This document shows positions 1 to 64,000 of a DNA stretch of 64,000 nucleotides, piece by piece (position 1 is the stretch's first letter; each line of letters starts with the position of its first letter). Location of the stretch: NCBI RefSeq assembly GCF_012940005.1, contig NZ_SPMX01000033.1, positions 1 to 64,000 of the forward strand, in the 5' to 3' direction. The stretch comes from Candidatus Accumulibacter contiguus (GTDB lineage: Bacteria; Pseudomonadota; Gammaproteobacteria; Burkholderiales; Rhodocyclaceae). The notes beneath the pieces are model-generated. The model was not told where the DNA came from, ran no database searches, and saw nothing but the letters and a program-made list of their open reading frames with translations. The translations under genes were made by a program, and so were the position numbers.

Positions 1-1
1 G

Positions 2-383
2 CTTTGTTCAAAGGCTTCAAAGGGGGTCGGACCGTGTACGCAAGCGAGTCTGATGGGGGCATTGCCTGAGTTGGGCCAACTCACCCATGCGCAGATTGGC
101 AAGTTGGTCGGAGTCGCTCCATTAAACGCGGACAGTGGTCGCCACAAGGGTAAGCGCATCACCTGGGGTGGTCGAGCGACGGTCCGTACCGCTTTATACA
201 TGGCGGCCTTAAGTGCCATACGTTACAACCCCGTCATCAAGACCTTTTATGAACGTTTGCTTGCTAACGGAAAACTCAAAAAAAGTCGCGCTGGTCGCTT
301 GCATGCACAAGATGCTGACGATCATGAACGCCATAGTCAAATCGGGTATTCCGTGGAATCCAGAGCATGCAAAATGCGCCTAA
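2..383 (+). pseudogene. IS110-family transposase, C-terminal fragment with frameshift
   Basis: The reading frame is open from base 2, so the gene starts upstream of the window. The translation carries the IS116/IS110/IS902 C-terminal domain: GVGPCTQASL (helix-hairpin-helix), then LPELGQL, VGVAPLNADSG and GKRITWGGRATVR. The frame breaks at a run of seven A at 278-284. Dropping one A restores the usual tail (KKVALVACMHKMLTIMNA, then GIPWNPEHA) and a stop at 381-383. IS110 enzymes are DEDD/serine recombinases guided by an element-encoded bridge RNA. Family is confident. Whether the frameshift is genuine or a homopolymer artefact is open. Confidence 0.85.
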
Positions 384-409
384 AAAAAGCTTGACTGGGA
401 ACACAGTTG

Positions 410-471
410 CTCTCCCCTCGCGGGAGAGGGCTCGAGGGAGAGGGGAAACGGTCATGACCGTTTGGCTGAAG
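410..471. repeat. GC-rich palindromic dispersed repeat, copy A
   Basis: Segment of TCTCCCCTCGCGGGAGAGGG type followed by AGGGAGAGGGGAAACGGTCATGACCGTTTGGCTGAAG (given here as joined short blocks). Closely related sequence recurs at 22365-22500 in the same orientation and, inverted and shorter, at 6499-6563. It begins about 25 bases after the restored IS110 stop codon, so the IS end probably abuts or lies inside the repeat. The rest of the gap up to the next gene (472-697) holds only a possible promoter. Confidence 0.75.
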
Positions 472-576
472 ATGTCCCATGCCATCCTGGACAGTCTTTC
501 GATTGATCGCAAGCTGCGCGTGCAGAATCCGTCTGTCGCCTGATCTACAGCAAACGTACCGCTTGAACGGATGATT

Positions 577-604
577 TTGTTCAATTATTACAATCAGTTA
601 TGAT
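577..604 (+). promoter_or_regulatory. Possible sigma-70 promoter upstream of the GT41 gene
   Basis: TTGTTC (577-582) and TATGAT (599-604) are separated by 16 bases in an AT-rich stretch about 95 bases before the proposed start of the GT41 glycosyltransferase. The match is decent, but such hexamers arise by chance in AT-rich DNA. Confidence 0.3.
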
Positions 605-697
605 TATCCTGCAAAGATCGCCGAGGCCAGTTTTCAGGATATAATCCAGGCTCGTTGTGACAGTGGATTCGGGACGGCGGCCTTGAGGGGAGTGGTA

Positions 698-2524
698 GTG
701 CGCGACGATGTATTTGTTTCTCTGCTGATGCAGGCATGGAACGGGCAACTCGAACTGCTGCAACTCATCGACCAGTGCAGCAAACTGGAGCAAGAGCAGC
801 GCGCTCCTCTGGCAGCGATCCTCTACCAGACCTGGCTCAAGAGAACCCCTTCAACCCACGCCCATGCGGCGTACTTCAACCTCGGCGCGACGTTGTCGAA
901 TCTCGGGGATCTGGCGGCTTCTGAAGAGGCTTACCGGCAGGCGATCGCCCTGTCTCCTGGCTTCATTCAGCCTCGACTCAACCTTGGGCTGGTCCTTGAG
1001 CGCCGGGGCCTGCTGGACCAGGCGGTCGAAGAGTGGCTGTGGGTTGAGCGCAATGTTCCCGCCGACACGGATGAATACCAGGCCTTCCTGCTGCTTGCCC
1101 TGAACAATCTTGGCCGGGTGCTGGAGATCAAAAAAGAATATCGGGATGCCACGGACTATCTCGACAGGAGTCTGTCGATCGATCCCACCCAGGCGGATGT
1201 ACTCCACCACTGGGTATTTCTGCGCATGAAACAATGCTGTTGGCCAGTTTATCGACGCACCGGCAAGGTCAGCCCGGAACTGATGGAGAATTCCACCTCC
1301 GCCCTGGCCATGCTTGCGATGACCGATGATCCTGCGGTACAACTGGCCGCCTCGCGACGCTACGCGGACAAGAAGGTACTCAAGGATCTGCCATCCCTCG
1401 CCAAGCCTGGCGGCTACGGACACCGGAAAATCCGCATCGGCTATTGCTCCTCGGATTTCTGCCTGCATCCGGTCGCGATGCTGATGGTGGAGATGTTCGA
1501 ATCTCATGACCGAGAGAAATTCGAGGTCTACGCGTATTGCTGGAGCCCGGAGGATGGCTCGGAAGTGCGCAGGCGGGTGATTGCCGCCATGGATCACTTC
1601 CAACGTATCGATCAACTCGGCGACGAGGAAGCGGCTTGCCTGATTCGGGAACACGAGATCGATATTCTGGTGGACCTGCAGGGCCAGACTGCCGGTGCCC
1701 GAATGAACATGCTGGCCTACCGGCCGGCGCCAATCCAGATCACCTATCTCGGCCTGCCGGCCACCACCGGCCTCCCGTTCATCGACTACGTCATTGCCGA
1801 CCGCTTCCTCATCCCCGAAGAGGAAGCCCGCTACTATTCCGAAAAACCCCTCTATATGCCTGACATCTACCAGGTCAGCGACCGCAAGCGGGCGCTGGGT
1901 CCCTCCCCTAGCCGGGCGAGCTGCGGGCTGCCGGAAGACTGCTTTGTGTACTGCTCATTCAACAACAACTTCAAGTTCACCCCCGAAATGTTCAGCATCT
2001 GGATGAACATCCTGCGCCGCGTGTCCGGCAGCGTTTTGTGGTTACTGGCCGACAATCCCTGGGCCGAAGAAAACCTGCGTCAGGAAGCCATCAATCAGGG
2101 CATCGAACCCTCCCGTCTGATCTTCACCGAGCGGGTTGCCCCGGAAAACTATCTGGCTCGCTACCAGATTGCGGACCTGTTCCTTGACACCTTCCCATTC
2201 AATGCCGGCACGACCGCCAACGACGCCCTATGGATGGGCTTGCCCGTCCTGACCCGGAGTGGACGTACCTTTGCGTCCCGGATGGCCGGTGCCCTGCTGA
2301 CCGCCGCCAATCTGGGAGAACTCATCACCTACCAGCTCAATGACTATGAAGAAAAGGCGGTTGCCCTGGGTCATCGTCGAACTGAATGCCAACGGATGCG
2401 GGCACACCTGATCAGGGAGCGCACTCAGGGAGTGCTGTTCGATACCCCCTTGTTCGTACGCAATCTGGAAAGCCGGTTGTTGGAATTGACCATGCATCCA
2501 CCGGCAACTTCATCGCCAATGTGA
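698..2524 (+). CDS. TPR plus GT41 (SPINDLY/O-GlcNAc transferase-like) glycosyltransferase
   Basis: About 608 residues. The N-terminal third has TPR-like helical repeats (e.g. AYFNLGATLSNLGDLAASEE). The C-terminal two thirds match Glyco_transf_41: IRIGYCSSDFCLHPVAM, DLQGQTAGARMNMLAYRPAP, QITYLGLPATTG, YCSFNNNFKFTPE, and the donor-site stretch DTFPFNAGTTANDALWMGLP. Bacterial relatives add a sugar to Ser/Thr of surface proteins such as flagellin. Opposite a pseudaminic acid operon, a role in protein glycosylation is a reasonable inference. The start is uncertain: GTG at 698 is preferred because GAGGGGAG lies 5 bases upstream, though TTG at 683 and ATG at 728 are in frame. It is the first gene of a plus-strand block. 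Confidence 0.85.
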   Translation: MRDDVFVSLLMQAWNGQLELLQLIDQCSKLEQEQRAPLAAILYQTWLKRTPSTHAHAAYFNLGATLSNLGDLAASEEAYRQAIALSPGFIQPRLNLGLVLERRGLLDQAVEEWLWVERNVPADTDEYQAFLLLALNNLGRVLEIKKEYRDATDYLDRSLSIDPTQADVLHHWVFLRMKQCCWPVYRRTGKVSPELMENSTSALAMLAMTDDPAVQLAASRRYADKKVLKDLPSLAKPGGYGHRKIRIGYCSSDFCLHPVAMLMVEMFESHDREKFEVYAYCWSPEDGSEVRRRVIAAMDHFQRIDQLGDEEAACLIREHEIDILVDLQGQTAGARMNMLAYRPAPIQITYLGLPATTGLPFIDYVIADRFLIPEEEARYYSEKPLYMPDIYQVSDRKRALGPSPSRASCGLPEDCFVYCSFNNNFKFTPEMFSIWMNILRRVSGSVLWLLADNPWAEENLRQEAINQGIEPSRLIFTERVAPENYLARYQIADLFLDTFPFNAGTTANDALWMGLPVLTRSGRTFASRMAGALLTAANLGELITYQLNDYEEKAVALGHRRTECQRMRAHLIRERTQGVLFDTPLFVRNLESRLLELTMHPPATSSPM

Positions 2525-2554
2525 AGCAAATTCAGCCCCCTTGAAAGGATCACC

Positions 2555-3241
2555 GTGCACCCGGCACAAGCAATGAGACAAACCCCGATCAATCAGATTC
2601 ATAATCCGGATGTTCTCAACTTCATGCGTAGCGACTATACCGAAGTGGTGGAGGTGGGCTCCAGCAGCGGTGCTTTGGCGCGTGCCTATCGTGACATCAA
2701 TCCAGGCTGCCGCTATGTGGGCATAGAAATCGATGCGGACTACGCCGAAGCGTCCAGGCAACATTGCACCGAGGTGATCCATGGTAACGTCGAATATCTA
2801 TCTGCCGAAACATTCCGCCAGCTGGGTGATGCCGAGTGCTGGGTGTTTGCTGATGCTTTGGAGCATCTCTACGATCCGTGGCAACTGCTGGAACGTATCA
2901 AGGCCAATGCACGTGGCAACACCGAAGTGATTGCCTGCATCCCGAATGCGCAATACTGGGGCGTCCAGTCCCGCCTCAACGCCGGCCTGTTCATCTATCA
3001 GGATTCAGGCCTGTTCGATCGCACCCATATTCGCTGGCTTACCCGTCTGACCATTATCGATCTGTTCAATTCGCACGGATTCCAGGTGATCAACATGATT
3101 GCCCGTCTCCTCGATCAACCTAGCGATGAAATGGCGGCAGCGATCCGGCAGATGGCGCGTGCATCCGGTAACGATCCCGAGATGGCCCTGCAAGATGCAA
3201 CTCCATTTCAGTATGTGGTCAAGGCGCTAGCAGACAGCTGA
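2555..3241 (+). CDS. Class I SAM-dependent methyltransferase
   Basis: 228 residues with the Rossmann methyltransferase fold. Motif I is VVEVGSSSGALARAY (about residues 30-45), followed by the acidic ribose-binding residue in YVGIEIDADY and the motif IV-like region WVFADALEHLYDPW. This type methylates small molecules or glycans and often occurs in surface-polysaccharide clusters. GTG start at 2555 has AAGGATC just upstream; ATG at 2573 is the alternative. The stop overlaps the next start (TGATG), indicating translational coupling. Substrate not predictable from sequence. Confidence 0.8.
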   Translation: MHPAQAMRQTPINQIHNPDVLNFMRSDYTEVVEVGSSSGALARAYRDINPGCRYVGIEIDADYAEASRQHCTEVIHGNVEYLSAETFRQLGDAECWVFADALEHLYDPWQLLERIKANARGNTEVIACIPNAQYWGVQSRLNAGLFIYQDSGLFDRTHIRWLTRLTIIDLFNSHGFQVINMIARLLDQPSDEMAAAIRQMARASGNDPEMALQDATPFQYVVKALADS

Positions 3242-4091
3242 TGCAAACCGGGAATACTACTGACCCGATGCAAGTGATGAGTCCTGCATTGCCTCCGGTC
3301 CATCTCTATCATATTGCCTACTCTGAAAAGACCCTGGCTGAAGTCCCTCCGGGATACCTGATCCTGGACAATGTCAATAGCCCTCGCAATGATTGGCGTG
3401 AGTATTGGCCGATTCGCAGATTCCTGATCGATGAAGATCTCGACGAGAATGCGTTTTATGGTTTCTTCTCACCACGCTTTCAGGAAAAGACCGGGCTGAG
3501 CCATGCCCAGGTAAAAACCTTCGTGCAAGCCGCCGGCGCAGAGACCGATGTGGTTTCATTCAGCCCGCAACCTGACATGGGAGCTTTTTTCCTCAATGTA
3601 TTCGAACAGGAGGAACTGTTTTCACCAGGTTTTATCGCAGCCAGCGAAACCTTTTTTTGCGGCAGTTGGCATGCCCATCGGTCTGGCGCCGCTGGTCATG
3701 GATTCACGGCAGATCATCTTCAGCAATTTTTTTTGCCGCGCGCCCTGCATTCTGGCGCGCCTGGCTGAATCTCAACGAGCAGCTATTTTCCATTTGCGAG
3801 GGTGAGGACAGCGTGCTGAAACAGTTGCTGACTGTCGAAACAGCCTATCCGGGCTCCGTGCAGAGAAAAGTCTTCCTCATGGAACGTATTGCTTCAGTCA
3901 TGCTGACGGTCCATCCCCAGTGGCGTGTACGCGCTTACAACACCTTTGATTGTGCCTGGTCGAATAGCCGTCTGAATCAGTTCAGGACCGAAGCCGTGCT
4001 GAGCGATGCGCTGAAGATCGCGATGAAGGAACAGGGCTTCCACGATTACAAGGAAGCCTACTCGCAATTACGTGACAAGTTGCGCGAATAG
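3241..4091 (+). CDS. Unrecognised glycan-island protein, split by two homopolymer frameshifts
   Basis: Three overlapping frames join into one protein of about 282 residues if one T is removed from T7 at 3652-3658 and one from T8 at 3727-3734. The repaired joins read smoothly: ASETFFAAVGMPIGLAPLV and IIFSNFFAARPAFWRAWL. Visible stretches include DNVNSPRNDWREYWPIRRF and YGFFSPRFQEKTGLSHA. No signal peptide or membrane segment is seen, and I do not recognise the family. It overlaps the upstream methyltransferase by one base and precedes another unrecognised gene, so it probably belongs to surface-glycan assembly or modification. That role is inferred from context only. Confidence 0.6.
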
Positions 4092-4103
4092 AAAACTCTT
4101 GCG

Positions 4104-5794
4104 ATGGAAAATTTGATCATAATCATCAGTGCTGCCGATATTTCCCCAGCCATACAAATCGCCAGAAACCTGCCTTCGTATACTGTTTACACATTCGACC
4201 CGATACTGGTTGACCAAATTTCTTCGAGCGGACTGGAGAATATAAATTTCATTCCTTTCGACAATTGCCCGCTCTATCACGAACTGGATGGCAGCGCTCA
4301 CTCTGCCGCTTTCGACCTGGAGAGTGCACTTGATCTCGAAGTCAGGGAGATCGTCCCCGAGGTATCAATAGCTGGATGGCAGCATCTGAATCTTTATTAT
4401 ATTCTTATTGCTCTCAAGTGGTACACAGCCCTATGGGAAAATCTGGGAAACAAGCTGGCCGGCACGAAAGTACATCTCTTCATCTGCGATACCCCTGGCT
4501 CGTATTACTTCAATTCATACATCCCATCGATCTTGCTCCTGTGGTACCTGAAATGCAGTGACATCGAGTTTTCAGGATTTACCTACGGCAGCAAGGATGA
4601 GGATACCCATCTGATCCCCGAATTATCAGAGGAAAATCCTAATGAAGAACTTGAACAGCTACTGATTCATTTGCCGACCTGCTGGTATGATATCAAATAT
4701 TTTTTCCAGGAAATGATCTCGACCGGAAAAACGCTGATAAATATCGAAGCAACGAATTTCAATATCCCATTACCGGCAATCAGGACGCTGGCACTGGTGG
4801 AAGCCGGGAACACCCTCTCCGGTTTACCGGAAGAAATTCGCAATAGGATTCACGATTTCTCCATTGCATTAATGGAAAAACTCGATCAGATATTCGCGCC
4901 ATATCTGGTCATTCCCAATTACCGCCAGCGCCAGATCCGACATCTCACAAACATTTACTGCGCCCAGCTAGTCACCTATTACCAGCTTTCCCGGTATTTC
5001 GAAAAATCGAAACCATCAAGAATAATATTATCCGATCACGATGCCGGATTTCATGGCCCGATCATTTCTTTTGCGCAGAAGCACTCACTACCCGTAATTT
5101 TCCTACCCCACTCCAAGTGCGTCAATGACATCGAGTTCAAATACAGAAATATCACGGTACTCAGTCATCCAATACATGGGCAGGAAATTTTCGATGCCAA
5201 TCGCAAAAGCGTACTGAACTTCAAGATCGCTTATCCGGAAACCTTCAGCGGTTCGACCATCGTTAGCGAAATAAAAAACGATTTCGCTGTTGCTCAATTC
5301 GCTGTCTCTCAATGGAGTCTATTTCACACGCTACCAACCCTACATGCACGGAATACGGCAGATCGTTGCCTGGTGCAATGATAATGGCATCGCACTAAAA
5401 AATACGTTGCAAACCGAGTTACTCAATTATCAGCTTGTTGGAAAGAGATATTGGAATTTCTGCCGCCGAGTTAATGAAAAATGCCAATGAGACCATGGAG
5501 CAACATACAAACGGTTGTGATTTATGCCTGATGTATGATATGCCGACAACCGGTGCACTGCATTTTCTGAATGATTCCATTCCCATTCTCAACCCTATTG
5601 TAGAGTCCCTGGCTCCTTCGGAAATGACCCTTGGTAATGCCAGGCTCGTTCCTCAGGAAAGCGTCGAGAATACTCTGCTCCGATTGAAGTGGTTTACCTC
5701 GGACCCTAGCAGTTTATTTTACTTTCGCACTGAACAGTTCAGGAATTACATCAGCTTGTTCCAGAATGCTCGGCCATTGCGAGCCTACTTATAG
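4104..5794 (+). CDS. Unrecognised glycan-island protein (possibly GT-B-like), split by two frameshifts
   Basis: Three frames join into about 562 residues if one A is removed from A6 at 5273-5278 (giving EIKTISLLLNSLSLNG) and one from A5 at 5477-5481 (giving RVNENANETMEQH). The N-terminal half contains a stretch like LKWYTALWENLGNKL. The middle has ILSDHDAGFHGPIISFAQ followed by PVIFLPHSK, which resembles the donor-side region of capsule or surface-carbohydrate proteins, but I cannot assign a family. ATG at 4104 follows the previous gene by 12 bases. The 3' end overlaps the convergent deacetylase by 6 bases. AT content is higher than in the housekeeping genes further along, suggesting an acquired glycan island. 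Confidence 0.6.
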
Positions 5795-6523
5795 ATGCCG
5801 CGCCATGAACAGGGCATCTAGCATCCGACCCACCACGAAGGCCTCGGCTGCCTCCACGCCGATACTTGCACCTCGCCATCTCGCCAGATGCTCGCAGGCA
5901 GTGACTGAACGCGCATGTGGCCAACCCCTCATTTCCAGGGCATAGCTATCAAGCGCGGCCAGCTTGCGATCAAGCATCGAAGAAATATCACAGAAATAGT
6001 TCGGCACAAAACCGTTGTTTCCTGACATGCGCCACTCGGTACTCGAAGGCACCTCGAAAAACAGGACCTGACACAGCCGGTTTCCTGGTTGCGGGCGGCA
6101 GGCGGTCTGCACGGCTTCGCTGGTAATCCGGTGATCGATGTTCAGATCGCCAGGGAAATGGGTATAAATGATGTCCGGATCGGCCTTCCTGAAATGGGAT
6201 TCCACGGCCTTGACCACATCGAGCAAATGCACGCTATCCATCCGGTTATCCGGAAAATCGAGCATTGCCAGGGAGGTTGATCCGAGTCGAGCATGCGCCT
6301 CCCTGGCGGCTGCAGAGAGAACCAGCAATTGTTCTCCGGCTGCGGTGCGATCACGCTGCTCCGAACGACTGGTGGCACCTTCTGCCAGGATCAGCACATG
6401 GACATGGTCACCCTGGGCAAGATGCCTGGCAATGGTACCCCCGCAACCCAATACTTCGTCATCCGGGTGGGCGGCAACGACCAGAACACTTCTAACGCCC
6501 TCTCCCCCGACCCCTCCCCCCAC
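5789..6523 (-). CDS. PIG-L/LmbE family deacetylase
   Basis: About 244 residues. The family hallmark AHPDDE (zinc ligands His, Asp, Asp) lies near residues 18-23, and YTHFPGDLNIDHRI in the middle supplies the further conserved metal/catalytic His-Asp region. Members remove N-acetyl groups from GlcNAc-like sugars or related conjugates. It is the last gene of the minus-strand pseudaminic acid operon, so it may deacetylate a nonulosonic acid or its precursor. The start is odd: the only early in-frame start is a GTG at 6523, and the first nine codons lie inside the GC-rich repeat that covers 6499-6563, with no clear ribosome binding site. The annotated start may therefore be wrong. Confidence 0.85.
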   Translation of the reverse strand: MGGGVGGEGVRSVLVVAAHPDDEVLGCGGTIARHLAQGDHVHVLILAEGATSRSEQRDRTAAGEQLLVLSAAAREAHARLGSTSLAMLDFPDNRMDSVHLLDVVKAVESHFRKADPDIIYTHFPGDLNIDHRITSEAVQTACRPQPGNRLCQVLFFEVPSSTEWRMSGNNGFVPNYFCDISSMLDRKLAALDSYALEMRGWPHARSVTACEHLARWRGASIGVEAAEAFVVGRMLDALFMARHL

Positions 6524-6563
6524 AAGTGGGGAGGGGAGATTCGTGAGTCGCTGACGCGACTTT
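6499..6563. repeat. GC-rich palindromic dispersed repeat, copy C (inverted relative to A and B)
   Basis: Contains CCCCTCCCCCCACAAGTGGG and GGAGGGGAGATTCG followed by GTGAGTCGCTGACGCGACTT. Its reverse complement matches the left part of the copy at 22365-22500 almost base for base (AAAGTCGCG..CGACT..CGAATCTCCCCTCCCC). It sits between the methyltransferase start-side operon and the deacetylase and overlaps the deacetylase N-terminus. Confidence 0.75.
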
Positions 6564-6567
6564 CACA

Positions 6568-7245
6568 TTAATCATGCGGCTTCCTGGCGACGATGTTCCA
6601 GGAGGCGAACTGATGGTTGTCCTGTGGCTCATATCGTCGCATCAGTTTCTCTTCCATGAACAAAATCTCGAAACTCGAAAACAGATCTCGAAGATGGGCT
6701 GCATCGGAAAAGTGGACTTTTCCTACCCCAGTGAATTGACCCTTGCTGTAACTTGTTCTTGTAAAATCATCATCAACAGCTTTCCCAGACAAAAAATCAC
6801 TATGATTCATGGAAAACCAATCAGAGCCGATAAATATGCCATCAGGCTTGAGCGCATCCGAAACGATCTGCAATGCACTTCTTATCGACACTGTGTTGTT
6901 GTGGGTCAACGAAGCTCGGTCGAGAACCAGATCAAATCTTTGCTCGAACGGCTGCTGAATTGTAAAATCCGCTTCAATGATATTTGTGATGAGATCAGGA
7001 TAGCGTTGATGTAGTTTTTTCACTATTGTTGGGCTACCCTCTATGCCATAATAGTCCATACCCAGAGAAATAAATAATGGTATATTCGCACCTGCACCTG
7101 AGCCAAGTTCAAGAACACTCCCACCGCCCGCCACAAGGATCGGTTTAAGGTGCCGATGTACCAGGCTGACCACATCGGACCACGGCCATACCGACAGATG
7201 AGTGCCTTCTGCGTAACGCTGCTCCCATTCAGAACTCAGACTCAT
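6568..7245 (-). CDS. Class I SAM-dependent methyltransferase
   Basis: 225 residues. SAM motif I is SVLELGSGAGANIPLF (about residues 43-58), then YYGIEGSPTIV, and ADFTIQQPFEQRFDLVLDRA as motifs II-IV. The N-terminus (EWEQRYAEGTHLSVWPW) resembles methyltransferases found in nonulosonic-acid and flagellin-glycan islands. It overlaps the upstream wbqC-like gene by 17 bases and is followed after the repeat by the PIG-L gene, so it is probably cotranscribed. A likely role is O- or N-methylation of the pseudaminic acid derivative. The substrate is inferred from context only. Confidence 0.8.
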   Translation of the reverse strand: MSLSSEWEQRYAEGTHLSVWPWSDVVSLVHRHLKPILVAGGGSVLELGSGAGANIPLFISLGMDYYGIEGSPTIVKKLHQRYPDLITNIIEADFTIQQPFEQRFDLVLDRASLTHNNTVSIRSALQIVSDALKPDGIFIGSDWFSMNHSDFLSGKAVDDDFTRTSYSKGQFTGVGKVHFSDAAHLRDLFSSFEILFMEEKLMRRYEPQDNHQFASWNIVARKPHD

Positions 7246-7931
7246 GCCATTTCCCAGTCAAAATCTTATGTATGTCCGAACCGCAGTTCATCCAGTAATC
7301 GACGATGCACATATAGGGTTCGAAATCTCCCCATAATTGCGGATAAACTGGATGCTGAAAGTCCTGATAATCGATCGATATTCCGGAGGCTGCGAAACGA
7401 TCCTCGTCCAGATAGTTTTTCCCCAAAGCACCGGACAAATATTTTTCTGCCCCGAAGTGCTGGCACAGATCCAGGATCAATTGCGATTTTCTGCTGGTTA
7501 TCGGCAATTCCGATGCACGCACAATCCTTGTGTGTATTTCGAATTCCGCCACCCAGAATCGAAGTTGCTGCCAGCACAACTCGGCAAGATTGGATTCCGG
7601 CGTTGCCAGCAACTGTTCGATTATTGGAAAGCACTCCCTGAATCTTGGCGCTTTTCGGTAATTCATTTCCAGCGACTTCAAATGCTTGCTGCGCCAGGGT
7701 TGCATCTCGTCGGTCAAGGTTTCACGAAGTGATGCCTGAATATGCCCTTTGACCCTGACCGGAATGGTCAGCCATTGTGGGCCTTGTGCCGTTTTAATCT
7801 TGTTGCGGTTGATGAAGCTGTTTTTTTTCGAACTGCACGGTATCGAGAAAAACATAGACATCAGCGCGTGCAATTTTATCAAAATATCCCAGCCATGGGA
7901 GATAGGCTGGCTGATGAGCAGAGATAATCAC
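7229..7931 (-). CDS. wbqC: WbqC family protein (one homopolymer frameshift)
   Basis: About 233 residues after removing one base from the run of eight T (plus strand) at 7821-7828. The start is GTG at 7931, which overlaps the pseH stop as GTGA. The repaired N-terminus is typical of WbqC: ISAHQPAYLPWLGYFDKIAR, then YVFLDTVQFEKNSFINRNKI. It then continues through WLTIPVRVKG and ends near ISIDYQDFQHPVYPQLWGDF and YWMNCGSD. WbqC proteins occur in O-antigen and nonulosonic-acid clusters; the exact reaction is not settled. Confidence in the family is high. Whether the frameshift is real is doubtful. Confidence 0.8.
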
Positions 7932-8518
7932 CAATCGGCTAGCTGGCGCTGAACAAGGTCTTGTTCAAATCGCCTTTTATCTTCATCCAGTCCTCTCGAA
8001 AAAAGCGCCATCACCACCACGCCGAAAAACCCCATCATCCCTGTATATATGCTTTTGAAGAAATCCCTCCTTGATGAATCCAAAGCGCTGATGAAGGCGA
8101 ACCACTGCAGTATTGAAATCCAGAACCTCGCAGCAAAGCTTCTCGATGGGCATTTTTTTCAAATACATGTTCGATGGCAAAGTACTCCATCACGGCGCCA
8201 AGCCCCTTCTGAAGACTATCCCTTTCGTCTGACAAATTATATGCCCAGGTACAACGACGATCGCGAGCATTGATATCCGTAAAGGACACAAAACCAACAG
8301 ACCTGCCTTTTTCCTTGAACATGAAATGCCGCGACTTTTCATTCTTCAACTCTCTGCGGAACCACTCGTCGTGCATTTCCGGAGTGATTATCCTGGTGTC
8401 GTACATGTAATGGCGAATCGATTCCGAATTACGCCATCTCAAAATCAGATCCTTATCCTGATCGTCTAGTGCTGTCAGCGCATAGTCGGAATGATTAAAA
8501 AAAAACCCTGGTGACCAT
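7928..8518 (-). CDS. pseH: PseH-like GNAT N-acetyltransferase (three homopolymer frameshifts)
   Basis: Three fragments join into about 195 residues when one base is removed from each of A9 at 8497-8505, T7 at 8154-8160 and A5 at 8025-8029. The repaired chain begins MVTRVFFNHSDYALTALDD, runs through LILRWRNSESIRHYMYD, YFAIEHVFEKMPIEKLCCEV and NTAVVRLHQRFGFIKEG (GNAT motif B-like), and ends GVFGVVVMALFSRGLDED. PseH acetylates the 4-amino group of the UDP-altrosamine intermediate, using acetyl-CoA, between PseC and PseG. It starts 2 bases after the pseI stop and its own stop overlaps wbqC as GTGA. That perfect operon spacing argues that the shifts are artefacts. Confidence 0.8.
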
Positions 8519-8520
8519 TT

Positions 8521-9588
8521 TCATCCTTGATTTGAAATATCAGTCAACCGGAGATAGCACCCCTTTTTAATCTGGCGCGCCACTCGCAGACCCATCACCT
8601 GATCAATCAGCTCTGGAGACAACCCGGCACCGGGTCGCCGCAAACCAATATTCTCGGCGTTCAATTCTTCACCTATTTCTATATTTCGTAATGCTACGAT
8701 GCTGCGCCTCGCCTGCAAGCGCATCCCTCTTTCTGCTTTTGTTGGCATGAGAAATGGACTACCCAATATTTCATGCGCGCACTTGATGATTCGTATCCAT
8801 TCGCGCAGCCCCTCGGTGTCTTCGGCAAACCAGTGATCCGGCCCCGGCAGATCATGGTCCAGAGTGAAGTGCTTCTCGAAGACCCGTGCACCCAGAGCGA
8901 CGGCCAGTCCTGCAGCCAAGGGACCCTGTGTATGATCGGAAAAACCGACCAGCAGGCCTGGGAAAGCCTGCTGCAGGGTCGTCAGCTTGCGGATATTAAC
9001 GTCCTGCGCAGGCGTAGGGTACTGGGAAGTGCACAGCAATAAGGCCAGAGGCTTGCCGGTAAACCATCCGACCGTTTCCAGAGCCTGGTGCACTTCGGCC
9101 AGATCACTCATGCCGCAGGAAAGAATCAGCGGCAGATTGGCTGCCGCGTAACTTCGGAGTAACGGCAGGTTCGTAAAGTCGTCGGAGCCCACCTTGATCG
9201 CCAGCACACCGATCGCCAGCAGCAGATCGAGGTCGGAACGGTTCTGTGGAGTCGAGAAAAAGGTAATGCCTACAGCATCGCAGTGCGCCTTGATTGCACG
9301 CCATTGCTGCGGGGCGAATTCGTAGCGCCTGAACATTTCCAGCATGGATTCGGTGACGGTTTGCCCTTGCGATTGATAGGTAAACATCTGTTCAGGATCA
9401 CCGCAGAATTCTTCCGCTTTGAAGGTCTGGAACTTGACGGCATCGGCACCCACCTCTTTGGCAATTTCTATCATCCGTTTGGCGATTCCAAGATCGCCAT
9501 TATGATTGATGCCGACTTCGGCGATGCAATAAGGGGGTTCATTGGGGCCGATCCTCCGCCCGGCGATGGCCAAGAGGCTGTCATTCAT
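8521..9588 (-). CDS. pseI: Pseudaminic acid synthase (NeuB family)
   Basis: 355 residues, the usual length. NeuB barrel motifs are AEVGINHNGDLGIAKRMIE, ADAVKFQTFKAEEFC, ITFFSTPQNRSDLDLL, LSCGMSDLAEVH and VGFSDHTQG followed by EKHFTLDHDLPGPDHW. A C-terminal SAF (antifreeze-like) domain covers about residues 290-350 (ARRSIVALRNIEIGEEL, LRRPGAGLSP). It condenses 2,4-diacetamido-2,4,6-trideoxy-L-altrose with PEP to pseudaminic acid in the cytoplasm. Legionaminate or sialate synthases share this fold. The pseB/C/F/G/H context picks pseudaminate. It overlaps pseG by four bases. Confidence 0.9.
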   Translation of the reverse strand: MNDSLLAIAGRRIGPNEPPYCIAEVGINHNGDLGIAKRMIEIAKEVGADAVKFQTFKAEEFCGDPEQMFTYQSQGQTVTESMLEMFRRYEFAPQQWRAIKAHCDAVGITFFSTPQNRSDLDLLLAIGVLAIKVGSDDFTNLPLLRSYAAANLPLILSCGMSDLAEVHQALETVGWFTGKPLALLLCTSQYPTPAQDVNIRKLTTLQQAFPGLLVGFSDHTQGPLAAGLAVALGARVFEKHFTLDHDLPGPDHWFAEDTEGLREWIRIIKCAHEILGSPFLMPTKAERGMRLQARRSIVALRNIEIGEELNAENIGLRRPGAGLSPELIDQVMGLRVARQIKKGCYLRLTDISNQG

Positions 9589-10709
9589 ACGCAGTTCTCA
9601 TCCTCGAGAATTCTTAATACCTTTTCAACACCTGAACCATCGCACACTCTGCTGGCACAGTCGATCATTGCCGGCAATGCAGCGCTTACGACCTCGTCCA
9701 GATATTTCGCATAGCAAGCTGGGGTCAGTTCAGAGGCCACACCCAGTGTTCGTTGAGCCCCCTGCCGATGCATCATCGTGGCAACCGAGCGCTGGTTCTC
9801 TCCAAGGATGACGACGAGACTGGGCAGTCCGAGGATACATTTTTCCCAGGTCACACTCCCGCCTGCAGTGACGGCCAGATCCGCAGCCGCCATCAATTTC
9901 GCCATATCGGGTGTCTGGATGTGCAGCGTGGCGGACGGGAAGTTCACCAGGGTGTCCTTCAGGGTTTGCAGGGCAGAATGGCTTTCCCCGACGACCACGT
10001 CGATATGCTCCCAAGGTTTCCTGGACAGCATCACCCCATCGAGAACCTTGCCGGTTTCATTGTCCGGGTCGCTGCCTCCCATGAAAATCAACAATCGCTT
10101 CAAAGCAGGCGTTTTACGCCGGGCAAGACTGGCAGGCCGAAGCATGCTGAACTCTGGTCTCAGCAGTGCGTATTGCGGGCCGACCAGGCAGATACAATGG
10201 CCGGGCACTTTGCCCTGGTAGCGGTTTTCCATTCCATCGACCAGATTCTGATCAAGCAAGAGATCAGCAATATGTTCGCGGTCGGCAAGGTCGTCAATGA
10301 CCATCAGCTTTCGGTATTGCGCCTTGAGCGCAGATTCCCAGCGCGCATCGAGAGCATAATGGTCCACGATGAGCCAGTCCGTGACCAAACCATGCCATAC
10401 CGCCTGGGTTTGCCCTGCGTCGGTCGCCCATTCGGCGCCAAGCCAGGCCGCATGCGCCAGTTGAAACTGGTGCCCATGAGAAGCAAGGGAAGCGTTCGCA
10501 GCCGTGCCAGGCAAGGCAATCGCTGCATGCCCACGTTGCCGGATCAGGCCAAGAAGATGGCCTGGGTGCTCACGACAGATGAAACGGCACTTGGCACCCG
10601 CGGATCGTAGGGCATCGGCCAGTGTCAGACAACGCATGACGTGGCCTGTGCCGATTTGCAGGGAGGCATCAACCCGAAAAGAAATTTCTTGCCCGGTCAT
10701 CCGGGTCAT
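9585..10709 (-). CDS. pseG: UDP-2,4-diacetamido-2,4,6-trideoxy-L-altropyranose hydrolase
   Basis: About 374 residues, GT-B-like fold. The N-terminal signature is SFRVDASLQIGTGHVMRCLT, with the catalytic His at about residue 23. Also seen are VDHYALDARWE, MVIDDLADREH, LLLDQNLVD, LIFMGGSDPDN and AAADLAVTAGGSVTWEKCIL. PseG removes UDP from the altrose intermediate, the step before PseI. The start at 10709 forms an ATGA overlap with the pseF stop. A longer frame from 10736 would overlap pseF by 31 bases and is less likely. The last four bases overlap pseI. Confidence 0.88.
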   Translation of the reverse strand: MTRMTGQEISFRVDASLQIGTGHVMRCLTLADALRSAGAKCRFICREHPGHLLGLIRQRGHAAIALPGTAANASLASHGHQFQLAHAAWLGAEWATDAGQTQAVWHGLVTDWLIVDHYALDARWESALKAQYRKLMVIDDLADREHIADLLLDQNLVDGMENRYQGKVPGHCICLVGPQYALLRPEFSMLRPASLARRKTPALKRLLIFMGGSDPDNETGKVLDGVMLSRKPWEHIDVVVGESHSALQTLKDTLVNFPSATLHIQTPDMAKLMAAADLAVTAGGSVTWEKCILGLPSLVVILGENQRSVATMMHRQGAQRTLGVASELTPACYAKYLDEVVSAALPAMIDCASRVCDGSGVEKVLRILEDENCV

Positions 10710-11391
10710 CCTGTCTGCAATGCCTTGAACATCCACTCTGCACGCTCCCAGTCTTCCGGCGTGTCAATGTCCTGTACGCGGTGACGGGGCAGAATCACCG
10801 GCATTGCAATCGTTGAAAAGACCGGTTTGTCGGCTATCCACGCCGCAGCACGCCCCCAGTAGAACTGCCCTGCATCATGGAAAGCCTCTTCCAGGTCTTG
10901 CGAACGGGTGTTGAAATGTGCGGGTTGAAACATCTGAACCCTCCCTTCTTCAGTCAGCTTGATTGCACGCTGAATCGGGAATGTATAACGGGTGACCGAG
11001 AAAGCAAAATCAGAACCGCTGTCAGTCAGCAATTGCAGGCCCCGCTGCAGATCCGCCGTGCTGACGAATGGTGCGGTCGCGTAGATGCAGCAAACCGGGT
11101 CAGGCATGCCGCCCTGTGCTCGATACCATTCGATTGCATGCGCAACTACAGGTGATGTTCCGGTGTGATCGTCGGAGAGGGCTGCCGGTCGCATGAACGG
11201 CACTTCCGCCCCATACGCCTTCGCCACTTCGGAGATTTCAATATCGTCGGTCGAAACGACGATGTGATCGAAAAGACCGGAGGCGTGTGCCGCATCAATC
11301 GACCAGGCGATCATCGGCTTGCCGCAGAACAGTTTGACGTTCTTGCGCGGAATGCGTTTGCTGCCACCACGGGCAGGAATGATTGCCAGCT

Positions 11392-11395
<4 letters not shown>
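10706..11395 (-). CDS. pseF: CMP-pseudaminic acid cytidylyltransferase
   Basis: 229 residues, typical for the acylneuraminate cytidylyltransferase family. The CTP-binding signature IIPARGGSKRIPRKNVKLF is at residues 5-23. Other conserved parts are GKPMIAWSID, VSTDDIEISEVAKAYGAEVP and DAGQFYWGRA, with the conserved acidic pair near HRVQDIDTPEDWERAE. It activates pseudaminic acid with CTP so that a transferase can use it. ATGA-type four-base overlaps on both sides (pseC before, pseG after) place it firmly in the operon. Confidence 0.9.
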
Positions 11396-13547
<2,152 letters not shown>

Positions 13548-13573
13548 TCAAAAGCGGGCGTCAGAACACCAGT

Positions 13574-13786
13574 TTATTGATAATCACTGCTACCGCGTCG
13601 ATTCGGGTGGTACTTGACCAGGAGGATGGCCATACGGTTGGCCATCCCGCACTGTTCACTCTTGCCCACGTCCTCAATCTCCTCCGCCATGTGCTCCAGG
13701 TCGAGCAGATCAAAGCAATCGGCACAAATCAGCCGAGTCTGTTCATTGGCCCATGCCACCACATCCATCTCATATCTTGTGCTCAC
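13574..13786 (-). pseudogene. Truncated DUF29 family protein
   Basis: 70 residues from a GTG at 13786 preceded by AGGAGGGTGAA, an excellent ribosome binding site. The sequence shows the DUF29 N-terminal signature: YEMDVVAWANEQTRLI, then LDLEHMAEEIEDVGKSE and RMAILLVKYH. Family members are usually about 140-150 residues, so the C-terminal half (normally with an LLKW-type continuation) is lost after residue 60. Function of DUF29 is unknown. It sits between pseB and a debris region, consistent with a rearrangement boundary. Confidence 0.65.
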
Positions 13787-14319
13787 TTCACCCTCCTGCA
13801 CCCGGACTCTTGTTCCGGAATCATGCCGTGTGAACTGCGCCAGCAGCTTGTCGCTCCGGCAAATCGGCATGAAATCGTTCGGCACCTTTGGTCTGTTTCA
13901 CTATAGCGTGTATCCCTTTGAATCGCACCACACGCGCTGAAATTTCGGCCTTGATCATCATTTCGGCCAAGGCCGAGTGCTACGCCCGATGAAAGTCCTG
14001 CGGGAGAGTGGCAGGGCCTTCGAAATTTCGTACCCTTGGAAGGGCAAACTAACCGAGGGGAAGAAAGATGCTCGAAGATCCTGCGGGCATTGACTATAGC
14101 TCAGACACGAGGCCGGTGCTACTGCGCACGGCACGGTCGTCGATGGATCGGTGGGTCGTGAGGCGCGCTCGCGCCTGGAGCGGGTGAAGTGAAGCAGCGT
14201 GGGGCGGCCACTGTGTGCTTGACGCCGGGACAGCCGCAACGGCAGGTAACCGCCCAATCCTCACAGCACTTTGCCATGCCGCCCCTATTCGCTTGCTGAA
14301 GCAAGGTGCAGTTGTTGAG
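13787..14319. other. Gene-poor stretch with one hairpin
   Basis: No convincing gene on either strand. One inverted repeat is clear: CGGCCTTG at 13946-13953 pairs with CAAGGCCG at 13968-13975 across a 14-base loop. No run of T follows it, so it is not a standard terminator. Confidence 0.5.
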
Positions 14320-14631
14320 TCAGGCCTCCGGCCGGCGACGCCGAATCCACCCCAGGCCGCAAAGCAGGCCCAGACCGGCCAGCGCCAGACTCGACGGCTC
14401 CGGAACGGCAGTCGGTTCGGCATAAAGGAAGTCGTCCATCACGACGACATCGTCGGACGGGTTGCCCAGAATACCGTTGGACGTGATGGTGTTCGCGCCG
14501 GAGGTCAGCCGGACCCGGGCGATCTTCTCGCCGGCATTGGCAACAGCGCCCAAGAAGCTCAAACCCTGGTTGGCCCCCGCCAGGACGTTTCTCGAAAAAA
14601 TCAGCGAATTGCTCGGATCGAAGAACCCCAT
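14320..14631 (-). pseudogene. 5'-truncated PEP-CTERM protein remnant
   Basis: The C-terminus is a complete PEP-CTERM sorting signal: VPEPSSLALAGLGLLCGL, then an Arg-rich tail (WIRRRRPEA). The preceding 80 residues (SLIFSRNVLAGANQG, ARVRLTSGANTITSNG, DDVVVMDDFLYAEP) look like the end of an extracellular domain. There is no signal peptide, and the frame upstream runs into the end of the marR-like gene without family resemblance, so the N-terminus has been lost. PEP-CTERM proteins are processed by exosortase and linked to exopolysaccharide. Probably a dead fragment. Confidence 0.7.
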
Positions 14632-14698
14632 TCGAGACCAGCAGCGGGCAGCGGCAGCCACCGAAGCACAGCTGGTTCTCGGCTCCCGCAGCAGGAAC

Positions 14699-15187
14699 TC
14701 AGCCGATTGTGTCTTCGGATTTCCGCGTGTGAAGTTCCGACCGATCAAGTTCAAGGGCTGCTGAGAGACTCGACTTTACGGTTTGCAGGATCTCGGACAA
14801 GTACTGTTGTTGTTCCGGTGACAGGCTGTGCAGCATTTCCGTGCGGCTACGGAGAATGACAGTCTCGACCTGAACGAGCAATTGCCGTGCTTGGTCGGTC
14901 AAGTAGATGCCCCATACGCGCCGGTCGCCAGGAATTCGACGCCGCTCGATCCAGCCGCTTCTCTCGACCTGATCGATCAGGCGGCCGGCGGTGGATTTCT
15001 CGATCTCGAGCTTGGCCGATATTTGCGACTGGGAAAGCCCCTCCTGATTCGACAGGATCGCCAGTATCGACCATTGCGCACGCGACAAGCCCAGTGGCTG
15101 CAATCGTCGGTCGATCAGTTTGCGCAGCAGTCGCGCGGATTCGGTCAGGAGGAAGCCCGGGCCCCGTTGGAAATCATCGATGATCAT
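14699..15187 (-). CDS. MarR family transcriptional regulator
   Basis: 162 residues. Winged helix-turn-helix typical of MarR: LGLSRAQWSILAILSNQEG, then LSQSQISAKLEIEKSTAGRL (recognition helix) and RRRIPGDRRVWGIYLT (wing). The C-terminal coil (QQYLSEILQTVKSSLSAAL) would form the dimer interface. MarR proteins usually repress adjacent genes until they bind a small phenolic or similar ligand. No obvious target operon lies next to it, as its flanks are a PEP-CTERM remnant and a transposase remnant, so its regulon cannot be inferred. Confidence 0.88.
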   Translation of the reverse strand: MIIDDFQRGPGFLLTESARLLRKLIDRRLQPLGLSRAQWSILAILSNQEGLSQSQISAKLEIEKSTAGRLIDQVERSGWIERRRIPGDRRVWGIYLTDQARQLLVQVETVILRSRTEMLHSLSPEQQQYLSEILQTVKSSLSAALELDRSELHTRKSEDTIG

Positions 15188-15335
15188 GGATGCGGCCTCA
15201 GTGACGATCTAAGGAATGGCCCTTGGCTGCCGGTACGACGGTGCTGTGTTCGGCGCAGGCGTTTTCCTCAGATCAAGGTGATTTCTACGAATATTCATAA
15301 CGTGCAGGCCGGTCGGATCAAGATGTCCCACTTGG

Positions 15336-15602
15336 CTAGAAGCGGCTTCGTTCCAGTCGGGACTCGACAGCTTGCATGCCATCCTTGGCCACGGTGACTC
15401 CTTTTGCACAGACCGTGTGGCTCAGTTCGACGACGGGATGAACGCCTTTCCGGGTCAGGCTCTTGGCCCACCCCAACATCGTTTGGCCATCGGTCAGCTT
15501 GGCCCCGTTGCAGTACTTTTCCAGGATTCGCCAGCAACGCTCCGCCGGATTGTACTTGCTATGGTGCTCCGGATAGTAGTCTTGATTGATGACACCAAAC
15601 GA
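15336..15602 (-). pseudogene. ISAzo13-type transposase, C-terminal remnant
   Basis: A frame without an ATG reads QDYYPEHHSKYNPAERCW, then ILEKYCNGAKLTDGQTMLGW, AKSLTRKGVHPVVELSHTV and VTVAKDGMQAVESRLERS before a TAG at 15336-15338. This is the C-terminal end of ISAzo13-like transposases, which carry a conserved YHSKYNPIERCW-type motif. An in-frame stop at 15603-15605 closes it upstream, so only about 88 codons remain. I recognise the motif from memory; no search was run. It marks past insertion activity between the marR-like gene and pckG. Confidence 0.6.
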
Positions 15603-15771
15603 TTAGTAAGCTTGCTTATGGTAAGTTGACTTCAAGTAGGCTAGCATAGTAATATTTTTCTGCCAACAGTATTTCCATACCGTCGATATACCCCGTTTGC
15701 TGATAGCGGGCGGTGAGGTATTTTCGACGCGTCCTGCAAGCTGATACCACTACCCGAGACAAAGGAGAAAC

Positions 15772-17628
15772 ATGAACAACGCAACGAAATCCGCCAATGT
15801 TCCGACCACCAACCCGAAACTGATCGCCTGGGTCGAGGAGGTGCAGGCGCTGTGCAAGCCGGAGCAGGTTGTCTGGTGTGATGGCTCGAAGGCTGAATAC
15901 GATCGTTTGTGCAACCTCATGGTAGAAGGCGGAACATTCATTCGCCTCAATCCCGAAAAGCGGGCGAATTCCTACCTTGCACGCTCGCACCCTTCCGACG
16001 TCGGAAGGGTTGAAGACCGCACCTTCATTTGCTCCATCAACAAGGAGGATGCCGGTCCAACCAATAATTGGGCGCCGCCGGCAGAAATGCGCGCCACCTT
16101 GAATGGCCTGTTCGACGCTTGTATGCGCGGACGAACGATGTACGTGATCCCTTTCAGCATGGGTCCGCTGGGCTCGCCGATCGCCAAGATCGGCATTGAA
16201 ATCACCGATAGCCCCTATGTCGTGGTAAACATGGGAATCATGACCCGGATGGGCCGTGCCGTGCTCGACGTACTCGGCAGCGACGGCTTTTTCATCCCCT
16301 GCGTTCACTCCGTCGGCGCTCCGCTCGCGCCCGGTCAAAAGGACGTCCCGTGGCCGTGCGAGGCGGACATCAGTCGCAAGTACATCGTGCATTACCCGGA
16401 AACCTACGAGATCTGGTCCTACGGCTCGGGTTATGGCGGCAATGCACTCCTGGGCAAGAAGTGCCTGGCATTGCGCATCGCCTCCGTAATGGCCCGCGAT
16501 GAGGGCTGGCTCGCCGAACACATGCTGATCATGGGTCTCGAATCGCCGCAGGGTGAAAAGACCTATCTCGCCGCCGCTTTCCCCAGTGCCTGCGGCAAGA
16601 CCAATCTGGCGATGCTGGTTCCGCCCAAGGGCTTCGAGGGCTGGAAGGTCACCACGGTGGGCGACGACATTGCCTGGATCAAGAAGGCACCGGACGGGAG
16701 GCTGCGGGCGATCAATCCCGAAGCCGGTTTCTTCGGCGTTGCTCCTGGTACCAACAGGAGTTCCAACCCCAACGCAATGTTGACCATACAGACGAACTGT
16801 ATCGTCACCAACGCTGCGCTGACCGACGACGGCGACGTCTGGTGGGAAGGCATGGACGGTCCGCCGCCGGCGCACGCCATCGACTGGAAGGGCGAGGATT
16901 GGACTCCCGGCTGCGGCCGCGTGGCAGCGCATCCCAACGCGCGCTTCACGGCGCCGGCGAGCCAGTGCCCGAGCATCGACGCGGATTGGGAAAATCCGGA
17001 CGGCGTACCGATCAGCGCTTTCGTCTTCGGCGGCAGAATGAGCAAGGACATGCCGCTGGTGTTCCAGGCCTTCAACTGGAGTCACGGCGTGTATCTGGCC
17101 GCCACCATGGGTTCCGAAGCGACAGCCGCGGCGATCGGCCAGGCGGCGATGCGTCGAGACCCCATGGCGATGCTGCCGTTCTGCGGCTACAACATGGCGG
17201 ACTATTTCAGTCACTGGCTGAACGTCGGTCGCCAAGTACCTAATCCGCCGCGCATCTTCCGCGTCAACTGGTTCCGCAAGGGGGACGACGGCAAGTTCCT
17301 TTGGCCGGGCTTCGGTGAAAACATGCGCGTATTGAAATGGATTGTCGATCGTGTGCACGGCCGCGGCTTCGGCATCGAAAGCCCGATGGGCTGGATGCCG
17401 CGCCACGAAGACATTGCATGGGACGGTCTCGACTATCCTAGCGATACCTTCTATGACCTGATGTCGGTCGGCCGCAAAGCAGGCTCGGCCGAGGCGCATG
17501 CCCACGAAGAGCAGTTCGAGCTGTTCTTTGACCGCCTGCCCAAGGAGTTCATCTTCGAACGCGAACTGCTGCGCTCGCGGCTGTGGCGTTCGCCCGAGAA
17601 ATGGGAACTGGCGCACGAGACCAATTGA
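15772..17628 (+). CDS. pckG: Phosphoenolpyruvate carboxykinase (GTP)
   Basis: 618 residues, full length for the GTP-dependent family. The kinase P-loop FPSACGKTN is near residue 270. Other family marks are [57 protein letters not shown] and [10 protein letters not shown]. It interconverts oxaloacetate plus GTP with PEP plus CO2. In polyphosphate- and glycogen-cycling bacteria this enzyme links the TCA cycle to gluconeogenesis. A clear AAAGGAGAAAC precedes the ATG. The carbonic anhydrase gene follows about 190 bases later in the same direction, a sensible pairing for CO2/bicarbonate supply. Confidence 0.95.
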
Positions 17629-17817
17629 ACCGTCGTCGTTGACCATGCTGGCCGCGCCCGCGGGCAATCTGCTGCCGAGGGCGCTGCCCGGACCAGCGTT
17701 GCCGGTCGGATTGCCGACAGGCAGTTGCGCTCATTCTTCGTTCGCCGTATCGTGGCGCGGCGTTCGGTGTCCGGCACGTCGCCACAAGCATGCGTCCACT
17801 CATGGAAAGACTCCAGT

Positions 17818-18546
17818 ATGAAATATCTGCCTGAACTGTTTGCCGCCAATACCCGCTGGGCTGAGGACATGCGAGCAGCTGACCCCAATTTCTTTGCCGG
17901 CCTGGCCGGCTTGCAGGACCCTGACTACCTGTGGATAGGGTGTTCGGACAGCCGGGTGCCGGCGAATCAGATCACCGGCCTGAAGCCGGGCGAAGTGTTC
18001 GTGCATCGAAATATCGCCAACGTCGTGGTGCATACGGACCTCAACTGCCTGTCGGTGATGCAGTACGCCATCGATGTGCTCAAAGTCCGCCACATCATCG
18101 TTTGCGGTCACTACGGCTGCGGCGGTGTCCGGGCGGCTCTGGAAGGGCCCTCCCTGGGATTGATCGATAATTGGTTGCGCCACATCCAGGATGTGCGCGA
18201 TCGGCACATGGATTTCCTGGCGGCGCAGCCGGACACCACGACGCGCTGGCGCGCCCTGTGCGAACTAAACGTGATCGAGCAGGTGCGCAATGTTGCCCGC
18301 ACCACGCTGGTCGGCGACGCCTGGAAGCGTCACCAGCCACTGATGTTGCATGCCTGGATCTATGGCCTGGAAGACGGTCGCCTGCAAGACCTGCAAGCTT
18401 CTTTCAACGAGGAAGGCGAAGTTGATTCGGTCATCGCCCAAGCGGTGGCAGCTGCCCATTCGCGTTACACTACGAATCAAACCATCCGAGATGAAAGGAC
18501 GGGAAAACGAATACTGGCCAACCAATGCCTACCAGAATCTACCTAG
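17818..18546 (+). CDS. can: Beta-class carbonic anhydrase
   Basis: 242 residues from ATG at 17818. Zinc ligands and catalytic dyad are all visible: C42, D44 and R46 in GCSDSRVPANQ, and H98 and C101 in CGHYGCGG. It hydrates CO2 to bicarbonate. An upstream in-frame start at 17725 would add 31 Arg-rich residues not typical of the family, so I chose the internal ATG, with TGGAAAG just before it. The end overlaps the next gene by 22 bases, so the two are likely translated together. Confidence 0.92.
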   Translation: MKYLPELFAANTRWAEDMRAADPNFFAGLAGLQDPDYLWIGCSDSRVPANQITGLKPGEVFVHRNIANVVVHTDLNCLSVMQYAIDVLKVRHIIVCGHYGCGGVRAALEGPSLGLIDNWLRHIQDVRDRHMDFLAAQPDTTTRWRALCELNVIEQVRNVARTTLVGDAWKRHQPLMLHAWIYGLEDGRLQDLQASFNEEGEVDSVIAQAVAAAHSRYTTNQTIRDERTGKRILANQCLPEST

Positions 18547-19145
18547 TGCGCCACGGCGCCACCGATCTCACCGCCGAAGACCGATTCGCCGGTTCCTCCG
18601 ATGTGCCTCTCTCCGACGAAGGTCGCAGACAGGCGGCATGCCTGGCGGAGCGGCTGAAACGAGAGAAGCTGGATGCCGTTTACGCCAGTCCGTTACGACG
18701 CACCATGGAGACCGCGCACACCTTGGCGATTCCCCACGGTCTGGAGCCGATAGCCGAGCCCGGGCTGCGCGAAATCGATTATGGCCACTGGGAGGGGCTA
18801 CGTCGATCCGAGGTCGAGAGTACGTTCCAGGCCGAGTACGCCATCTGGCAGGAGGATCCGTTCGCCATCGCGCCCCTGCATGGAGAATCCGGCGTCAATG
18901 TGCTCAACCGCGCATTGCCCGTAATGCGCAGGATAGTCGAGCGGCATCGCCACTGCACGGTTCTGTTGGTATCCCACAAGGGAACCAACCGACTCCTGAT
19001 CAGCAGCCTGCTGGGCTTCGACATGCGGGGCTATCGCGACCGCCTGGAGCAAAGCCCGGCAGCGCTGAACATTCTCGACTTCATGAGCGAGGTACACGCC
19101 CGCTTGCACTTGTTCAACGACGTCTCGCATTACGAAGAAAGATAG
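18525..19145 (+). CDS. Histidine phosphatase (phosphoglycerate mutase-like) family protein
   Basis: 206 residues. The phosphohistidine motif YLVRHGATD is at residues 6-14. A second conserved block is VYASPLRRTMETAHTLA, and the acid/base region REIDYGHWEGL and the second catalytic His in VLLVSHKGTNR are all present. This profile fits small-molecule phosphatases of the CobC/GpmB group; the substrate is unknown. Its start lies inside the carbonic anhydrase gene. Its 3' end overlaps the convergent radical SAM gene by 32 bases. Confidence 0.85.
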   Translation: MPTRIYLVRHGATDLTAEDRFAGSSDVPLSDEGRRQAACLAERLKREKLDAVYASPLRRTMETAHTLAIPHGLEPIAEPGLREIDYGHWEGLRRSEVESTFQAEYAIWQEDPFAIAPLHGESGVNVLNRALPVMRRIVERHRHCTVLLVSHKGTNRLLISSLLGFDMRGYRDRLEQSPAALNILDFMSEVHARLHLFNDVSHYEER

Positions 19146-20253
19146 GAAATCTCGACATTGCTTCCATACGGGCGAAGATCTTCTTGTACAGGTCACAATA
19201 GGGATCTTTCGTGAGGATGTCGCCGTGAACGCTGTAGGCTCTCACCGGGCATCCGCCGTGGCAGATGGCGAGGTAGTCACAATCCAGGCACTCTTCGGTT
19301 TTTATCAGGGAACCGGGTCTCATCTGGAACTCCCGGCGTGCATCGCTCCGTCGCAGCAGGTCCGAGAGGCTGACCGGATCAAGAATGTTGCCAAAGCGAT
19401 ACTCGGGATAACTGCTGACCCAGCAGTCGCATTGGGCTACGTGCCCACGGGGATCGATACAGACGAATTCGTTTGCGCAGTTCTCGCGCCAGATGCAGAG
19501 CAGGTCTTTCGTGCCCTGCTCGAAGTAGGCGAGCAGCTTGTCGAAGGGTCCGATTCGTACACCTGCGTCCCTGCCTCGTCTCTCCCAGATATCGGCCAGA
19601 TCCAGTAGAAAGCGGCTGAAGTCTTCCGTTTCCAGAGGATGAGCACACTTCACCGCTTTCGACGTGCCTCCCGGGAAGGGCGTATTGACCTGAAAATCCC
19701 GGATTCCCAGACGGTCGACGAAATACGAATAGAAGGCCTCCGCTCCGGCTTCGACGGTCCCGGCATTGGGTATCGCGATGACGCCAATCTCGATGCCGGC
19801 TTCCCTGGCCTCGAGAACCTTTCTCTCCCACAGATCCTGATACTGTTGCGGCGTGCCGCCCTTGACGCGGCGGTGGAGATTGGGGAAATCCATCGAAGTC
19901 CCCAGGCTGTTGCCGAACATTTCCGTGATGACCGGTTTCCATTTCGGGCCGTAACCAATCATGTTGGTCTGCAGGTAATTGCCTATTCGCTTTTCCCGTG
20001 CGGTCGCGATCTCCTGGACGAGTTCATGGGCGCGCTCGAACCATTCGGGTGGCTGGGTCATCACCTCACCGCCCTGCCAGTAGATGGACAAGGTGTCGAT
20101 CTGCCGGTCCTGCATGTGGTCAAGGACCTTCCGGAGCACGACGGCAAGTTGATTCAGGGTGAGTCGATCTTCGGTTCGGGTCTCGAAGCAGTACTCGCAA
20201 TCGGCGTTACAACGCAGCGTGGGCAGCAGGATGAGGGAAAAAGGAGGCTTCAC
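19114..20253 (-). CDS. Radical SAM/SPASM peptide maturase (GrrM-like, cyclophane-forming)
   Basis: 379 residues. The radical SAM cluster motif CxxxCxxC is C15, C19, C22 (LRCNADCEYCFE). A TIM-barrel follows (SIYWQGGEVMTQP, NYLQTNMIGYG). The C-terminal SPASM domain has CANEFVCIDPRGHVAQCDCW and CLDCDYLAICHGGCPVRA for two auxiliary [4Fe-4S] clusters. Such maturases cross-link side chains in ribosomal peptides. The precursor at 21226-21549, with six Trp-X-Asn motifs, points to Trp-Asn three-residue cyclophanes as in GrrM/OscB-type triceptide enzymes. It overlaps its upstream partner gene by four bases. That it is an rSAM/SPASM maturase is very likely. The GrrM-type assignment is inferred from the precursor. 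Confidence 0.85.
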   Translation of the reverse strand: MKPPFSLILLPTLRCNADCEYCFETRTEDRLTLNQLAVVLRKVLDHMQDRQIDTLSIYWQGGEVMTQPPEWFERAHELVQEIATAREKRIGNYLQTNMIGYGPKWKPVITEMFGNSLGTSMDFPNLHRRVKGGTPQQYQDLWERKVLEAREAGIEIGVIAIPNAGTVEAGAEAFYSYFVDRLGIRDFQVNTPFPGGTSKAVKCAHPLETEDFSRFLLDLADIWERRGRDAGVRIGPFDKLLAYFEQGTKDLLCIWRENCANEFVCIDPRGHVAQCDCWVSSYPEYRFGNILDPVSLSDLLRRSDARREFQMRPGSLIKTEECLDCDYLAICHGGCPVRAYSVHGDILTKDPYCDLYKKIFARMEAMSRFPIFLRNARRR

Positions 20254-21078
20254 GCGACTCCTGTCCCGTTCGGCGGGCAGGCAGCGAGATCGCTCCGCAA
20301 CTCCCTTGCTGCCTCGGCGAGCGTCCGGAAGAGGGCCTTGACGGTGTCGCAGCGATAATTCCTAGCGGGCCATTTGAAATAGCCGGAGCAGCTATCGACG
20401 AATTCGCATCCTCGGCATTCCCCCCCTTCCGTGATCAACCCGGCAATCTGCCCGCTGACAAATTCGTTGAAATCGGATGGCGGCGCCATGCCGATGAATC
20501 GCTTGCCGACGATCTCTTCGTTCTGGTCGGTTACGTAGCGGATCCGGCGCGGATCTTCCTCCTGCACGGCCCAGAGGCTCACTGGCTCCTGGCGAAAAAA
20601 AAGCCAGGAAGAGGCTGTGGACGAACTCGACGGGCACCGAGACACTCGGCCGGTAAAGGTAATCGCTGGCCACGCCAAGCAACTCTTCGGCGAGGGAATG
20701 CGCTGGCTGAGATCCTTCGAGCTTCACTGCGAAATCGAGCGATATCGCCAGCCTCACCACCTTGCCGAACCCCGGCGCAAAAGGCACCGAAACCCGAACC
20801 GGTCGATCGCTCAGCAAGGGCGAGTACTTGTAGAGTAGCGGTAACTCTTCGGTCGGCTTTTCCACCACCAGATCGAGAGGAGTCCCGCATTCCCAGCGCA
20901 ACAGGCCGTCCACCGGCGCACTCAGGCCAAGGATCTGCACATAGGCGAGGTCGTCGCGGTCCTTCGTCGAGAGTGCTGCGCCGATCAGGTCCGGATCCCG
21001 GGAACGAACCACGAGATGACGTCCCCGATAGGCATCGACCAAGGCAAGCGGGACGTTGTACAAGAGGGAATCAGTCAA
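20250..21078 (-). CDS. SPASM-like partner of the radical SAM maturase, no radical SAM motif (one frameshift)
   Basis: About 275 residues after removing one base from A8 at 20595-20602; the repaired join reads HSLFLAFFRQEPVSLWAVQE. The N-terminal 190 residues (TKDRDDLAYVQILGLSAPVD, VVEKPTEELPLLYKYSPLL, PGFGKVVRLAISLDFAVKLE) do not resemble a family I know. The C-terminus has CRGCEFVDSCSGYFKWP and a later Cys in NYRC, a CxxCx5C spacing like SPASM, but the CxxxCxxC cluster motif is absent. Four-base overlap with the maturase gene and its position next to the precursor suggest a dedicated accessory or recognition subunit. Role inferred. Confidence 0.65.
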
Positions 21079-21225
21079 GAAGCGTACTTTCGCGGACTAC
21101 CAAGGATATCGCCGTTGATCGACCGAGGACGTCTTCTTCCCGTGCTGACACGCGGACACCGACGCATGCCCATACCATCCCGCTTCCCGCGTCAGGCAGT
21201 ACGAGAAGGGGAAAAGAGTGGGCGG

Positions 21226-21549
21226 CTAGAAGCGGTTGACCCAGGAACCGCCGCCATTGACCCAAGTGCCGCCACGGTTGGCCCAGGCGCCGCCACGATT
21301 GGCCCAGGCACCACCACCGCCCGCACGGTTGGCCCAGGCACCGCCTCCGCCCGCGCGGTTGGCCCAGGCGCCCGCCTCGGCGTCCGGCACAGCACCCAGT
21401 TTCAACATTGCCCCACCGAAGAGGGCGCTGCCGATGACGACCTTGGACCACTTGTCGAGACTGCGGAGGAAGTCCCTCCGCCCCATCAACGTCGTGTCAT
21501 CGGCTGTATTGTCGTCAGTTCCCTGCTGTGATTTCATGTCGTCGTTCAT
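21226..21549 (-). CDS. Glycine-rich repeat RiPP precursor (GrrA-like) with six Trp-X-Asn motifs
   Basis: 107 residues from ATG at 21549, preceded by GAGGTTGAAC. Residues 1-22 are acidic/polar. RRDFLRS at 24-30 looks like a twin-arginine motif, a hydrophobic stretch covers about 37-53, and PDAEAG at 55-60 resembles a signal-peptidase site. The core, residues 60-107, is almost only repeats: W-A-N at 62, 72, 82 and 89, W-V-N at 96 and 103, separated by R-A-G-G-G-G or R-G-G spacers and ending in NRF. Trp-X-Asn is the three-residue motif cross-linked by triceptide maturases. A longer frame to 21660 adds sequence with no family sense. Cluster membership is confident. The chemistry is predicted. Confidence 0.8.
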   Translation of the reverse strand: MNDDMKSQQGTDDNTADDTTLMGRRDFLRSLDKWSKVVIGSALFGGAMLKLGAVPDAEAGAWANRAGGGGAWANRAGGGGAWANRGGAWANRGGTWVNGGGSWVNRF

Positions 21550-21571
21550 GTTCAACCTCGGTTTCCTGCTC

Positions 21572-21586
21572 GCAAAAATCCGGCCA
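21572..21586 (-). promoter_or_regulatory. Possible sigma-54 promoter before the RiPP precursor
   Basis: On the minus strand the sequence reads TGGCCGGATTTTTGC, with GG and GC in the -24/-12 spacing and a close match to TGGCnnG-N4-TTGC. It ends 22 bases before the precursor ATG, so the leader would be only about 12 bases long. That short leader lowers confidence. Confidence 0.3.
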
Positions 21587-21689
21587 TGGCCCCGTAGAAC
21601 TGGTCTCAAACCAGAGGCAAAGTACCATGCGGATCGGTTCGATGGCCTCATGCGCTTCACTCAGATGCTTTCGCCGGCTCTGCTACTCG

Positions 21690-22169
21690 CTACTCGGCAC
21701 CCAGCCGGGAAAAGTGCACGCTGACAAAACGCCACTGGCCTTTCTCCTTTTGCAAGGTTCCGGACATGTTGAAGGCGCGTTCCCGCGTTTCCTGGTCGAC
21801 GGGGGCTTTCATCGTGGTGGTCATCGCAAACCAGGCGATGTTACCGCTCGCACCGGTTGAAATCCACTGGTTGCTGAAGCTGATGCTGTTCGGCTTGAAC
21901 TTGGTAAAGAACTGAGCGTAGGCAGCAGAGATCCCTTCCCCGCCCAGATAGGCTTCGCCAGCACCGGTACCCAACAGGACGGCACCGGGCGACGAGGAAT
22001 AGGTCGCCATCACGCCCTCGAGATCCTGCGCGTCAAACGCCTTGTTGTGACGTTCCACCAGGGACTGCACCCCGGGCAGGGGGTCTGTTTTCGGGGACTC
22101 CGCCAGACAGGGAGAAGCCATTGCCCCACAAACAGCCGTCACCAGGACGAAGCTCCGCATCGCAGACAT
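21690..22169 (-). CDS. Secreted NTF2-like (SnoaL/DUF4440-type) protein
   Basis: 159 residues starting with a signal peptide (SFVLVTAVCGAMASPCLAES). The mature part shows the NTF2-like fold seen in SgcJ/EcaC and SnoaL-like proteins: LVERHNKAFDAQDLEGVMAT, LLGTGAGEAYLGGEGISAAY, WFAMTTTMKA and GQWRFVSVHFSRLG. These are small cone-shaped proteins that bind or isomerise ligands. A strong AAAGGAGATC precedes the ATG at 22169. It is the first gene in the direction of the RiPP cluster, about 140 bases before the precursor, and probably belongs to it as a periplasmic component. The role is inferred. Confidence 0.75.
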   Translation of the reverse strand: MSAMRSFVLVTAVCGAMASPCLAESPKTDPLPGVQSLVERHNKAFDAQDLEGVMATYSSSPGAVLLGTGAGEAYLGGEGISAAYAQFFTKFKPNSISFSNQWISTGASGNIAWFAMTTTMKAPVDQETRERAFNMSGTLQKEKGQWRFVSVHFSRLGAE

Positions 22170-22364
22170 CAATGATCTCCTTTCGTAATCAAGCCGCTTG
22201 GGAAATTACCGGCTGAACCGGCTCGAAAAGTTCAGGCCTCAACACAACCGATGCGTTACGTTCCCGACCCAAGAAGACAGCTAATCAACACATCTTAAAG
22301 GGTAGAAGACGCGAAGGGAAAACACAAGACAATTTTTCGGCGGTGTCCGTGACCCCTGTTACTA

Positions 22365-22500
22365 TGAAAGTCGCGAGCGACTCTCGAATCTCCCCTCCCC
22401 CTCGCGGGGGGAGGGGTTGGGGGAGAGGGGAAACGGTCATGACTTTCATCATCGGGGGTGTCTTGCAAAGTCATGACCGTTTGGCTGAAGTCAGCCGTCG
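22365..22500. repeat. GC-rich palindromic dispersed repeat, copy B, with nested inverted repeat
   Basis: Starts GAAAGTCGCGAGCGACTCTC and contains TCCCCTCCCCCTCGCGGGGG followed by GGGGGAGAGGGGAAACGG. Both ends match copy A (410-471). Relative to copy A the string TCATGA is split by an insertion. The insertion is bounded by an exact 11-base inverted repeat, GTCATGACTTT at 22436-22446 and AAAGTCATGAC at 22467-22477. It ends at the 3' end of the lipoprotein gene, and together with a short AT-rich leader fills the gap between that gene and the NTF2-like gene. Confidence 0.75.
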
Positions 22501-22913
22501 TTCAAACCACCCCCTGGCCCCCAGCCGGGCTGGGGAGCAATGGGTGGGCCGTTGTAGGGGCTCTTTGGGATGTGACCGCTCGGTGGCACGTAACTCCCTG
22601 GCGGATCGTAAGCCTTGGGTTGGCGGTAGGCGTCGCGGTTTCGATACTGCTCCTTGGCCTCCTTCTTGGCCTCCTTCTTGCCACGCTCATAGCCTTTCTC
22701 GTAGTCATGCGACCTGTAATTCTGGTTGTAGCTTGAACGTTCGGCATCACGGTAACCGCGCTCGTACGCCGAGTCGCGATCGGCTGCCCAGTAGCCATCG
22801 TTGGAGTAGCCGCGGTAAGGGCTGTCGTACGGTGAATTGTAATTGCAAGCAGTCGTTGCGAGCAGGCCACCGATGGCAGCGAAGATGGAAATACGCTTGA
22901 CGTAAAGGGACAT
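22491..22913 (-). CDS. Small Tyr/Arg-rich lipoprotein of unknown function
   Basis: 140 residues. The N-terminus (KRISIFAAIGGLLATTACNY) has a hydrophobic segment ending in a plausible lipobox with Cys at residue 23. The mature region is low complexity and charged: repeated YERGYRDAE and YEKGYERGKKEAKKEAKEQ, then a Pro/Gly-rich tail (YVPPSGHIPKSPYNGPP). No family recognised. It is probably tethered to the outer membrane. No cotranscribed partner is evident, and its 3' end overlaps the repeat at 22365-22500. Confidence 0.6.
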   Translation of the reverse strand: MSLYVKRISIFAAIGGLLATTACNYNSPYDSPYRGYSNDGYWAADRDSAYERGYRDAERSSYNQNYRSHDYEKGYERGKKEAKKEAKEQYRNRDAYRQPKAYDPPGSYVPPSGHIPKSPYNGPPIAPQPGWGPGGGLNDG

Positions 22914-23023
22914 CGATGTTCCTCCTCAATCAACAAACGATCAAGCCGTGGATAACGGTTAACGGTTCGCCAGCGCAAGCGCTGACGACTCCGCAGCCGA
23001 AGCGTACGACCAATCTCAGTACA

Positions 23024-23046
23024 GGATTCGTGAGTCGCTGACGCGA
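23024..23046. repeat. Partial copy D of the dispersed repeat
   Basis: ATTCGTGAGTCGCTGACGCG here is identical to the right end of copy C (6539-6560) and to the inverse of copy E (42114-42133). The GC-rich half is missing. Confidence 0.65.
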
Positions 23047-23188
23047 CCTGCAGATTAACAGACTTGATTGTATAGCCGGCGCGCTGTGGGCGCGATTCCC
23101 ATTTCCCAGCCTTGCCCCAGCAATTTCTCCCGAACTCAAGCCGAGGGCAAGCGTACCGGCCCAACCCCGCCCAGCCAAGCGCCGCGTC

Positions 23189-26100
23189 TCACTCGCCTGC
23201 GCCGCGCCCCAGCACCAGCGCCAGCATATCCGCGTAGCTCAGCCGCCCGCCGTCTTCGGTGCCGGCGAGCAGCCCGTCGGCCAAGTCGCGCTTGCCGGCG
23301 TGCAGCTGCAGGATGCGCTCTTCGATGGTGTCCTGGGCGACCAGGCGGTAGATGGTGACCGGGCGCTCCTGGCCGATGCGGTGGGCGCGGTCGGAGGCCT
23401 GGTCTTCGACGGCGGGGTTCCACCAGGGGTCCATGTGGATGACGTAGTCGGCGGCGGTCAGGTTCAGCCCGGCGCCGCCGGCGCGCAGGCTGATCAGGAA
23501 CAATTCTCCCTCGCCGGCCTGGAAAGCGGCGACCGCGGCGCGGCGCTGCGCCTCGGCGGTCGAGCCGTCGAGATACTGGTAGCGGATGCCGTGGGCATCG
23601 AGGTGGTCGCGGATGAGCTTGAGGTGATCGACGAACTGACTGAAGACCAGCGCCTTGTGGCGGTTGTCGAGCAGTTCGTCGACGATCTCGGCGAAGGCCT
23701 CGAGCTTGGCACTTGGCAGCTCGCTGTCGGGAAGCGCGAGCCGCGGATGACAGCAGGCACGGCGCAGACGCATGATCTCGGCGAGGAGCTGCATGCGCTG
23801 CTGGCCGGGGTGATCCTCCGGGGCCTCTTCTAGGCGTTCGATGGCCTGCCGGCGCAGGGCTTCGTAGAGCGCCCTCTCGCCGCTGCTGAGCTCGATCTGC
23901 AGGGTAATCTCGGTGCGCGCGGGCAGCTCGCTCAAGACCTCGCTCTTCAGGCGGCGCAGAATGAAGGGTCGCAACAATTGGCGCAGCCGCTGCCGGGCGC
24001 TTGCATCCTTGGCCTGCTCGATGGGAATCGCGAAGCGTCGGTTGAAGGTCTCCAGCGAGCCGAGCAGGCCGGGATTGATGAAGCGGAAGAGGTTCCACAG
24101 CTCGCCGAGGTGGTTCTCGATCGGCGTGCCGGTGGTGATCATGCGAAATACGCCACGCAGGCGCATCATCGCCTGCGAGCGTTTGGTGAGCGCGTTCTTG
24201 AAGGCCTGCGCTTCGTCGGCGACGATGGTCTGCCACTGCACCTCGGCGAGGCGTTCGCCCTCGCTCTGCAGAAGGCCGTAGCTGCAGACGATGAGGTCGA
24301 AGGGGCCGGCCTGTTCGAGCAGCGCGGCGCGGTCGGCGCCGCCGAAACGCAGCGGCTTGAGCGTCGGGGCGAAGCGCTGCGCTTCGTCGATCCAGTTGCC
24401 GCAGACCGACATCGGCGCCAGCACTAGCGTCGGACCTGCAGCGGCCCGCGACACGATCAGTGCCAGCGCCTCGACCGTCTTGCCCAGCCCCATGTCGTCG
24501 GCGAGACAGGCGCCGGCGCCCCAGTGGGCAAGGCGGGCGAGCCAGCGGTAGCCCTCGGCCTGGTAGTCGCGCAGCTCGGCCTGCAGCGTCGAAGGGAGTG
24601 GCGGTTCGAGGGCCTGCAGCGCAGCCAGCCGGTCGAGCAGCGCCCGCCACGCCGGATCGGCCTCGACTGCCATGCCATCGATGATCTCGTCGATGGCCGG
24701 CGCCGCGAAGGGGTGGAAGCAGCCGTCGTCGGCCACCAGTCCGCGCAGCTTGTCGAGGCGCCGGCGCAGGGCCTGGCTGAGGATCAGATAATCGTTTTCG
24801 CCGAGGCGGACAAAGCGGCCCTGGGCGGCGGCCGCGCGGTCGAGCAGCTCGCGCATCGCCAGCACGCGCCCGTCGTCGAGGGTCAGCTCGCCATTGATCG
24901 CCAGCCAGTCGGCCTGCTGCCGGAGGGTGACGCGCATCTGGCTGAGCTGGGTTTCCTTGCCAAGGCCGATGCGCTTGCCCTGCGGCCAGTCGAGCACGAC
25001 CGCATCACCGAGGCCATGGAGCTCTTCGAGTGCGCTCAGGGCCTGCTCGAGGTCGTCGAGATGCCAGCTCCAGCCGTCGTTGCCGGCGAGTGCCGGGCAT
25101 TGACGGATCACCGCGCGGGCCGCAGCCAGCTCGCTTCGGAGGTCACGGGGGCAGCGCAGGGCGCGACCGTCGCGCTCGCTGAACAGGGTCGCACCACCCT
25201 GCCCCGGTCGGAACTGCGGGCCGGCGTCACCAGCGGGGTGCACATAGCACTCGAGGCCGAGGCCGCCATCGAAAGCGTTCAGGTGCAGGTGCGGGCGCGG
25301 GTCGGCGACGATCGTCTCGGCGACGCCGGTGCCGCCGCCGATGTCGGAATGGACGGTCAGCAGCGGCGCTACCGCAGTGAGCCCTTCGAGCAAGCGCGGC
25401 TCGGCACCCTTGGGGACGCTGAGGCCCTTCGGGCCGAGAATGCGGGCGATCTCCCGGTGCCGGACATCGAACTGCACCAGCCGGATGCACTGCGGGGTCT
25501 CCTCGACCGGCAACAGCGACCGGTCCTCGGCCGGGAAGGGCTCGATGCTGACCAGAAAGTCCTTGCTACGGCGCACCGCCGCCAGCGTCGGCAGCGCGCG
25601 CACCAGTTCGACCGGGGTATCTGTGGTCGCGTCGCGGACGACCAGGGGGTGACCGACGGCGGCCAGCAGGGCGCGCTCGGTATCGATCCGATAAACGGTC
25701 CGCGCGTAGCCGCCGTGCCAGCTCGCTTCCTGCTCGCGGACGATGCAGGCGCAAATCTCGCGATCCTGGGGCGTCAGGTAGGGGAAATCTTCGGGGGTCT
25801 CGGCGAGCCGCTGCAGCGCCACCGGCCGGCCCTGGCTCCAGCCGCCACGCTTGCTGCGCTTCTGCTCGCGAGGTTCGAGCAGGGCGTCGTTCTGGTGCAA
25901 TTCGAATACCCAGGCCATGCGCAGATCGGCGGTCTCGGGCGCAACGCTGCCGGGATCGGCCGCCTGGCTGCCGAGCCCCTTGAGCGCATCGAGGGCGATC
26001 TCCCAGGCTGCCCTGGGGGCCAGCAGATCGGTCATCCGGACCACGCCGGCGGGCGGATCGCCAAGTGCCGCAAGGGTCGGGGTCGCGCCCTCGAAGCCGA

Positions 26101-27346
26101 AGGCCACCAGCAGGGCAACGGCCTCGTGTGCATACCAGTCGATCCCGGCCTGCGCCGCCTGCTCGGCACAGGTCGCCAGGACTTGCAGCGCGTCCGCTGC
26201 CGGGCGCTCGCCAAGCCAGTGCAGTGCCAGGAAGCGGAGTAGTTTTGGAAATGCGCCGCGCACGCTCAGGCTGGACTGCAGCCAGACGGCGTCGGTCAAT
26301 TGGCGTTGGCCGGCCAGCACCGCGGCCAGGTCGCCGAGCACCCGGAACCCTTGCTCGAGGGGGTCGGTCACGCTGGCCCGCAGACAGAGGGTCACCTGCC
26401 GCTGCATCCGTTCGTAATCGGCCTTGCCGCCGCGGTGCAGCAGGGCGATGAGATAGAGGGCACCGGCGATGCCCGGCGTATAGACGTTGCGCTTGCGGCT
26501 CAGCTTGCGCGCCGACAGCTCGGCGGCCTCGATCCTCTCAATGGTCTGTGTGTAATCGCCCTGCAAAAAGTGTAGCCAGCCTTGCAGGGCCAGCGCCTCG
26601 GGGTCGCTCTGGCCAGCCAGCAGCGCCGGCACCGCATCCAGGCGGCCGCGCAGCAGGTGTTGCTCGGCCAGGGCGTCGGCAACGTCCGGGCGGGTTGCGG
26701 CCAAAGGAGTCAGCAGACGTTCCATCAGCACGTAGTGATCCGGCTGTGGAACCAGTTCCAGAGCCGCCTGGTGCAACAGCGGGGCGAGGGCCAGGATCTG
26801 GAGACGGGGATCCAGGCCGGCGATCCATTCCGGGTCCGGCTGGGACAGGCAGACCTCGGCCAATTGTCGAACCTGGTGATAGGGAACCCGGGCCAGCGAT
26901 GCGGCTGGGCCGATCCCGAGCCCTTGCAAGACCTCGTCTTCGCGCCCGGCGTAGAGCGCGTTGCGCAACACCCGCAAGCGGCGCATCTCGCTCGGCTGCT
27001 CCCAGGAGTTGCGCAGCGGCGTCGGGAAGCAGCGCTCTGCGGCTTCGACGATCGTCGCGAAGGTTCCGTCGGCGACGGTCTCGCGGGTCAGGGTTTCGCG
27101 CAGGTCGGGACGACAGAACAGAGCGCCCTTCGGTAGATCGATCAAGCCGTCGCTGCACAGCCGCTCGCGCAGGGTCTTGTTCAGCAGGCGACTCAGTGGG
27201 GTGCCAGCCCGGTCATGCCAGGCGAGGGCGTCGAGGATCTGCTGCAGCACGGTCTGCCCGACCGATTCGCAGACCACCGACAACACCCGCAGGATGCGTT
27301 GCTCGTCGGGACTCAGACGCTCGTAGCGCGCATGCAGCTCAGCCAA
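23189..27346 (-). CDS. SNF2/Swi2-family DNA translocase (large, with N-terminal extension)
   Basis: About 1385 residues. The C-terminal 480 residues are a full SNF2 ATPase: Q-like ELRDYQAEGYRWLARLA, Walker A LADDMGLGKT, Walker B ADEAQAFKN, TTGTPIENHLGELWNLF (motif III region), LVFSQFVDHLKLI, SLRAGGAGLNLTAADYVI and the arginine-finger motif DRAHRIGQ. The first 900 residues are helical and TPR-like, with no recognised domain. A TTG at 27346 gives a 4-8 base overlap with the upstream gene's stop and is the natural start; the longer frame from 27490 lies inside that gene. Such enzymes move along dsDNA or strip proteins from it, for repair, transcription recycling or defence. Which role applies here is unknown. 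Confidence 0.85.
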   Translation of the reverse strand: MAELHARYERLSPDEQRILRVLSVVCESVGQTVLQQILDALAWHDRAGTPLSRLLNKTLRERLCSDGLIDLPKGALFCRPDLRETLTRETVADGTFATIVEAAERCFPTPLRNSWEQPSEMRRLRVLRNALYAGREDEVLQGLGIGPAASLARVPYHQVRQLAEVCLSQPDPEWIAGLDPRLQILALAPLLHQAALELVPQPDHYVLMERLLTPLAATRPDVADALAEQHLLRGRLDAVPALLAGQSDPEALALQGWLHFLQGDYTQTIERIEAAELSARKLSRKRNVYTPGIAGALYLIALLHRGGKADYERMQRQVTLCLRASVTDPLEQGFRVLGDLAAVLAGQRQLTDAVWLQSSLSVRGAFPKLLRFLALHWLGERPAADALQVLATCAEQAAQAGIDWYAHEAVALLVAFGFEGATPTLAALGDPPAGVVRMTDLLAPRAAWEIALDALKGLGSQAADPGSVAPETADLRMAWVFELHQNDALLEPREQKRSKRGGWSQGRPVALQRLAETPEDFPYLTPQDREICACIVREQEASWHGGYARTVYRIDTERALLAAVGHPLVVRDATTDTPVELVRALPTLAAVRRSKDFLVSIEPFPAEDRSLLPVEETPQCIRLVQFDVRHREIARILGPKGLSVPKGAEPRLLEGLTAVAPLLTVHSDIGGGTGVAETIVADPRPHLHLNAFDGGLGLECYVHPAGDAGPQFRPGQGGATLFSERDGRALRCPRDLRSELAAARAVIRQCPALAGNDGWSWHLDDLEQALSALEELHGLGDAVVLDWPQGKRIGLGKETQLSQMRVTLRQQADWLAINGELTLDDGRVLAMRELLDRAAAAQGRFVRLGENDYLILSQALRRRLDKLRGLVADDGCFHPFAAPAIDEIIDGMAVEADPAWRALLDRLAALQALEPPLPSTLQAELRDYQAEGYRWLARLAHWGAGACLADDMGLGKTVEALALIVSRAAAGPTLVLAPMSVCGNWIDEAQRFAPTLKPLRFGGADRAALLEQAGPFDLIVCSYGLLQSEGERLAEVQWQTIVADEAQAFKNALTKRSQAMMRLRGVFRMITTGTPIENHLGELWNLFRFINPGLLGSLETFNRRFAIPIEQAKDASARQRLRQLLRPFILRRLKSEVLSELPARTEITLQIELSSGERALYEALRRQAIERLEEAPEDHPGQQRMQLLAEIMRLRRACCHPRLALPDSELPSAKLEAFAEIVDELLDNRHKALVFSQFVDHLKLIRDHLDAHGIRYQYLDGSTAEAQRRAAVAAFQAGEGELFLISLRAGGAGLNLTAADYVIHMDPWWNPAVEDQASDRAHRIGQERPVTIYRLVAQDTIEERILQLHAGKRDLADGLLAGTEDGGRLSYADMLALVLGRGAGE

Positions 27347-29156
27347 TGGGGGTCTCGGGAAGCACCAGGCCGAGCCTGGCGAGTCCCTTGCGGAAGGCCG
27401 CGAGCTTCGGATCGGGAACACAGACCAGGCGGTCGCCGGCACGCATACAGTGCGGCGCGGTGCTCGGGTCGGAGGCGAGCAGCGCGGCAATGGCGGCGTC
27501 CTTGCAGCGGATCAGGCGCGCCGACCCGGCGTCGACGAGAGCGGTGGCACGCTCGCCGACGCTCTCCAGCAATTGGCAAAACTCCGCCGGCAGTTCGCCA
27601 ACGGTCGCAGCATCTAGGAAGTCGCGGATGCGCCCGCGCTCGTTGGCATCGGCACTCTCTCGTAGCAGGGCATCCGGGTCGAGTCGCCAGCGATCGGCAG
27701 ACAAATGCTGGGCGATTCGCTCGAGGAGCAGCCGCTCCGCAGGCTCCGGATCGCGCAGCAGGGTCAGACCGAGGTCGGCCCCGGTGGCCAGTAGCGGCGG
27801 CTTCTTCTCGACAGTCGGTCGGTAGTCCGGGGTCAATCCGAGGCAAAAAGCACCGAGGGCATTGAGGCGAACGTAGCGCAGGCCATCGTAACGGCTCAGG
27901 AACAGGAAGTCGTCGGTTCCCCAGGCCTCGCTGTAGTCGGGTCTGGCGTGGTAGGGGCTGGTGTAGGCGACGTCGAGCAGGCCGAGCGTCGCCAGATACT
28001 CGAAGAGATAGACGAGGATGTAGCGCGCCTGCAGGATCTCGAACCCCCCGAAGCCCTCGGTGCCCAGGCTGCCGTAGTTCGGGTCGGAAAAGTACAGGGC
28101 CCAGGCATTGTAAGTGACCTCGAAGTCGTGGTTGCGAAACCGCATCTGGCGGAAAAACTCGTCGAGGGAGATCCAGCGACCGACGGGACAGCAATCCTTG
28201 AGGGCCTCAGCGATCACCGTACGGCGATCGGCCAGGGCACTGAGCTGTGCCGATCGGCTGGTCTGGCCCTTGATCAGGTCCACGCGGCGCAGTTCGTCCG
28301 GCGCCCCCTTCGCCTGCCAGCGCTCGAACAGATGCGAGACGACCGTTTCGAGCGACTGCGACAGCGCCTTGCTGCCGCGGGCGGTCAGTGCCAGCTTGCT
28401 GCCGTCCAGCTTTGCCAGCCCAGCGACCTGCAGCAGCAGCGGCCAGGCAAAGGGGCGAATCGGACGGATCGCCCCGCCAGCCCAGCGCTGGCTACCCAGG
28501 TCGTCTTCCGGCTGGTACCAGTCGCCGCCGAGCAGGATCGACTCCAGTTTCGCCACTGCGGCACTGCTCGGCAGACCGGTCTTCGGGCCGACCGCGATGC
28601 CGCCCTGCCCGATCAGCCGCAGCACCGCCGGCAGGTCATTTCGCACCAGCGCCTCGGTGGCGACGAGGCGCAGCGGCTCGGATGCGCCGGCCGCCCCATT
28701 CGACGCAACGGTGGTCGGCAGTTCCTCGTCGCTCAGGGTGGTGATCGCCAGCTCGGCAGGCCGCGGTGCCAGCCCGGCCAGACGCGGCAGCAGATCCTCG
28801 GGGATCTCGCCCTGGTAGAAGAAGAGCTTGAGGACGCTGGGTTGTTCGACCTTTAACGTGCCCCAGGAATAGCTGCGCCGCCCGAAGTACTCGGGGATCT
28901 TGCCGTACCGGAGCCGGAAGCGCACCGGGTCGAAGCGCCCTCCCCAGTGGTGGACCGCCTCGGCGATGGCGTCGATGTCCAGTGCGGACAGGCGCTGCCA
29001 GACGCTGCTCAGATCGCCGGCCAGAAGATACTGGGCGAGCGCCTCGATGATCTCCGCCTTGCGCGTCGAGCGGTCGCCAGTGGGCGTCAGGTCGCGTCTC
29101 TGCTTCAGCTCGTCCACCGTCAGGAGATTCAATTGCTCGTGTAGTTTCATGGTCAT
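27339..29156 (-). CDS. SAP-domain-like protein coupled to the SNF2 helicase
   Basis: About 605 residues from ATG at 29156; ATG at 29150 is equally possible. Residues 1-45 look like a SAP DNA-binding motif: LLTVDELKQRRDLTPTGD then STRKAEIIEALAQYLL. The rest is not assigned: WGTLKVEQPSVLKLFFYQGE, winged-helix-like LTARGSKALSQSLETVVSHL, RFRNHDFEVTYNAWALYFSD and YILVYLFEYLATLGLLDVAY. The stop overlaps the helicase start, so the two are made together and likely form a complex in which this protein recognises DNA or cargo. I do not know a named family for the full chain. Confidence 0.65.
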   Translation of the reverse strand: MTMKLHEQLNLLTVDELKQRRDLTPTGDRSTRKAEIIEALAQYLLAGDLSSVWQRLSALDIDAIAEAVHHWGGRFDPVRFRLRYGKIPEYFGRRSYSWGTLKVEQPSVLKLFFYQGEIPEDLLPRLAGLAPRPAELAITTLSDEELPTTVASNGAAGASEPLRLVATEALVRNDLPAVLRLIGQGGIAVGPKTGLPSSAAVAKLESILLGGDWYQPEDDLGSQRWAGGAIRPIRPFAWPLLLQVAGLAKLDGSKLALTARGSKALSQSLETVVSHLFERWQAKGAPDELRRVDLIKGQTSRSAQLSALADRRTVIAEALKDCCPVGRWISLDEFFRQMRFRNHDFEVTYNAWALYFSDPNYGSLGTEGFGGFEILQARYILVYLFEYLATLGLLDVAYTSPYHARPDYSEAWGTDDFLFLSRYDGLRYVRLNALGAFCLGLTPDYRPTVEKKPPLLATGADLGLTLLRDPEPAERLLLERIAQHLSADRWRLDPDALLRESADANERGRIRDFLDAATVGELPAEFCQLLESVGERATALVDAGSARLIRCKDAAIAALLASDPSTAPHCMRAGDRLVCVPDPKLAAFRKGLARLGLVLPETPIG

Positions 29157-29344
29157 TTCCGCTGGGTGAATGCATGCGCCTGTGTCGCACGCGCCAGGCC
29201 AGGCCAGTAGAGTGCGCCGGGGTGCGTATTTTACACAGCTCACGCGGATGCCGATTGAGTAGGCTCATTGCTTGCCTGCTCGCAGAATGCTGGGCATACT
29301 TGCTTTCCTGTTGTTGATCAGAAAGCCTTCGAGATCCTCTGACC

Positions 29345-29863
<519 letters not shown>

Positions 29864-29893
29864 CTCCCTGAACTCGCCCGCCGCGCAGCGCCG

Positions 29894-30346
29894 TCAGCAG
29901 CGCGTGCCGGCCCCGGCCGCACAGGCGGCGACTGTGCTCGTCGCCGGCGTCAGCGAACGACCTTCCTTCTCCCAGGCACGAATGCCGCCTTTCACGGTGT
30001 ACACCGTCCGGTAACCCGCCTGCTCCGAGAGAAACTGGCTGGCTGCCCTGGTACGGTTGCCACTTCGACAGATGACGATGAGCGGCTGGTCCGGCCTGGC
30101 CACTTCCTGCACTTTCTGCAGCCAGACTGGCGGATTGGAGCGACCGCGCTCGTCGAAATAGGTCAGCAACTTGCTGCCGGCGACGACTCCGGTTTCCTGC
30201 CATTCACCGGCAGTGCGGATGTCGATCAGCGGCACCCCTGCAGCAACCAGCCGCGCCAGCTCGGCATTGTCGATATCGACCACCTCGGCGCGAACCAGGA
30301 ACGAAAAACATACGGCGAAGAACGACAAACAGAACTTGCGGACCAT
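29894..30346 (-). CDS. Secreted rhodanese-domain protein
   Basis: 150 residues from ATG at 30346. A signal peptide (KFCLSFFAVCFSFLVRAEV) is followed by one rhodanese domain: LVAAGVPLIDIRTAGEWQET, and the active-site loop VICRSGNRTRAASQFL with catalytic Cys. The end (GGIRAWEKEG) is also typical. It should transfer sulfur or sense thiols in the periplasm. The extra C-terminal tail carries two further cysteines (AACAAGAGTRC). A longer upstream frame to 30526 is rejected because it would bury the signal peptide. Confidence 0.85.
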   Translation of the reverse strand: MVRKFCLSFFAVCFSFLVRAEVVDIDNAELARLVAAGVPLIDIRTAGEWQETGVVAGSKLLTYFDERGRSNPPVWLQKVQEVARPDQPLIVICRSGNRTRAASQFLSEQAGYRTVYTVKGGIRAWEKEGRSLTPATSTVAACAAGAGTRC

Positions 30347-30622
30347 GCTCGATACTCCCGGAACACTGAGGTTCACACATCTTACAGCAATGGTACGCCT
30401 GTAGCACAAAGGCATGCGTATTGCAGGTTTCGGCAGCTTTCTCGAATGCCGAAGAATCGCTGACATGAAGTCGATCATTGCACAAAGGTTAGTGCATCCG
30501 CAAGAATCACACCGATCAATCTCCACAGCCCTTTTCAGCGCTGCAGCGGCGCGCTAGTATGACGATCTTTGGAGCCAGCGGCCGTGGCTCCGGACCCGTA
30601 CCGATGAAAGGATACGTTCGTC

Positions 30623-32458
30623 TTGAAGCCCACCGATATCGGCGCACCCGACTATTTCCACAAAGTCGTTGATTGCCAGTGGGCGTGCCCTGCCCACACC
30701 CCCGTTCCCGAGTACATCCGCCTGATCGCCGCCGGCCGCTATAGCGAGGCCTATATGGTCAACTGGGTGTCGAACGTCTTTCCCGGCATCCTTGGACGCA
30801 CCTGCGACCGTCCCTGCGAACCGGCGTGCCGGCGCAGCCGCGTCGAGGACGAAGCGGCCGATGGTCGCGAGCGCAAGGAACCGGTTGCGATCTGCCGCCT
30901 GAAACGCGTCGCTGCCGACTACAAACAGGACATCCGGCCACTGCTGCCGCAACCGGCCAAAGAGAAGAACGGTCGACGCGTGGCCTGCATCGGCGGCGGT
31001 CCGGCTTCGCTGACGGTGGCGCGCGACCTCGCACCGCTCGGTTATCAGGTCGTAATCTACGACGGCGACGCCCGCGCCGGCGGCATGATGCGTACCCAGA
31101 TCCCGAAATTCCGGTTGCCCGAAGCGATCATCGACGAGGAAACGGGTTACGTTCTCGGCCTCGGCGTCGACTTCCGCGGCGGCGAGTACGTCAATTCTCT
31201 GAAAAACCTGCTCGCCGAAGGTTACGACGCGGTCTTCGTCGGCTCCGGGGCACCCCGCGGTCATGACCTCGATATCCCAGGGCGCAAGGCAGCGGCCAAG
31301 TACATCCATCTCGGCATCGACTGGCTGGCCAGCGTTGCCTTCGGGCATACCACTTCGATCAGCAAGCGCGTGATCGTTCTCGGCGGCGGCAACACGGCAA
31401 TGGACTGCTGTCGTTCTTCGCGCCGGCTCGGCGGCGAAGACGTCAAGGTCATTGTCCGCTCGGGTTTCGAGCAGATGAAGGCCAGTTCCTGGGAAAAGGA
31501 AGACGCGATGCACGAAGGCATCCCGATCCTCAACAATCTCGTCCCCAAGGCGTTTACCCACAACAGTGGCCGCCTCACCGGCGTCACCTTCGAGAAAGTA
31601 CGTGCGGTTTTCGACGAGCAGGGACGGCGCAGCCTGATACCGACCGGCGAACCCGACGCGCACTTCGAATGCGACGAGGTACTGGTCGCCGTCGGCCAGG
31701 ACAACGCCTTTCCCTGGATCGAACGCGACATCGGCATCGAATTCGACCGATGGGGACTGCCCAAACTCGATGAGCGGACCCTGCAATCGACCGTTGCGAA
31801 TGTGTTCTTTGGGGGCGACGCCGCTTTCGGCCCGAAAAACATCATCTGGGCGGTCGCGCACGGCCACGAAGCGGCAGTCTCGATCGACCGGCTGTTGAAC
31901 GGCGAGGACATTGCCGCCCGTCCTGCGCCAATGACCCATCTGATCTCGCAGAAAATGGGCATCCACGCCTGGCGCTACGACAATGCCATCTCGGCTGATC
32001 GCCGCCTGCGCGTGCCGCTGCGCGACATCAGCGCTGCACTCAAAAACATCAGGATCGAGGTCGAACTGGGTTTCGACCCGCAACTCGCTTTCAAGGAAGC
32101 GCAGCGCTGCCTGAACTGCGATGTCCAGACGGTATTCACGTCGAAGCTGTGCATCGAATGCGATGCCTGCATGGATATCTGCCCGATGGACAGCATCAGC
32201 TTCACCGCCAATGGCGAAGAAAACGAACTGCGCCCGCGGCTGCGCGCCCCGGCGCTCAACCTGAGCCAGGATCTCTACGTGTCGGAGACGCTGAAGACCG
32301 GTCGGGTGATGGTCAAGGACGAGGATGTCTGCCTGCACTGCGGCCTGTGCGCCGAGCGCTGCCCGACCGGGGCATGGGACATGCAGAAGTTTCTGCTCAA
32401 GATGACATACGCGGGCGCCGGCTGTCGCAGTGCCGGTATGCAGCCAGCAAGCGCTTAA
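30623..32458 (+). CDS. korC: FAD/Fe-S NAD(P)H:ferredoxin oxidoreductase subunit of 2-oxoacid oxidoreductase
   Basis: 611 residues. N-terminal Cys-rich GltD-like domain (CQWACPAHTPVPEY, GRTCDRPCEPACRR). FAD-binding GGGPASLTVARDLAPLGY near residue 120 and NAD(P)H-binding LGGGNTAMDCCRSSRRLGG near 255. C-terminal two [4Fe-4S] clusters, CIECDACMDICP and CLHCGLCAERCPTGAW. It resembles the NADP:ferredoxin subunit that accompanies KorAB in Thauera aromatica, where 2-oxoglutarate oxidation supplies low-potential ferredoxin. Start is TTG at 30623 after AAAGGA; no in-frame ATG fits. Twelve bases separate it from korA. Confidence 0.82.
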   Translation: MKPTDIGAPDYFHKVVDCQWACPAHTPVPEYIRLIAAGRYSEAYMVNWVSNVFPGILGRTCDRPCEPACRRSRVEDEAADGRERKEPVAICRLKRVAADYKQDIRPLLPQPAKEKNGRRVACIGGGPASLTVARDLAPLGYQVVIYDGDARAGGMMRTQIPKFRLPEAIIDEETGYVLGLGVDFRGGEYVNSLKNLLAEGYDAVFVGSGAPRGHDLDIPGRKAAAKYIHLGIDWLASVAFGHTTSISKRVIVLGGGNTAMDCCRSSRRLGGEDVKVIVRSGFEQMKASSWEKEDAMHEGIPILNNLVPKAFTHNSGRLTGVTFEKVRAVFDEQGRRSLIPTGEPDAHFECDEVLVAVGQDNAFPWIERDIGIEFDRWGLPKLDERTLQSTVANVFFGGDAAFGPKNIIWAVAHGHEAAVSIDRLLNGEDIAARPAPMTHLISQKMGIHAWRYDNAISADRRLRVPLRDISAALKNIRIEVELGFDPQLAFKEAQRCLNCDVQTVFTSKLCIECDACMDICPMDSISFTANGEENELRPRLRAPALNLSQDLYVSETLKTGRVMVKDEDVCLHCGLCAERCPTGAWDMQKFLLKMTYAGAGCRSAGMQPASA

Positions 32459-32469
32459 GGAAAACAGCC

Positions 32470-34308
32470 ATGCAGAAGATCGAAGCGGTCAATGATTTCG
32501 TCGTCAAGTTCGCCAACATCAACGGCTCGGGGTCGGCATCGGCGAACGAGCTTTTTGCGCGCGCCATCCTGCGCATGGGCGTGCCGGTCTCGCCACGCAA
32601 CATCTTTCCTTCCAACATCCAGGGGCTGCCGACCTGGTTCGAAGTGCGCGTCACCGAGCACGGCTATCTCGGTCGCCGCGGCGGCGTGGACATGATGGTG
32701 GCCATGAATCCGCAGACCTGGGACCAGGATGTCCGGGAAATCGACCCCGGCGGATATCTCTTCTACGACAGCTCGAAACCGCTGCCGCGCGCGAAATTTC
32801 GCGACGACATCCACGTCCGCGGCATGCCGCTCACCGAGATCTGCAACCAGGCCTACAGCGACGCGCGCGAGCGCCAGTTGTTCAAGAACATCATCTATGT
32901 CGGCGCGCTGACGGCACTGCTCGACATCGACCCGGCCGAGATCGAGAAGCTCTTCGGTGAGCAGTACAAAGGCAAGGAAAAGCTGCTCGACTCCAACATC
33001 CAGGCGCTCAAGCTGGGTATCGACTACGGGCATACCCACCTCAAACCAATCGCGATCAAGGTCGAGCGCCGCGACTGCGTCGGCGACCGCATTTTCGTCG
33101 ATGGCAACCATGCCGCCGCGCTCGGCTGCATCTACGGTGGCGCGACGGTCTGCGCATGGTATCCGATCACCCCATCGTCTTCGGTCGCTGAAGCTTTTCA
33201 GCGCTACGCACAAAAGCTGCGCGTCGATCCGGAAACTGGTGCTCATCGCTATTCGATCGTACAGGCCGAAGACGAGCTGGCGTCGATCGGCATGGTCATC
33301 GGCGCTGGCTGGAATGGCGCGCGCTCATTCACCGCAACTTCCGGCCCCGGCATTTCGCTGATGAGCGAGTTCATCGGTCTCGCCTATTTCGCCGAGATCC
33401 CGGCGGTGCTGATCAACGTGCAGCGCGGTGGCCCGTCCACCGGCATGCCGACGCGCACCCAGCAGGCCGATGTGCTCGCCTGCGCTTACGCCTCGCACGG
33501 CGACACCCGGCACGTGCTGCTGTTTCCCGAAGATCCCTACGAGTGCTTCGAGATGTCGGCGCAGGCGCTCGATCTCGCCGAGCGCCTGCAGACGCCGGTG
33601 TTCGTCATGAGCGACCTCGACATCGGCATGAACCAGCGGCTATGCCGGCCGTTTACCTGGGACGACAGCCGGTCATATGACCGTGGCAAGGTGATGACCC
33701 GCGAGGCGCTCGACGCCGGTGCCGATTTCGGTCGCTACCTCGACGTCGACGGCGACGGCATTCCCTACCGTACCTATCCGGGAACGCATCCGACCAAGGG
33801 TGGTTACTTCACCCGCGGCACGACCAAGAACGCCTACGCCGGCTACTCGGAAGCCGGCGCCGATTACATCTACAACATGCAGCGGCTGCGACAGAAGTTC
33901 GAGACCGCCAAGTCGCTGCTACCCTTGCCGGTACTCTGTGCCGCCAGATACCCGGCACGCTTTGCCGCCCTCTTCTACGGTTCGACCGGCCCGGCCATGC
34001 AGGAGGCACTCGACACGCTCGCCGAGCAGGGAATCTACATCAACGCCCTGCGCATCCGCGCTTTCCCGTTCCAGAACGAGATCGCGGACTTCATCGCTTC
34101 GCACTCCAAGGTCTTCGTGTTCGAACAGAACTTCGACGGCCAACTGACGACGCTGCTGGTCAACGAGGCCGGAGTCAACCCGGCCAACCTGATTCCGGTA
34201 CTGCACTACGACGGCACGCCGATCACCGCGCGCTTCATCACCCAGGAGATCGCCGAGCGCGTTTCGCGCCTGAACGTGCGCCCACTCCGACACGACATGG
34301 TGGCCTGA
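32470..34308 (+). CDS. korA: 2-oxoglutarate:ferredoxin oxidoreductase, alpha/gamma fused subunit
   Basis: 612 residues from ATG at 32470 with AAGGAAAAC upstream. The first ~190 residues are the gamma (POR) domain: NGSGSASANELFARAILRMG, NIQGLPTWFEVRVTEHGYLG. The rest is the alpha pyrimidine-binding domain: ATVCAWYPITPSSSVAEAFQ, SIVQAEDELASIGMVIGAGW, TATSGPGISLMSEFIGLAYF and INVQRGGPSTGMPTRTQQAD. It binds TPP jointly with KorB and decarboxylates a 2-oxoacid to the acyl-CoA while reducing ferredoxin. Substrate 2-oxoglutarate is inferred from similarity of the gene set to Thauera KGOR; other 2-oxoacids are possible. Confidence 0.85.
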   Translation: MQKIEAVNDFVVKFANINGSGSASANELFARAILRMGVPVSPRNIFPSNIQGLPTWFEVRVTEHGYLGRRGGVDMMVAMNPQTWDQDVREIDPGGYLFYDSSKPLPRAKFRDDIHVRGMPLTEICNQAYSDARERQLFKNIIYVGALTALLDIDPAEIEKLFGEQYKGKEKLLDSNIQALKLGIDYGHTHLKPIAIKVERRDCVGDRIFVDGNHAAALGCIYGGATVCAWYPITPSSSVAEAFQRYAQKLRVDPETGAHRYSIVQAEDELASIGMVIGAGWNGARSFTATSGPGISLMSEFIGLAYFAEIPAVLINVQRGGPSTGMPTRTQQADVLACAYASHGDTRHVLLFPEDPYECFEMSAQALDLAERLQTPVFVMSDLDIGMNQRLCRPFTWDDSRSYDRGKVMTREALDAGADFGRYLDVDGDGIPYRTYPGTHPTKGGYFTRGTTKNAYAGYSEAGADYIYNMQRLRQKFETAKSLLPLPVLCAARYPARFAALFYGSTGPAMQEALDTLAEQGIYINALRIRAFPFQNEIADFIASHSKVFVFEQNFDGQLTTLLVNEAGVNPANLIPVLHYDGTPITARFITQEIAERVSRLNVRPLRHDMVA

Positions 34309-34309
34309 G

Positions 34310-35365
34310 ATGACCTACCTCGCAAAACCCAAGCTGCACCACCCCTCGCTCGCCAAGAACCGTGTCGGCTACACCCGCCGCGACTACGAAGGCCGGATTT
34401 CGACGCTCTGCGCCGGTTGCGGCCACGACTCGATCTCGGCCGCCATCATCCAGGCCTGCTGGGAACTCGACATCGAGCCGCACCGCGTCGCCAAGCTCTC
34501 GGGAATCGGTTGCTCGTCGAAGACGCCTGATTACTTCCTGGGCAACTCGCACGGTTTCAACACCGTGCATGGACGCATGCCCTCGGTGCTCACCGGCGCC
34601 TATCTGGCCAACCGCGAACTGATCTACCTTGGTGTCTCGGGTGACGGCGACTCGGCGTCGATCGGCCTCGGCCAGTTTGCGCACGTCATGCGCCGGGGCG
34701 TCAACATGACTTACCTGGTCGAGAACAACGGTGTCTACGGACTGACCAAGGGACAGTTCTCGGCGACCGCCGACAAGGGCTCCAAGTCCAAGAAGGGGCA
34801 GACCAACAACGACGCACCGATCGACCTGGTCACTCTCGCCCTGGTCATGGGAGCGACCTTCGTCGCGCGCGGCTTCTCCGGCGACAAGTCCCAACTCGTG
34901 CCACTGATCCGCGCCGCGCTGGCCCACCAGGGCGCGGCGGTGATCGACATCCTCTCACCGTGCATCGCCTTCAACAACCATGGCGGCAGCACCAAGAGCT
35001 ACGACTACGTGCGCGAGCACAACGAGGCGGTGAATCGCCTGGACTTCTTTCCGCAGCGCGAAGAGATCACCGCCGAGTACGGCGCCGGCGAAGTGACCGA
35101 GGTACGCCAGCACGACGGTTCGGTGGTGCGTCTGCGCAAGCTGCACGCCGATTACGACCCCGGCGACCGCATCCGGGCGATGAGCTACGTTCAGGAACAC
35201 GCCGCACGTGGCGAGGTGGTCACTGGCCTGCTCTACCTCGACAGCGACGCCTGTGATCTGCACCAGCAACTCGACACCGTCGAAGCGCCCCTGAACACCC
35301 TTGGCGCTGCCGAACTCTGCCCCGGATTGGCCGCGCTTGAGAAGATCAACGCTTCGCTGCGTTAA
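34310..35365 (+). CDS. korB: 2-oxoglutarate:ferredoxin oxidoreductase, beta subunit
   Basis: 351 residues, start one base after korA ends. TPP-binding and cluster-binding features: STLCAGCGHDSISAAI and LSGIGCSSKTPDYF (cysteines for a [4Fe-4S] cluster), then the TPP motif GDGDSASIGLGQFAHVMRRG and NMTYLVENNGVYGLTKGQ. ATFVARGFSGDKSQLVPLIR and IDILSPCIAFNNHGGSTKSY complete the family pattern. With korC and korA it makes a reversible low-potential enzyme able to run part of the TCA cycle in either direction, useful under changing redox conditions. Confidence 0.88.
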   Translation: MTYLAKPKLHHPSLAKNRVGYTRRDYEGRISTLCAGCGHDSISAAIIQACWELDIEPHRVAKLSGIGCSSKTPDYFLGNSHGFNTVHGRMPSVLTGAYLANRELIYLGVSGDGDSASIGLGQFAHVMRRGVNMTYLVENNGVYGLTKGQFSATADKGSKSKKGQTNNDAPIDLVTLALVMGATFVARGFSGDKSQLVPLIRAALAHQGAAVIDILSPCIAFNNHGGSTKSYDYVREHNEAVNRLDFFPQREEITAEYGAGEVTEVRQHDGSVVRLRKLHADYDPGDRIRAMSYVQEHAARGEVVTGLLYLDSDACDLHQQLDTVEAPLNTLGAAELCPGLAALEKINASLR

Positions 35366-35381
35366 TCTCAGCGCCGCGATC

Positions 35382-36278
35382 GTGTCCGACCGTCTCGCCG
35401 TACTGTTTCAATACCTTCTTCCCAAACAGGCACTGACCACAATCGCCGGCAAGCTCGCCGAGCGTGCAGCCGGCAGCCTCACGACGCATGTCATTCGCTG
35501 GTTTGTTCAGCGCTACGGCGTCGACCTGAGCGAGGCCGCCAATCCCGATCCGGCCAGCTACCGGAGCTTCAATGAGTTCTTCACCCGGCCGCTGCGTGCC
35601 GGTGCGCGGCCGCTTGCCGACGCCGCTTTTCTCTGCCCGGTCGACGGCGCGATCAGCCAGTTTGGCGGCATCGAAGGCGACCAGATGTTCCAGGCCAAAG
35701 GCCATCGCTACTCGACCGCTGCCCTCGTCGGCGGCAACCGCCAACTCGCTGCCCGCTTCGAGAATGGCGCTTTCGCCACCCTCTACCTCAGCCCGCGCGA
35801 CTATCACCGCATCCACATGCCGGTCGATGGCCGCCTGACGCGAATGATCCATGTTCCCGGCGAGTTGTTCTCGGTCAACCCGACGACCGCACGTGGCGTG
35901 CCGGGTTTGTTCGCCCGCAATGAGCGTGTCGTCTGCGTCTTCGAGGCCGAGTTTGGCCCCTTCGTCCTGACCCTGGTCGGCGCCACCATCGTCGGCAGCA
36001 TGGCCACCGTCTGGCACGGCACGGTCAACCCACCGCGTGTCCGCGAAATTCGCGAATGGCTTTACGACGACCCGCAGATCGTCCTGAAGAAAGGCGATGA
36101 AATGGGACGCTTCCTGCTCGGCTCGACGGTGGTCATGCTCTTCCCGAAAGACGCGCTCTGCTTCAATCCCGCCTGGGCGCCTGCCCGCCCGATCCGCATG
36201 GGCGAGATGATGGCCAATCCTGCCGAACGATGTGGGCTTACGCCCGGCGGGTCAGGCGACAATTCCGGTAGAACTTGA
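35382..36278 (+). CDS. psd: Phosphatidylserine decarboxylase proenzyme
   Basis: About 298 residues from GTG at 35382. Conserved parts: YRSFNEFFTRPLRAGARPL, CPVDGAISQFG, LYLSPRDYHRIHMPVDG and VPGELFSVNPTTA. The self-cleavage site LGST is in FLLGSTVVMLFPKD near residue 247; the serine becomes the pyruvoyl group. It makes phosphatidylethanolamine at the inner membrane. The gene starts 16 bases after korB but is functionally unrelated. An upstream start at 35301 lies in korB and is less likely. The last 41 bases overlap the small membrane protein gene on the other strand. Confidence 0.92.
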   Translation: MSDRLAVLFQYLLPKQALTTIAGKLAERAAGSLTTHVIRWFVQRYGVDLSEAANPDPASYRSFNEFFTRPLRAGARPLADAAFLCPVDGAISQFGGIEGDQMFQAKGHRYSTAALVGGNRQLAARFENGAFATLYLSPRDYHRIHMPVDGRLTRMIHVPGELFSVNPTTARGVPGLFARNERVVCVFEAEFGPFVLTLVGATIVGSMATVWHGTVNPPRVREIREWLYDDPQIVLKKGDEMGRFLLGSTVVMLFPKDALCFNPAWAPARPIRMGEMMANPAERCGLTPGGSGDNSGRT

Positions 36279-36444
36279 TGACCTGAGCGATTCCCCAGCA
36301 GATCAGCGTTGGCAGCGCGGCAATGATTGCGGCGCTGACCGCCACCCTGGCAAAGCTGCCAGCCGTGATCAGCGGAACTTTGGCGGCAATGCCGGCGAAA
36401 GCCGCCACGAAGGCGGCAAGGAAGATGATACCCAGGATCCTCAT
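36238..36444 (-). CDS. Small two-helix membrane protein
   Basis: 68 residues from ATG at 36444, preceded by AAGGAAAC. Two membrane segments: RILGIIFLAAFVAAFAGIAA and VAVSAAIIAALPTLICWGIA, then a basic tail (KFYRNCRLTRRA). No family recognised. The longer frame to 36759 is rejected because its extra N-terminus has no ribosome binding site or recognisable features. It overlaps the 3' end of psd on the opposite strand. Confidence 0.5.
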   Translation of the reverse strand: MRILGIIFLAAFVAAFAGIAAKVPLITAGSFARVAVSAAIIAALPTLICWGIAQVIKFYRNCRLTRRA

Positions 36445-36771
36445 GATCAGGTTTCCTTGCGTGAAACTTTGAGACTGCGGAAGTGGTGATGGCGCTGGCT
36501 CGACTGGACGAATCCCCGCGAGCGGGCCGGATGCCGATGCAGAAAACCGCACTGGCGTCGTTCGTGCTCTGTCAGGATTTTCGTTTGAAGCAAACGGATT
36601 ATGAGTTGCGCTGGCGAGAAAGCGAGGAACTACTTCTCGGTTTTCGAGAACGGCTGAACGACTGTAGAGGATAGGATATGAAACATCACTGAAATTTAGA
36701 CACTCGCGACCGCCGACACATGCCGGGAGCACTCCGGCGCCGCGAAAAAAACTTGACATGGCTATGGGATA
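36445..36771. other. No gene recognised
   Basis: Short frames exist (for example one of 63 codons starting at 36483 on the plus strand), but none shows a domain, signal or convincing ribosome binding site. A small perfect hairpin, TCTCG-GTTTT-CGAGA, lies near 36635-36650. Confidence 0.4.
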
Positions 36772-36990
36772 GTGAGCGCGCGGCGCCTAATGAGGGACCG
36801 TATCAGCATCCAGCACGATCACAGCCACAAGGCCAATCGTCCGACCTTTGTGAACAGTCCGTGCTGGGTCACCCTGGCCCGGGTGCTCCGGGTACGTCTG
36901 GGCTCTGCCCTGACGGTGCCGATTCGCTCGTGGTTGCTCGAAGAATCGGGCCAACGCGGCAAACTCTGGATAGCGCGGCAACCATGCTGA
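36772..36990 (+). pseudogene. Possible DDE-type transposase remnant
   Basis: A 72-codon frame reads RDRISIQHDHSHKANRPTFV, then PCWVTLARVLRV and TVPIRSWLLEESGQRGKLWI. The pattern of a His-rich stretch, a WVTLA-type strand and a PIRSWL loop recalls the middle of IS4/IS701-like DDE transposases. There is no start context, and the frame ends abruptly. The identification is from memory of the family and weak. Confidence 0.35.
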
Positions 36991-37057
36991 AGGCTGCGCC
37001 GGTTCGTTGCCTAGGGTGAGAATTCGTTGGGATCTCCGGTCTTCGGTGCGACGTGCA

Positions 37058-37094
37058 AAACCAAAATGGGCGCCCGCAACCGACGGACGCCCAT
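37058..37094 (-). terminator. Rho-independent terminator of the PEP-CTERM gene
   Basis: On the minus strand, GATGGGCGTCCGTCGG, then TTG, then CGGGCGCCCATTTTGG forms a GC-rich stem (TGGGCG/CGCCCA plus inner pairs) followed by TTTTGGTTTTG. It lies about 70 bases after the stop codon at 37165. Confidence 0.7.
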
Positions 37095-37164
37095 CCTCGC
37101 AAACCCGACTTGCCTAAGTTCCTCTTGTCAGCCTCCGGGCTCGGGGGTGGTCGATTCCTGCCGG

Positions 37165-37743
37165 TCAGTTGCGGCGGCGGCGCGCCATGCCAAGGCCGGT
37201 CACGGCGAGGCCAAGCAGAGCAAGCGACGAAGGCTCAGGAAGGCCGGGAGGCGGCGTCGTTGAATTGTTGAACGAACCGTTGATCTGGCTGCCTGGGCCA
37301 GCGTTCTGCGTGTACGCGGCGGACCAGTACACCGGCGTCGGATCGAAACCGATTCCAACCGTTTGCGTGATCGTACCCACGGCAAGAATGCCCAGCGAGG
37401 TCGCGCCAGGGGTGCGCGCCGTCACCGTCAGAGTTTCCAGGAACGTTCCCATCGCCGTGGTGAACTCTTTCGTGAAGACGCTACCGATGGTCACTCCCAA
37501 TGGGTCGGACAGGGTCACCGGTTGGCCAGCGACCAGACCGACGTTGTTCGCTATGATTGCGCCAACCAAATCCGGAGCACCGCTAGAAATGGTGGCTGCA
37601 GTCGTTACATCGCCGGTATTGGCAGTGAAGGCGCCAAGCGCCGCGACGTTGAAGATGACGTCAATCGGAATGGCAGAGGCTGGAGTGGCCAAGGCAGCTG
37701 CAGCCGACGTTACGGCTACCGCGCACAAGCGAGAAAATTTCAT
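37165..37743 (-). CDS. PEP-CTERM sorting-domain exported protein
   Basis: 192 residues. Signal peptide LCAVAVTSAAAALATPASA, a mature domain rich in Thr, Ala and Gly (TANTGDVTTAATISSGAPDL, SVFTKEFTTAMGTFLETLTV), and a C-terminal PEP-CTERM signal, LPEPSSLALLGLAVTGLG, ending MARRRRN. Exosortase/archaeosortase-type enzymes process this signal, and the products are linked with exopolysaccharide and floc matrix. AGAGGA precedes the ATG. A sigma-54-type promoter about 57 bases upstream and a terminator downstream make it a single-gene unit. Confidence 0.88.
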   Translation of the reverse strand: MKFSRLCAVAVTSAAAALATPASAIPIDVIFNVAALGAFTANTGDVTTAATISSGAPDLVGAIIANNVGLVAGQPVTLSDPLGVTIGSVFTKEFTTAMGTFLETLTVTARTPGATSLGILAVGTITQTVGIGFDPTPVYWSAAYTQNAGPGSQINGSFNNSTTPPPGLPEPSSLALLGLAVTGLGMARRRRN

Positions 37744-37799
37744 AGGTTAGTCCTCTATTGGTTGTTTGCTGCGCGGAATTGCGCGGCTGAAGAATACTA

Positions 37800-37815
37800 A
37801 GCAAAGGGTGTGCCA
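37800..37815 (-). promoter_or_regulatory. Sigma-54 promoter of the PEP-CTERM gene
   Basis: The minus strand reads TGGCACACCCTTTGCT, matching the RpoN consensus TGGCACG-N4-TTGCW at all but one specified base, with exact GG-to-GC spacing. It ends 56 bases before the ATG at 37743. PEP-CTERM genes in floc-forming betaproteobacteria are known to be activated by the PrsK/PrsR two-component system through sigma-54, which fits. Confidence 0.65.
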
Positions 37816-38362
37816 GGTTGATGTATCCATCTTTTTTCAAGCATTTATGTTGCTTCCTCGGTCTGGGGCAAGCCTCAGGTGTAAGATTTGCCGACACTCC
37901 TTCGGATTGGCGACCGCCGATCCGGCGCTCTACCTGTCCCTGACGATGGCAATGACCGCACTCGCCGGGCTGTTGTACATCGGTGCCAGTTTCGCCCAGC
38001 GCGCGAGAGATCGCCAGCAGGTCGGGTTCGGCGATGGTGGCTTTGCGCACATTCCAGTTTTGCCCTGGAATCACTGTCCAGTATATGCCCTGAGGTACTC
38101 GTGGAATACGCACCGCGAAAGGGGTTGTGCATCGTCCTGCCCGCCGGCAGCCCACATCCCGGACGAACTCCCTGGGCTGCACGCCCCTCGAGAAGACGAT
38201 CGGCGTCCAGCCGGCAGGCGCCGTTCCCGGCACTGGCATTGAACCTGCGCCCACTGCCTTGTCGAATGACAAGCGGCCTCGCTTCGACGAGGACGCACTG
38301 ACACAGGCGCAGCGTCCTCCGGCTGTTCCGGCACCACCAAACTCGCTATCGAGGTTCCGCCC
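37816..38362. other. No gene recognised between PEP-CTERM gene and zwf remnant
   Basis: Open frames on both strands are shadows or lack any domain. On the minus strand a stretch near 37970-38100 reads somewhat protein-like (YWTVIPGQNWNVRKATIAEP) but has no start, no ribosome binding site and no family I know. It may be a decayed gene fragment. Confidence 0.35.
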
Positions 38363-39145
38363 ATGCTTGAGAACCATATCGTCGTCATCTTCGGCGCCTC
38401 CGGCGACCTCACCCGTCGCAAACTGCTGCCGGCGCTGGCGAGCCTGCACGCCCAGCGCCTGCTGCCCGAGCGCTTCGCCGTGCTCGGCGTCGGCCGTACA
38501 CCGCTGGACGACGCCAGTTTTCGTCAGGAGATGGCCAGCGCCCTGCCCCGCTTCGCCGCTCACCTGCCGGCGGAAGCCGCCGCTTTCGTGCCGCTGCTGC
38601 ACTACCAGTCGATCGATACCGGCGATCCCGCAGCCTACGAGCAGGTCAAGCAGCGCGTCTATGGGCTCTGTGCGGAACTCGGAATTCCTCACAACTGCCT
38701 CTTTTACCTCAGCACGCCGCCCGACCTCTATCCGAAGATCTCGGCCTGCCTTGCCGCAAGCGACCTCAACACGAGCGGCGACGGCTGGAAGCGACTGGTG
38801 GTGGAAAAACCATTCGGACGCGATCTGGCAAGCGCCCGCGAACTCAACCGGCAGTTGCTCGCGGAGTGGCGCGAAGACCAGCTCTACCGCATCGACCATT
38901 ACCTGGGAAAGGAAACCGTTCAGAACCTGCTGGTGTTTCGCTTCGCCAACGAGATTTTCGATTCGCTGTGGAACCATCGTTACGTGGACTACGTGGAAAT
39001 CACCAGCGCCGAGAGCCTTGGTGTCGAAAGACGCGCCGGCTATTTCGACGGTAGTGGAATCGTCCGCGACATGGTGCAGAACCATCTGTTCTGGCGCTAT
39101 CCCTGCCAGAACCTCGCTTCCGGCGGTGAGTACTGCGAACTGTGA
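38363..39145 (+). pseudogene. zwf: Glucose-6-phosphate dehydrogenase with large internal deletion
   Basis: 260 residues instead of about 490. The N-terminal half is good: NADP motif VIFGASGDLTRRKLL, VVEKPFGRDLASA, and the active-site RIDHYLGKETVQNLL. After RDMVQNHL, where family members continue for some 230 more residues of the alpha+beta dimer domain, the sequence jumps to FWRYPCQNLASGGEYCEL and a stop that overlaps the pgl start as GTGA. The tail looks like a natural G6PDH C-terminus, so the missing part was probably removed in frame. Without the beta-sheet domain the enzyme should not fold. Collapse during assembly is the alternative. Confidence 0.85.
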
Positions 39146-39849
39146 ACGCCTGGCACGTCCACCCCGACGCCACGGCCAGCGTTCAGGCACTGGCTTGCGA
39201 TCTGGTGCGCTGGTTACGGGAACGGCGCGGCGAAATTCACCTGGCGCTCTCCGGTGGCAATACACCACTTCGCCTGTATGCCATACTCGCCGCGGCGGCA
39301 GGCATCCCGTGGCCGCGCGTGCATCTGTGGTGGGTCGATGAGCGCCTGGTTCCGCCCGACGATCCACGCAGCAATTACGGTGCCGCCAGGTCGCTCCTCG
39401 TGGAGCCGCTGCGACTGGCCGCGTCGAGAATCCACCGCATCCGGGGCGAAGTTCCGCCTGAGCAGGCGGCGGCCGACTACGACCGTCAACTCGCCGAACT
39501 CGCGGGCGCCGGTTCGTCGCCCGTTTTCGACTGCGTCCTGCTCGGTGTCGGTGAGGATGGCCACACGGCCAGCCTCTTTCCCGATACGCAGCCAGGGTGG
39601 ACTGGCCGGCACTGCCTGCTCGCACGCCACCTCGACGACGGGACGCTGCGCGTCTCGCTGAACGAGGCCACGCTGCTCGCCGCTGCCCGCGTGGTCTTCC
39701 TGGTTGCCGGCGCCGGCAAACGCAGCATTCTCGCGCGCATTCTTTCGGGCAACGCGCCCGAGCTGCCAGCCAGCCGCATCATCGCGCGTGCGCCGCAAGT
39801 CCATGCCTACCTGGACGCGGCTGCCGCCCCAGACCTTACAAGTTCTCCG

Positions 39850-39858
<9 letters not shown>
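39142..39858 (+). CDS. pgl: 6-phosphogluconolactonase
   Basis: 238 residues, GTG start overlapping the zwf stop. DevB/Pgl-type motifs: IHLALSGGNTPLRLYAIL, VHLWWVDERLVPPDDPRSNY and LGVGEDGHTASLFPDT, followed by NEATLLAARVVFLVAGAGK-like sequence and GNAPELPASRI. It hydrolyses 6-phosphogluconolactone to 6-phosphogluconate. It looks intact, but both neighbours that supply and use its metabolites are broken, so its pathway role here is doubtful. The final codons run into the gnd remnant. Confidence 0.88.
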
Positions 39859-41062
<1,204 letters not shown>

Positions 41063-41398
41063 GATCGAATGGCGGGGTCGGGCATCAAATGCCCATTCAT
41101 GACTTTCATGACAGCCAAGCTGCGCAAGCGCTCTGCGTTTGCCGTCTCCCGGCCTGGCGCCGCCACGTGCATCCTGCAGGCACTCATAAGCACAACTGGC
41201 GCAGCGACCACAATCCCGGATAATGCCAAGATTATGACAAAGATCCTTCAGCGTGCGCGCACCGTCCTGTACTGCTGCACGGATGTGCTTATCAGTCACT
41301 GCCCGGCACACGCAAACGTACATCAACGGCCTCCACCAGAAGAATGAAAGGATGAAATCAAGCATGCGGCAGCCAGCCCCAATAATAGCAAGAAACTA

Positions 41399-41426
41399 TT
41401 GCATCCATACTGACAATCAATTATAC
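41399..41426 (+). promoter_or_regulatory. Possible dps promoter
   Basis: TTGCAT (41399-41404) and TTATAC (41421-41426) are spaced by 16 bases in an AT-rich segment 170 bases before the dps start and divergent from bfd. No convincing OxyR or Fur operator is seen. Confidence 0.3.
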
Positions 41427-41598
41427 AAATGAAACAATTCTTCATAGAATGTGTTCATCGGGTTCCCGCGCAACCGGCCTCGGCTTCCCGAAAACCACAG
41501 GACGACGCAGTTTGCGGGCATCGGGAAGGAAGACCTTCCGCACGCAAAGTGGTCGAACTTCTCCCCGCACCAAAGCTTTCAACCCAGGAGAAACGACG

Positions 41599-42093
41599 AT
41601 GAACGCCAAGAAAACCCAAACCCCTTCGATCAATATCGGCATCAGCGCCAGCGATCGCGAAAAGATTGCCCATGGCCTGTCTGCCCTGCTGGCCGACAGT
41701 TACACGCTCTACCTGATGACGCACAACTTCCACTGGAATGTTACGGGACCCATGTTCAATACCTTGCACCTGATGTTCATGGGCCAGTACACGGAACAGT
41801 GGAACGCGCTCGACGTCATCGCCGAGCGGATTCGCGCACTCGGCCATCCCGCTCCCGGCACCTACAAGGAGTTCAGCAGGATGAGTTCGATCAGCGAGGT
41901 GGAAGGAACGCCCAAGGCAACGGAGATGATTCGGCACCTGGTTGATGCCCAGGAAGCCACGGCACGCACCGCGCGCGAGTTGTTCCCGGTGGTGAGTGCC
42001 GCGAACGACCAGCCCACCGCCGATCTGCTCACCCAGCGTCTGGAAGTGCATGAGAAGACCGCCTGGATGCTCCGCAGCCTGCTCGAAGAGTAA
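41599..42093 (+). CDS. dps: DNA-starvation/stationary-phase protection protein (Dps)
   Basis: 164 residues from ATG at 41599 with AGGAGAAA upstream. Ferroxidase signature of Dps: LMTHNFHWNVTGPMFNTLHL, FMGQYTEQWNALDVIAERIR, and the conserved ALGHPAPGTYKEF. Dps forms a 12-subunit shell that oxidises ferrous iron with hydrogen peroxide and protects DNA. An upstream in-frame extension is not supported. It pairs functionally with the divergent bfd gene. Confidence 0.94.
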   Translation: MNAKKTQTPSINIGISASDREKIAHGLSALLADSYTLYLMTHNFHWNVTGPMFNTLHLMFMGQYTEQWNALDVIAERIRALGHPAPGTYKEFSRMSSISEVEGTPKATEMIRHLVDAQEATARTARELFPVVSAANDQPTADLLTQRLEVHEKTAWMLRSLLEE

Positions 42094-42113
42094 GTTGCTT
42101 GCATGGGAGATTG

Positions 42114-42133
42114 GCGTCAGCGACTCACGAACA
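42114..42133. repeat. Partial copy E of the dispersed repeat
   Basis: GCGTCAGCGACTCACGAACA; the first 18 bases are the exact reverse complement of bases in copies C and D. It lies between the dps stop and the 3' end of the RND pump gene. Confidence 0.6.
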
Positions 42134-42143
42134 GGAATTGACC

Positions 42144-45100
42144 TCAAGTGCCGGAGCCTGGCTTTCCGTTTTCCAGCGCTGGGATCATCTCGCGCGCATC
42201 CTCTCGCGAAAATCGATCGAGATAGAGGTAGATCACCGGCGTCAGGTAGAGCGTCAGGAACTGTGAGAGCAGCAGACCGCCGACCACCGCCAGGCCGAGC
42301 GGTCGCCGGACTTCGGCGCCGGCACCGAGACCGAGGGCGATCGGCAGGGTTCCGACCAGTGCCGCCATGGTGGTCATCATGATCGGCCGGAAGCGGATCA
42401 GGCAGGCCTCAAAGATCGCGTCGCGCGCGGCCATTCCTGCCTGCCGCTGCTGCGCCAGCGCAAAGTCGATCATCATGATGGCGTTCTTCTTGACGATGCC
42501 GATCAGCATGATGACGCCGACGAAGGCGTAGAGACTGAGATCGATGCCAAAGAGCAGCAGCGTCAACAGCGCGCCGAGGCCCGCCGAGGGCAACCCCGAA
42601 AGAATCGTCAGGGGGTGGATGAAACTCTCGTAGAGAATGCCGAGCACCAGGTACACCACCAGAATCGCCACCAGCAGCAGGACGCCGAGTCCCTGCTGTG
42701 ACGACTGGAAGGCCTGTGCGGTGCCTTGCAGGCTGGTGTTCAGCGAGACCGGGATGCGCAGTTGCTGTTCAAGCCCCTTGATCCGGTCCACCGCTTCGCC
42801 CAGCGATACCCCCGGCAACAGGTTGAACGACAAAGTGACCGACGGCAACTGCCCCTGATGGTTGACGGTCAGCGCCTGCGTCTTGCGACTGAAGCGCGCG
42901 ATGGTGTCCAGCGGGATGAGCTTGCCGTTGCTGCTGCGCACGTAGAGGCGTGACAGCGCTTCCGGATTGGCCTGGTATTCCGGGTCTACTTCGAGAATCA
43001 CCTGGTACTGATTGGTCGCACCGTAGATCGTTGACACCTGTCGCGCGCTGAATGCGCTCTGCAAGGCATCTTCCACCTGCCCATAACTGAGACCGAGCGT
43101 CGCCAGCTTGTCGCGGTCGATGTCCAGCGCCAGCACCGGGCTGAGGTGGTTGAGGTTGTTGGTGACATCGACGAATCCGGGCAACTGGCGGAGACGTTCG
43201 GTCAAGGTGGCGGTCCATTGGTACAGCTCGCCGAGGTCGGTGTCCTGCAGGGTGTACTGATACTGCGCGGCGGTGAGCTGGCCGCCGATGCGGATGACTG
43301 GCGGATTCTGCATGTACGCCTTGATTCCCGGGACTTCCGCGAGTTTGGGGCGCAGGCGCTGAATGATCTCGTCTGGCGACGAGCGACGTTCCGAGCGGGG
43401 TTTGAGGATCATGAAAATGGTCCCGGTATTGGCCGTCGGGCGGATGCCGCCGGCACCCACCGCCGACATGAACGAGCGGATGTCGGGTTCCTGCGCGACG
43501 ATTTCGGCCAGCGCGCGTTGATGTTTCACCATCGAGGCGAAGGAGATGTCCTGCGCGCCTTCGGTGAAGGCGATGATCTGACCCGAGTCACCGCTCGGCA
43601 GGAAATCCTTGGGCACCACGGTAAACAGATAGCCGGTGAGCAGCAGGGTGGCAAAGAAAGCCACCAGCACGCTGCGTGGGTGCGCCATCGCCAGCTTGAG
43701 CGTCCGCTCGTAGCCCGCGAGCAGGGCAGCAAAAAAAACGCTCGAAGATCTGGAACAGACGGCCATGCGTATCAGGCTCGGCGTGCTGGATGTAGCGGCT
43801 GCAGAGCATCGGGGTCAGGGTCAGCGACACGAAGCCGGAGACCAGAATGGCGACGCAGATGGTGACCGCGAATTCGTGCAGCAGGCGGCCGACGATGCCG
43901 CTCATGAAGAGCACCGGAATGAAAACGGCAATCAGCGAGAGGGTCATCGAAAGGATCGTGAAGCCGATCTCGCGGGCGCCCTGGATCGCCGCCTCGAACG
44001 GTGTTTCGCCCTTTTCGACGTGGCGGACGATATTCTCCAGCATCACGATCGCATCATCGACGACGAAGCCGACACTCAGAGTCAGCGCCAGCAGCGAAAG
44101 ATTGTCGAGGCTGTAACCGAGGACCGCCATCGCCCCGAAGGTCCCGACCACAGAAATCGGCAGCGCCAGCGCCGGAATGATCGTCGCCGACAGGTTCCTC
44201 AGGAACAGCAGGATCACCAGAATCACCAGGAAACCGGCCAGGATCAGCGTGAACTGGACGTCGTCGATCGCGTCGCGGATCGAGACGCTGCGGTCGAAAA
44301 GCACTCTCATCTCGATCGCTGCCGGCAGCTTGGACTGGAACGACGGCAAGATACGCTTGATGGCATCGACCGTCTCGATGGTATTGGCGCCGGGCTGGCG
44401 CTGAATCGCCAGGACAATGGCACGCTTGTCGACGTTCCAGCTGGCGATCTTGTTGTTCTCGACGCTGTCGATCGGGGTGGCGACTTCGTCGAGCCGCACC
44501 GGCGCGCCATTTCGCCAGGCAACGATCAGTGGGCGGTAGGCCGCGGCACTGGAAAGCTGTCCGCCATCCTTGATGGCAAAAGTCTGGCGGCTGCCATCGA
44601 GCTGGCCGATCGGTTGGTTGACGTTGTTCTGGGCCAGCGTCTGTTGCAATTCGTCGAGGCCGATTCCCCGGCTGGCGAGCTGGTCGGGGTTGGCCTGCAC
44701 GCGCACGGCGAATTTCTGCGATCCGAAAATCAGCACCTGGGCGACGCCGGGGATCGTCGACAGACGCTGCGCGAGCTGGGTTTCCGCGTATTCGTTCACC
44801 AGCGACAGCGGCAGCGTCGGTGACAGCATGGCGATATAGAAGACCGGCGAGTCGGCCGGGTTGACCTTGCGGAACGACGGTGGCGCCGGCATGTTCGGCG
44901 GCAACTTGCGCAAGGCGGCGGAGATCGCCGCTTGCACATCCTGCGCGGCGGCGTCGATGTTGCGTTCGAGCGAGAACTGCAGGGTGATCGAGGTCGATCC
45001 CTGGGCGCTCGTCGAGGTCATCGAATCGAGGCCGGCGATGGTCGAGAATTGCCCTTCCAGGGGTGTGGCGACCGCCGCCGCCATGGTTTCCGGGGAGGCG

Positions 45101-45258
45101 CCGGGCAGATTGGCGGTCACTGCAATGGTCGGGAAATCGACCGTCGGCAATTCGGAAACCGGCAGAGCACGGTAGCCGATCAAGCCGAAAATGAGGAACG
45201 CCGCCATCAGCAGCGTGGTCATGACCGGGCGGCGAATGCAGAGTTCAGGCAGATTCAT
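42144..45258 (-). CDS. RND efflux pump inner-membrane transporter (AcrB/MdtB type), one frameshift
   Basis: About 1037 residues, the normal RND length, once one base is removed from A8 at 43731-43738; the repaired join reads FERFFAALLAGYERTLKLA. The N-terminus MNLPELCIRRPVMTTLLMAA starts TM1. Porter domains follow (LPTVDFPTIAVTANLPGASP), then the second helix set with the proton-relay region TLSVGFVVDDAIVMLENIV (two adjacent Asp in TM4) and the second half, VPKDFLPSGDSGQIIAFTEG and GIVKKNAIMMIDFAL. MdtB/MdtC-like pumps export drugs or bile-salt-like compounds. The adaptor gene overlaps by four bases. No outer-membrane channel gene is adjacent. Confidence 0.9.
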
Positions 45259-46430
45259 TTGGTGTTGCCGCCCGGCTGAGTGGCCGGCACTGGCGTGGCG
45301 GCGGCGGCTCCCTCCGGCTGTTTCACCTGCACCAGCGATCCCGGGGCCAGCCTGAGCTGGCCGTCGGTGACGACCACTTCATCGCTGGCAACGCCCCTGC
45401 CGATCGCCGAGATGCCACGGAAGCTGGCCGACACGTCGATCTTCCTGGGTTCTACAGTGTTGTCCGGGCGGACGACAAACAGGAAGTTGCCCTCCGGCCC
45501 CTGCTGCACGGCTTCCGCGGGAACGACCACGGCATTGCTCAGGGTATCGAGGGAGAGGCTGACCTCGAGAAATTGTCCGGGGATCAGTCGTTCATCACGA
45601 TTTTCCAGCAGGGCCTTCATCTGGATGGTGCCGGTGCCGGCATCGACGGTGTTGTCGAGAAACCTCACCGTGCCTGCAAAACGCTGCTCCCGGTTGCCGG
45701 GAATCGTCACACTGGCGGGCAGATCGCCGCTTGCCATGGCCTTGCGCACACGCGGCAGATGCTTCTCGGGAATCGAAAAAGTCACGTAGAGCGGTTGCAC
45801 GCGATTGACCACTGCCAGCACCGTTTCATTCATCTTGACGGCGGAACCGGGGAACACCAGACGCGCGCCGACCACGCCCGCAAATGGAGCGCGGATGCTG
45901 GTGTAGGCGAGTTGGAGCGTGGCCAGTTCCAGAGCGGCCCGGTCGGCCCTGACCGTCGCGCTTGCCGTAGCTTCGCCGGTACGCAGTTCGTTGACCTTTT
46001 CCTCGGAAACGAAGCCGCGTCCCTGCAGGGACAGATAGCGCTGCACGTCGGCCCTGGCCTTGGCGAGCTGGGCTTCGCTCCTGGCCAGATTGGCCTGCGC
46101 CTGCAGCAGCCGCGCGTCGAAGTCGCCGGGGTCGAGCCGGACCAGGACCTCGCCCTGCCGGACATGTTGCCCTGCGGCGTAGGTCACCGCCAGAACCTGT
46201 CCGTCCAGCCGTGATTTCAAGGTCACGCTTTCGTACGCTTCGGCGCGTCCTACCACCTCCAGCAGGACGGGTATGTCGCCGACCGTCGCCCTGGCCACGG
46301 TCACCGGCACCGGCGCTGCGCTCCTGGCAGTCGTACCGGAGTTGCTCTGACGAGTGTTCTGGTACCAGTATCCTGTACCGGCAACGCTGGCCGCGATCAC
46401 GGCCAGCAACAGCATCTTGGATCTTGTCAT
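45255..46430 (-). CDS. RND efflux periplasmic adaptor (membrane fusion protein)
   Basis: 391 residues. N-terminal membrane anchor (KMLLLAVIAASVAGTGYWY), beta-barrel and lipoyl half-motifs (TLKSRLDGQVLAVTYAAGQH, EVLVRLDPGDFDARLLQA), a coiled-coil hairpin rich in Ala/Gln (AQANLARSEAQLAKARADVQ), then VFPGSAVKMNETVLAVVN and the C-terminal barrel (VVVPAEAVQQGPEGNFLFVV). It links the RND transporter to an outer-membrane channel. Its stop overlaps the pump start (ATGA type), so both are cotranslated. It diverges from the YbbP-like gene. Confidence 0.92.
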   Translation of the reverse strand: MTRSKMLLLAVIAASVAGTGYWYQNTRQSNSGTTARSAAPVPVTVARATVGDIPVLLEVVGRAEAYESVTLKSRLDGQVLAVTYAAGQHVRQGEVLVRLDPGDFDARLLQAQANLARSEAQLAKARADVQRYLSLQGRGFVSEEKVNELRTGEATASATVRADRAALELATLQLAYTSIRAPFAGVVGARLVFPGSAVKMNETVLAVVNRVQPLYVTFSIPEKHLPRVRKAMASGDLPASVTIPGNREQRFAGTVRFLDNTVDAGTGTIQMKALLENRDERLIPGQFLEVSLSLDTLSNAVVVPAEAVQQGPEGNFLFVVRPDNTVEPRKIDVSASFRGISAIGRGVASDEVVVTDGQLRLAPGSLVQVKQPEGAAAATPVPATQPGGNTK

Positions 46431-46539
46431 TTGGCGCTACCATAACAGTCGGAAACAGGAGCTAGGAGATAGGGGAAGGGTTGTACTCTGAACATCCTGC
46501 CTTGGTCAAGTACGCAAAGTATTCTCGAACAGGTGATTC

Positions 46540-49084
46540 ATGCGAGTCCTGCAACTGTGCTCCTTCTCCTGGCGAATGCTGCGGCGCGACGCGCGCGGCG
46601 GTGAGTTGCGCCTGCTGGCGGCGGCTCTGGCGGTCGCCGTGGCCGCCCTGTCGGCGGTGGGATTTTTTGCCGACCGTGTTCGTCAGGCGCTCGATCGCGA
46701 GTCTCATCAATTGCTCGGCGCCGATCTCTTGCTGACCGCCGATCATCCGTGGCCGCAAGCCTTGACCGACGAGGCGCGCGCGCGCGGCCTGCAGGTGGTC
46801 GAGACCCGTACCTTCCCGAGCATGGTGACGCACGGCGAAGCTGACGAGCTGCGTGCGCAGCTCGCCGAGATCAAGGCGGTTGGTGCCGCTTATCCGCTGC
46901 GCGGCACCCTGCGCATTGCGCCGGCGCTGAATGTCCCGGATGCGCCGGCGCGTGGCGGGCCTCCTGCCGGAATGATCTGGATCGACGAGCGTCTGGCCTC
47001 GGCACTGGGCGCGCGCGTCGGTGACCAGATCGCCGTCGGGCAAAGTTCGCTGCGCGTCGATGCCGTACTGACTCTCGAGCCGGATCGCGGCATCAACTTC
47101 TTCAGCGTCGCGCCGCGCCTGTTGATGAACCTCGACGATCTGCCGGCCACGGCCCTGCTGCAAATCGGCAGTCGTGTCGGCTACCGCCTGTTACTGGCCG
47201 GCGACCTGCCGCTGGTGCAGCGTTTCCAGCGCGACATCGAGCCACGCTTGGCGCGTGGGCAACGCATCGAAGACCCGCAGAACGGCCGCCCGGAGATCCG
47301 TACCGCGCTCGAACGGGCGCAGAAATTCCTCGGTCTTTCGGCGCTGCTGACGGTGGTGCTGGCGGCGGTGGCGGTGGCGCTGGCTTCGCGACGTTATGGG
47401 CAACGCCATCTCGATCCCTGCGCCGTGATGCGCTGTCTAGGCGCGACACAATCCTTGCTGTTGCGCCTGTACCTGGGCCAGTTTGCCGTGCTCGGCGTAC
47501 TCGCGGCCAGCATTGGCTGCGCGCTCGGCTACCTCGCCCATTTCGCCCTGCACGCCTGGCTCGCACAGTTGCTGGCGACGCCACTGCCACCGCCGGGTCT
47601 GCTGCCGGCCGTACAGGGGGTGGCGGTCGGTCTGCTGCTGCTCTTCGGCTTTGCCGTGCCGCCCCTGCTGCAGCTCAAGAAGGTGTCGACGCTGCGTGTT
47701 CTGCGCCGCGAACTGGGCAATCCGCGCAGCGGTCTGCTCGGTGGCTATCTGCTCGGCTTCCTGGCGCTGGCCGGCCTGATGTTCTGGGTGGCCGGCGAAG
47801 TCGAGCTTGGCGCCTACGTGGTCGGCGGCTTCAGCGTCGCACTGATCTCCTTTGCGCTGATTGCCCGGCTCGCCATCCGGCTGGCAGCCGCGCTGCGTGG
47901 CGGTAGGCGATCCGCCAGCGCGAGCGGAATCGGCTGGCGTTACGGGCTGGCAAGCCTGGAGCGGCGTGCGGGCACCAGCGTCCTCCAGATTGTTGCACTG
48001 GCGCTCGGCTTCATGGCGCTGCTGCTGCTGACCGTGACGCGCGGCGAGCTGCTCGATGCCTGGCGGCGGAGCGTTCCACCCGAGGCAGCGAACCGCTTTG
48101 TCGTCAATATCCAGCCCGACCAGGTCGAAGCAGTACGCGCGGCGCTGCTGGCGCAGGGCCTGGTGGCCGAGCTGGCGCCGATGGTGCGCGGGCGATTGAC
48201 GCGCATCAACGACGTCGAAGTCAGTGCCGCAAGCTACACGGACGATCGCGCGCAGCGCCTGATCGACCGCGAGTTCAATCTGTCGATGCGCGCCGATCTG
48301 CCGGAAGGCAACCGACTCAGTGGCGGGCGCTGGTTCTCTCCCGCCGAAGTCGCTGGCCGGGGGGGGCGACGCGGCCGCGTCGGTCGAAGATGGGCTGGCG
48401 AAGACGCTCGGACTGTCTGTCGGCGATCGGATCGAGTTCGTCGTCGCCGGCGAGCAGGTCGGCATGTCGGTGGTCGGATTGCGCAAAGTCAACTGGGATA
48501 CCATGCGCGTCAATTTCTTTGTCCTGACGCCGCCGCTGGTCCTGCAAGGCTACCCGGCAAGCTGGATCACCAGTTTTTATCTTCCCCCGGAAAAGGCGGA
48601 GTTCATCAATCGGCTGATTCGCGAATTTCCCAATCTCACGGTGATCGACGTCGCAGCAATCCTGCGCCAGTTGCAATCGATCATGGATCAGGTGGCGCGG
48701 GCGGTGCAGTTCGTTTTTCTGTTTACTCTGGCCGCCGGAGTCATCGTTCTCTACGCGGCGCTGGCTTCAGCAGCGGAAGAGCGACGCTACGAGCTGGCCG
48801 TGATGCGCGCCCTCGGAGCACGCCGGGAACAGCTCAGGCGGGCCTTGCTGGCCGAGTTTGCGGCGATTGGCGGGTTTTCCGGCCTGATTGCCGCGCTCGG
48901 AGCCATCGGCGTTGGCCAGTTTCTGGCGCGCCAGGTCTTTCGCTTCGAAGTGACGATCGATCTGTGGCTGTTGCCGGCAGCGATCTGCCTTGGCGCTTTG
49001 CTGGTCAGCGCCGCCGGCTGGTTCGCCGCCACCCGGCTGCTGCAGAGCGCGCCACTGGAAGCGCTACGCGGCGGCAGCGCCTGA
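46540..49084 (+). CDS. YbbP-like FtsX-family ABC permease, one frameshift
   Basis: About 847 residues after removing one G from G8 at 48359-48366, giving SPAEVAGRGGDAAASVEDGL. The N-terminus (SWRMLRRDARGGELRLLAAA) leads into TM1, followed by a large periplasmic domain, a central group of membrane helices (LGLSALLTVVLAAVAVALAS, CALGYLAHFALHAWLAQLLA), a second periplasmic domain and a C-terminal FtsX domain (YELAVMRALGARREQLRRAL). Such permeases usually pair with an ATPase (YbbA/LolD type). None is adjacent, so the partner must be encoded elsewhere. Relatives are proposed to move lipids or export lipoproteins or toxic compounds. Confidence 0.85.
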
Positions 49085-49209
49085 CTTGGCTCTGGCGAGG
49101 TTGATGGCGCGCCAGCGTGAACCATCGTTTATCATAGCGCCGTGAAGAGCGACTACGCCGGGACACCGAGCTTGTCCTCGTTGACCAACATTGAGGGGAG
49201 AGTTTCGCC

Positions 49210-50172
49210 ATGAAAGGAAAGACATTGCTGGTATTGCGGCACGGTAAGTCGGACTGGGGCACCGGTCACGAGGATTTTCACCGCCCGCTGGTCGAAAGAG
49301 GCCGCCTCGGCAGCCAGAAAATGGGGGCCTGGATCAAGCGCCAGAAACTGGTTCCGGACGCGGTGCTCAGTTCCACGGCCGAGCGCGCGCGTGCCACGAC
49401 GGCAGCGGCCTGCAAGGCGATGGGGGTACCGTTGAGCAAGGTGCGCTGGGACGAGCGTCTCTATGCGGCGCCAGTCGAAGATCTGCTGGCGGCGCTGGCC
49501 GATTGCCCGAAGAGTGCCCACCGGGTGATGGTGGTCGGACACAATCCGGGGCTCGAAGAACTGATCGATTATCTGAACGAAGGCCAGATCGAGGTTCCGG
49601 ACGATGGCAAGGTGCTGCCGACTTCGGCACTCGCCCAACTGGAAATGATCGAAGACTGGACGAAGCTCGAGCCCGGCTGCGCCACTCTGGTCTCGGTCAC
49701 CCGACCCGGACAGGTGCCGGACGATCTGGCCGTAGACGACGAGCCGCAGGGTCCCGTTCCCGACTACTTCTTTACCCAGTCGGCAGTGCTCCCCTATCGT
49801 CGGATCGACGGCCAACTGGAAATCATGGTCATCGCCTCGCGCAAGGGCACTCGCTGGGTGATCCCCAAGGGCGTCAAGGAACCCGAGCTGTCCTTGCGTG
49901 ACTCAGCCGGCAAGGAAGCCCTGGAGGAGGCAGGCGTGCGCGGTCGCCTCGACGAGGAGCCGATTGGCCATTACGACTACAAGAAATGGGGCGGCGTGTG
50001 CCATGTGGCGGTATTTCCGATGGAAGTCAGCGAAAGCGTTCCCGAAGACGAGTGGGAAGAGAGCCACCGCGAACGGCGCTGGCTGGAGGCCGGCAAAGCC
50101 AGGAGCATGGTCGACGAGCGTGCCCTGCGCAAGCTGATCGACAAACTGGCCAAACGGGTCGGCAAACGCTGA
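49210..50172 (+). CDS. SixA-like histidine phosphatase fused to a Nudix hydrolase
   Basis: 320 residues. Domain 1 (about 1-165) is a SixA-type phosphatase: LLVLRHGKSDWG (catalytic His in RHGKS), DAVLSSTAERARATT and VMVVGHNPGLEEL with the second His. Domain 2 (about 180-310) is Nudix, with box GVKEPELSLRDSAGKEALEE followed by AGV. The box has the core EALEEAG, but Leu replaces the usual Glu at position 7, and Lys replaces Arg before the first catalytic Glu. The fold fits inositol-pyrophosphate/diadenosine-polyphosphate Nudix enzymes. The order is opposite to mycobacterial MutT1, where Nudix comes first. In a polyphosphate-cycling host a polyphosphate-like substrate is tempting but unproven. 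Confidence 0.85.
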   Translation: MKGKTLLVLRHGKSDWGTGHEDFHRPLVERGRLGSQKMGAWIKRQKLVPDAVLSSTAERARATTAAACKAMGVPLSKVRWDERLYAAPVEDLLAALADCPKSAHRVMVVGHNPGLEELIDYLNEGQIEVPDDGKVLPTSALAQLEMIEDWTKLEPGCATLVSVTRPGQVPDDLAVDDEPQGPVPDYFFTQSAVLPYRRIDGQLEIMVIASRKGTRWVIPKGVKEPELSLRDSAGKEALEEAGVRGRLDEEPIGHYDYKKWGGVCHVAVFPMEVSESVPEDEWEESHRERRWLEAGKARSMVDERALRKLIDKLAKRVGKR

Positions 50173-50196
50173 AGCGAAGAAGCATTCTGCAAGCGG

Positions 50197-50463
50197 CTAG
50201 CGGTGGCGCATGCCGCCACTGCTCCGCGCCACGGCTTCGTTTACCCGCAACGGCTGGCCGTGCAGGTCCTTGCCGTCGAGGGCAGCGATCGCGGAAAGCG
50301 AATGCGCCCTGCCGGGCATTTCGACAAAGCCGAAGCCCTTCGATGCACCGCTGAACAGCTCGCGCATCACCTGCACGGACTTCACCTGGCCGAAGGCCTT
50401 GAACAGATTGGTGAGTTCTGTTTCGTCCGTCTCGGGTGCGAGATTACCCACGAATATATTCAT
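50197..50463 (-). CDS. RNA-binding protein with a single RRM domain
   Basis: 88 residues from ATG at 50463. RNP2 is MNIFVGNLA at the start and RNP1 is KGFGFVEM near residue 45, with the DETELTNLFKAFGQVKSVQV helix between. This is the compact glycine-tailed bacterial RRM family (Rbp type) often induced by cold. It lies just downstream of the rhlE-like helicase gene on the same strand, so the two may work together on structured RNA. The longer frame to 50730 is a shadow within rhlE's tail. Confidence 0.9.
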   Translation of the reverse strand: MNIFVGNLAPETDETELTNLFKAFGQVKSVQVMRELFSGASKGFGFVEMPGRAHSLSAIAALDGKDLHGQPLRVNEAVARSSGGMRHR

Positions 50464-50524
50464 TGCCGGCTCCTGGTCTGACGATTCGATAAATGGCTCG
50501 TGGCTGGTGGCGCAGGTCCGCTGC

Positions 50525-51935
50525 TCAACTGCCGCGTCGGGTGGGGCTGCGAAACAGCGCTGGCAGTGCAGCACCGGCCCTGGCGCTCTGCGGCGCCCGC
50601 GGTACATTCGGCAGCGGCGCCTGACTGGCACGCGCCGGCGTTGACGCGCTCGGGCGTGCCGGTGGCGTCGCCGAGGTCTGCGTCCGCTGCGCACTAGCCT
50701 TTCCCTGGCCGCCGCCGCGTCGCTTGCCATCGCGACCGCCTCGTTCAGCAGCTTGCACTGCGACCAGCAGATGAGGCGGCGGCGGCTGACCGGGCTCGAA
50801 TCCCGGCACGATCTGGCGATCGATGCGACGCGTCAGCAGCTTCTCGATGTCGGCGAGCAGCGCGTTCTCCTCAACCGAAACCAGTGAAACCGCCTCGCCG
50901 GTGCTCCCCGCACGCCCGGTCCGGCCGATGCGATGGACATAGTCCTCGGGAACGTTGGGAAGCTCGAAGTTGACCACATGCGGCAACTCTTCGATGTCCA
51001 GACCGCGCGCGGCAATGTCGGTCGCCACCAGGACACGCACCGTGCCGGCTTTGAAGCCGGCCAGTGCCCGGGTACGTGCCGGCTGGCTCTTGTTGCCGTG
51101 GATCGCCGTGGCCTCGATGCCTTCCTTGCACAATTGCTCCGCCAGCCGGTTGGCGCCACTTTTCATGCGCGTGAACACCAGCACCTGGCGCCAGTCGCCC
51201 GACGACACCAGATGGGTCAGCAGTTCGCGCTTGCGCCAGGCATCGACCGGATGGATGCGCTGGGCAACCAGTTCGGATTCGGCGTTGCGGCGTGCAACTT
51301 CGATCATCGCCGGCGCGTGCAGCAGGCCGTCGGCGAGCTGGCGAATCTCGCTGGAAAAGGTGGCCGAGAACAGCAGGTTCTGCCTCCGCGCCGGCAGCAG
51401 CGCGAGGATGCGCCGAATGTCGCGAATGAAGCCCATGTCCAGCATGCGGTCCGCTTCGTCAAGCACCAGGATCTCGACATGCGCCAGGTTGGCGGTCTTC
51501 TGCTGCAGGTGATCGAGCAGGCGGCCCGGCGTGGCGACGAGGATATCGACGCCACGGCGCAAGGCTTCGATCTGTGGATTGATGTTCACGCCGCCGTAAA
51601 CCAGGGTGGACTGGAGCGGCAGGTACTGGCCGTAGGTGCGCACGCTCTCTTCGACCTGCGCCGCGAGTTCGCGGGTGGGTGTCAGGATCAGCGCCCGTAC
51701 GCGCCGGGGGGTGGTGTGCAGCAGTGGGGGAAGCTGCCGACAGCCGCTGCAGCAGCGGCAGCGTGAAGCCGGCGGTCTTGCCGGTTCCGGTCTGGGCGCC
51801 GGCGAGTACATCACGTCCAGCAAGAATGACCGGGATGGCTTGCGCCTGTACTGGCGTCGGTTCGGTGTAGCCCTGTTCGGCGACAACACGCGTGAGTTCG
51901 GCCGCAAGGCCGAGAAGGGCAAACGATTGGGACAA
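50525..51935 (-). CDS. rhlE: DEAD-box ATP-dependent RNA helicase RhlE, one frameshift
   Basis: About 469 residues after removing one base from G5 at 51726-51730 (repaired join [20 protein letters not shown]). Motifs: Q motif [22 protein letters not shown], Ia [68 protein letters not shown]. The Gln/Arg/Pro-rich C-terminal tail is typical of RhlE. It remodels RNA, e.g. during ribosome assembly or cold stress. TTG at 51935 is chosen because AGGAG lies 7 bases before it; the family usually starts MSFxxLGL, as here with SQSFALLGL. Confidence 0.88.
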
Positions 51936-52228
51936 GAAAATCTCCTGCAAACGACCTGCTGCGGCACGGCACCATCAGAGCCGGTTCAGGCGGATACCAC
52001 AATTTTGGGGTGGGATGATTCGGGGCGCTCGGCACTTGCCGGGGGGAGAAACCGCGAGAAAAGCAAACTGCCGACCGGATGAAACACAGCTCGCTTCCGG
52101 GCAGAACTATACACGGTTTAGCGCGGCGCAAGCAGATTATCGGCGCCGGCGACCCGTCGACAAGCGGCTGCCTGCTGCCTGCGACGTGCCCCTCTGTTAC
52201 AATTCCATGCTTGTTCGATACTGATACT

Positions 52229-52273
52229 GGCTGGTGGACCTTCGGGGAGGCGCCAGCCCCCGGTTTCTTTTTC
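52229..52273 (+). promoter_or_regulatory. Terminator-like leader hairpin before serC
   Basis: GGCTGGTG (52229-52236) pairs with CGCCAGCC (52251-52258) with one G-U pair, around a loop containing CCTTCGGGG. After CCCGG comes TTTCTTTTTC (52264-52273). The structure ends 15 bases before the serC ATG, where a terminator would act as an attenuator. A serC-type leader RNA is one possibility. Confidence 0.5.
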
Positions 52274-52288
52274 TAGATAGAGGCAATC

Positions 52289-53404
52289 ATGCAACCCACA
52301 GCGAAACCCAAAAACCCCAATTTTTCCTCAGGTCCCTGCAGCAAGCGCCCGGGCTATGATGTCAGCGCCCTTTCGCTCAACACCCTGGGCCGCTCGCACC
52401 GCTCGGCGCTGGGCAAGAAAGCCCTCGCGCTGGCGTGCTCGGAAACCGCTCGCATCCTCGGTTTGCCGGAAGGCTATCGCGTCGGCGTCGTGCCGGGGTC
52501 GGACACGGGTGCAGTGGAAATGGCGATGTGGTCCTTGCTGGGTCAGCGCGGTGTCGACGTTCTGGTCTGGGAGTCCTTTGGCGCGGGCTGGGCGACGGAC
52601 GTGGTCAAGCAACTGAAACTTTCCGACGCGCGCGTCCTGAAGGCCGATTATGGCGACATCGTCGATCTCGCGCAGGTGAATTTCGACAATGACGTGGTGT
52701 TTACCTGGAACGGCACGACTTCCGGCGTCAAGGTGCCCAATGGTGACTGGATTCCGAATGAGCGCACCGGCCTGACGATCTGCGATGCCACTTCGGCGGT
52801 ATTCGCCATGGACCTGCCCTGGGACAAGCTCGACGTGGTGACTTTCTCCTGGCAGAAGGTCTTGGGCGGTGAGGGGGCGCACGGCATGCTGATCCTCGGC
52901 CCACGCGCGGTTGCCCGTCTGGAAAGCTATAGCCCGCCGTGGCCACTGCCCAAGGTGTTCCGCCTGACCTCCGGCGGCAAGCTCAGCGAAGGTATCTTCC
53001 GCGGGGAAACGATCAACACCCCTTCGATGCTCTGCGTTGCCGACTATCTCGACGCCTTGCAATGGATCGAGGCGATTGGCGGCGTCCCGGCGGCGATCGC
53101 GCGCAGCCAGGCCAACCTGGCGGTGATCGCCGAGTTTGTCGCCGCCAACGACTGGATCACTTTCCTGGCCAAGGATCCGGCAACGCGCTCGAACACCAGC
53201 GTCTGCCTGAGCGTGCAACTCGATGCCGAACAGGTCAAGAAGCTCGTCAAGCTGCTCGACAGCGAAGGCGTTGCTTTCGACATCGGTTCGTACAAGGACG
53301 CACCGGCAGGGATTCGCATCTGGTGTGGGTCTACCGTCGAGACTTCCGACCTGCAAGCGCTGATGCCATGGCTGGCCTGGGCCTATCAGCAGGTCGCCGC
53401 CTGA
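52289..53404 (+). CDS. serC: Phosphoserine aminotransferase (alternative, methanogen/rhizobial type)
   Basis: 371 residues. N-terminus [20 protein letters not shown] is characteristic of the second SerC family, as are [19 protein letters not shown] and [16 protein letters not shown]. The PLP lysine is in [17 protein letters not shown]. It converts 3-phosphohydroxypyruvate and glutamate to phosphoserine in serine synthesis. It is followed 41 bases later by serA, whose product makes its substrate. A hairpin with a U-rich tail in the leader suggests regulated expression. Confidence 0.9.
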
Positions 53405-53445
53405 TTCCCGTCATTCCACCGATCATCTATCCGAGTCACATAGCC

Positions 53446-54618
53446 ATGTACAAGGTCAGAACCTACAACAAGATTTCGATCAAGGGTCTCGATCGATTTC
53501 CGCGTCAATCCTATGAAGTCGGTAGCGACATTGCTCACCCCGACGCTTTTCTCCTGCGCAGCCAGAAGCTGCAGGGTATCGACGTCCCCGCCTCGTTGCT
53601 GGCCGTTGCCCGCGCCGGCGCCGGGGTCAACAATGTTCCGGTCGCCGAATACGGCAAGCAGGGGATCGTGGTGTTCAACACCCCGGGAGCCAATGCCAAC
53701 GCCGTCAAGGAACTGGTGATGGCCGGCATGCTGCTGAGCGCGCGCGGCATCGTCGATGGCATGAATTATGTGCAGTCGCTCGCCGATATCCAGGATCCGG
53801 CGGAGATGTCGCCGCTCGTCGAAAAAGCCAAATCCCGCTTTGCCGGCCACGAAATCCGTGGCAAGACGATCGGTATCGTCGGTCTCGGAGCGATCGGCTC
53901 GATGGTCGCCGACATGGCGCTGGCGATGGGCATGACGGTAGTCGGTTTTGACCCGGTGTTGTCGATTGATGCGGCCTGGCGCCTGTCGAACGAAGTCAGC
54001 CGCATGGAAAACCTGCAATCGCTGCTCGCCCGTTCCGACTACGTCTCGCTGCATGTGCCGGCGGTCGATGCCACCCGGCATATGCTCAACGACGACACTC
54101 TGGCGGTCATCAAAGAGGGTGCCGTGCTGCTCAACTTTGCCCGGGACGCGATCGTGAACCCGGCGGCGGTCCTGCGCAGTCTTGACGCCGGCCGGCTCGG
54201 CAAGTACGTCTGCGATTTTCCCGAACCCGCTCTGCTCGGACACCCGCGAATCATTGCCATGCCGCACATCGGCGCCAGTACCGAGGAATCCGAGGAAAAC
54301 TGTGCGGTGATGGCTGCCAACCAACTGGTCGACTATCTGGAAAACGGCCACATCGTGAACTCGGTCAACTTCCCGAAGATCAACATGGAGCGCAGTCCGG
54401 GCACCTCGCGAATCACCTTCTCCAACGACAATGTCTCCGGTGTTCTCGGCCATGTCCTGTCCATTCTGGCCAACCACCAGGTCAATGTCGTAGACATGAT
54501 GAACAAGAGCCGCGGTGAACTGGCTTTCAACATTGTGGACGTCGAGAAAAAGCCCGGCGAAGAGGTGATCGACGCCATCAAGGCGGTCGAACGCGTGATT
54601 CGCGTACGTGTGATCTAG
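53446..54618 (+). CDS. serA: D-3-phosphoglycerate dehydrogenase
   Basis: 390 residues. Substrate domain (LLRSQKLQG, RAGAGVNNVPV), NAD-binding motif IGIVGLGAIGSMVADMALAM with the Asp-type acceptor in VVGFDPVLSI, catalytic region NFARDAIVNPAA, FPEPALLGHPRII and the catalytic His in MPHIGASTEESEENC. A C-terminal ACT domain covers about 325-390 (GVLGHVLSILANHQVNVVDM), the usual place for serine feedback control. It forms an operon with serC upstream. Confidence 0.93.
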   Translation: MYKVRTYNKISIKGLDRFPRQSYEVGSDIAHPDAFLLRSQKLQGIDVPASLLAVARAGAGVNNVPVAEYGKQGIVVFNTPGANANAVKELVMAGMLLSARGIVDGMNYVQSLADIQDPAEMSPLVEKAKSRFAGHEIRGKTIGIVGLGAIGSMVADMALAMGMTVVGFDPVLSIDAAWRLSNEVSRMENLQSLLARSDYVSLHVPAVDATRHMLNDDTLAVIKEGAVLLNFARDAIVNPAAVLRSLDAGRLGKYVCDFPEPALLGHPRIIAMPHIGASTEESEENCAVMAANQLVDYLENGHIVNSVNFPKINMERSPGTSRITFSNDNVSGVLGHVLSILANHQVNVVDMMNKSRGELAFNIVDVEKKPGEEVIDAIKAVERVIRVRVI

Positions 54619-54769
54619 AGTTTCTGTCCGAAACGGCGAGCCGGACGCAGCTCATGGCCCTGCCCTTCCTGCGGCTGGAACCAGGACGCTTGAGCACGGG
54701 TCATATGCCAGTCAATGTGGTTTGGCGCCTGCCTCCGCTGGCTGCTTGCATCGACGACGGGAGAAAGCA

Positions 54770-54928
54770 ATGCCTCTTCAACTGCTCGCAAATCTCGGCT
54801 GGCACGAGTTCTCGGTCCTGCTCTTCGCGCTGCTCCTGGCGCTCGTCTTCTTCCTGGTCCTCCGCCAGAACCAGAAGGATTTTCTCGAAATCGAAGCCTG
54901 GGTGACTGAAAAGAAGCCCGGCTTCTAA
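54770..54928 (+). CDS. Small single-pass membrane protein
   Basis: 52 residues from ATG at 54770 with GGGAGAAAGCA upstream. One strong membrane helix (FSVLLFALLLALVFFLVLRQ) near residues 14-33, then a charged cytoplasmic tail (NQKDFLEIEAWVTEKKPGF). It resembles small YebE/CcoQ-like helpers only in shape; no family is recognised. It lies alone about 150 bases after serA. Confidence 0.5.
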   Translation: MPLQLLANLGWHEFSVLLFALLLALVFFLVLRQNQKDFLEIEAWVTEKKPGF

Positions 54929-55140
54929 TCCCGGCGCGAGCAGCATCCCGGTGATCTCCAGCGCACGCCGATGACACCGAACCCATCTCCATGCTTTCGT
55001 TAGAATGAGAATTGTTGCGTTTGAACGGCACAGCGTGCACAGCTTCGCGCAATGTTATAGACTCGCCTTGGACGTGGATCGGTGAACACGGATTCGCGAT
55101 CTCTTACATATCGATAAACAAGAAATATGAGGGTGCCGAC

Positions 55141-57721
55141 ATGAAAGTTGAAATCGAAAAAAGAAAATGCGCCACCGCTGGAGGCAGATTCCGCTCTGCT
55201 GGTGGGGCGCGAAGACCGGCGCACCGGACTCAGTGTGGACGCACTGAAACGTGCCATGCTCGACAAACTGGTCTATGTGCAGGCGCGCTTCCCGCAGGTG
55301 GCGACGCGGCGTGACTGCTTCATGGCGCTCGCGCAGGCGGTACGCGACCGCCTGTTGCAACGCTGGGTACAAACTGCGCGCACCTATCGCGATCGGGGCA
55401 GCCGTACCGTCTGTTACCTGTCTGCCGAATTCCTGATTGGTCCGCAACTCGGCAATAACCTGATCAATCTCGGGATCTTCGATCAGGCCCGGCAGGCCAC
55501 CCAGGAGTTCGGACTCGATCTGGAAATGCTGCTCGATCAGGAGGAGGAACCGGGGCTGGGCAACGGCGGTCTTGGACGCCTGGCGGCATGTTACCTCGAC
55601 TCGCTGGCAACGCTCGAAATTCCTGCCATCGGTTATGGCATCCTGTACGAGTTCGGCATCTTCACGCAGGCGATTCGCGATGGGCAACAGATCGAGCTGA
55701 CCGACAAGTGGTTACGTGCCGGAAGCCCATGGCTGATCCACCGTCCGAATATCGCTTTCGACATCAAGCTTGGTGGTCATACCGAATATCAGTATGAGGC
55801 GAACGGCGATCGCCGCCTGCGCGTGCAATGGGTTCCGGCCAAACTCGTTCGCGGTACCGCCTGGGACATGCCGGTGTTGGGTTACGGGGTGAATACGCCG
55901 AACCGGCTCCGGCTGTGGAGCGCCGAGGCGCCGGAGAGTTTCGATTTTGCAGCCTTCAATGCCGGCAACTACCATGAGGCCGTCGATGCCCAGATTCGCT
56001 CGGAGACCATCACCAAGGTGCTGTACCCGAACGACGAAACCGAAGCAGGCCAGGAACTCAGGCTAGAACAACAGTACTTCTTCGTGGCTTGCTCACTGAA
56101 GGACATGATTCGCCTGCAACTGCAGCGCGAGAAGAATCTCGATCATTTCGACGAGAAGTTCGTCGTCCAGCTCAACGATACGCATCCGTCGATCGCCGTG
56201 GCGGAACTGATGCGCCTGCTGGTCGATGAATATATGATGGAGTGGGACCAGGCCTGGGCGATTACCCGCAAGACCTTCGCCTACACCAACCACACGCTGC
56301 TGCCGGAGGCGCTCGAAAAGTGGCGACTGGCCCTGTTCAAGCGCGTGCTGCCGCGGCATTTCGAGATCATTTGCGAGATCAACCTGCGTTTCCTCGACGA
56401 AGTGCGGATTCGCTATCCGGGCGACGACGCGCGGCTGCGAAGAATGTCGCTGATCGACGAGGATGGTGCGCACTACGTGCGCATGGCGAATCTGGCGGTC
56501 GTCGGCAGCTTCGCGGTGAATGGTGTGGCCAAGCTACATTCCGAACTGCTCAAGTCGGATGTCCTCAAGGACTTCTACGAGATGTGGCCGGAGAAGTTCA
56601 ACAACAAGACCAATGGCGTCACGCCGCGCCGCTTCGTGGTCCTGGCGAATCCGACGATGTCCGGGCTGATCGAGGAAACCATCGGCACCGGCTGGGTGAC
56701 CGACATGACACGGCTGCGCGAACTCGAACCGTATGCCGACGATCCCGCCTTTCGCGAATCCTGGCGGCGGATCAAGAGCGGCAACAAGAAGCGGCTGGTC
56801 GGCGAGATCAAACGTTTTGCTCATGTCGACGTCGATCCGGCGTCGATGTTCGACATCCAGGTCAAACGTTTTCATGAGTACAAGCGGCAGCACCTCAACA
56901 TCCTGCACGTGGTTTCCTTGTACAAGCGCCTGAAGGACAACCCCGACCTCGTGATCGCGCCCCGCACCGTGATCTTCGGCGGCAAGGCGGCGCCGGGTTA
57001 CTTCATGGCCAAGCTGATCATCCGGCTGATCAACGCCGTCGCCGACGTGATCGGTCGCGATCCGGCGATGCACGGCAAGCTGCAGGTGGTGTTCTTCCCG
57101 AACTACAACGTCAAGCACGCCCAGTCGATCTTTCCTGGTGCCGATCTGTCCGAGCAGATTTCACTAGCCGGAAAGGAAGCCTCCGGAACCGGCAACATGA
57201 AGTTCCAGATGAACGGTGCGCTGACCATCGGCACGCTCGATGGTGCCAATGTCGAAATCCGCGAGGAAGTCGGTGACGAGAACTTCTTCCTGTTCGGGAT
57301 GACCACACCTGAGGTGATGGAACTCAGAAGAACCGGCTACCGACCACGGACCTATTACGACGAGAACCCGCACCTGCGTGAAGTGATCGACCTGATCGCC
57401 AGTGGCTTCTTCACCAAGGGCGACCGCGAGATTTTCCGGCCCCTCGTCGATCACCTGCTCAACCATGACGAGTACATGCTGATGGCTGACTTCCAGTCGT
57501 ACATCGATTGTCAGTCCAGGGTCTCTGATACCTACCTGGACATCGATCGCTGGACACGGATGTCCATCCTCAACGTCGCACGTTCCGGATTCTTTTCTTC
57601 CGATCGGGCGATCTGTGAGTACTGCAACGAGATCTGGAAGGTGAAGCCGGTGCGTATCGAACTCAGTGACCTTTCGGGCGAGGACATGAAGTTCACCCGC
57701 GCCCTTGCCGGATCCGATTAA
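55141..57721 (+). CDS. glgP: Glycogen/alpha-glucan phosphorylase
   Basis: About 859 residues. Classic family blocks: YLSAEFLIGPQLGNNLINLG, EEEPGLGNGGLGRLAACYLD, VQLNDTHPSIAVAELMRLL, TNHTLLPEALEKW, FNNKTNGVTPRRFV and the PLP site EASGTGNMKFQMNGALTIGT followed by DGANVEI. It releases glucose-1-phosphate from glycogen ends. The start needs care: the good ribosome binding site GAGGG points to ATG at 55141, but that frame joins the gene only if one A is dropped from A6 at 55157-55162. A TTG at 55148 is the in-frame alternative without a suitably spaced site. It converges with glgE. Confidence 0.93.
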
Positions 57722-57764
57722 GCGACTGCAGCAGGGGCAGGATGCCCTGCCCCTGCAGTGTCGC
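57722..57764. terminator. Strong hairpin between convergent glgP and glgE
   Basis: GCGACTGCAGCAGGGGCAGG (57722-57741), a three-base loop, then CCCTGCCCCTGCAGTGTCGC. Nearly all bases pair, with two small bulges. Position right after the glgP stop and before the glgE end suggests a terminator shared by both, although a clear T-run is lacking. Confidence 0.6.
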
Positions 57765-57845
57765 ACTTCGATCGCGTTTGTGGACGATGACCCGGCCGAA
57801 GTCAGGCGCGACGCCTTGCCGGTCTGGCTGACCGCGAGCTGCTTT

Positions 57846-59810
57846 CTACCAGCGCCGGACCTTGATGATGTGTGCCATCTTGGTGGTCGGAGCGAGCTCG
57901 ACATAGGCCGTCGGACCATGCCAGCGATAGCGCTCGCCAGAGAGCAGGTCGTGTGCCTGGTACTGCTCGTCCTCGGGAATGCCGAAGGTGCCCAGTGGCA
58001 CATGCAGGATCGAGTGGTGCGAGTGGAAGGGGTCGAGATTGACCACACAGATGACAATGTCCGACCGGTCTTCGGTCATTTTGGCATAGGCGAGGATGTT
58101 GGGGTTGTCGGCATTCAGGAAGAGCACGTTATTGTAGGTTTGCAGGGCGGGGCATTCCTTGCGGATCCGGTTGATCCGGGTGATGATGTCAATGATGTTG
58201 CCCGGGGCTTTCCAGTCGCGCATCTTGATTTCGTATTTCTCCGAATCGAGGTACTCCTCCTTGCCGGGAATCGCCTCGTTCTCACACAGCTCGTAGCCAC
58301 TGTAGATACCGTAGACGCTTGACAATGTCGCGGCCAGCACGGCACGCATGATGAATGCCGGGCGGCCGCCGAACTGCAGGATCGGTGGCAGGATGTCCGG
58401 CGTATTGGCAAAGAAGTTGCCGGTGAAATACTCCTTCATCTCGCCGCAGGTCAACTCGCTGACGTACTCGGTCAGGTCATGCTTGTGGTCACGCCAGGTG
58501 AAATAGGTGTAGGACTGGGCGAAACCGACTTTCGCCAACAAGCGCATCATCTTCGGTTTGGTGAAGGCTTCGGCCAGAAAGATGACTTGCGGGTGCTGCC
58601 GGTGCACTTCGCCGATCACCCATTCCCAGAACGGTACCGGTTTGGTGTGCGGATTGTCGACCCGGAAGGTGGTGACGCCCTTGCCAACCCAGAACAGGAA
58701 AATCTTGAGCATTTCCTGCCACAGCCCGGCGCGGTCGCTGGTCCCGAAATTGAGCGGGTAGACGTCCTGGTATTTCTTCGGCGGGTTTTCGGCGTACTTG
58801 ATCGATCCATCGGGACGATGGAAGAACCACTCCGGATGCGCTGCAACATAAGGATGGTCGGGCGAACAATTCATCACATAATCGAGCGCAATCTCGATTT
58901 CCAACTCACGGCAGGTGGCGACAAACTGGTCCCAGTCGTCCCAGGTACCGAGTTGCGGCTCCAGCGCCATGTGGCCGCCGTGTTTGTTGCCGATCGCCCA
59001 GGGACTGCCGACGTCGCCTGGTACGGCAACCAGGCTGTTGTTCTTGCCCTTGCGAAAACTGTAACCGATGGGGTGGATCGGCGGCAGGTAGACGACGTCG
59101 AAACCCATCGCCTTGATGTCGTGCAAGCGACGGATGCTGTCCTGCAGGGTGCCATGCCGGTACGGCATGTTGCCTTGCGAACGCGGGAAGAACTCATACC
59201 AGGCGGCAAAACGGGTGATGGGCCGATTGACCATGATCGTCAGCGCTGGCGCCAGTTGATGGCCCTCGCTGCGATCGGGGTAGCTGGCCATCATGCCGCG
59301 CATGACCTTGCCGATGCCCAGATCGATGGCGCCGCGCTGCTCGCCGGCAGCCAGCGCAGTTTCGATGGCCGCGATGATGCCCAGCATGCGGCTGAGATCC
59401 TCGCCCTGCGCCACGGCGGCCGACTTCTTGAGGATCACCAGACCCTCGAGCAGTTCGCTCCTGAGGTCTGCACCCGGCACGCTCTTCTTGCTGATTTCGT
59501 CCACCCACGACAGATATCTTTCGGCATACGCCTCGATCGTGTACTCCCAGCGACCGACCGTGGTGACCGTAAACTCACCGAACCAGCGGTCGTTGTCGCC
59601 CTGCGTCATCGCGCTTTCCTGCCATTCCTTGTCACCGACCTGGCGCGCCTTGAGCACGGCCGCCAGTTTGTCATGGCCTTCCTTGTAGATGTCGGCGCTG
59701 ACGGTAACCTTCTCGCCGACGACGCGCTTGATGGGGAAACGGCCACCGACCACTTGCGGCTCGACCGCTTCGATGATCACACGAGGGTATTCTTTGGGAA
59801 TCATCATCAT
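57846..59810 (-). CDS. glgE: Alpha-1,4-glucan:maltose-1-phosphate maltosyltransferase
   Basis: 654 residues from ATG at 59810 (TAGGAGC upstream). GH13 subfamily 3 pattern: N-terminal domain MMIPKEYPRVIIEAVEPQVV, then FDVVYLPPIHPIGYSFRKGK, LEIEIALDYVMNCSPDHPY, nucleophile Asp in VTTFRVDNPHTKPV, acid Glu in VIFLAEAFTKPKMM and YFTWRDHK. It extends alpha-glucan using maltose-1-phosphate. The GlgM-like gene upstream in the same direction would make that donor. A longer frame to 59930 is rejected for lack of a site. Confidence 0.93.
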   Translation of the reverse strand: MMMIPKEYPRVIIEAVEPQVVGGRFPIKRVVGEKVTVSADIYKEGHDKLAAVLKARQVGDKEWQESAMTQGDNDRWFGEFTVTTVGRWEYTIEAYAERYLSWVDEISKKSVPGADLRSELLEGLVILKKSAAVAQGEDLSRMLGIIAAIETALAAGEQRGAIDLGIGKVMRGMMASYPDRSEGHQLAPALTIMVNRPITRFAAWYEFFPRSQGNMPYRHGTLQDSIRRLHDIKAMGFDVVYLPPIHPIGYSFRKGKNNSLVAVPGDVGSPWAIGNKHGGHMALEPQLGTWDDWDQFVATCRELEIEIALDYVMNCSPDHPYVAAHPEWFFHRPDGSIKYAENPPKKYQDVYPLNFGTSDRAGLWQEMLKIFLFWVGKGVTTFRVDNPHTKPVPFWEWVIGEVHRQHPQVIFLAEAFTKPKMMRLLAKVGFAQSYTYFTWRDHKHDLTEYVSELTCGEMKEYFTGNFFANTPDILPPILQFGGRPAFIMRAVLAATLSSVYGIYSGYELCENEAIPGKEEYLDSEKYEIKMRDWKAPGNIIDIITRINRIRKECPALQTYNNVLFLNADNPNILAYAKMTEDRSDIVICVVNLDPFHSHHSILHVPLGTFGIPEDEQYQAHDLLSGERYRWHGPTAYVELAPTTKMAHIIKVRRW

Positions 59811-59939
59811 TCTGCTCCTAAATCCTGATCCGGCCTGGCCGGAAGAGTGGAATCTGTAGGTGAAGACCGGTGCGCGCCAACAGCGCGCAGGCCGACGGAA
59901 GCAAGCCGATGTCGCGGCTGCCGTCGACACCCGCCGGCA

Positions 59940-61151
59940 TCACTTCAGCAGCGAATCGTAGAGTTGCTTCGTTTGCTGCGCGATGCTCGACCAGCTGAAG
60001 ACATCGCGTGCACGCTGCTGGCCTGCTGCGGCCATTGATTCGGCGAGTTCCGGGTTGTCGAGAATCTTGTTGATCGCAGCCGCCAGATCGCGTGAAAAGA
60101 CATCCGGATCCACTGGCTCGAAGGGAGCCACGTGCAGTTGCTCCAGCGGCACCAGATAGCCGGTGACGCCATCGATGACGACCTCCTTGATACCACCGAC
60201 GGCACTCGCCACGACTGCGGTGCGGCAGGCCATGGCTTCGAGGTTGATGATCCCGAAAGGCTCGTAGATCGACGGGCAGCAGAACACCGTGGCATGCGAA
60301 TAGAGCTGGATCGCCTCGTCCTTGCTCACCATCTCCTGTATCCAGATCAGGTTCTTGAAACCCTCCTGGCGGACACGCTTGACCGCGGCCTTCATCTCGG
60401 CCAGGATTTCGGGGGTATCGGGTGCGCCGGCGCAGAGGACGACCTGCGCGTCGGGGTTGATGTAATGGATGGCATTGACCAGGTGGACGATGCCTTTCTG
60501 ACGCGTGATCCGGCCGACGAAGAGGACAATCGGCTTGTCGGGGTCGACCCCGTACTTTTCGAGGGCAGCGGTTTCGTCGGTCGGATGGTACTGGTCGACG
60601 TTGATGCCGTTGTAGATCACCGTGATCTTCGCCGGGTCGATGTCGAAATGCTCGAGGATGTCGGCCTTGGTTCCCTCCGATACGGCGATCACTGCGTCTG
60701 CCATGCTCAGCGAGGTCCGTTCGATCCAGGACGACATGTCATAGCCACAGCCGAGCTGCTCGCGTTTCCACGGGCGCAGCGGTTCCAGCGAATGCACCGT
60801 ATGCACCAGCGGAATGCCATAGAGGGTTTTTGCCAGGATACCGCCAAAGTGCGCGTACCAGGTGTGTACATGCACCAGATCAGCGTCGACCTGGTCGCTC
60901 AGCGTTTCGAGGTTGGTTTCGAAGGTATCCAGCGCACCGCTGAGCTTCTTGTCGACATGCGCGAAACTTCCCTTGCCGAAAGGGTAGCCCTTGATTCGCA
61001 CGCCATCACTGCTGACCGTGTCCTGGTCGCCAAAGGAGCGGACTTCGACATGCATCAGTCTGGCGAGTTCGCCAGACAGATACTCGACGTGAACACCGGC
61101 TCCGCCGTAGACGTGGGGAGGATATTCGCGCGTCAATAGGAGTACTTTCAT
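59940..61151 (-). CDS. glgM: GT4 glycogen synthase / maltose-1-phosphate synthase (GlgM-type)
   Basis: 403 residues from ATG at 61151. GT-B, family GT4: KVLLLTREYPPHVYGGAGVH, HVHTWYAHFGGILAKTLYGI, HSLEPLRPWKREQLGCGYDM, IVLFVGRITRQKGIVHLVNA and the Glu motif CPSIYEPFGIINLEAMACRT. This is the actinobacterial 'GlgA' type that in mycobacteria forms maltose-1-phosphate from ADP-glucose and glucose-1-phosphate. About 130 bases separate it from glgE downstream. The gene pair points to the GlgM-GlgE route; plain glycogen synthase activity is the alternative. Confidence 0.85.
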   Translation of the reverse strand: MKVLLLTREYPPHVYGGAGVHVEYLSGELARLMHVEVRSFGDQDTVSSDGVRIKGYPFGKGSFAHVDKKLSGALDTFETNLETLSDQVDADLVHVHTWYAHFGGILAKTLYGIPLVHTVHSLEPLRPWKREQLGCGYDMSSWIERTSLSMADAVIAVSEGTKADILEHFDIDPAKITVIYNGINVDQYHPTDETAALEKYGVDPDKPIVLFVGRITRQKGIVHLVNAIHYINPDAQVVLCAGAPDTPEILAEMKAAVKRVRQEGFKNLIWIQEMVSKDEAIQLYSHATVFCCPSIYEPFGIINLEAMACRTAVVASAVGGIKEVVIDGVTGYLVPLEQLHVAPFEPVDPDVFSRDLAAAINKILDNPELAESMAAAGQQRARDVFSWSSIAQQTKQLYDSLLK

Positions 61152-61383
61152 TGCGGCACTTTCTATGCTGTGGTTGTGAGGTGGACGTGCTCTCGGCGCG
61201 TCTTCTGAAGGCCTTGTCATTGTAGCGGGAAAGGCGTTGGCCGACCACGTCGGCAGCGTTATTGGGCGTCGAATCCTGCTACGTCAGGGGGAAGATCCGG
61301 AACACTTCCCTGCGGATGGGGGGGCAGCGCGCGAGCCGGAGCCGGATGGCGACGGCGGCGAGCAGGACGGGTAGAATAGACGC

Positions 61384-62061
61384 ATGAATCTGCTGGCCAT
61401 CGAAACCTCGACTGATCTCGGCTCCATTGCCCTCTGGTGTGATGGCGTCGTGTTGCGGCGTTTCTGCCCGGTCGGCATTGCGCATTCGGAAACGCTGCTG
61501 CCGCTGATCTGCGCAACGCTCTGCGAAGCCGAGCTTGGCTTTGCCGACCTGCACGGAGTCGCTTTTGCTGCCGGTCCCGGCTCTTTTACCGGTCTGCGGG
61601 TCGCTTGCGGCGTCGCCCAGGGTCTGGCTTTCGCCCATCAGCTACCGGTCATTCCAGTCGGCACCCTCGATGCCATGGCGCTGGCCAGTGGCGGGGAACA
61701 GGTACTGGTGGTGCTCGACGCGCGCATGGGTGAGGTCTATTACGGCCGGTTTTCAAGGGCCTTACCACTCGGCGAGGTGGTGGTCTGCCAGCCATCGGCC
61801 TTGCCGCTTCCCGACTCGGCTGGTTGGCTGGCTTGCGGTAATGGCCTCGCCGCCTATCCCTTGCTGCGTGCGCGGCTGGCCGGCTGCGTACACCGATGGC
61901 AACCCGAACTGATGCCTGCTGCCGATGCCGTTGCCTGTCTCGCCGCGCCACGCCTGGCGCGCGCTGAGGGTATCGATGCGGCTGCAGCAGCGCCGCTGTA
62001 CATTCGCAACAAGGTCGCGCTGACGGTTGCCGAGCGCCTGGCCACGGGAGGGAAAGCGTGA
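61384..62061 (+). CDS. tsaB: tRNA threonylcarbamoyladenosine biosynthesis protein TsaB
   Basis: 225 residues. The ASKHA-fold start NLLAIETSTDLGSIALW, HSETLLPLICATLCEA, and the dimer-interface region FAAGPGSFTGLRVACGVAQG are diagnostic, with VVLDARMGEVYYGRF following. TsaB supports TsaD in making t6A at position 37 of ANN-decoding tRNAs. The stop overlaps rimI as GTGA, and udg follows, a common betaproteobacterial arrangement. Confidence 0.93.
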   Translation: MNLLAIETSTDLGSIALWCDGVVLRRFCPVGIAHSETLLPLICATLCEAELGFADLHGVAFAAGPGSFTGLRVACGVAQGLAFAHQLPVIPVGTLDAMALASGGEQVLVVLDARMGEVYYGRFSRALPLGEVVVCQPSALPLPDSAGWLACGNGLAAYPLLRARLAGCVHRWQPELMPAADAVACLAAPRLARAEGIDAAAAAPLYIRNKVALTVAERLATGGKA

Positions 62062-62534
62062 GCGCCGTGCTCGCACCGCGGCTGTCGATGCTGCCGATGC
62101 ACCCTGCCGACCTCGACGAGATCGTCGAGATTGAAAATCGCGTCTACCCGTTTCCCTGGACGCGGACCAATTTCATCGATTCGATCGCTTGCGGCTACAG
62201 TGTCTGGGGGTGTCGTTTCGCCGACGAACTGGTGGGCTACTATGTGCTGATGATGGCCGTGGACGAGGCACACCTGCTCAACATCAGTGTCGCCGGGAAG
62301 CGCCAGGGAATGGGTTTTGGTGCCCGCCTGTTGCGCCACGCCATGCGCCTGGCGCAGCTGGCGGGGGCAACCAGCATCCTGCTCGAGGTGCGTCCGTCGA
62401 ACGTGCCGGCACTGACGATCTATCGGCATTTCGGCTTTCAACAGATCGGCGTGCGACGCGGCTACTACCCGGCAGAAAAGGGATCCGAGGATGCGCTGGT
62501 GATGCGGCTGGCGCTGGCAGAGGTGGCCCAATGA
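62058..62534 (+). CDS. rimI: Ribosomal protein bS18/uS18-alanine N-acetyltransferase
   Basis: 158 residues, GTG start in the tsaB stop. GNAT motifs: EIVEIENRVYPFPWTRTNFI, LLNISVAGKRQGMGFGARLL (acetyl-CoA loop RQGMGFG) and LEVRPSNVPALTIYRHFGF. It acetylates the N-terminal alanine of ribosomal protein S18. The stop overlaps the start of udg (ATGA). Confidence 0.92.
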   Translation: MSAVLAPRLSMLPMHPADLDEIVEIENRVYPFPWTRTNFIDSIACGYSVWGCRFADELVGYYVLMMAVDEAHLLNISVAGKRQGMGFGARLLRHAMRLAQLAGATSILLEVRPSNVPALTIYRHFGFQQIGVRRGYYPAEKGSEDALVMRLALAEVAQ

Positions 62535-63389
62535 TCGCCAGGAAGCCGGCCGGTGGGCCATTGACACGTGCCCAACTGCTGCGCGAGATCGGCCTGTCGC
62601 CGCAGTGGCAGTTGCGCGAGCAGCGCGCGGTGACGCTGCCGACGCCGGGTGTGCCGGCAATCACTCCAGCCGAACGGCGTCCTGAAGCGCCAAACGCGAT
62701 CGCTACGCCCGCCGCAGTCACCGATCTGGCGCCGACCGCTGCCCCTGCCTCAGCGCGGCCGCAGGACATCGCCGGCATGTCCTGGGAGCAATTACAGCAC
62801 AGCGTTGCCGCCTGCCGGGCCTGCGCGCTTTGCCAGCAGAGGCGGCAGGCAGTGCTCGGCGTTGGCGATGTCGCCGCCGACTGGCTGTTCATCGGCGAGG
62901 GACCGGGGGCGGAAGAAGACGCGCGTGGCGAGCCTTTCGTCGGCCCTGCTGGAAAACTGCTCGATGCGATGCTCGCGGCGATCGACCTGCAGCGTGGCGA
63001 GGATGTCTACATCGCCAATGCCGTGAAGTGTCGTCCGCCCAACAATCGAACCCCGGAGGCCGCCGAGATCGCGACCTGCGCACCCTATCTGCGGCGACAG
63101 ATTGCGCTGATCCAGCCGCGACTGATTGTTCTGCTGGGCCGCGCAGCGGCGCATGCGCTGCTCGGTGAACTCGGTTCGCTGGCCAGCCTGCGCGGCAAGA
63201 CCTTCGCGTATCCTGCGCCGCAGGGCGGCGGGAGCACCATCCCGGTGGTGGTGACCTACCATCCGGCTTACCTGTTGCGCACCCTGCCGGACAAGGCCAA
63301 GGCCTGGGAGGAGTCTGTGCCGCGCGCGCGCGCTGATGCGTGCAGCGAAGACCGCTGCAGCGCAAACCGCCGGTTCCTCGCCTGCCTAG
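62531..63389 (+). CDS. Uracil-DNA glycosylase, family 4
   Basis: About 285 residues from ATG at 62531, which overlaps the rimI stop. After a low-complexity N-terminal 80 residues come the family 4 features: CRACALCQQRR (cluster cysteines), the active-site ADWLFIGEGPGAEEDARGEP then FVGPAGKLLDAML, VYIANAVKCRPPNNRTPE with two more cysteine ligands nearby, VVVTYHPAYLLR. It removes uracil from DNA. The end is odd: the literal frame has no stop and runs on into lemA. Removing one base near 63308-63315 gives KAWEELCRARALMRAAKTAA and a TAG at 63387-63389, as expected. Confidence 0.85.
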
Positions 63390-63478
63390 CCCGCTGGTGC
63401 GGCTTGCGCCCTCTTGAGAAATCAGCGAAAGTCGCCAACTGGGCTGTACCCTGTTCATCCCTCATCAAGGAAAATGTC

Positions 63479-64000
63479 ATGCGACTGCGAATTCCGACCC
63501 TCCTGACCCTCCTGGTACTGCTTGCCGGGCTGCTCTCCGGCTGCGGCTACAATACCTTTCAGACCGGCGACGAAGCGATCAAGTCGGCCTGGTCCGAAGT
63601 GCTCAACCAGTATCAGCGGCGAGCCGACCTGGTACCGAACCTAGTGGCCACCGTGCAGGGCTATGCCAGTCACGAAAAGGATGTGCTGACCCAGGTCACG
63701 CAGGCACGCGCGCGGGTGGGTGCGATCCAGGCAACGCCGGAACTGGTCAATAATCCCGAGGCCTTTGCCAAGTTCCAGCAGGCGCAGGCCGGTCTCACCA
63801 GTGCCCTGTCACGTCTGCTGGTGGTTTCCGAAAACTATCCGCAGTTGAAGGCCGATGCCGCTTTCCGCGACTTGCAGGCACAACTCGAAGGCACCGAGAA
63901 CCGGATCACCGTGGCCCGTAACCGTTACATCAAGGCCGTCGAGGGCTACAACGTTTCGGTGCGTACCTTTCCGAACAATCTCACGGCGATGCTCTTCGGC
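63479..64000 (+). CDS. lemA: LemA family lipoprotein (partial at window end)
   Basis: 174 residues visible; the gene continues past the window. ATG at 63479 follows AAGGAAAA. The N-terminus has a lipoprotein signal (TLLVLLAGLLSGCGYN). The LemA fold is clear: SAWSEVLNQYQRRADLVPNL, VTQARARVGAIQATPELVNN, LSRLLVVSENYPQLKADAAF, LEGTENRITVARNRYIKAVE and the motif YNVSVRTFPNN. Function is poorly known; it is often followed by TPM-domain genes. Confidence 0.9.
   Translation, partial: MRLRIPTLLTLLVLLAGLLSGCGYNTFQTGDEAIKSAWSEVLNQYQRRADLVPNLVATVQGYASHEKDVLTQVTQARARVGAIQATPELVNNPEAFAKFQQAQAGLTSALSRLLVVSENYPQLKADAAFRDLQAQLEGTENRITVARNRYIKAVEGYNVSVRTFPNNLTAMLFG

Follow-up and report, generated by a model that had tools for sequence, protein, structure and literature searches.

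Two radical-SAM-related proteins serve one system in several described cases, among them HxsB/HxsC, the GeoRSP SPASM protein (TIGR04304) and the TIGR04347 pseudo-SAM protein. DynA joins Trp to Asn at a spacing other than W-x-N and, to our knowledge, the precursors of DynA, DarE and DarW are not Gly-rich W-x-N repeats. Trp-x-Asn is a crosslink site of the three-residue cyclophane enzymes OscB and XncB, and OscB forms bonds between Trp C7 and the C-beta of Asn or Asp, as described in the part of PMC11002830 consulted. The other SPASM enzymes compared with the anaerobic sulfatase maturase anSME in the available portion of PMC5491770 lack one of its eight SPASM cysteines, and the role of auxiliary cluster II is called unclear in the section of PMC9012708 consulted.

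Here we describe a 3.2-kb four-gene cassette of Candidatus Accumulibacter, with all genes on the minus strand. The four-gene set is real and common to unrelated bacteria; we infer its chemistry, export and purpose from sequence. The usual gene order in the family is exported NTF2/SnoaL protein, precursor, partner and radical SAM/SPASM maturase. The features below lie in the window, by which we mean the whole 64,000-nucleotide stretch analysed.

19153..22361, minus strand: four-gene cassette, the block common to the window and Accumulibacter genome G010, with a differing chromosomal setting
21690..22169, minus strand: SnoaL/NTF2-like exported protein of 159 aa with a signal peptide judged by eye to be Sec-type (family alignment A7, 43 members)
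21226..21549, minus strand: 107-aa precursor peptide with a leader (residues 1-59) and a core (60-107) (family alignment A4, 63 precursors)
21460..21480, minus strand: twin-arginine-like motif RRDFLRS, leader residues 24-30, followed by a conserved KWS (33-35)
21229..21372, minus strand: core with six W-x-N at W62, W72, W82, W89, W96 and W103, Gly/Arg/Ala linkers to the C-terminus
20250..21078, minus strand: partner gene, predicted pseudo-radical-SAM/SPASM, here in two frames (20392-21078 and 20250-20678)
20595..20602, minus strand: T8 run where the partner frame breaks (T7 in G010)
20349..20417, minus strand: partner cysteines of Aux II type (CxxC-x5-C...C, GYFKWP in between), conserved in family alignment A6
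19114..20253, minus strand: maturase of the radical SAM/SPASM type with 379 aa and a GTG start (family alignment A5, 72 members)
20188..20211, minus strand: AdoMet cluster motif CxxxCxxC of the maturase (C15, C19, C22), conserved in 72/72
19195..19497, minus strand: maturase SPASM region with C253, C259, C275, C277, C322, C325, C331, C335 and C353, each in 72/72

Results

The cassette recurs in different genomic settings

The first-pass annotation described four adjacent minus-strand genes, which is accurate for the NTF2-like protein, the precursor and the maturase; the partner is split into two frames in the window. As it stated, the partner and maturase genes overlap by 4 bases, and these bases, 20250-20253, hold the stop of the one and the start of the other. 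When the window was compared by blastn with locus L007, positions 19153-21662 were 96.7% identical and positions 21656-22361 were 94.9% identical, and outside the cassette only two short, out-of-order matches were found. Neighbourhood comparison showed that the gene set recurs, with 79 related loci in a genome scan whose labels include Desulfobacterota, Acidobacteriota, Verrucomicrobiota, Chromatiaceae, Competibacteraceae and others.

The maturase is present in 26 of the 39 Competibacteraceae-labelled genomes, and the gene set in 4 of 101 genomes of Accumulibacter and relatives. Across genomes, precursor, partner and maturase are found together, also where they lie on separate contigs, and the NTF2 gene adjoins the precursor in 9 of the 16 precursor regions located on contigs other than that of the maturase. 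At the thresholds used, the exceptions among 39 genomes were two with a maturase and no partner and five with a partner and no maturase; in genome G496, which carries both, a precursor was looked for and none was found. NTF2 was not nearby in 6 of 40 loci, no precursor was found in 3 of 44, and partner-less loci had NTF2 downstream in only 5 of 20. A maturase search of 398 genomes of the phylum returned the window's own genome only, a scan of viral contigs found no relative, and tblastn against plasmids gave none at 1e-30 and 193 records at 1e-5, the best of which were about 26-27% identical.

The precursor carries repeated W-x-N motifs behind a twin-arginine-like leader

As first annotated, the precursor has 107 residues and exactly six W-x-N motifs (four WAN and two WVN). 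The window core contains 6 Trp and 6 Asn, and when it was shuffled 200,000 times no shuffle reached six W-x-N and three reached five, indicating that the six motifs are not due to chance. Cys is absent from this core, and Ser occurs once. Across the A4 precursors, 439 of 466 core Trp lie within W-x-N, which upholds the proposed genetic link between a multi-motif W-x-N peptide and a SPASM enzyme. Between phyla the linkers vary but the motif is retained, and the residue after the motif is Arg in 332 of the 439 cases, with G, H, A, K and S also found. A4 omits a minus-strand two-motif ORF in L073 and a one-motif frame in L025.

In the leader, RRx[FL][LF] occurs in 61 of 63 precursors and R25, W34 and S35 are invariant, values to be read together with the pattern by which precursors were picked (at least two W-x-N plus an R..L..WS leader), which required both elements, so that W-x-N number and leader motif are partly selected for; the share of Trp that lies in W-x-N is affected less. 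The distance from RR to core is 31-38 residues in A4. The case for Tat export and cleavage stays at the level of motifs: the NCBIfam Tat model matches only 5 of 63 precursors at E 0.01 or better, and an AxA no more than 4 residues away from the first W is seen in 47 of the 63. The window's own genome encodes TatC (238.8 bits against a cut-off of 132.7). The first-pass annotation was silent on the twin-arginine-like leader and on the AEA site directly before the core.

The maturase scores below the subfamily model cut-offs compared

The assignment of the maturase to the radical SAM/SPASM enzymes was borne out by TIGR04085 SPASM (57.6 bits, cut-off 27) and by the presence of all cluster cysteines; it falls just under the Pfam cut-offs for Radical_SAM (29.0 vs 29.5) and SPASM (21.2 vs 21.5). 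The highest-scoring model is that of anaerobic sulfatase maturases (133.8 bits, cut-off 349.45), DynA is second (132.1/450), and the best relatives among PDB sequences are anSME (4k36/4k37, E 7.9e-30). Scores were 109.8/650 for DarW, 102.9/650 for DarE, 70/425 for AmcB and 45.1/445 for YhhB, and the FxsB/MscB model was not among the best 25 of 54 maturase model matches. Membership in GrrM/OscB or XyeB is not supported, with 81.1 bits for TIGR04261 (cut-off 310) and 38.7 bits for TIGR04496 (cut-off 450); the cut-offs of GrrM, XyeB, YhhB, AmcB, DynA, DarE and DarW were all missed. With anSME and DynA ranking above GrrM and the eight anSME cysteines kept, the chemistry of the maturase is not readable from kinship. 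A5 omits 9 of the 79 maturase loci, namely eight short matches and L081, whose frame is broken.

All 72 family maturases nevertheless match TIGR04261 (best E 5.1e-28). On TIGR04260 the window precursor reaches 26.2 bits (cut-off 31) and covers only model positions 65-118 of 118. This model matches 15 of the 63 precursors at E 0.01 or better (best E 5e-7) and 3 of 18 further precursors scanned singly (20.6 to 26.1 bits), 0 of them at cut-off; across 398 genomes of the phylum it gave two matches, neither above cut-off. One TIGR04260 match (L142) showed no GrrA-like frame, and another (L141) falls, with 28.8 bits, on Gly-rich sequence in a long frame named primase-like by eye, so that scores of this size are not specific. 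The AmcA model NF041721 matches one of the 63 precursors at E 0.01 or better (L018, 37.5 bits, cut-off 40). As maturase (81 vs 310) and precursor (26 vs 31) both miss the GrrM/GrrA cut-offs, filing the cluster there was rejected. At the sequence level it has the make-up of a triceptide locus, the gene for an aromatic-x-Asn motif precursor being next to one for a SPASM radical SAM enzyme.

A predicted pseudo-radical-SAM protein as partner

The Cys-rich partner gene reported earlier exists, and so do its cysteines, but in the window it is not one open frame and matches A6 in two pieces (192.7 and 141 bits). A copy in another Accumulibacter genome, 96.7% identical across the stretch that holds the partner gene, has T7 and a single 275-aa partner frame, and an intact 275-aa homologue is found in L004. 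The break may be a mutation or an assembly error; a programmed frameshift is disfavoured, since the 46 A6 partners, the nearest included, are long single frames. Two further partner copies look short or broken, a 183-aa frame in L069 and a two-piece match in G504 that lies beside an intact copy. The 46 partners of A6 exclude the short frames of L055, L057 and L069.

AdoMet cluster and Aux I ligands are missing from the partner, and one Aux II-type four-cysteine set is the sole metal-type site kept, with equivalents of C221 and C243 in 45 of 46 members and of C224 and C230 in 46 of 46. The most conserved non-Cys features are GYFKWP, W169, E173, Q124 and H142. Sequence comparison with the PDB gave a best E of only 0.37, the first partner scanned against profile models had no match at all, and the HxsC model matched 4 of 46 partners weakly (best E 0.0041). 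The closest fold to the predicted partner structure was that of ChlB (VIA-align), solved with precursor leader bound according to the entry title, and anSME (PDB 4k36/4k37) was among the best fold matches. The partner is thus predicted to be a pseudo-radical-SAM protein, since it combines a predicted radical SAM/SPASM fold with loss of the cysteines for the AdoMet cluster.

The exported NTF2-like protein was correctly recognized, with 58.4 bits on PF13474 SnoaL_3 (cut-off 22) and a signal peptide predicted by eye; its PDB match is 3h51 (E 4e-9). A7 omits L076 and L081, whose NTF2 frames are partial. Partner and NTF2-like protein, which the first-pass annotation could not place, both belong to the system, the former as a predicted pseudo-enzyme.

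Discussion

A proposed pathway

Gene content, conservation, co-occurrence, cysteine sets and the presence of the cassette in unlike chromosomal settings, together with the predicted fold of the pseudo-enzyme, form the observed base of our proposal. We consider it probable that the locus encodes a triceptide-like RiPP pathway of its own architecture, in which maturase and pseudo-enzyme would generate Trp-Asn cyclophanes, the product would be exported by Tat and the NTF2-like protein would act outside. The precursor would first be acted on in the cytoplasm by the maturase together with a catalytically dead paralogue of it, which would hold either the leader or the extended repetitive core in position, or relay electrons via its single predicted cluster. 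By analogy with known W-x-N chemistry, the maturase would link the Trp ring to the beta-carbon of the Asn two residues on, with loss of 2 H per motif and up to six motifs (12 H) in the window peptide. The Tat-like leader, judging from its sequence, would then export the product, probably already folded, so that maturation leader and export signal would be one element, and cleavage at or near AxA before the first W-x-N would free the Gly/Arg-rich core. In the cell envelope, the exported or lipid-anchored SnoaL/NTF2-like protein, encoded by a gene that travels with that of the precursor, may bind or process the mature peptide.

A different product is conceivable, although we regard it as unlikely: the maturase could act on W-x-N and, as might be expected of an anSME-derived enzyme, crosslink Trp in another way (with the Arg that follows, or from motif to motif) or oxidize the Asn beta-carbon, to name two examples. 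Anaerobic sulfatase maturases as top model and top PDB sequence match, the eight-cysteine anSME-type SPASM region and the frequent Arg after the motif (332/439), which a cyclophane would not require, all point this way, but Trp and Asn are kept while the post-Asn residue varies, OscB and XncB link exactly Trp(i) to Asn(i+2) in the part of PMC11002830 consulted, and DynA is the second best maturase model. It is highly improbable that the radical SAM gene encodes a sulfatase maturase of the ordinary kind and adjoins the gene of an unrelated Gly-rich exported protein. Here anSME is again the nearest named model, and sulfatase-like genes were seen (by eye, with one query) in L017, L056, L071 and L088; against this stand the score far below the sulfatase maturase cut-off, the lack of a sulfatase-like match in the remaining 75 loci, many of them short, the co-occurrence of precursor, partner and maturase even across separate contigs, and a window core that offers no Cys and one Ser for formylglycine formation. 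With such genes in only 4 of 79 loci, a sulfatase maturase by neighbourhood was rejected as unlikely.

There is also little likelihood that the family is a diverged true member of GrrA/GrrM (OscA/OscB). The motif type and the Gly-rich repeats are the same, and the 15 precursor and 72 maturase matches to the Grr models fit such an origin, yet the window proteins stay under both cut-offs, the first 64 positions of TIGR04260 are unmatched, none of the 18 singly scanned precursors reaches cut-off and the same model scores a primase-like frame at 28.8 bits. Within the triceptide-like pathway, the partner might be mainly a redox or structural subunit, relaying electrons through an Aux II-type cluster, and not a subunit that binds the leader, a reading that we hold as a serious if somewhat less favoured possibility: its only retained metal-type site is of Aux II type, with AdoMet and Aux I ligands gone, whereas the conserved GYFKWP, W169, E173, Q124 and H142 could form a binding surface and the closest fold, ChlB, was solved with a leader bound.

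Tentatively, the family may even represent a separate RiPP class, in which an obligate active/dead radical SAM/SPASM pair would install many Trp-Asn cyclophanes along a repetitive core, the leader would be a Tat signal and maturation a folding check before export, with no dedicated transporter or leader protease, and the product would be a Gly-rich polymer of the envelope, rigid and cationic, on which the exported SnoaL-like protein acts.

If the triceptide-like pathway is correct, a RiPP system recurring across phyla would join a multi-cyclophane product, a conserved radical SAM pseudo-enzyme partner and a Tat-type leader, three features that were not found together among the matches listed in the literature searched. 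It would provide a tractable model for how a radical SAM enzyme works through the multiple sites of a single chain, for the role of auxiliary cluster II, and for whether crosslinks are verified ahead of export. Competibacteraceae and Accumulibacter live in activated sludge, and the product could therefore be sought in existing proteomes.

Comparison with known systems

Among the matches listed, the literature searched held no description of the four-gene system and no natural Tat-leader RiPP; the family may sit in the precursor lists of the original triceptide papers, Nguyen 2020 and Sugiyama 2022. The cassette resembles paired radical SAM systems (HxsB/HxsC, GeoRSP, TIGR04347), but here the partner is without AdoMet site and Aux I ligands. 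All eight SPASM cysteines of anSME are also found in the maturase, with spacing near that of the Aux I/Aux II ligands given in the consulted part of PMC5491770; the differences lie in the score (133.8 bits vs 349.45) and in a substrate core without Cys. The dynobactin and darobactin maturases DynA, DarE and DarW are among the best-scoring RiPP maturase models, all far under cut-off. With XncB/XyeB triceptides (TIGR04496) the likeness would be the Trp-x-Asn crosslink type, and the difference is again a maturase far under cut-off. GrrA/OscA-GrrM/OscB (TIGR04260/TIGR04261) is alike in its Gly-rich precursor, repeated aromatic-x-Asn and one SPASM radical SAM enzyme, whereas the RRxFL..KWS leader, the predicted pseudo-radical-SAM partner and the exported SnoaL protein are conserved here and undescribed for Grr in the part of PMC11002830 consulted.

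Gene cassette in the window

Four neighbouring minus-strand genes, located by open reading frame and profile evidence, form the cassette proposed in the first-pass annotation; they lie in an assembly of 5.02 Mb in 167 contigs:

21690-22169, minus: exported SnoaL/NTF2-like protein
21226-21549, minus: precursor, 107 aa
20250-21078, minus: partner gene
19114-20253, minus: radical SAM/SPASM maturase

The six Trp-x-Asn (W-x-N) motifs claimed for the 107-residue precursor were also counted. The Cys-rich partner, annotated as one gene, holds as a gene and not as a single open frame: a T8 run at 20595-20602 splits it into two frames, which could reflect either a mutation or an assembly error. In the close Accumulibacter relative G010, whose maturase is 98% identical to that of the window, the run is T7 and the partner is a single frame of 275 aa. 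Elsewhere, a second, two-piece partner match (G504:C9:23-567), in a genome that also encodes an intact partner, is possibly a decayed copy.

The G010 stretch is 95-97% identical to window 19153-22361, and over the 16 kb of G010 compared the flanks have no ordered match. The maturase C-terminus is not the same in the window as in G010, as would be expected if the cassette had a junction near 19153. In the tree, the window copy clusters with Thermodesulfobacteriota-, Myxococcota- and Hydrogenedentes-labelled copies (support 98/93, some branches being long), and the other two Accumulibacter copies with three from Chromatiaceae (100/98); this split placement suggests that the gene set entered the genus more than once. 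A gene named by eye as histidine-phosphatase-like (18525-19145) converges on the maturase with a 32-base overlap at its 3' end, and a small lipoprotein-like, Tyr/Arg/Lys-rich ORF (22491-22913) lies upstream of the cassette.

Precursor peptides

In the window precursor, RRDFLRS (residues 24-30) and KWS precede a hydrophobic stretch; AEA (57-59) comes next, and the core with the six motifs then extends to the C-terminus. When core residues were shuffled, six motifs arose in 0 of 200,000 trials. We compared 63 precursors, namely those of the window and L004 together with 61 from loci, chosen for at least two W-x-N motifs and an R..L..WS leader. All of them share R25, W34, S35, W62 and N64 (window numbering), RRx[FL][LF] occurs in 61, and 31-38 residues separate RR from the core. 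An AxA lies at most 4 residues from the first motif in 47, and the last motif ends at most 3 residues from the C-terminus in 58. Among 466 core Trp, 439 fall inside W-x-N (x being V, I, A, Y, G, H, L or others), with Arg following 332 of these motifs and successive Trp spaced mostly by 7 to 11; of the remaining 27, 8 are too close to the protein end and 3 are W-x-D. The NCBIfam Tat model matches just 5 of the 63 precursors, and TatC is encoded in the window's genome.

Maturase and NTF2-like protein

All 72 maturases conserve C15, C19, C22, the eight SPASM cysteines of anaerobic sulfatase maturase type and C277. A GrrM- or XyeB-type enzyme had been suggested, and neither is borne out: the window maturase scores 81.1 bits with GrrM (cut-off 310) and 38.7 with XyeB (450). 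The other closest models are anaerobic sulfatase maturase (133.8; 349.45), DynA (132.1; 450), DarW (109.8; 650), DarE (102.9; 650) and AmcB (70; 425), whose cut-offs it likewise misses. Sulfatase-like genes, named by eye, lie near the maturase in 4 of 79 neighbourhoods (L017, at +1361, L056, L071 and L088). The genome that holds the window also has a second, weak match to the GrrM model TIGR04261 (35.5 bits; L002, G000:C96:86099-86587), which is a different radical SAM protein. The GrrA model TIGR04260 gives 28.8 bits on a Gly-rich stretch of a long primase-like frame (L141) and is therefore unspecific at such scores.

The window NTF2-like protein is a SnoaL_3 by profile, with PDB relatives of the ketosteroid isomerase and CaMKII-association-domain types. 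By eye, most of 43 N-termini carry a Sec-type signal; a lipobox-like site is seen in L058 and in four Acidobacteriota proteins, the Verrucomicrobiota proteins start with NRR, and for L014 and L036 the frame used shows no signal. The protein thus most likely acts outside the cytoplasm.

Distribution and co-occurrence

A pattern-based scan of one genome per species (84,980 species), keeping the best 80 of 99 relatives, gave 79 loci labelled Desulfobacterota, Geobacter, Acidobacteriota, Verrucomicrobiota, Chromatiaceae, Competibacteraceae, Hydrogenedentes and others. Of the 72 loci that extend 400 bases or more upstream of the maturase, 46 have a partner gene immediately before it; where such partner loci have enough upstream sequence, the precursor is present in 41/44 and the NTF2 gene in 34/40. 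L061 has a tandem of two NTF2-precursor pairs. Of the 26 partner-less maturases, 25 form one clade, mostly of Competibacteraceae-labelled records; the other, L086, is a fragment absent from the tree. Maturases from L024 and L025, records labelled Phycisphaerales and Synechococcaceae, fall within this clade, and are probably from mislabelled or mixed bins.

Downstream of partner-less maturases (20 loci with at least 1.3 kb), we found the precursor in 13 and the NTF2 gene in 5; the genomes of the 7 loci without a downstream precursor all have precursor matches elsewhere. The partner was found elsewhere in all 13 genomes searched from the 26 loci. In 16 precursor regions off the maturase contig, which in draft assemblies means only separate contigs, NTF2 is directly upstream in 9, the partner adjacent in 7 and a maturase in none. 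The neighbourhoods indicate that the NTF2 gene accompanies the precursor, not the maturase. Three of the 16 lack partner and NTF2 and encode a different, low-Gly precursor.

This third precursor type, from Competibacteraceae-type genomes (L123 2124-2516, L124 593-961, L125 1290-1670), has an RRQ.L.LLGRWSP leader, W-x-N motifs, few Gly and a WNDC start; the fetched regions contain no partner, NTF2 or maturase.

Across 39 genomes of the Candidatus Competibacteraceae-labelled family of G494 (genome of L033), searches found the maturase in 26 genomes, a partner in 29 and a precursor in 30; 23 genomes have the complete trio and 8 have no member of it (one-sided Fisher p: maturase/partner 7e-4, maturase/precursor 2e-4, partner/precursor 6e-6, values made optimistic by kinship). 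Among 101 relatives of the window genome, all three are found in the same four.

Predicted product and comparison with known systems

The 25 largest neighbour clusters, named by eye, include no transporter or immunity gene recurring across phyla; RND-pump-like genes recur (5 loci), as do outer-membrane-factor-like genes (4 loci), nearly all in loci of the Competibacteraceae type, and signalling-kinase-like genes are seen in 18. Pump-like or factor-like genes lie near partner-less maturases in L031, L035, L038, L084 and L087. An envelope or structural role is weakly favoured over an antibiotic one.

By analogy with OscB and XncB, the maturase together with the partner, a predicted pseudo-enzyme, would form the same type of bond at W-x-N, up to six per window peptide, and the product might then be exported by Tat and its core released. 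No model and no publication among those searched matches a set made up of a conserved pseudo-radical-SAM partner, a Tat-type leader and an exported SnoaL protein; the primary triceptide papers may already list these precursors. The predicted chemistry itself is already known: according to PMC11002830, Trp-x-Asn is a three-residue cyclophane site, joined from Trp C7 to Asn C-beta by OscB and from Trp C6 to Asn C-beta by XncB.
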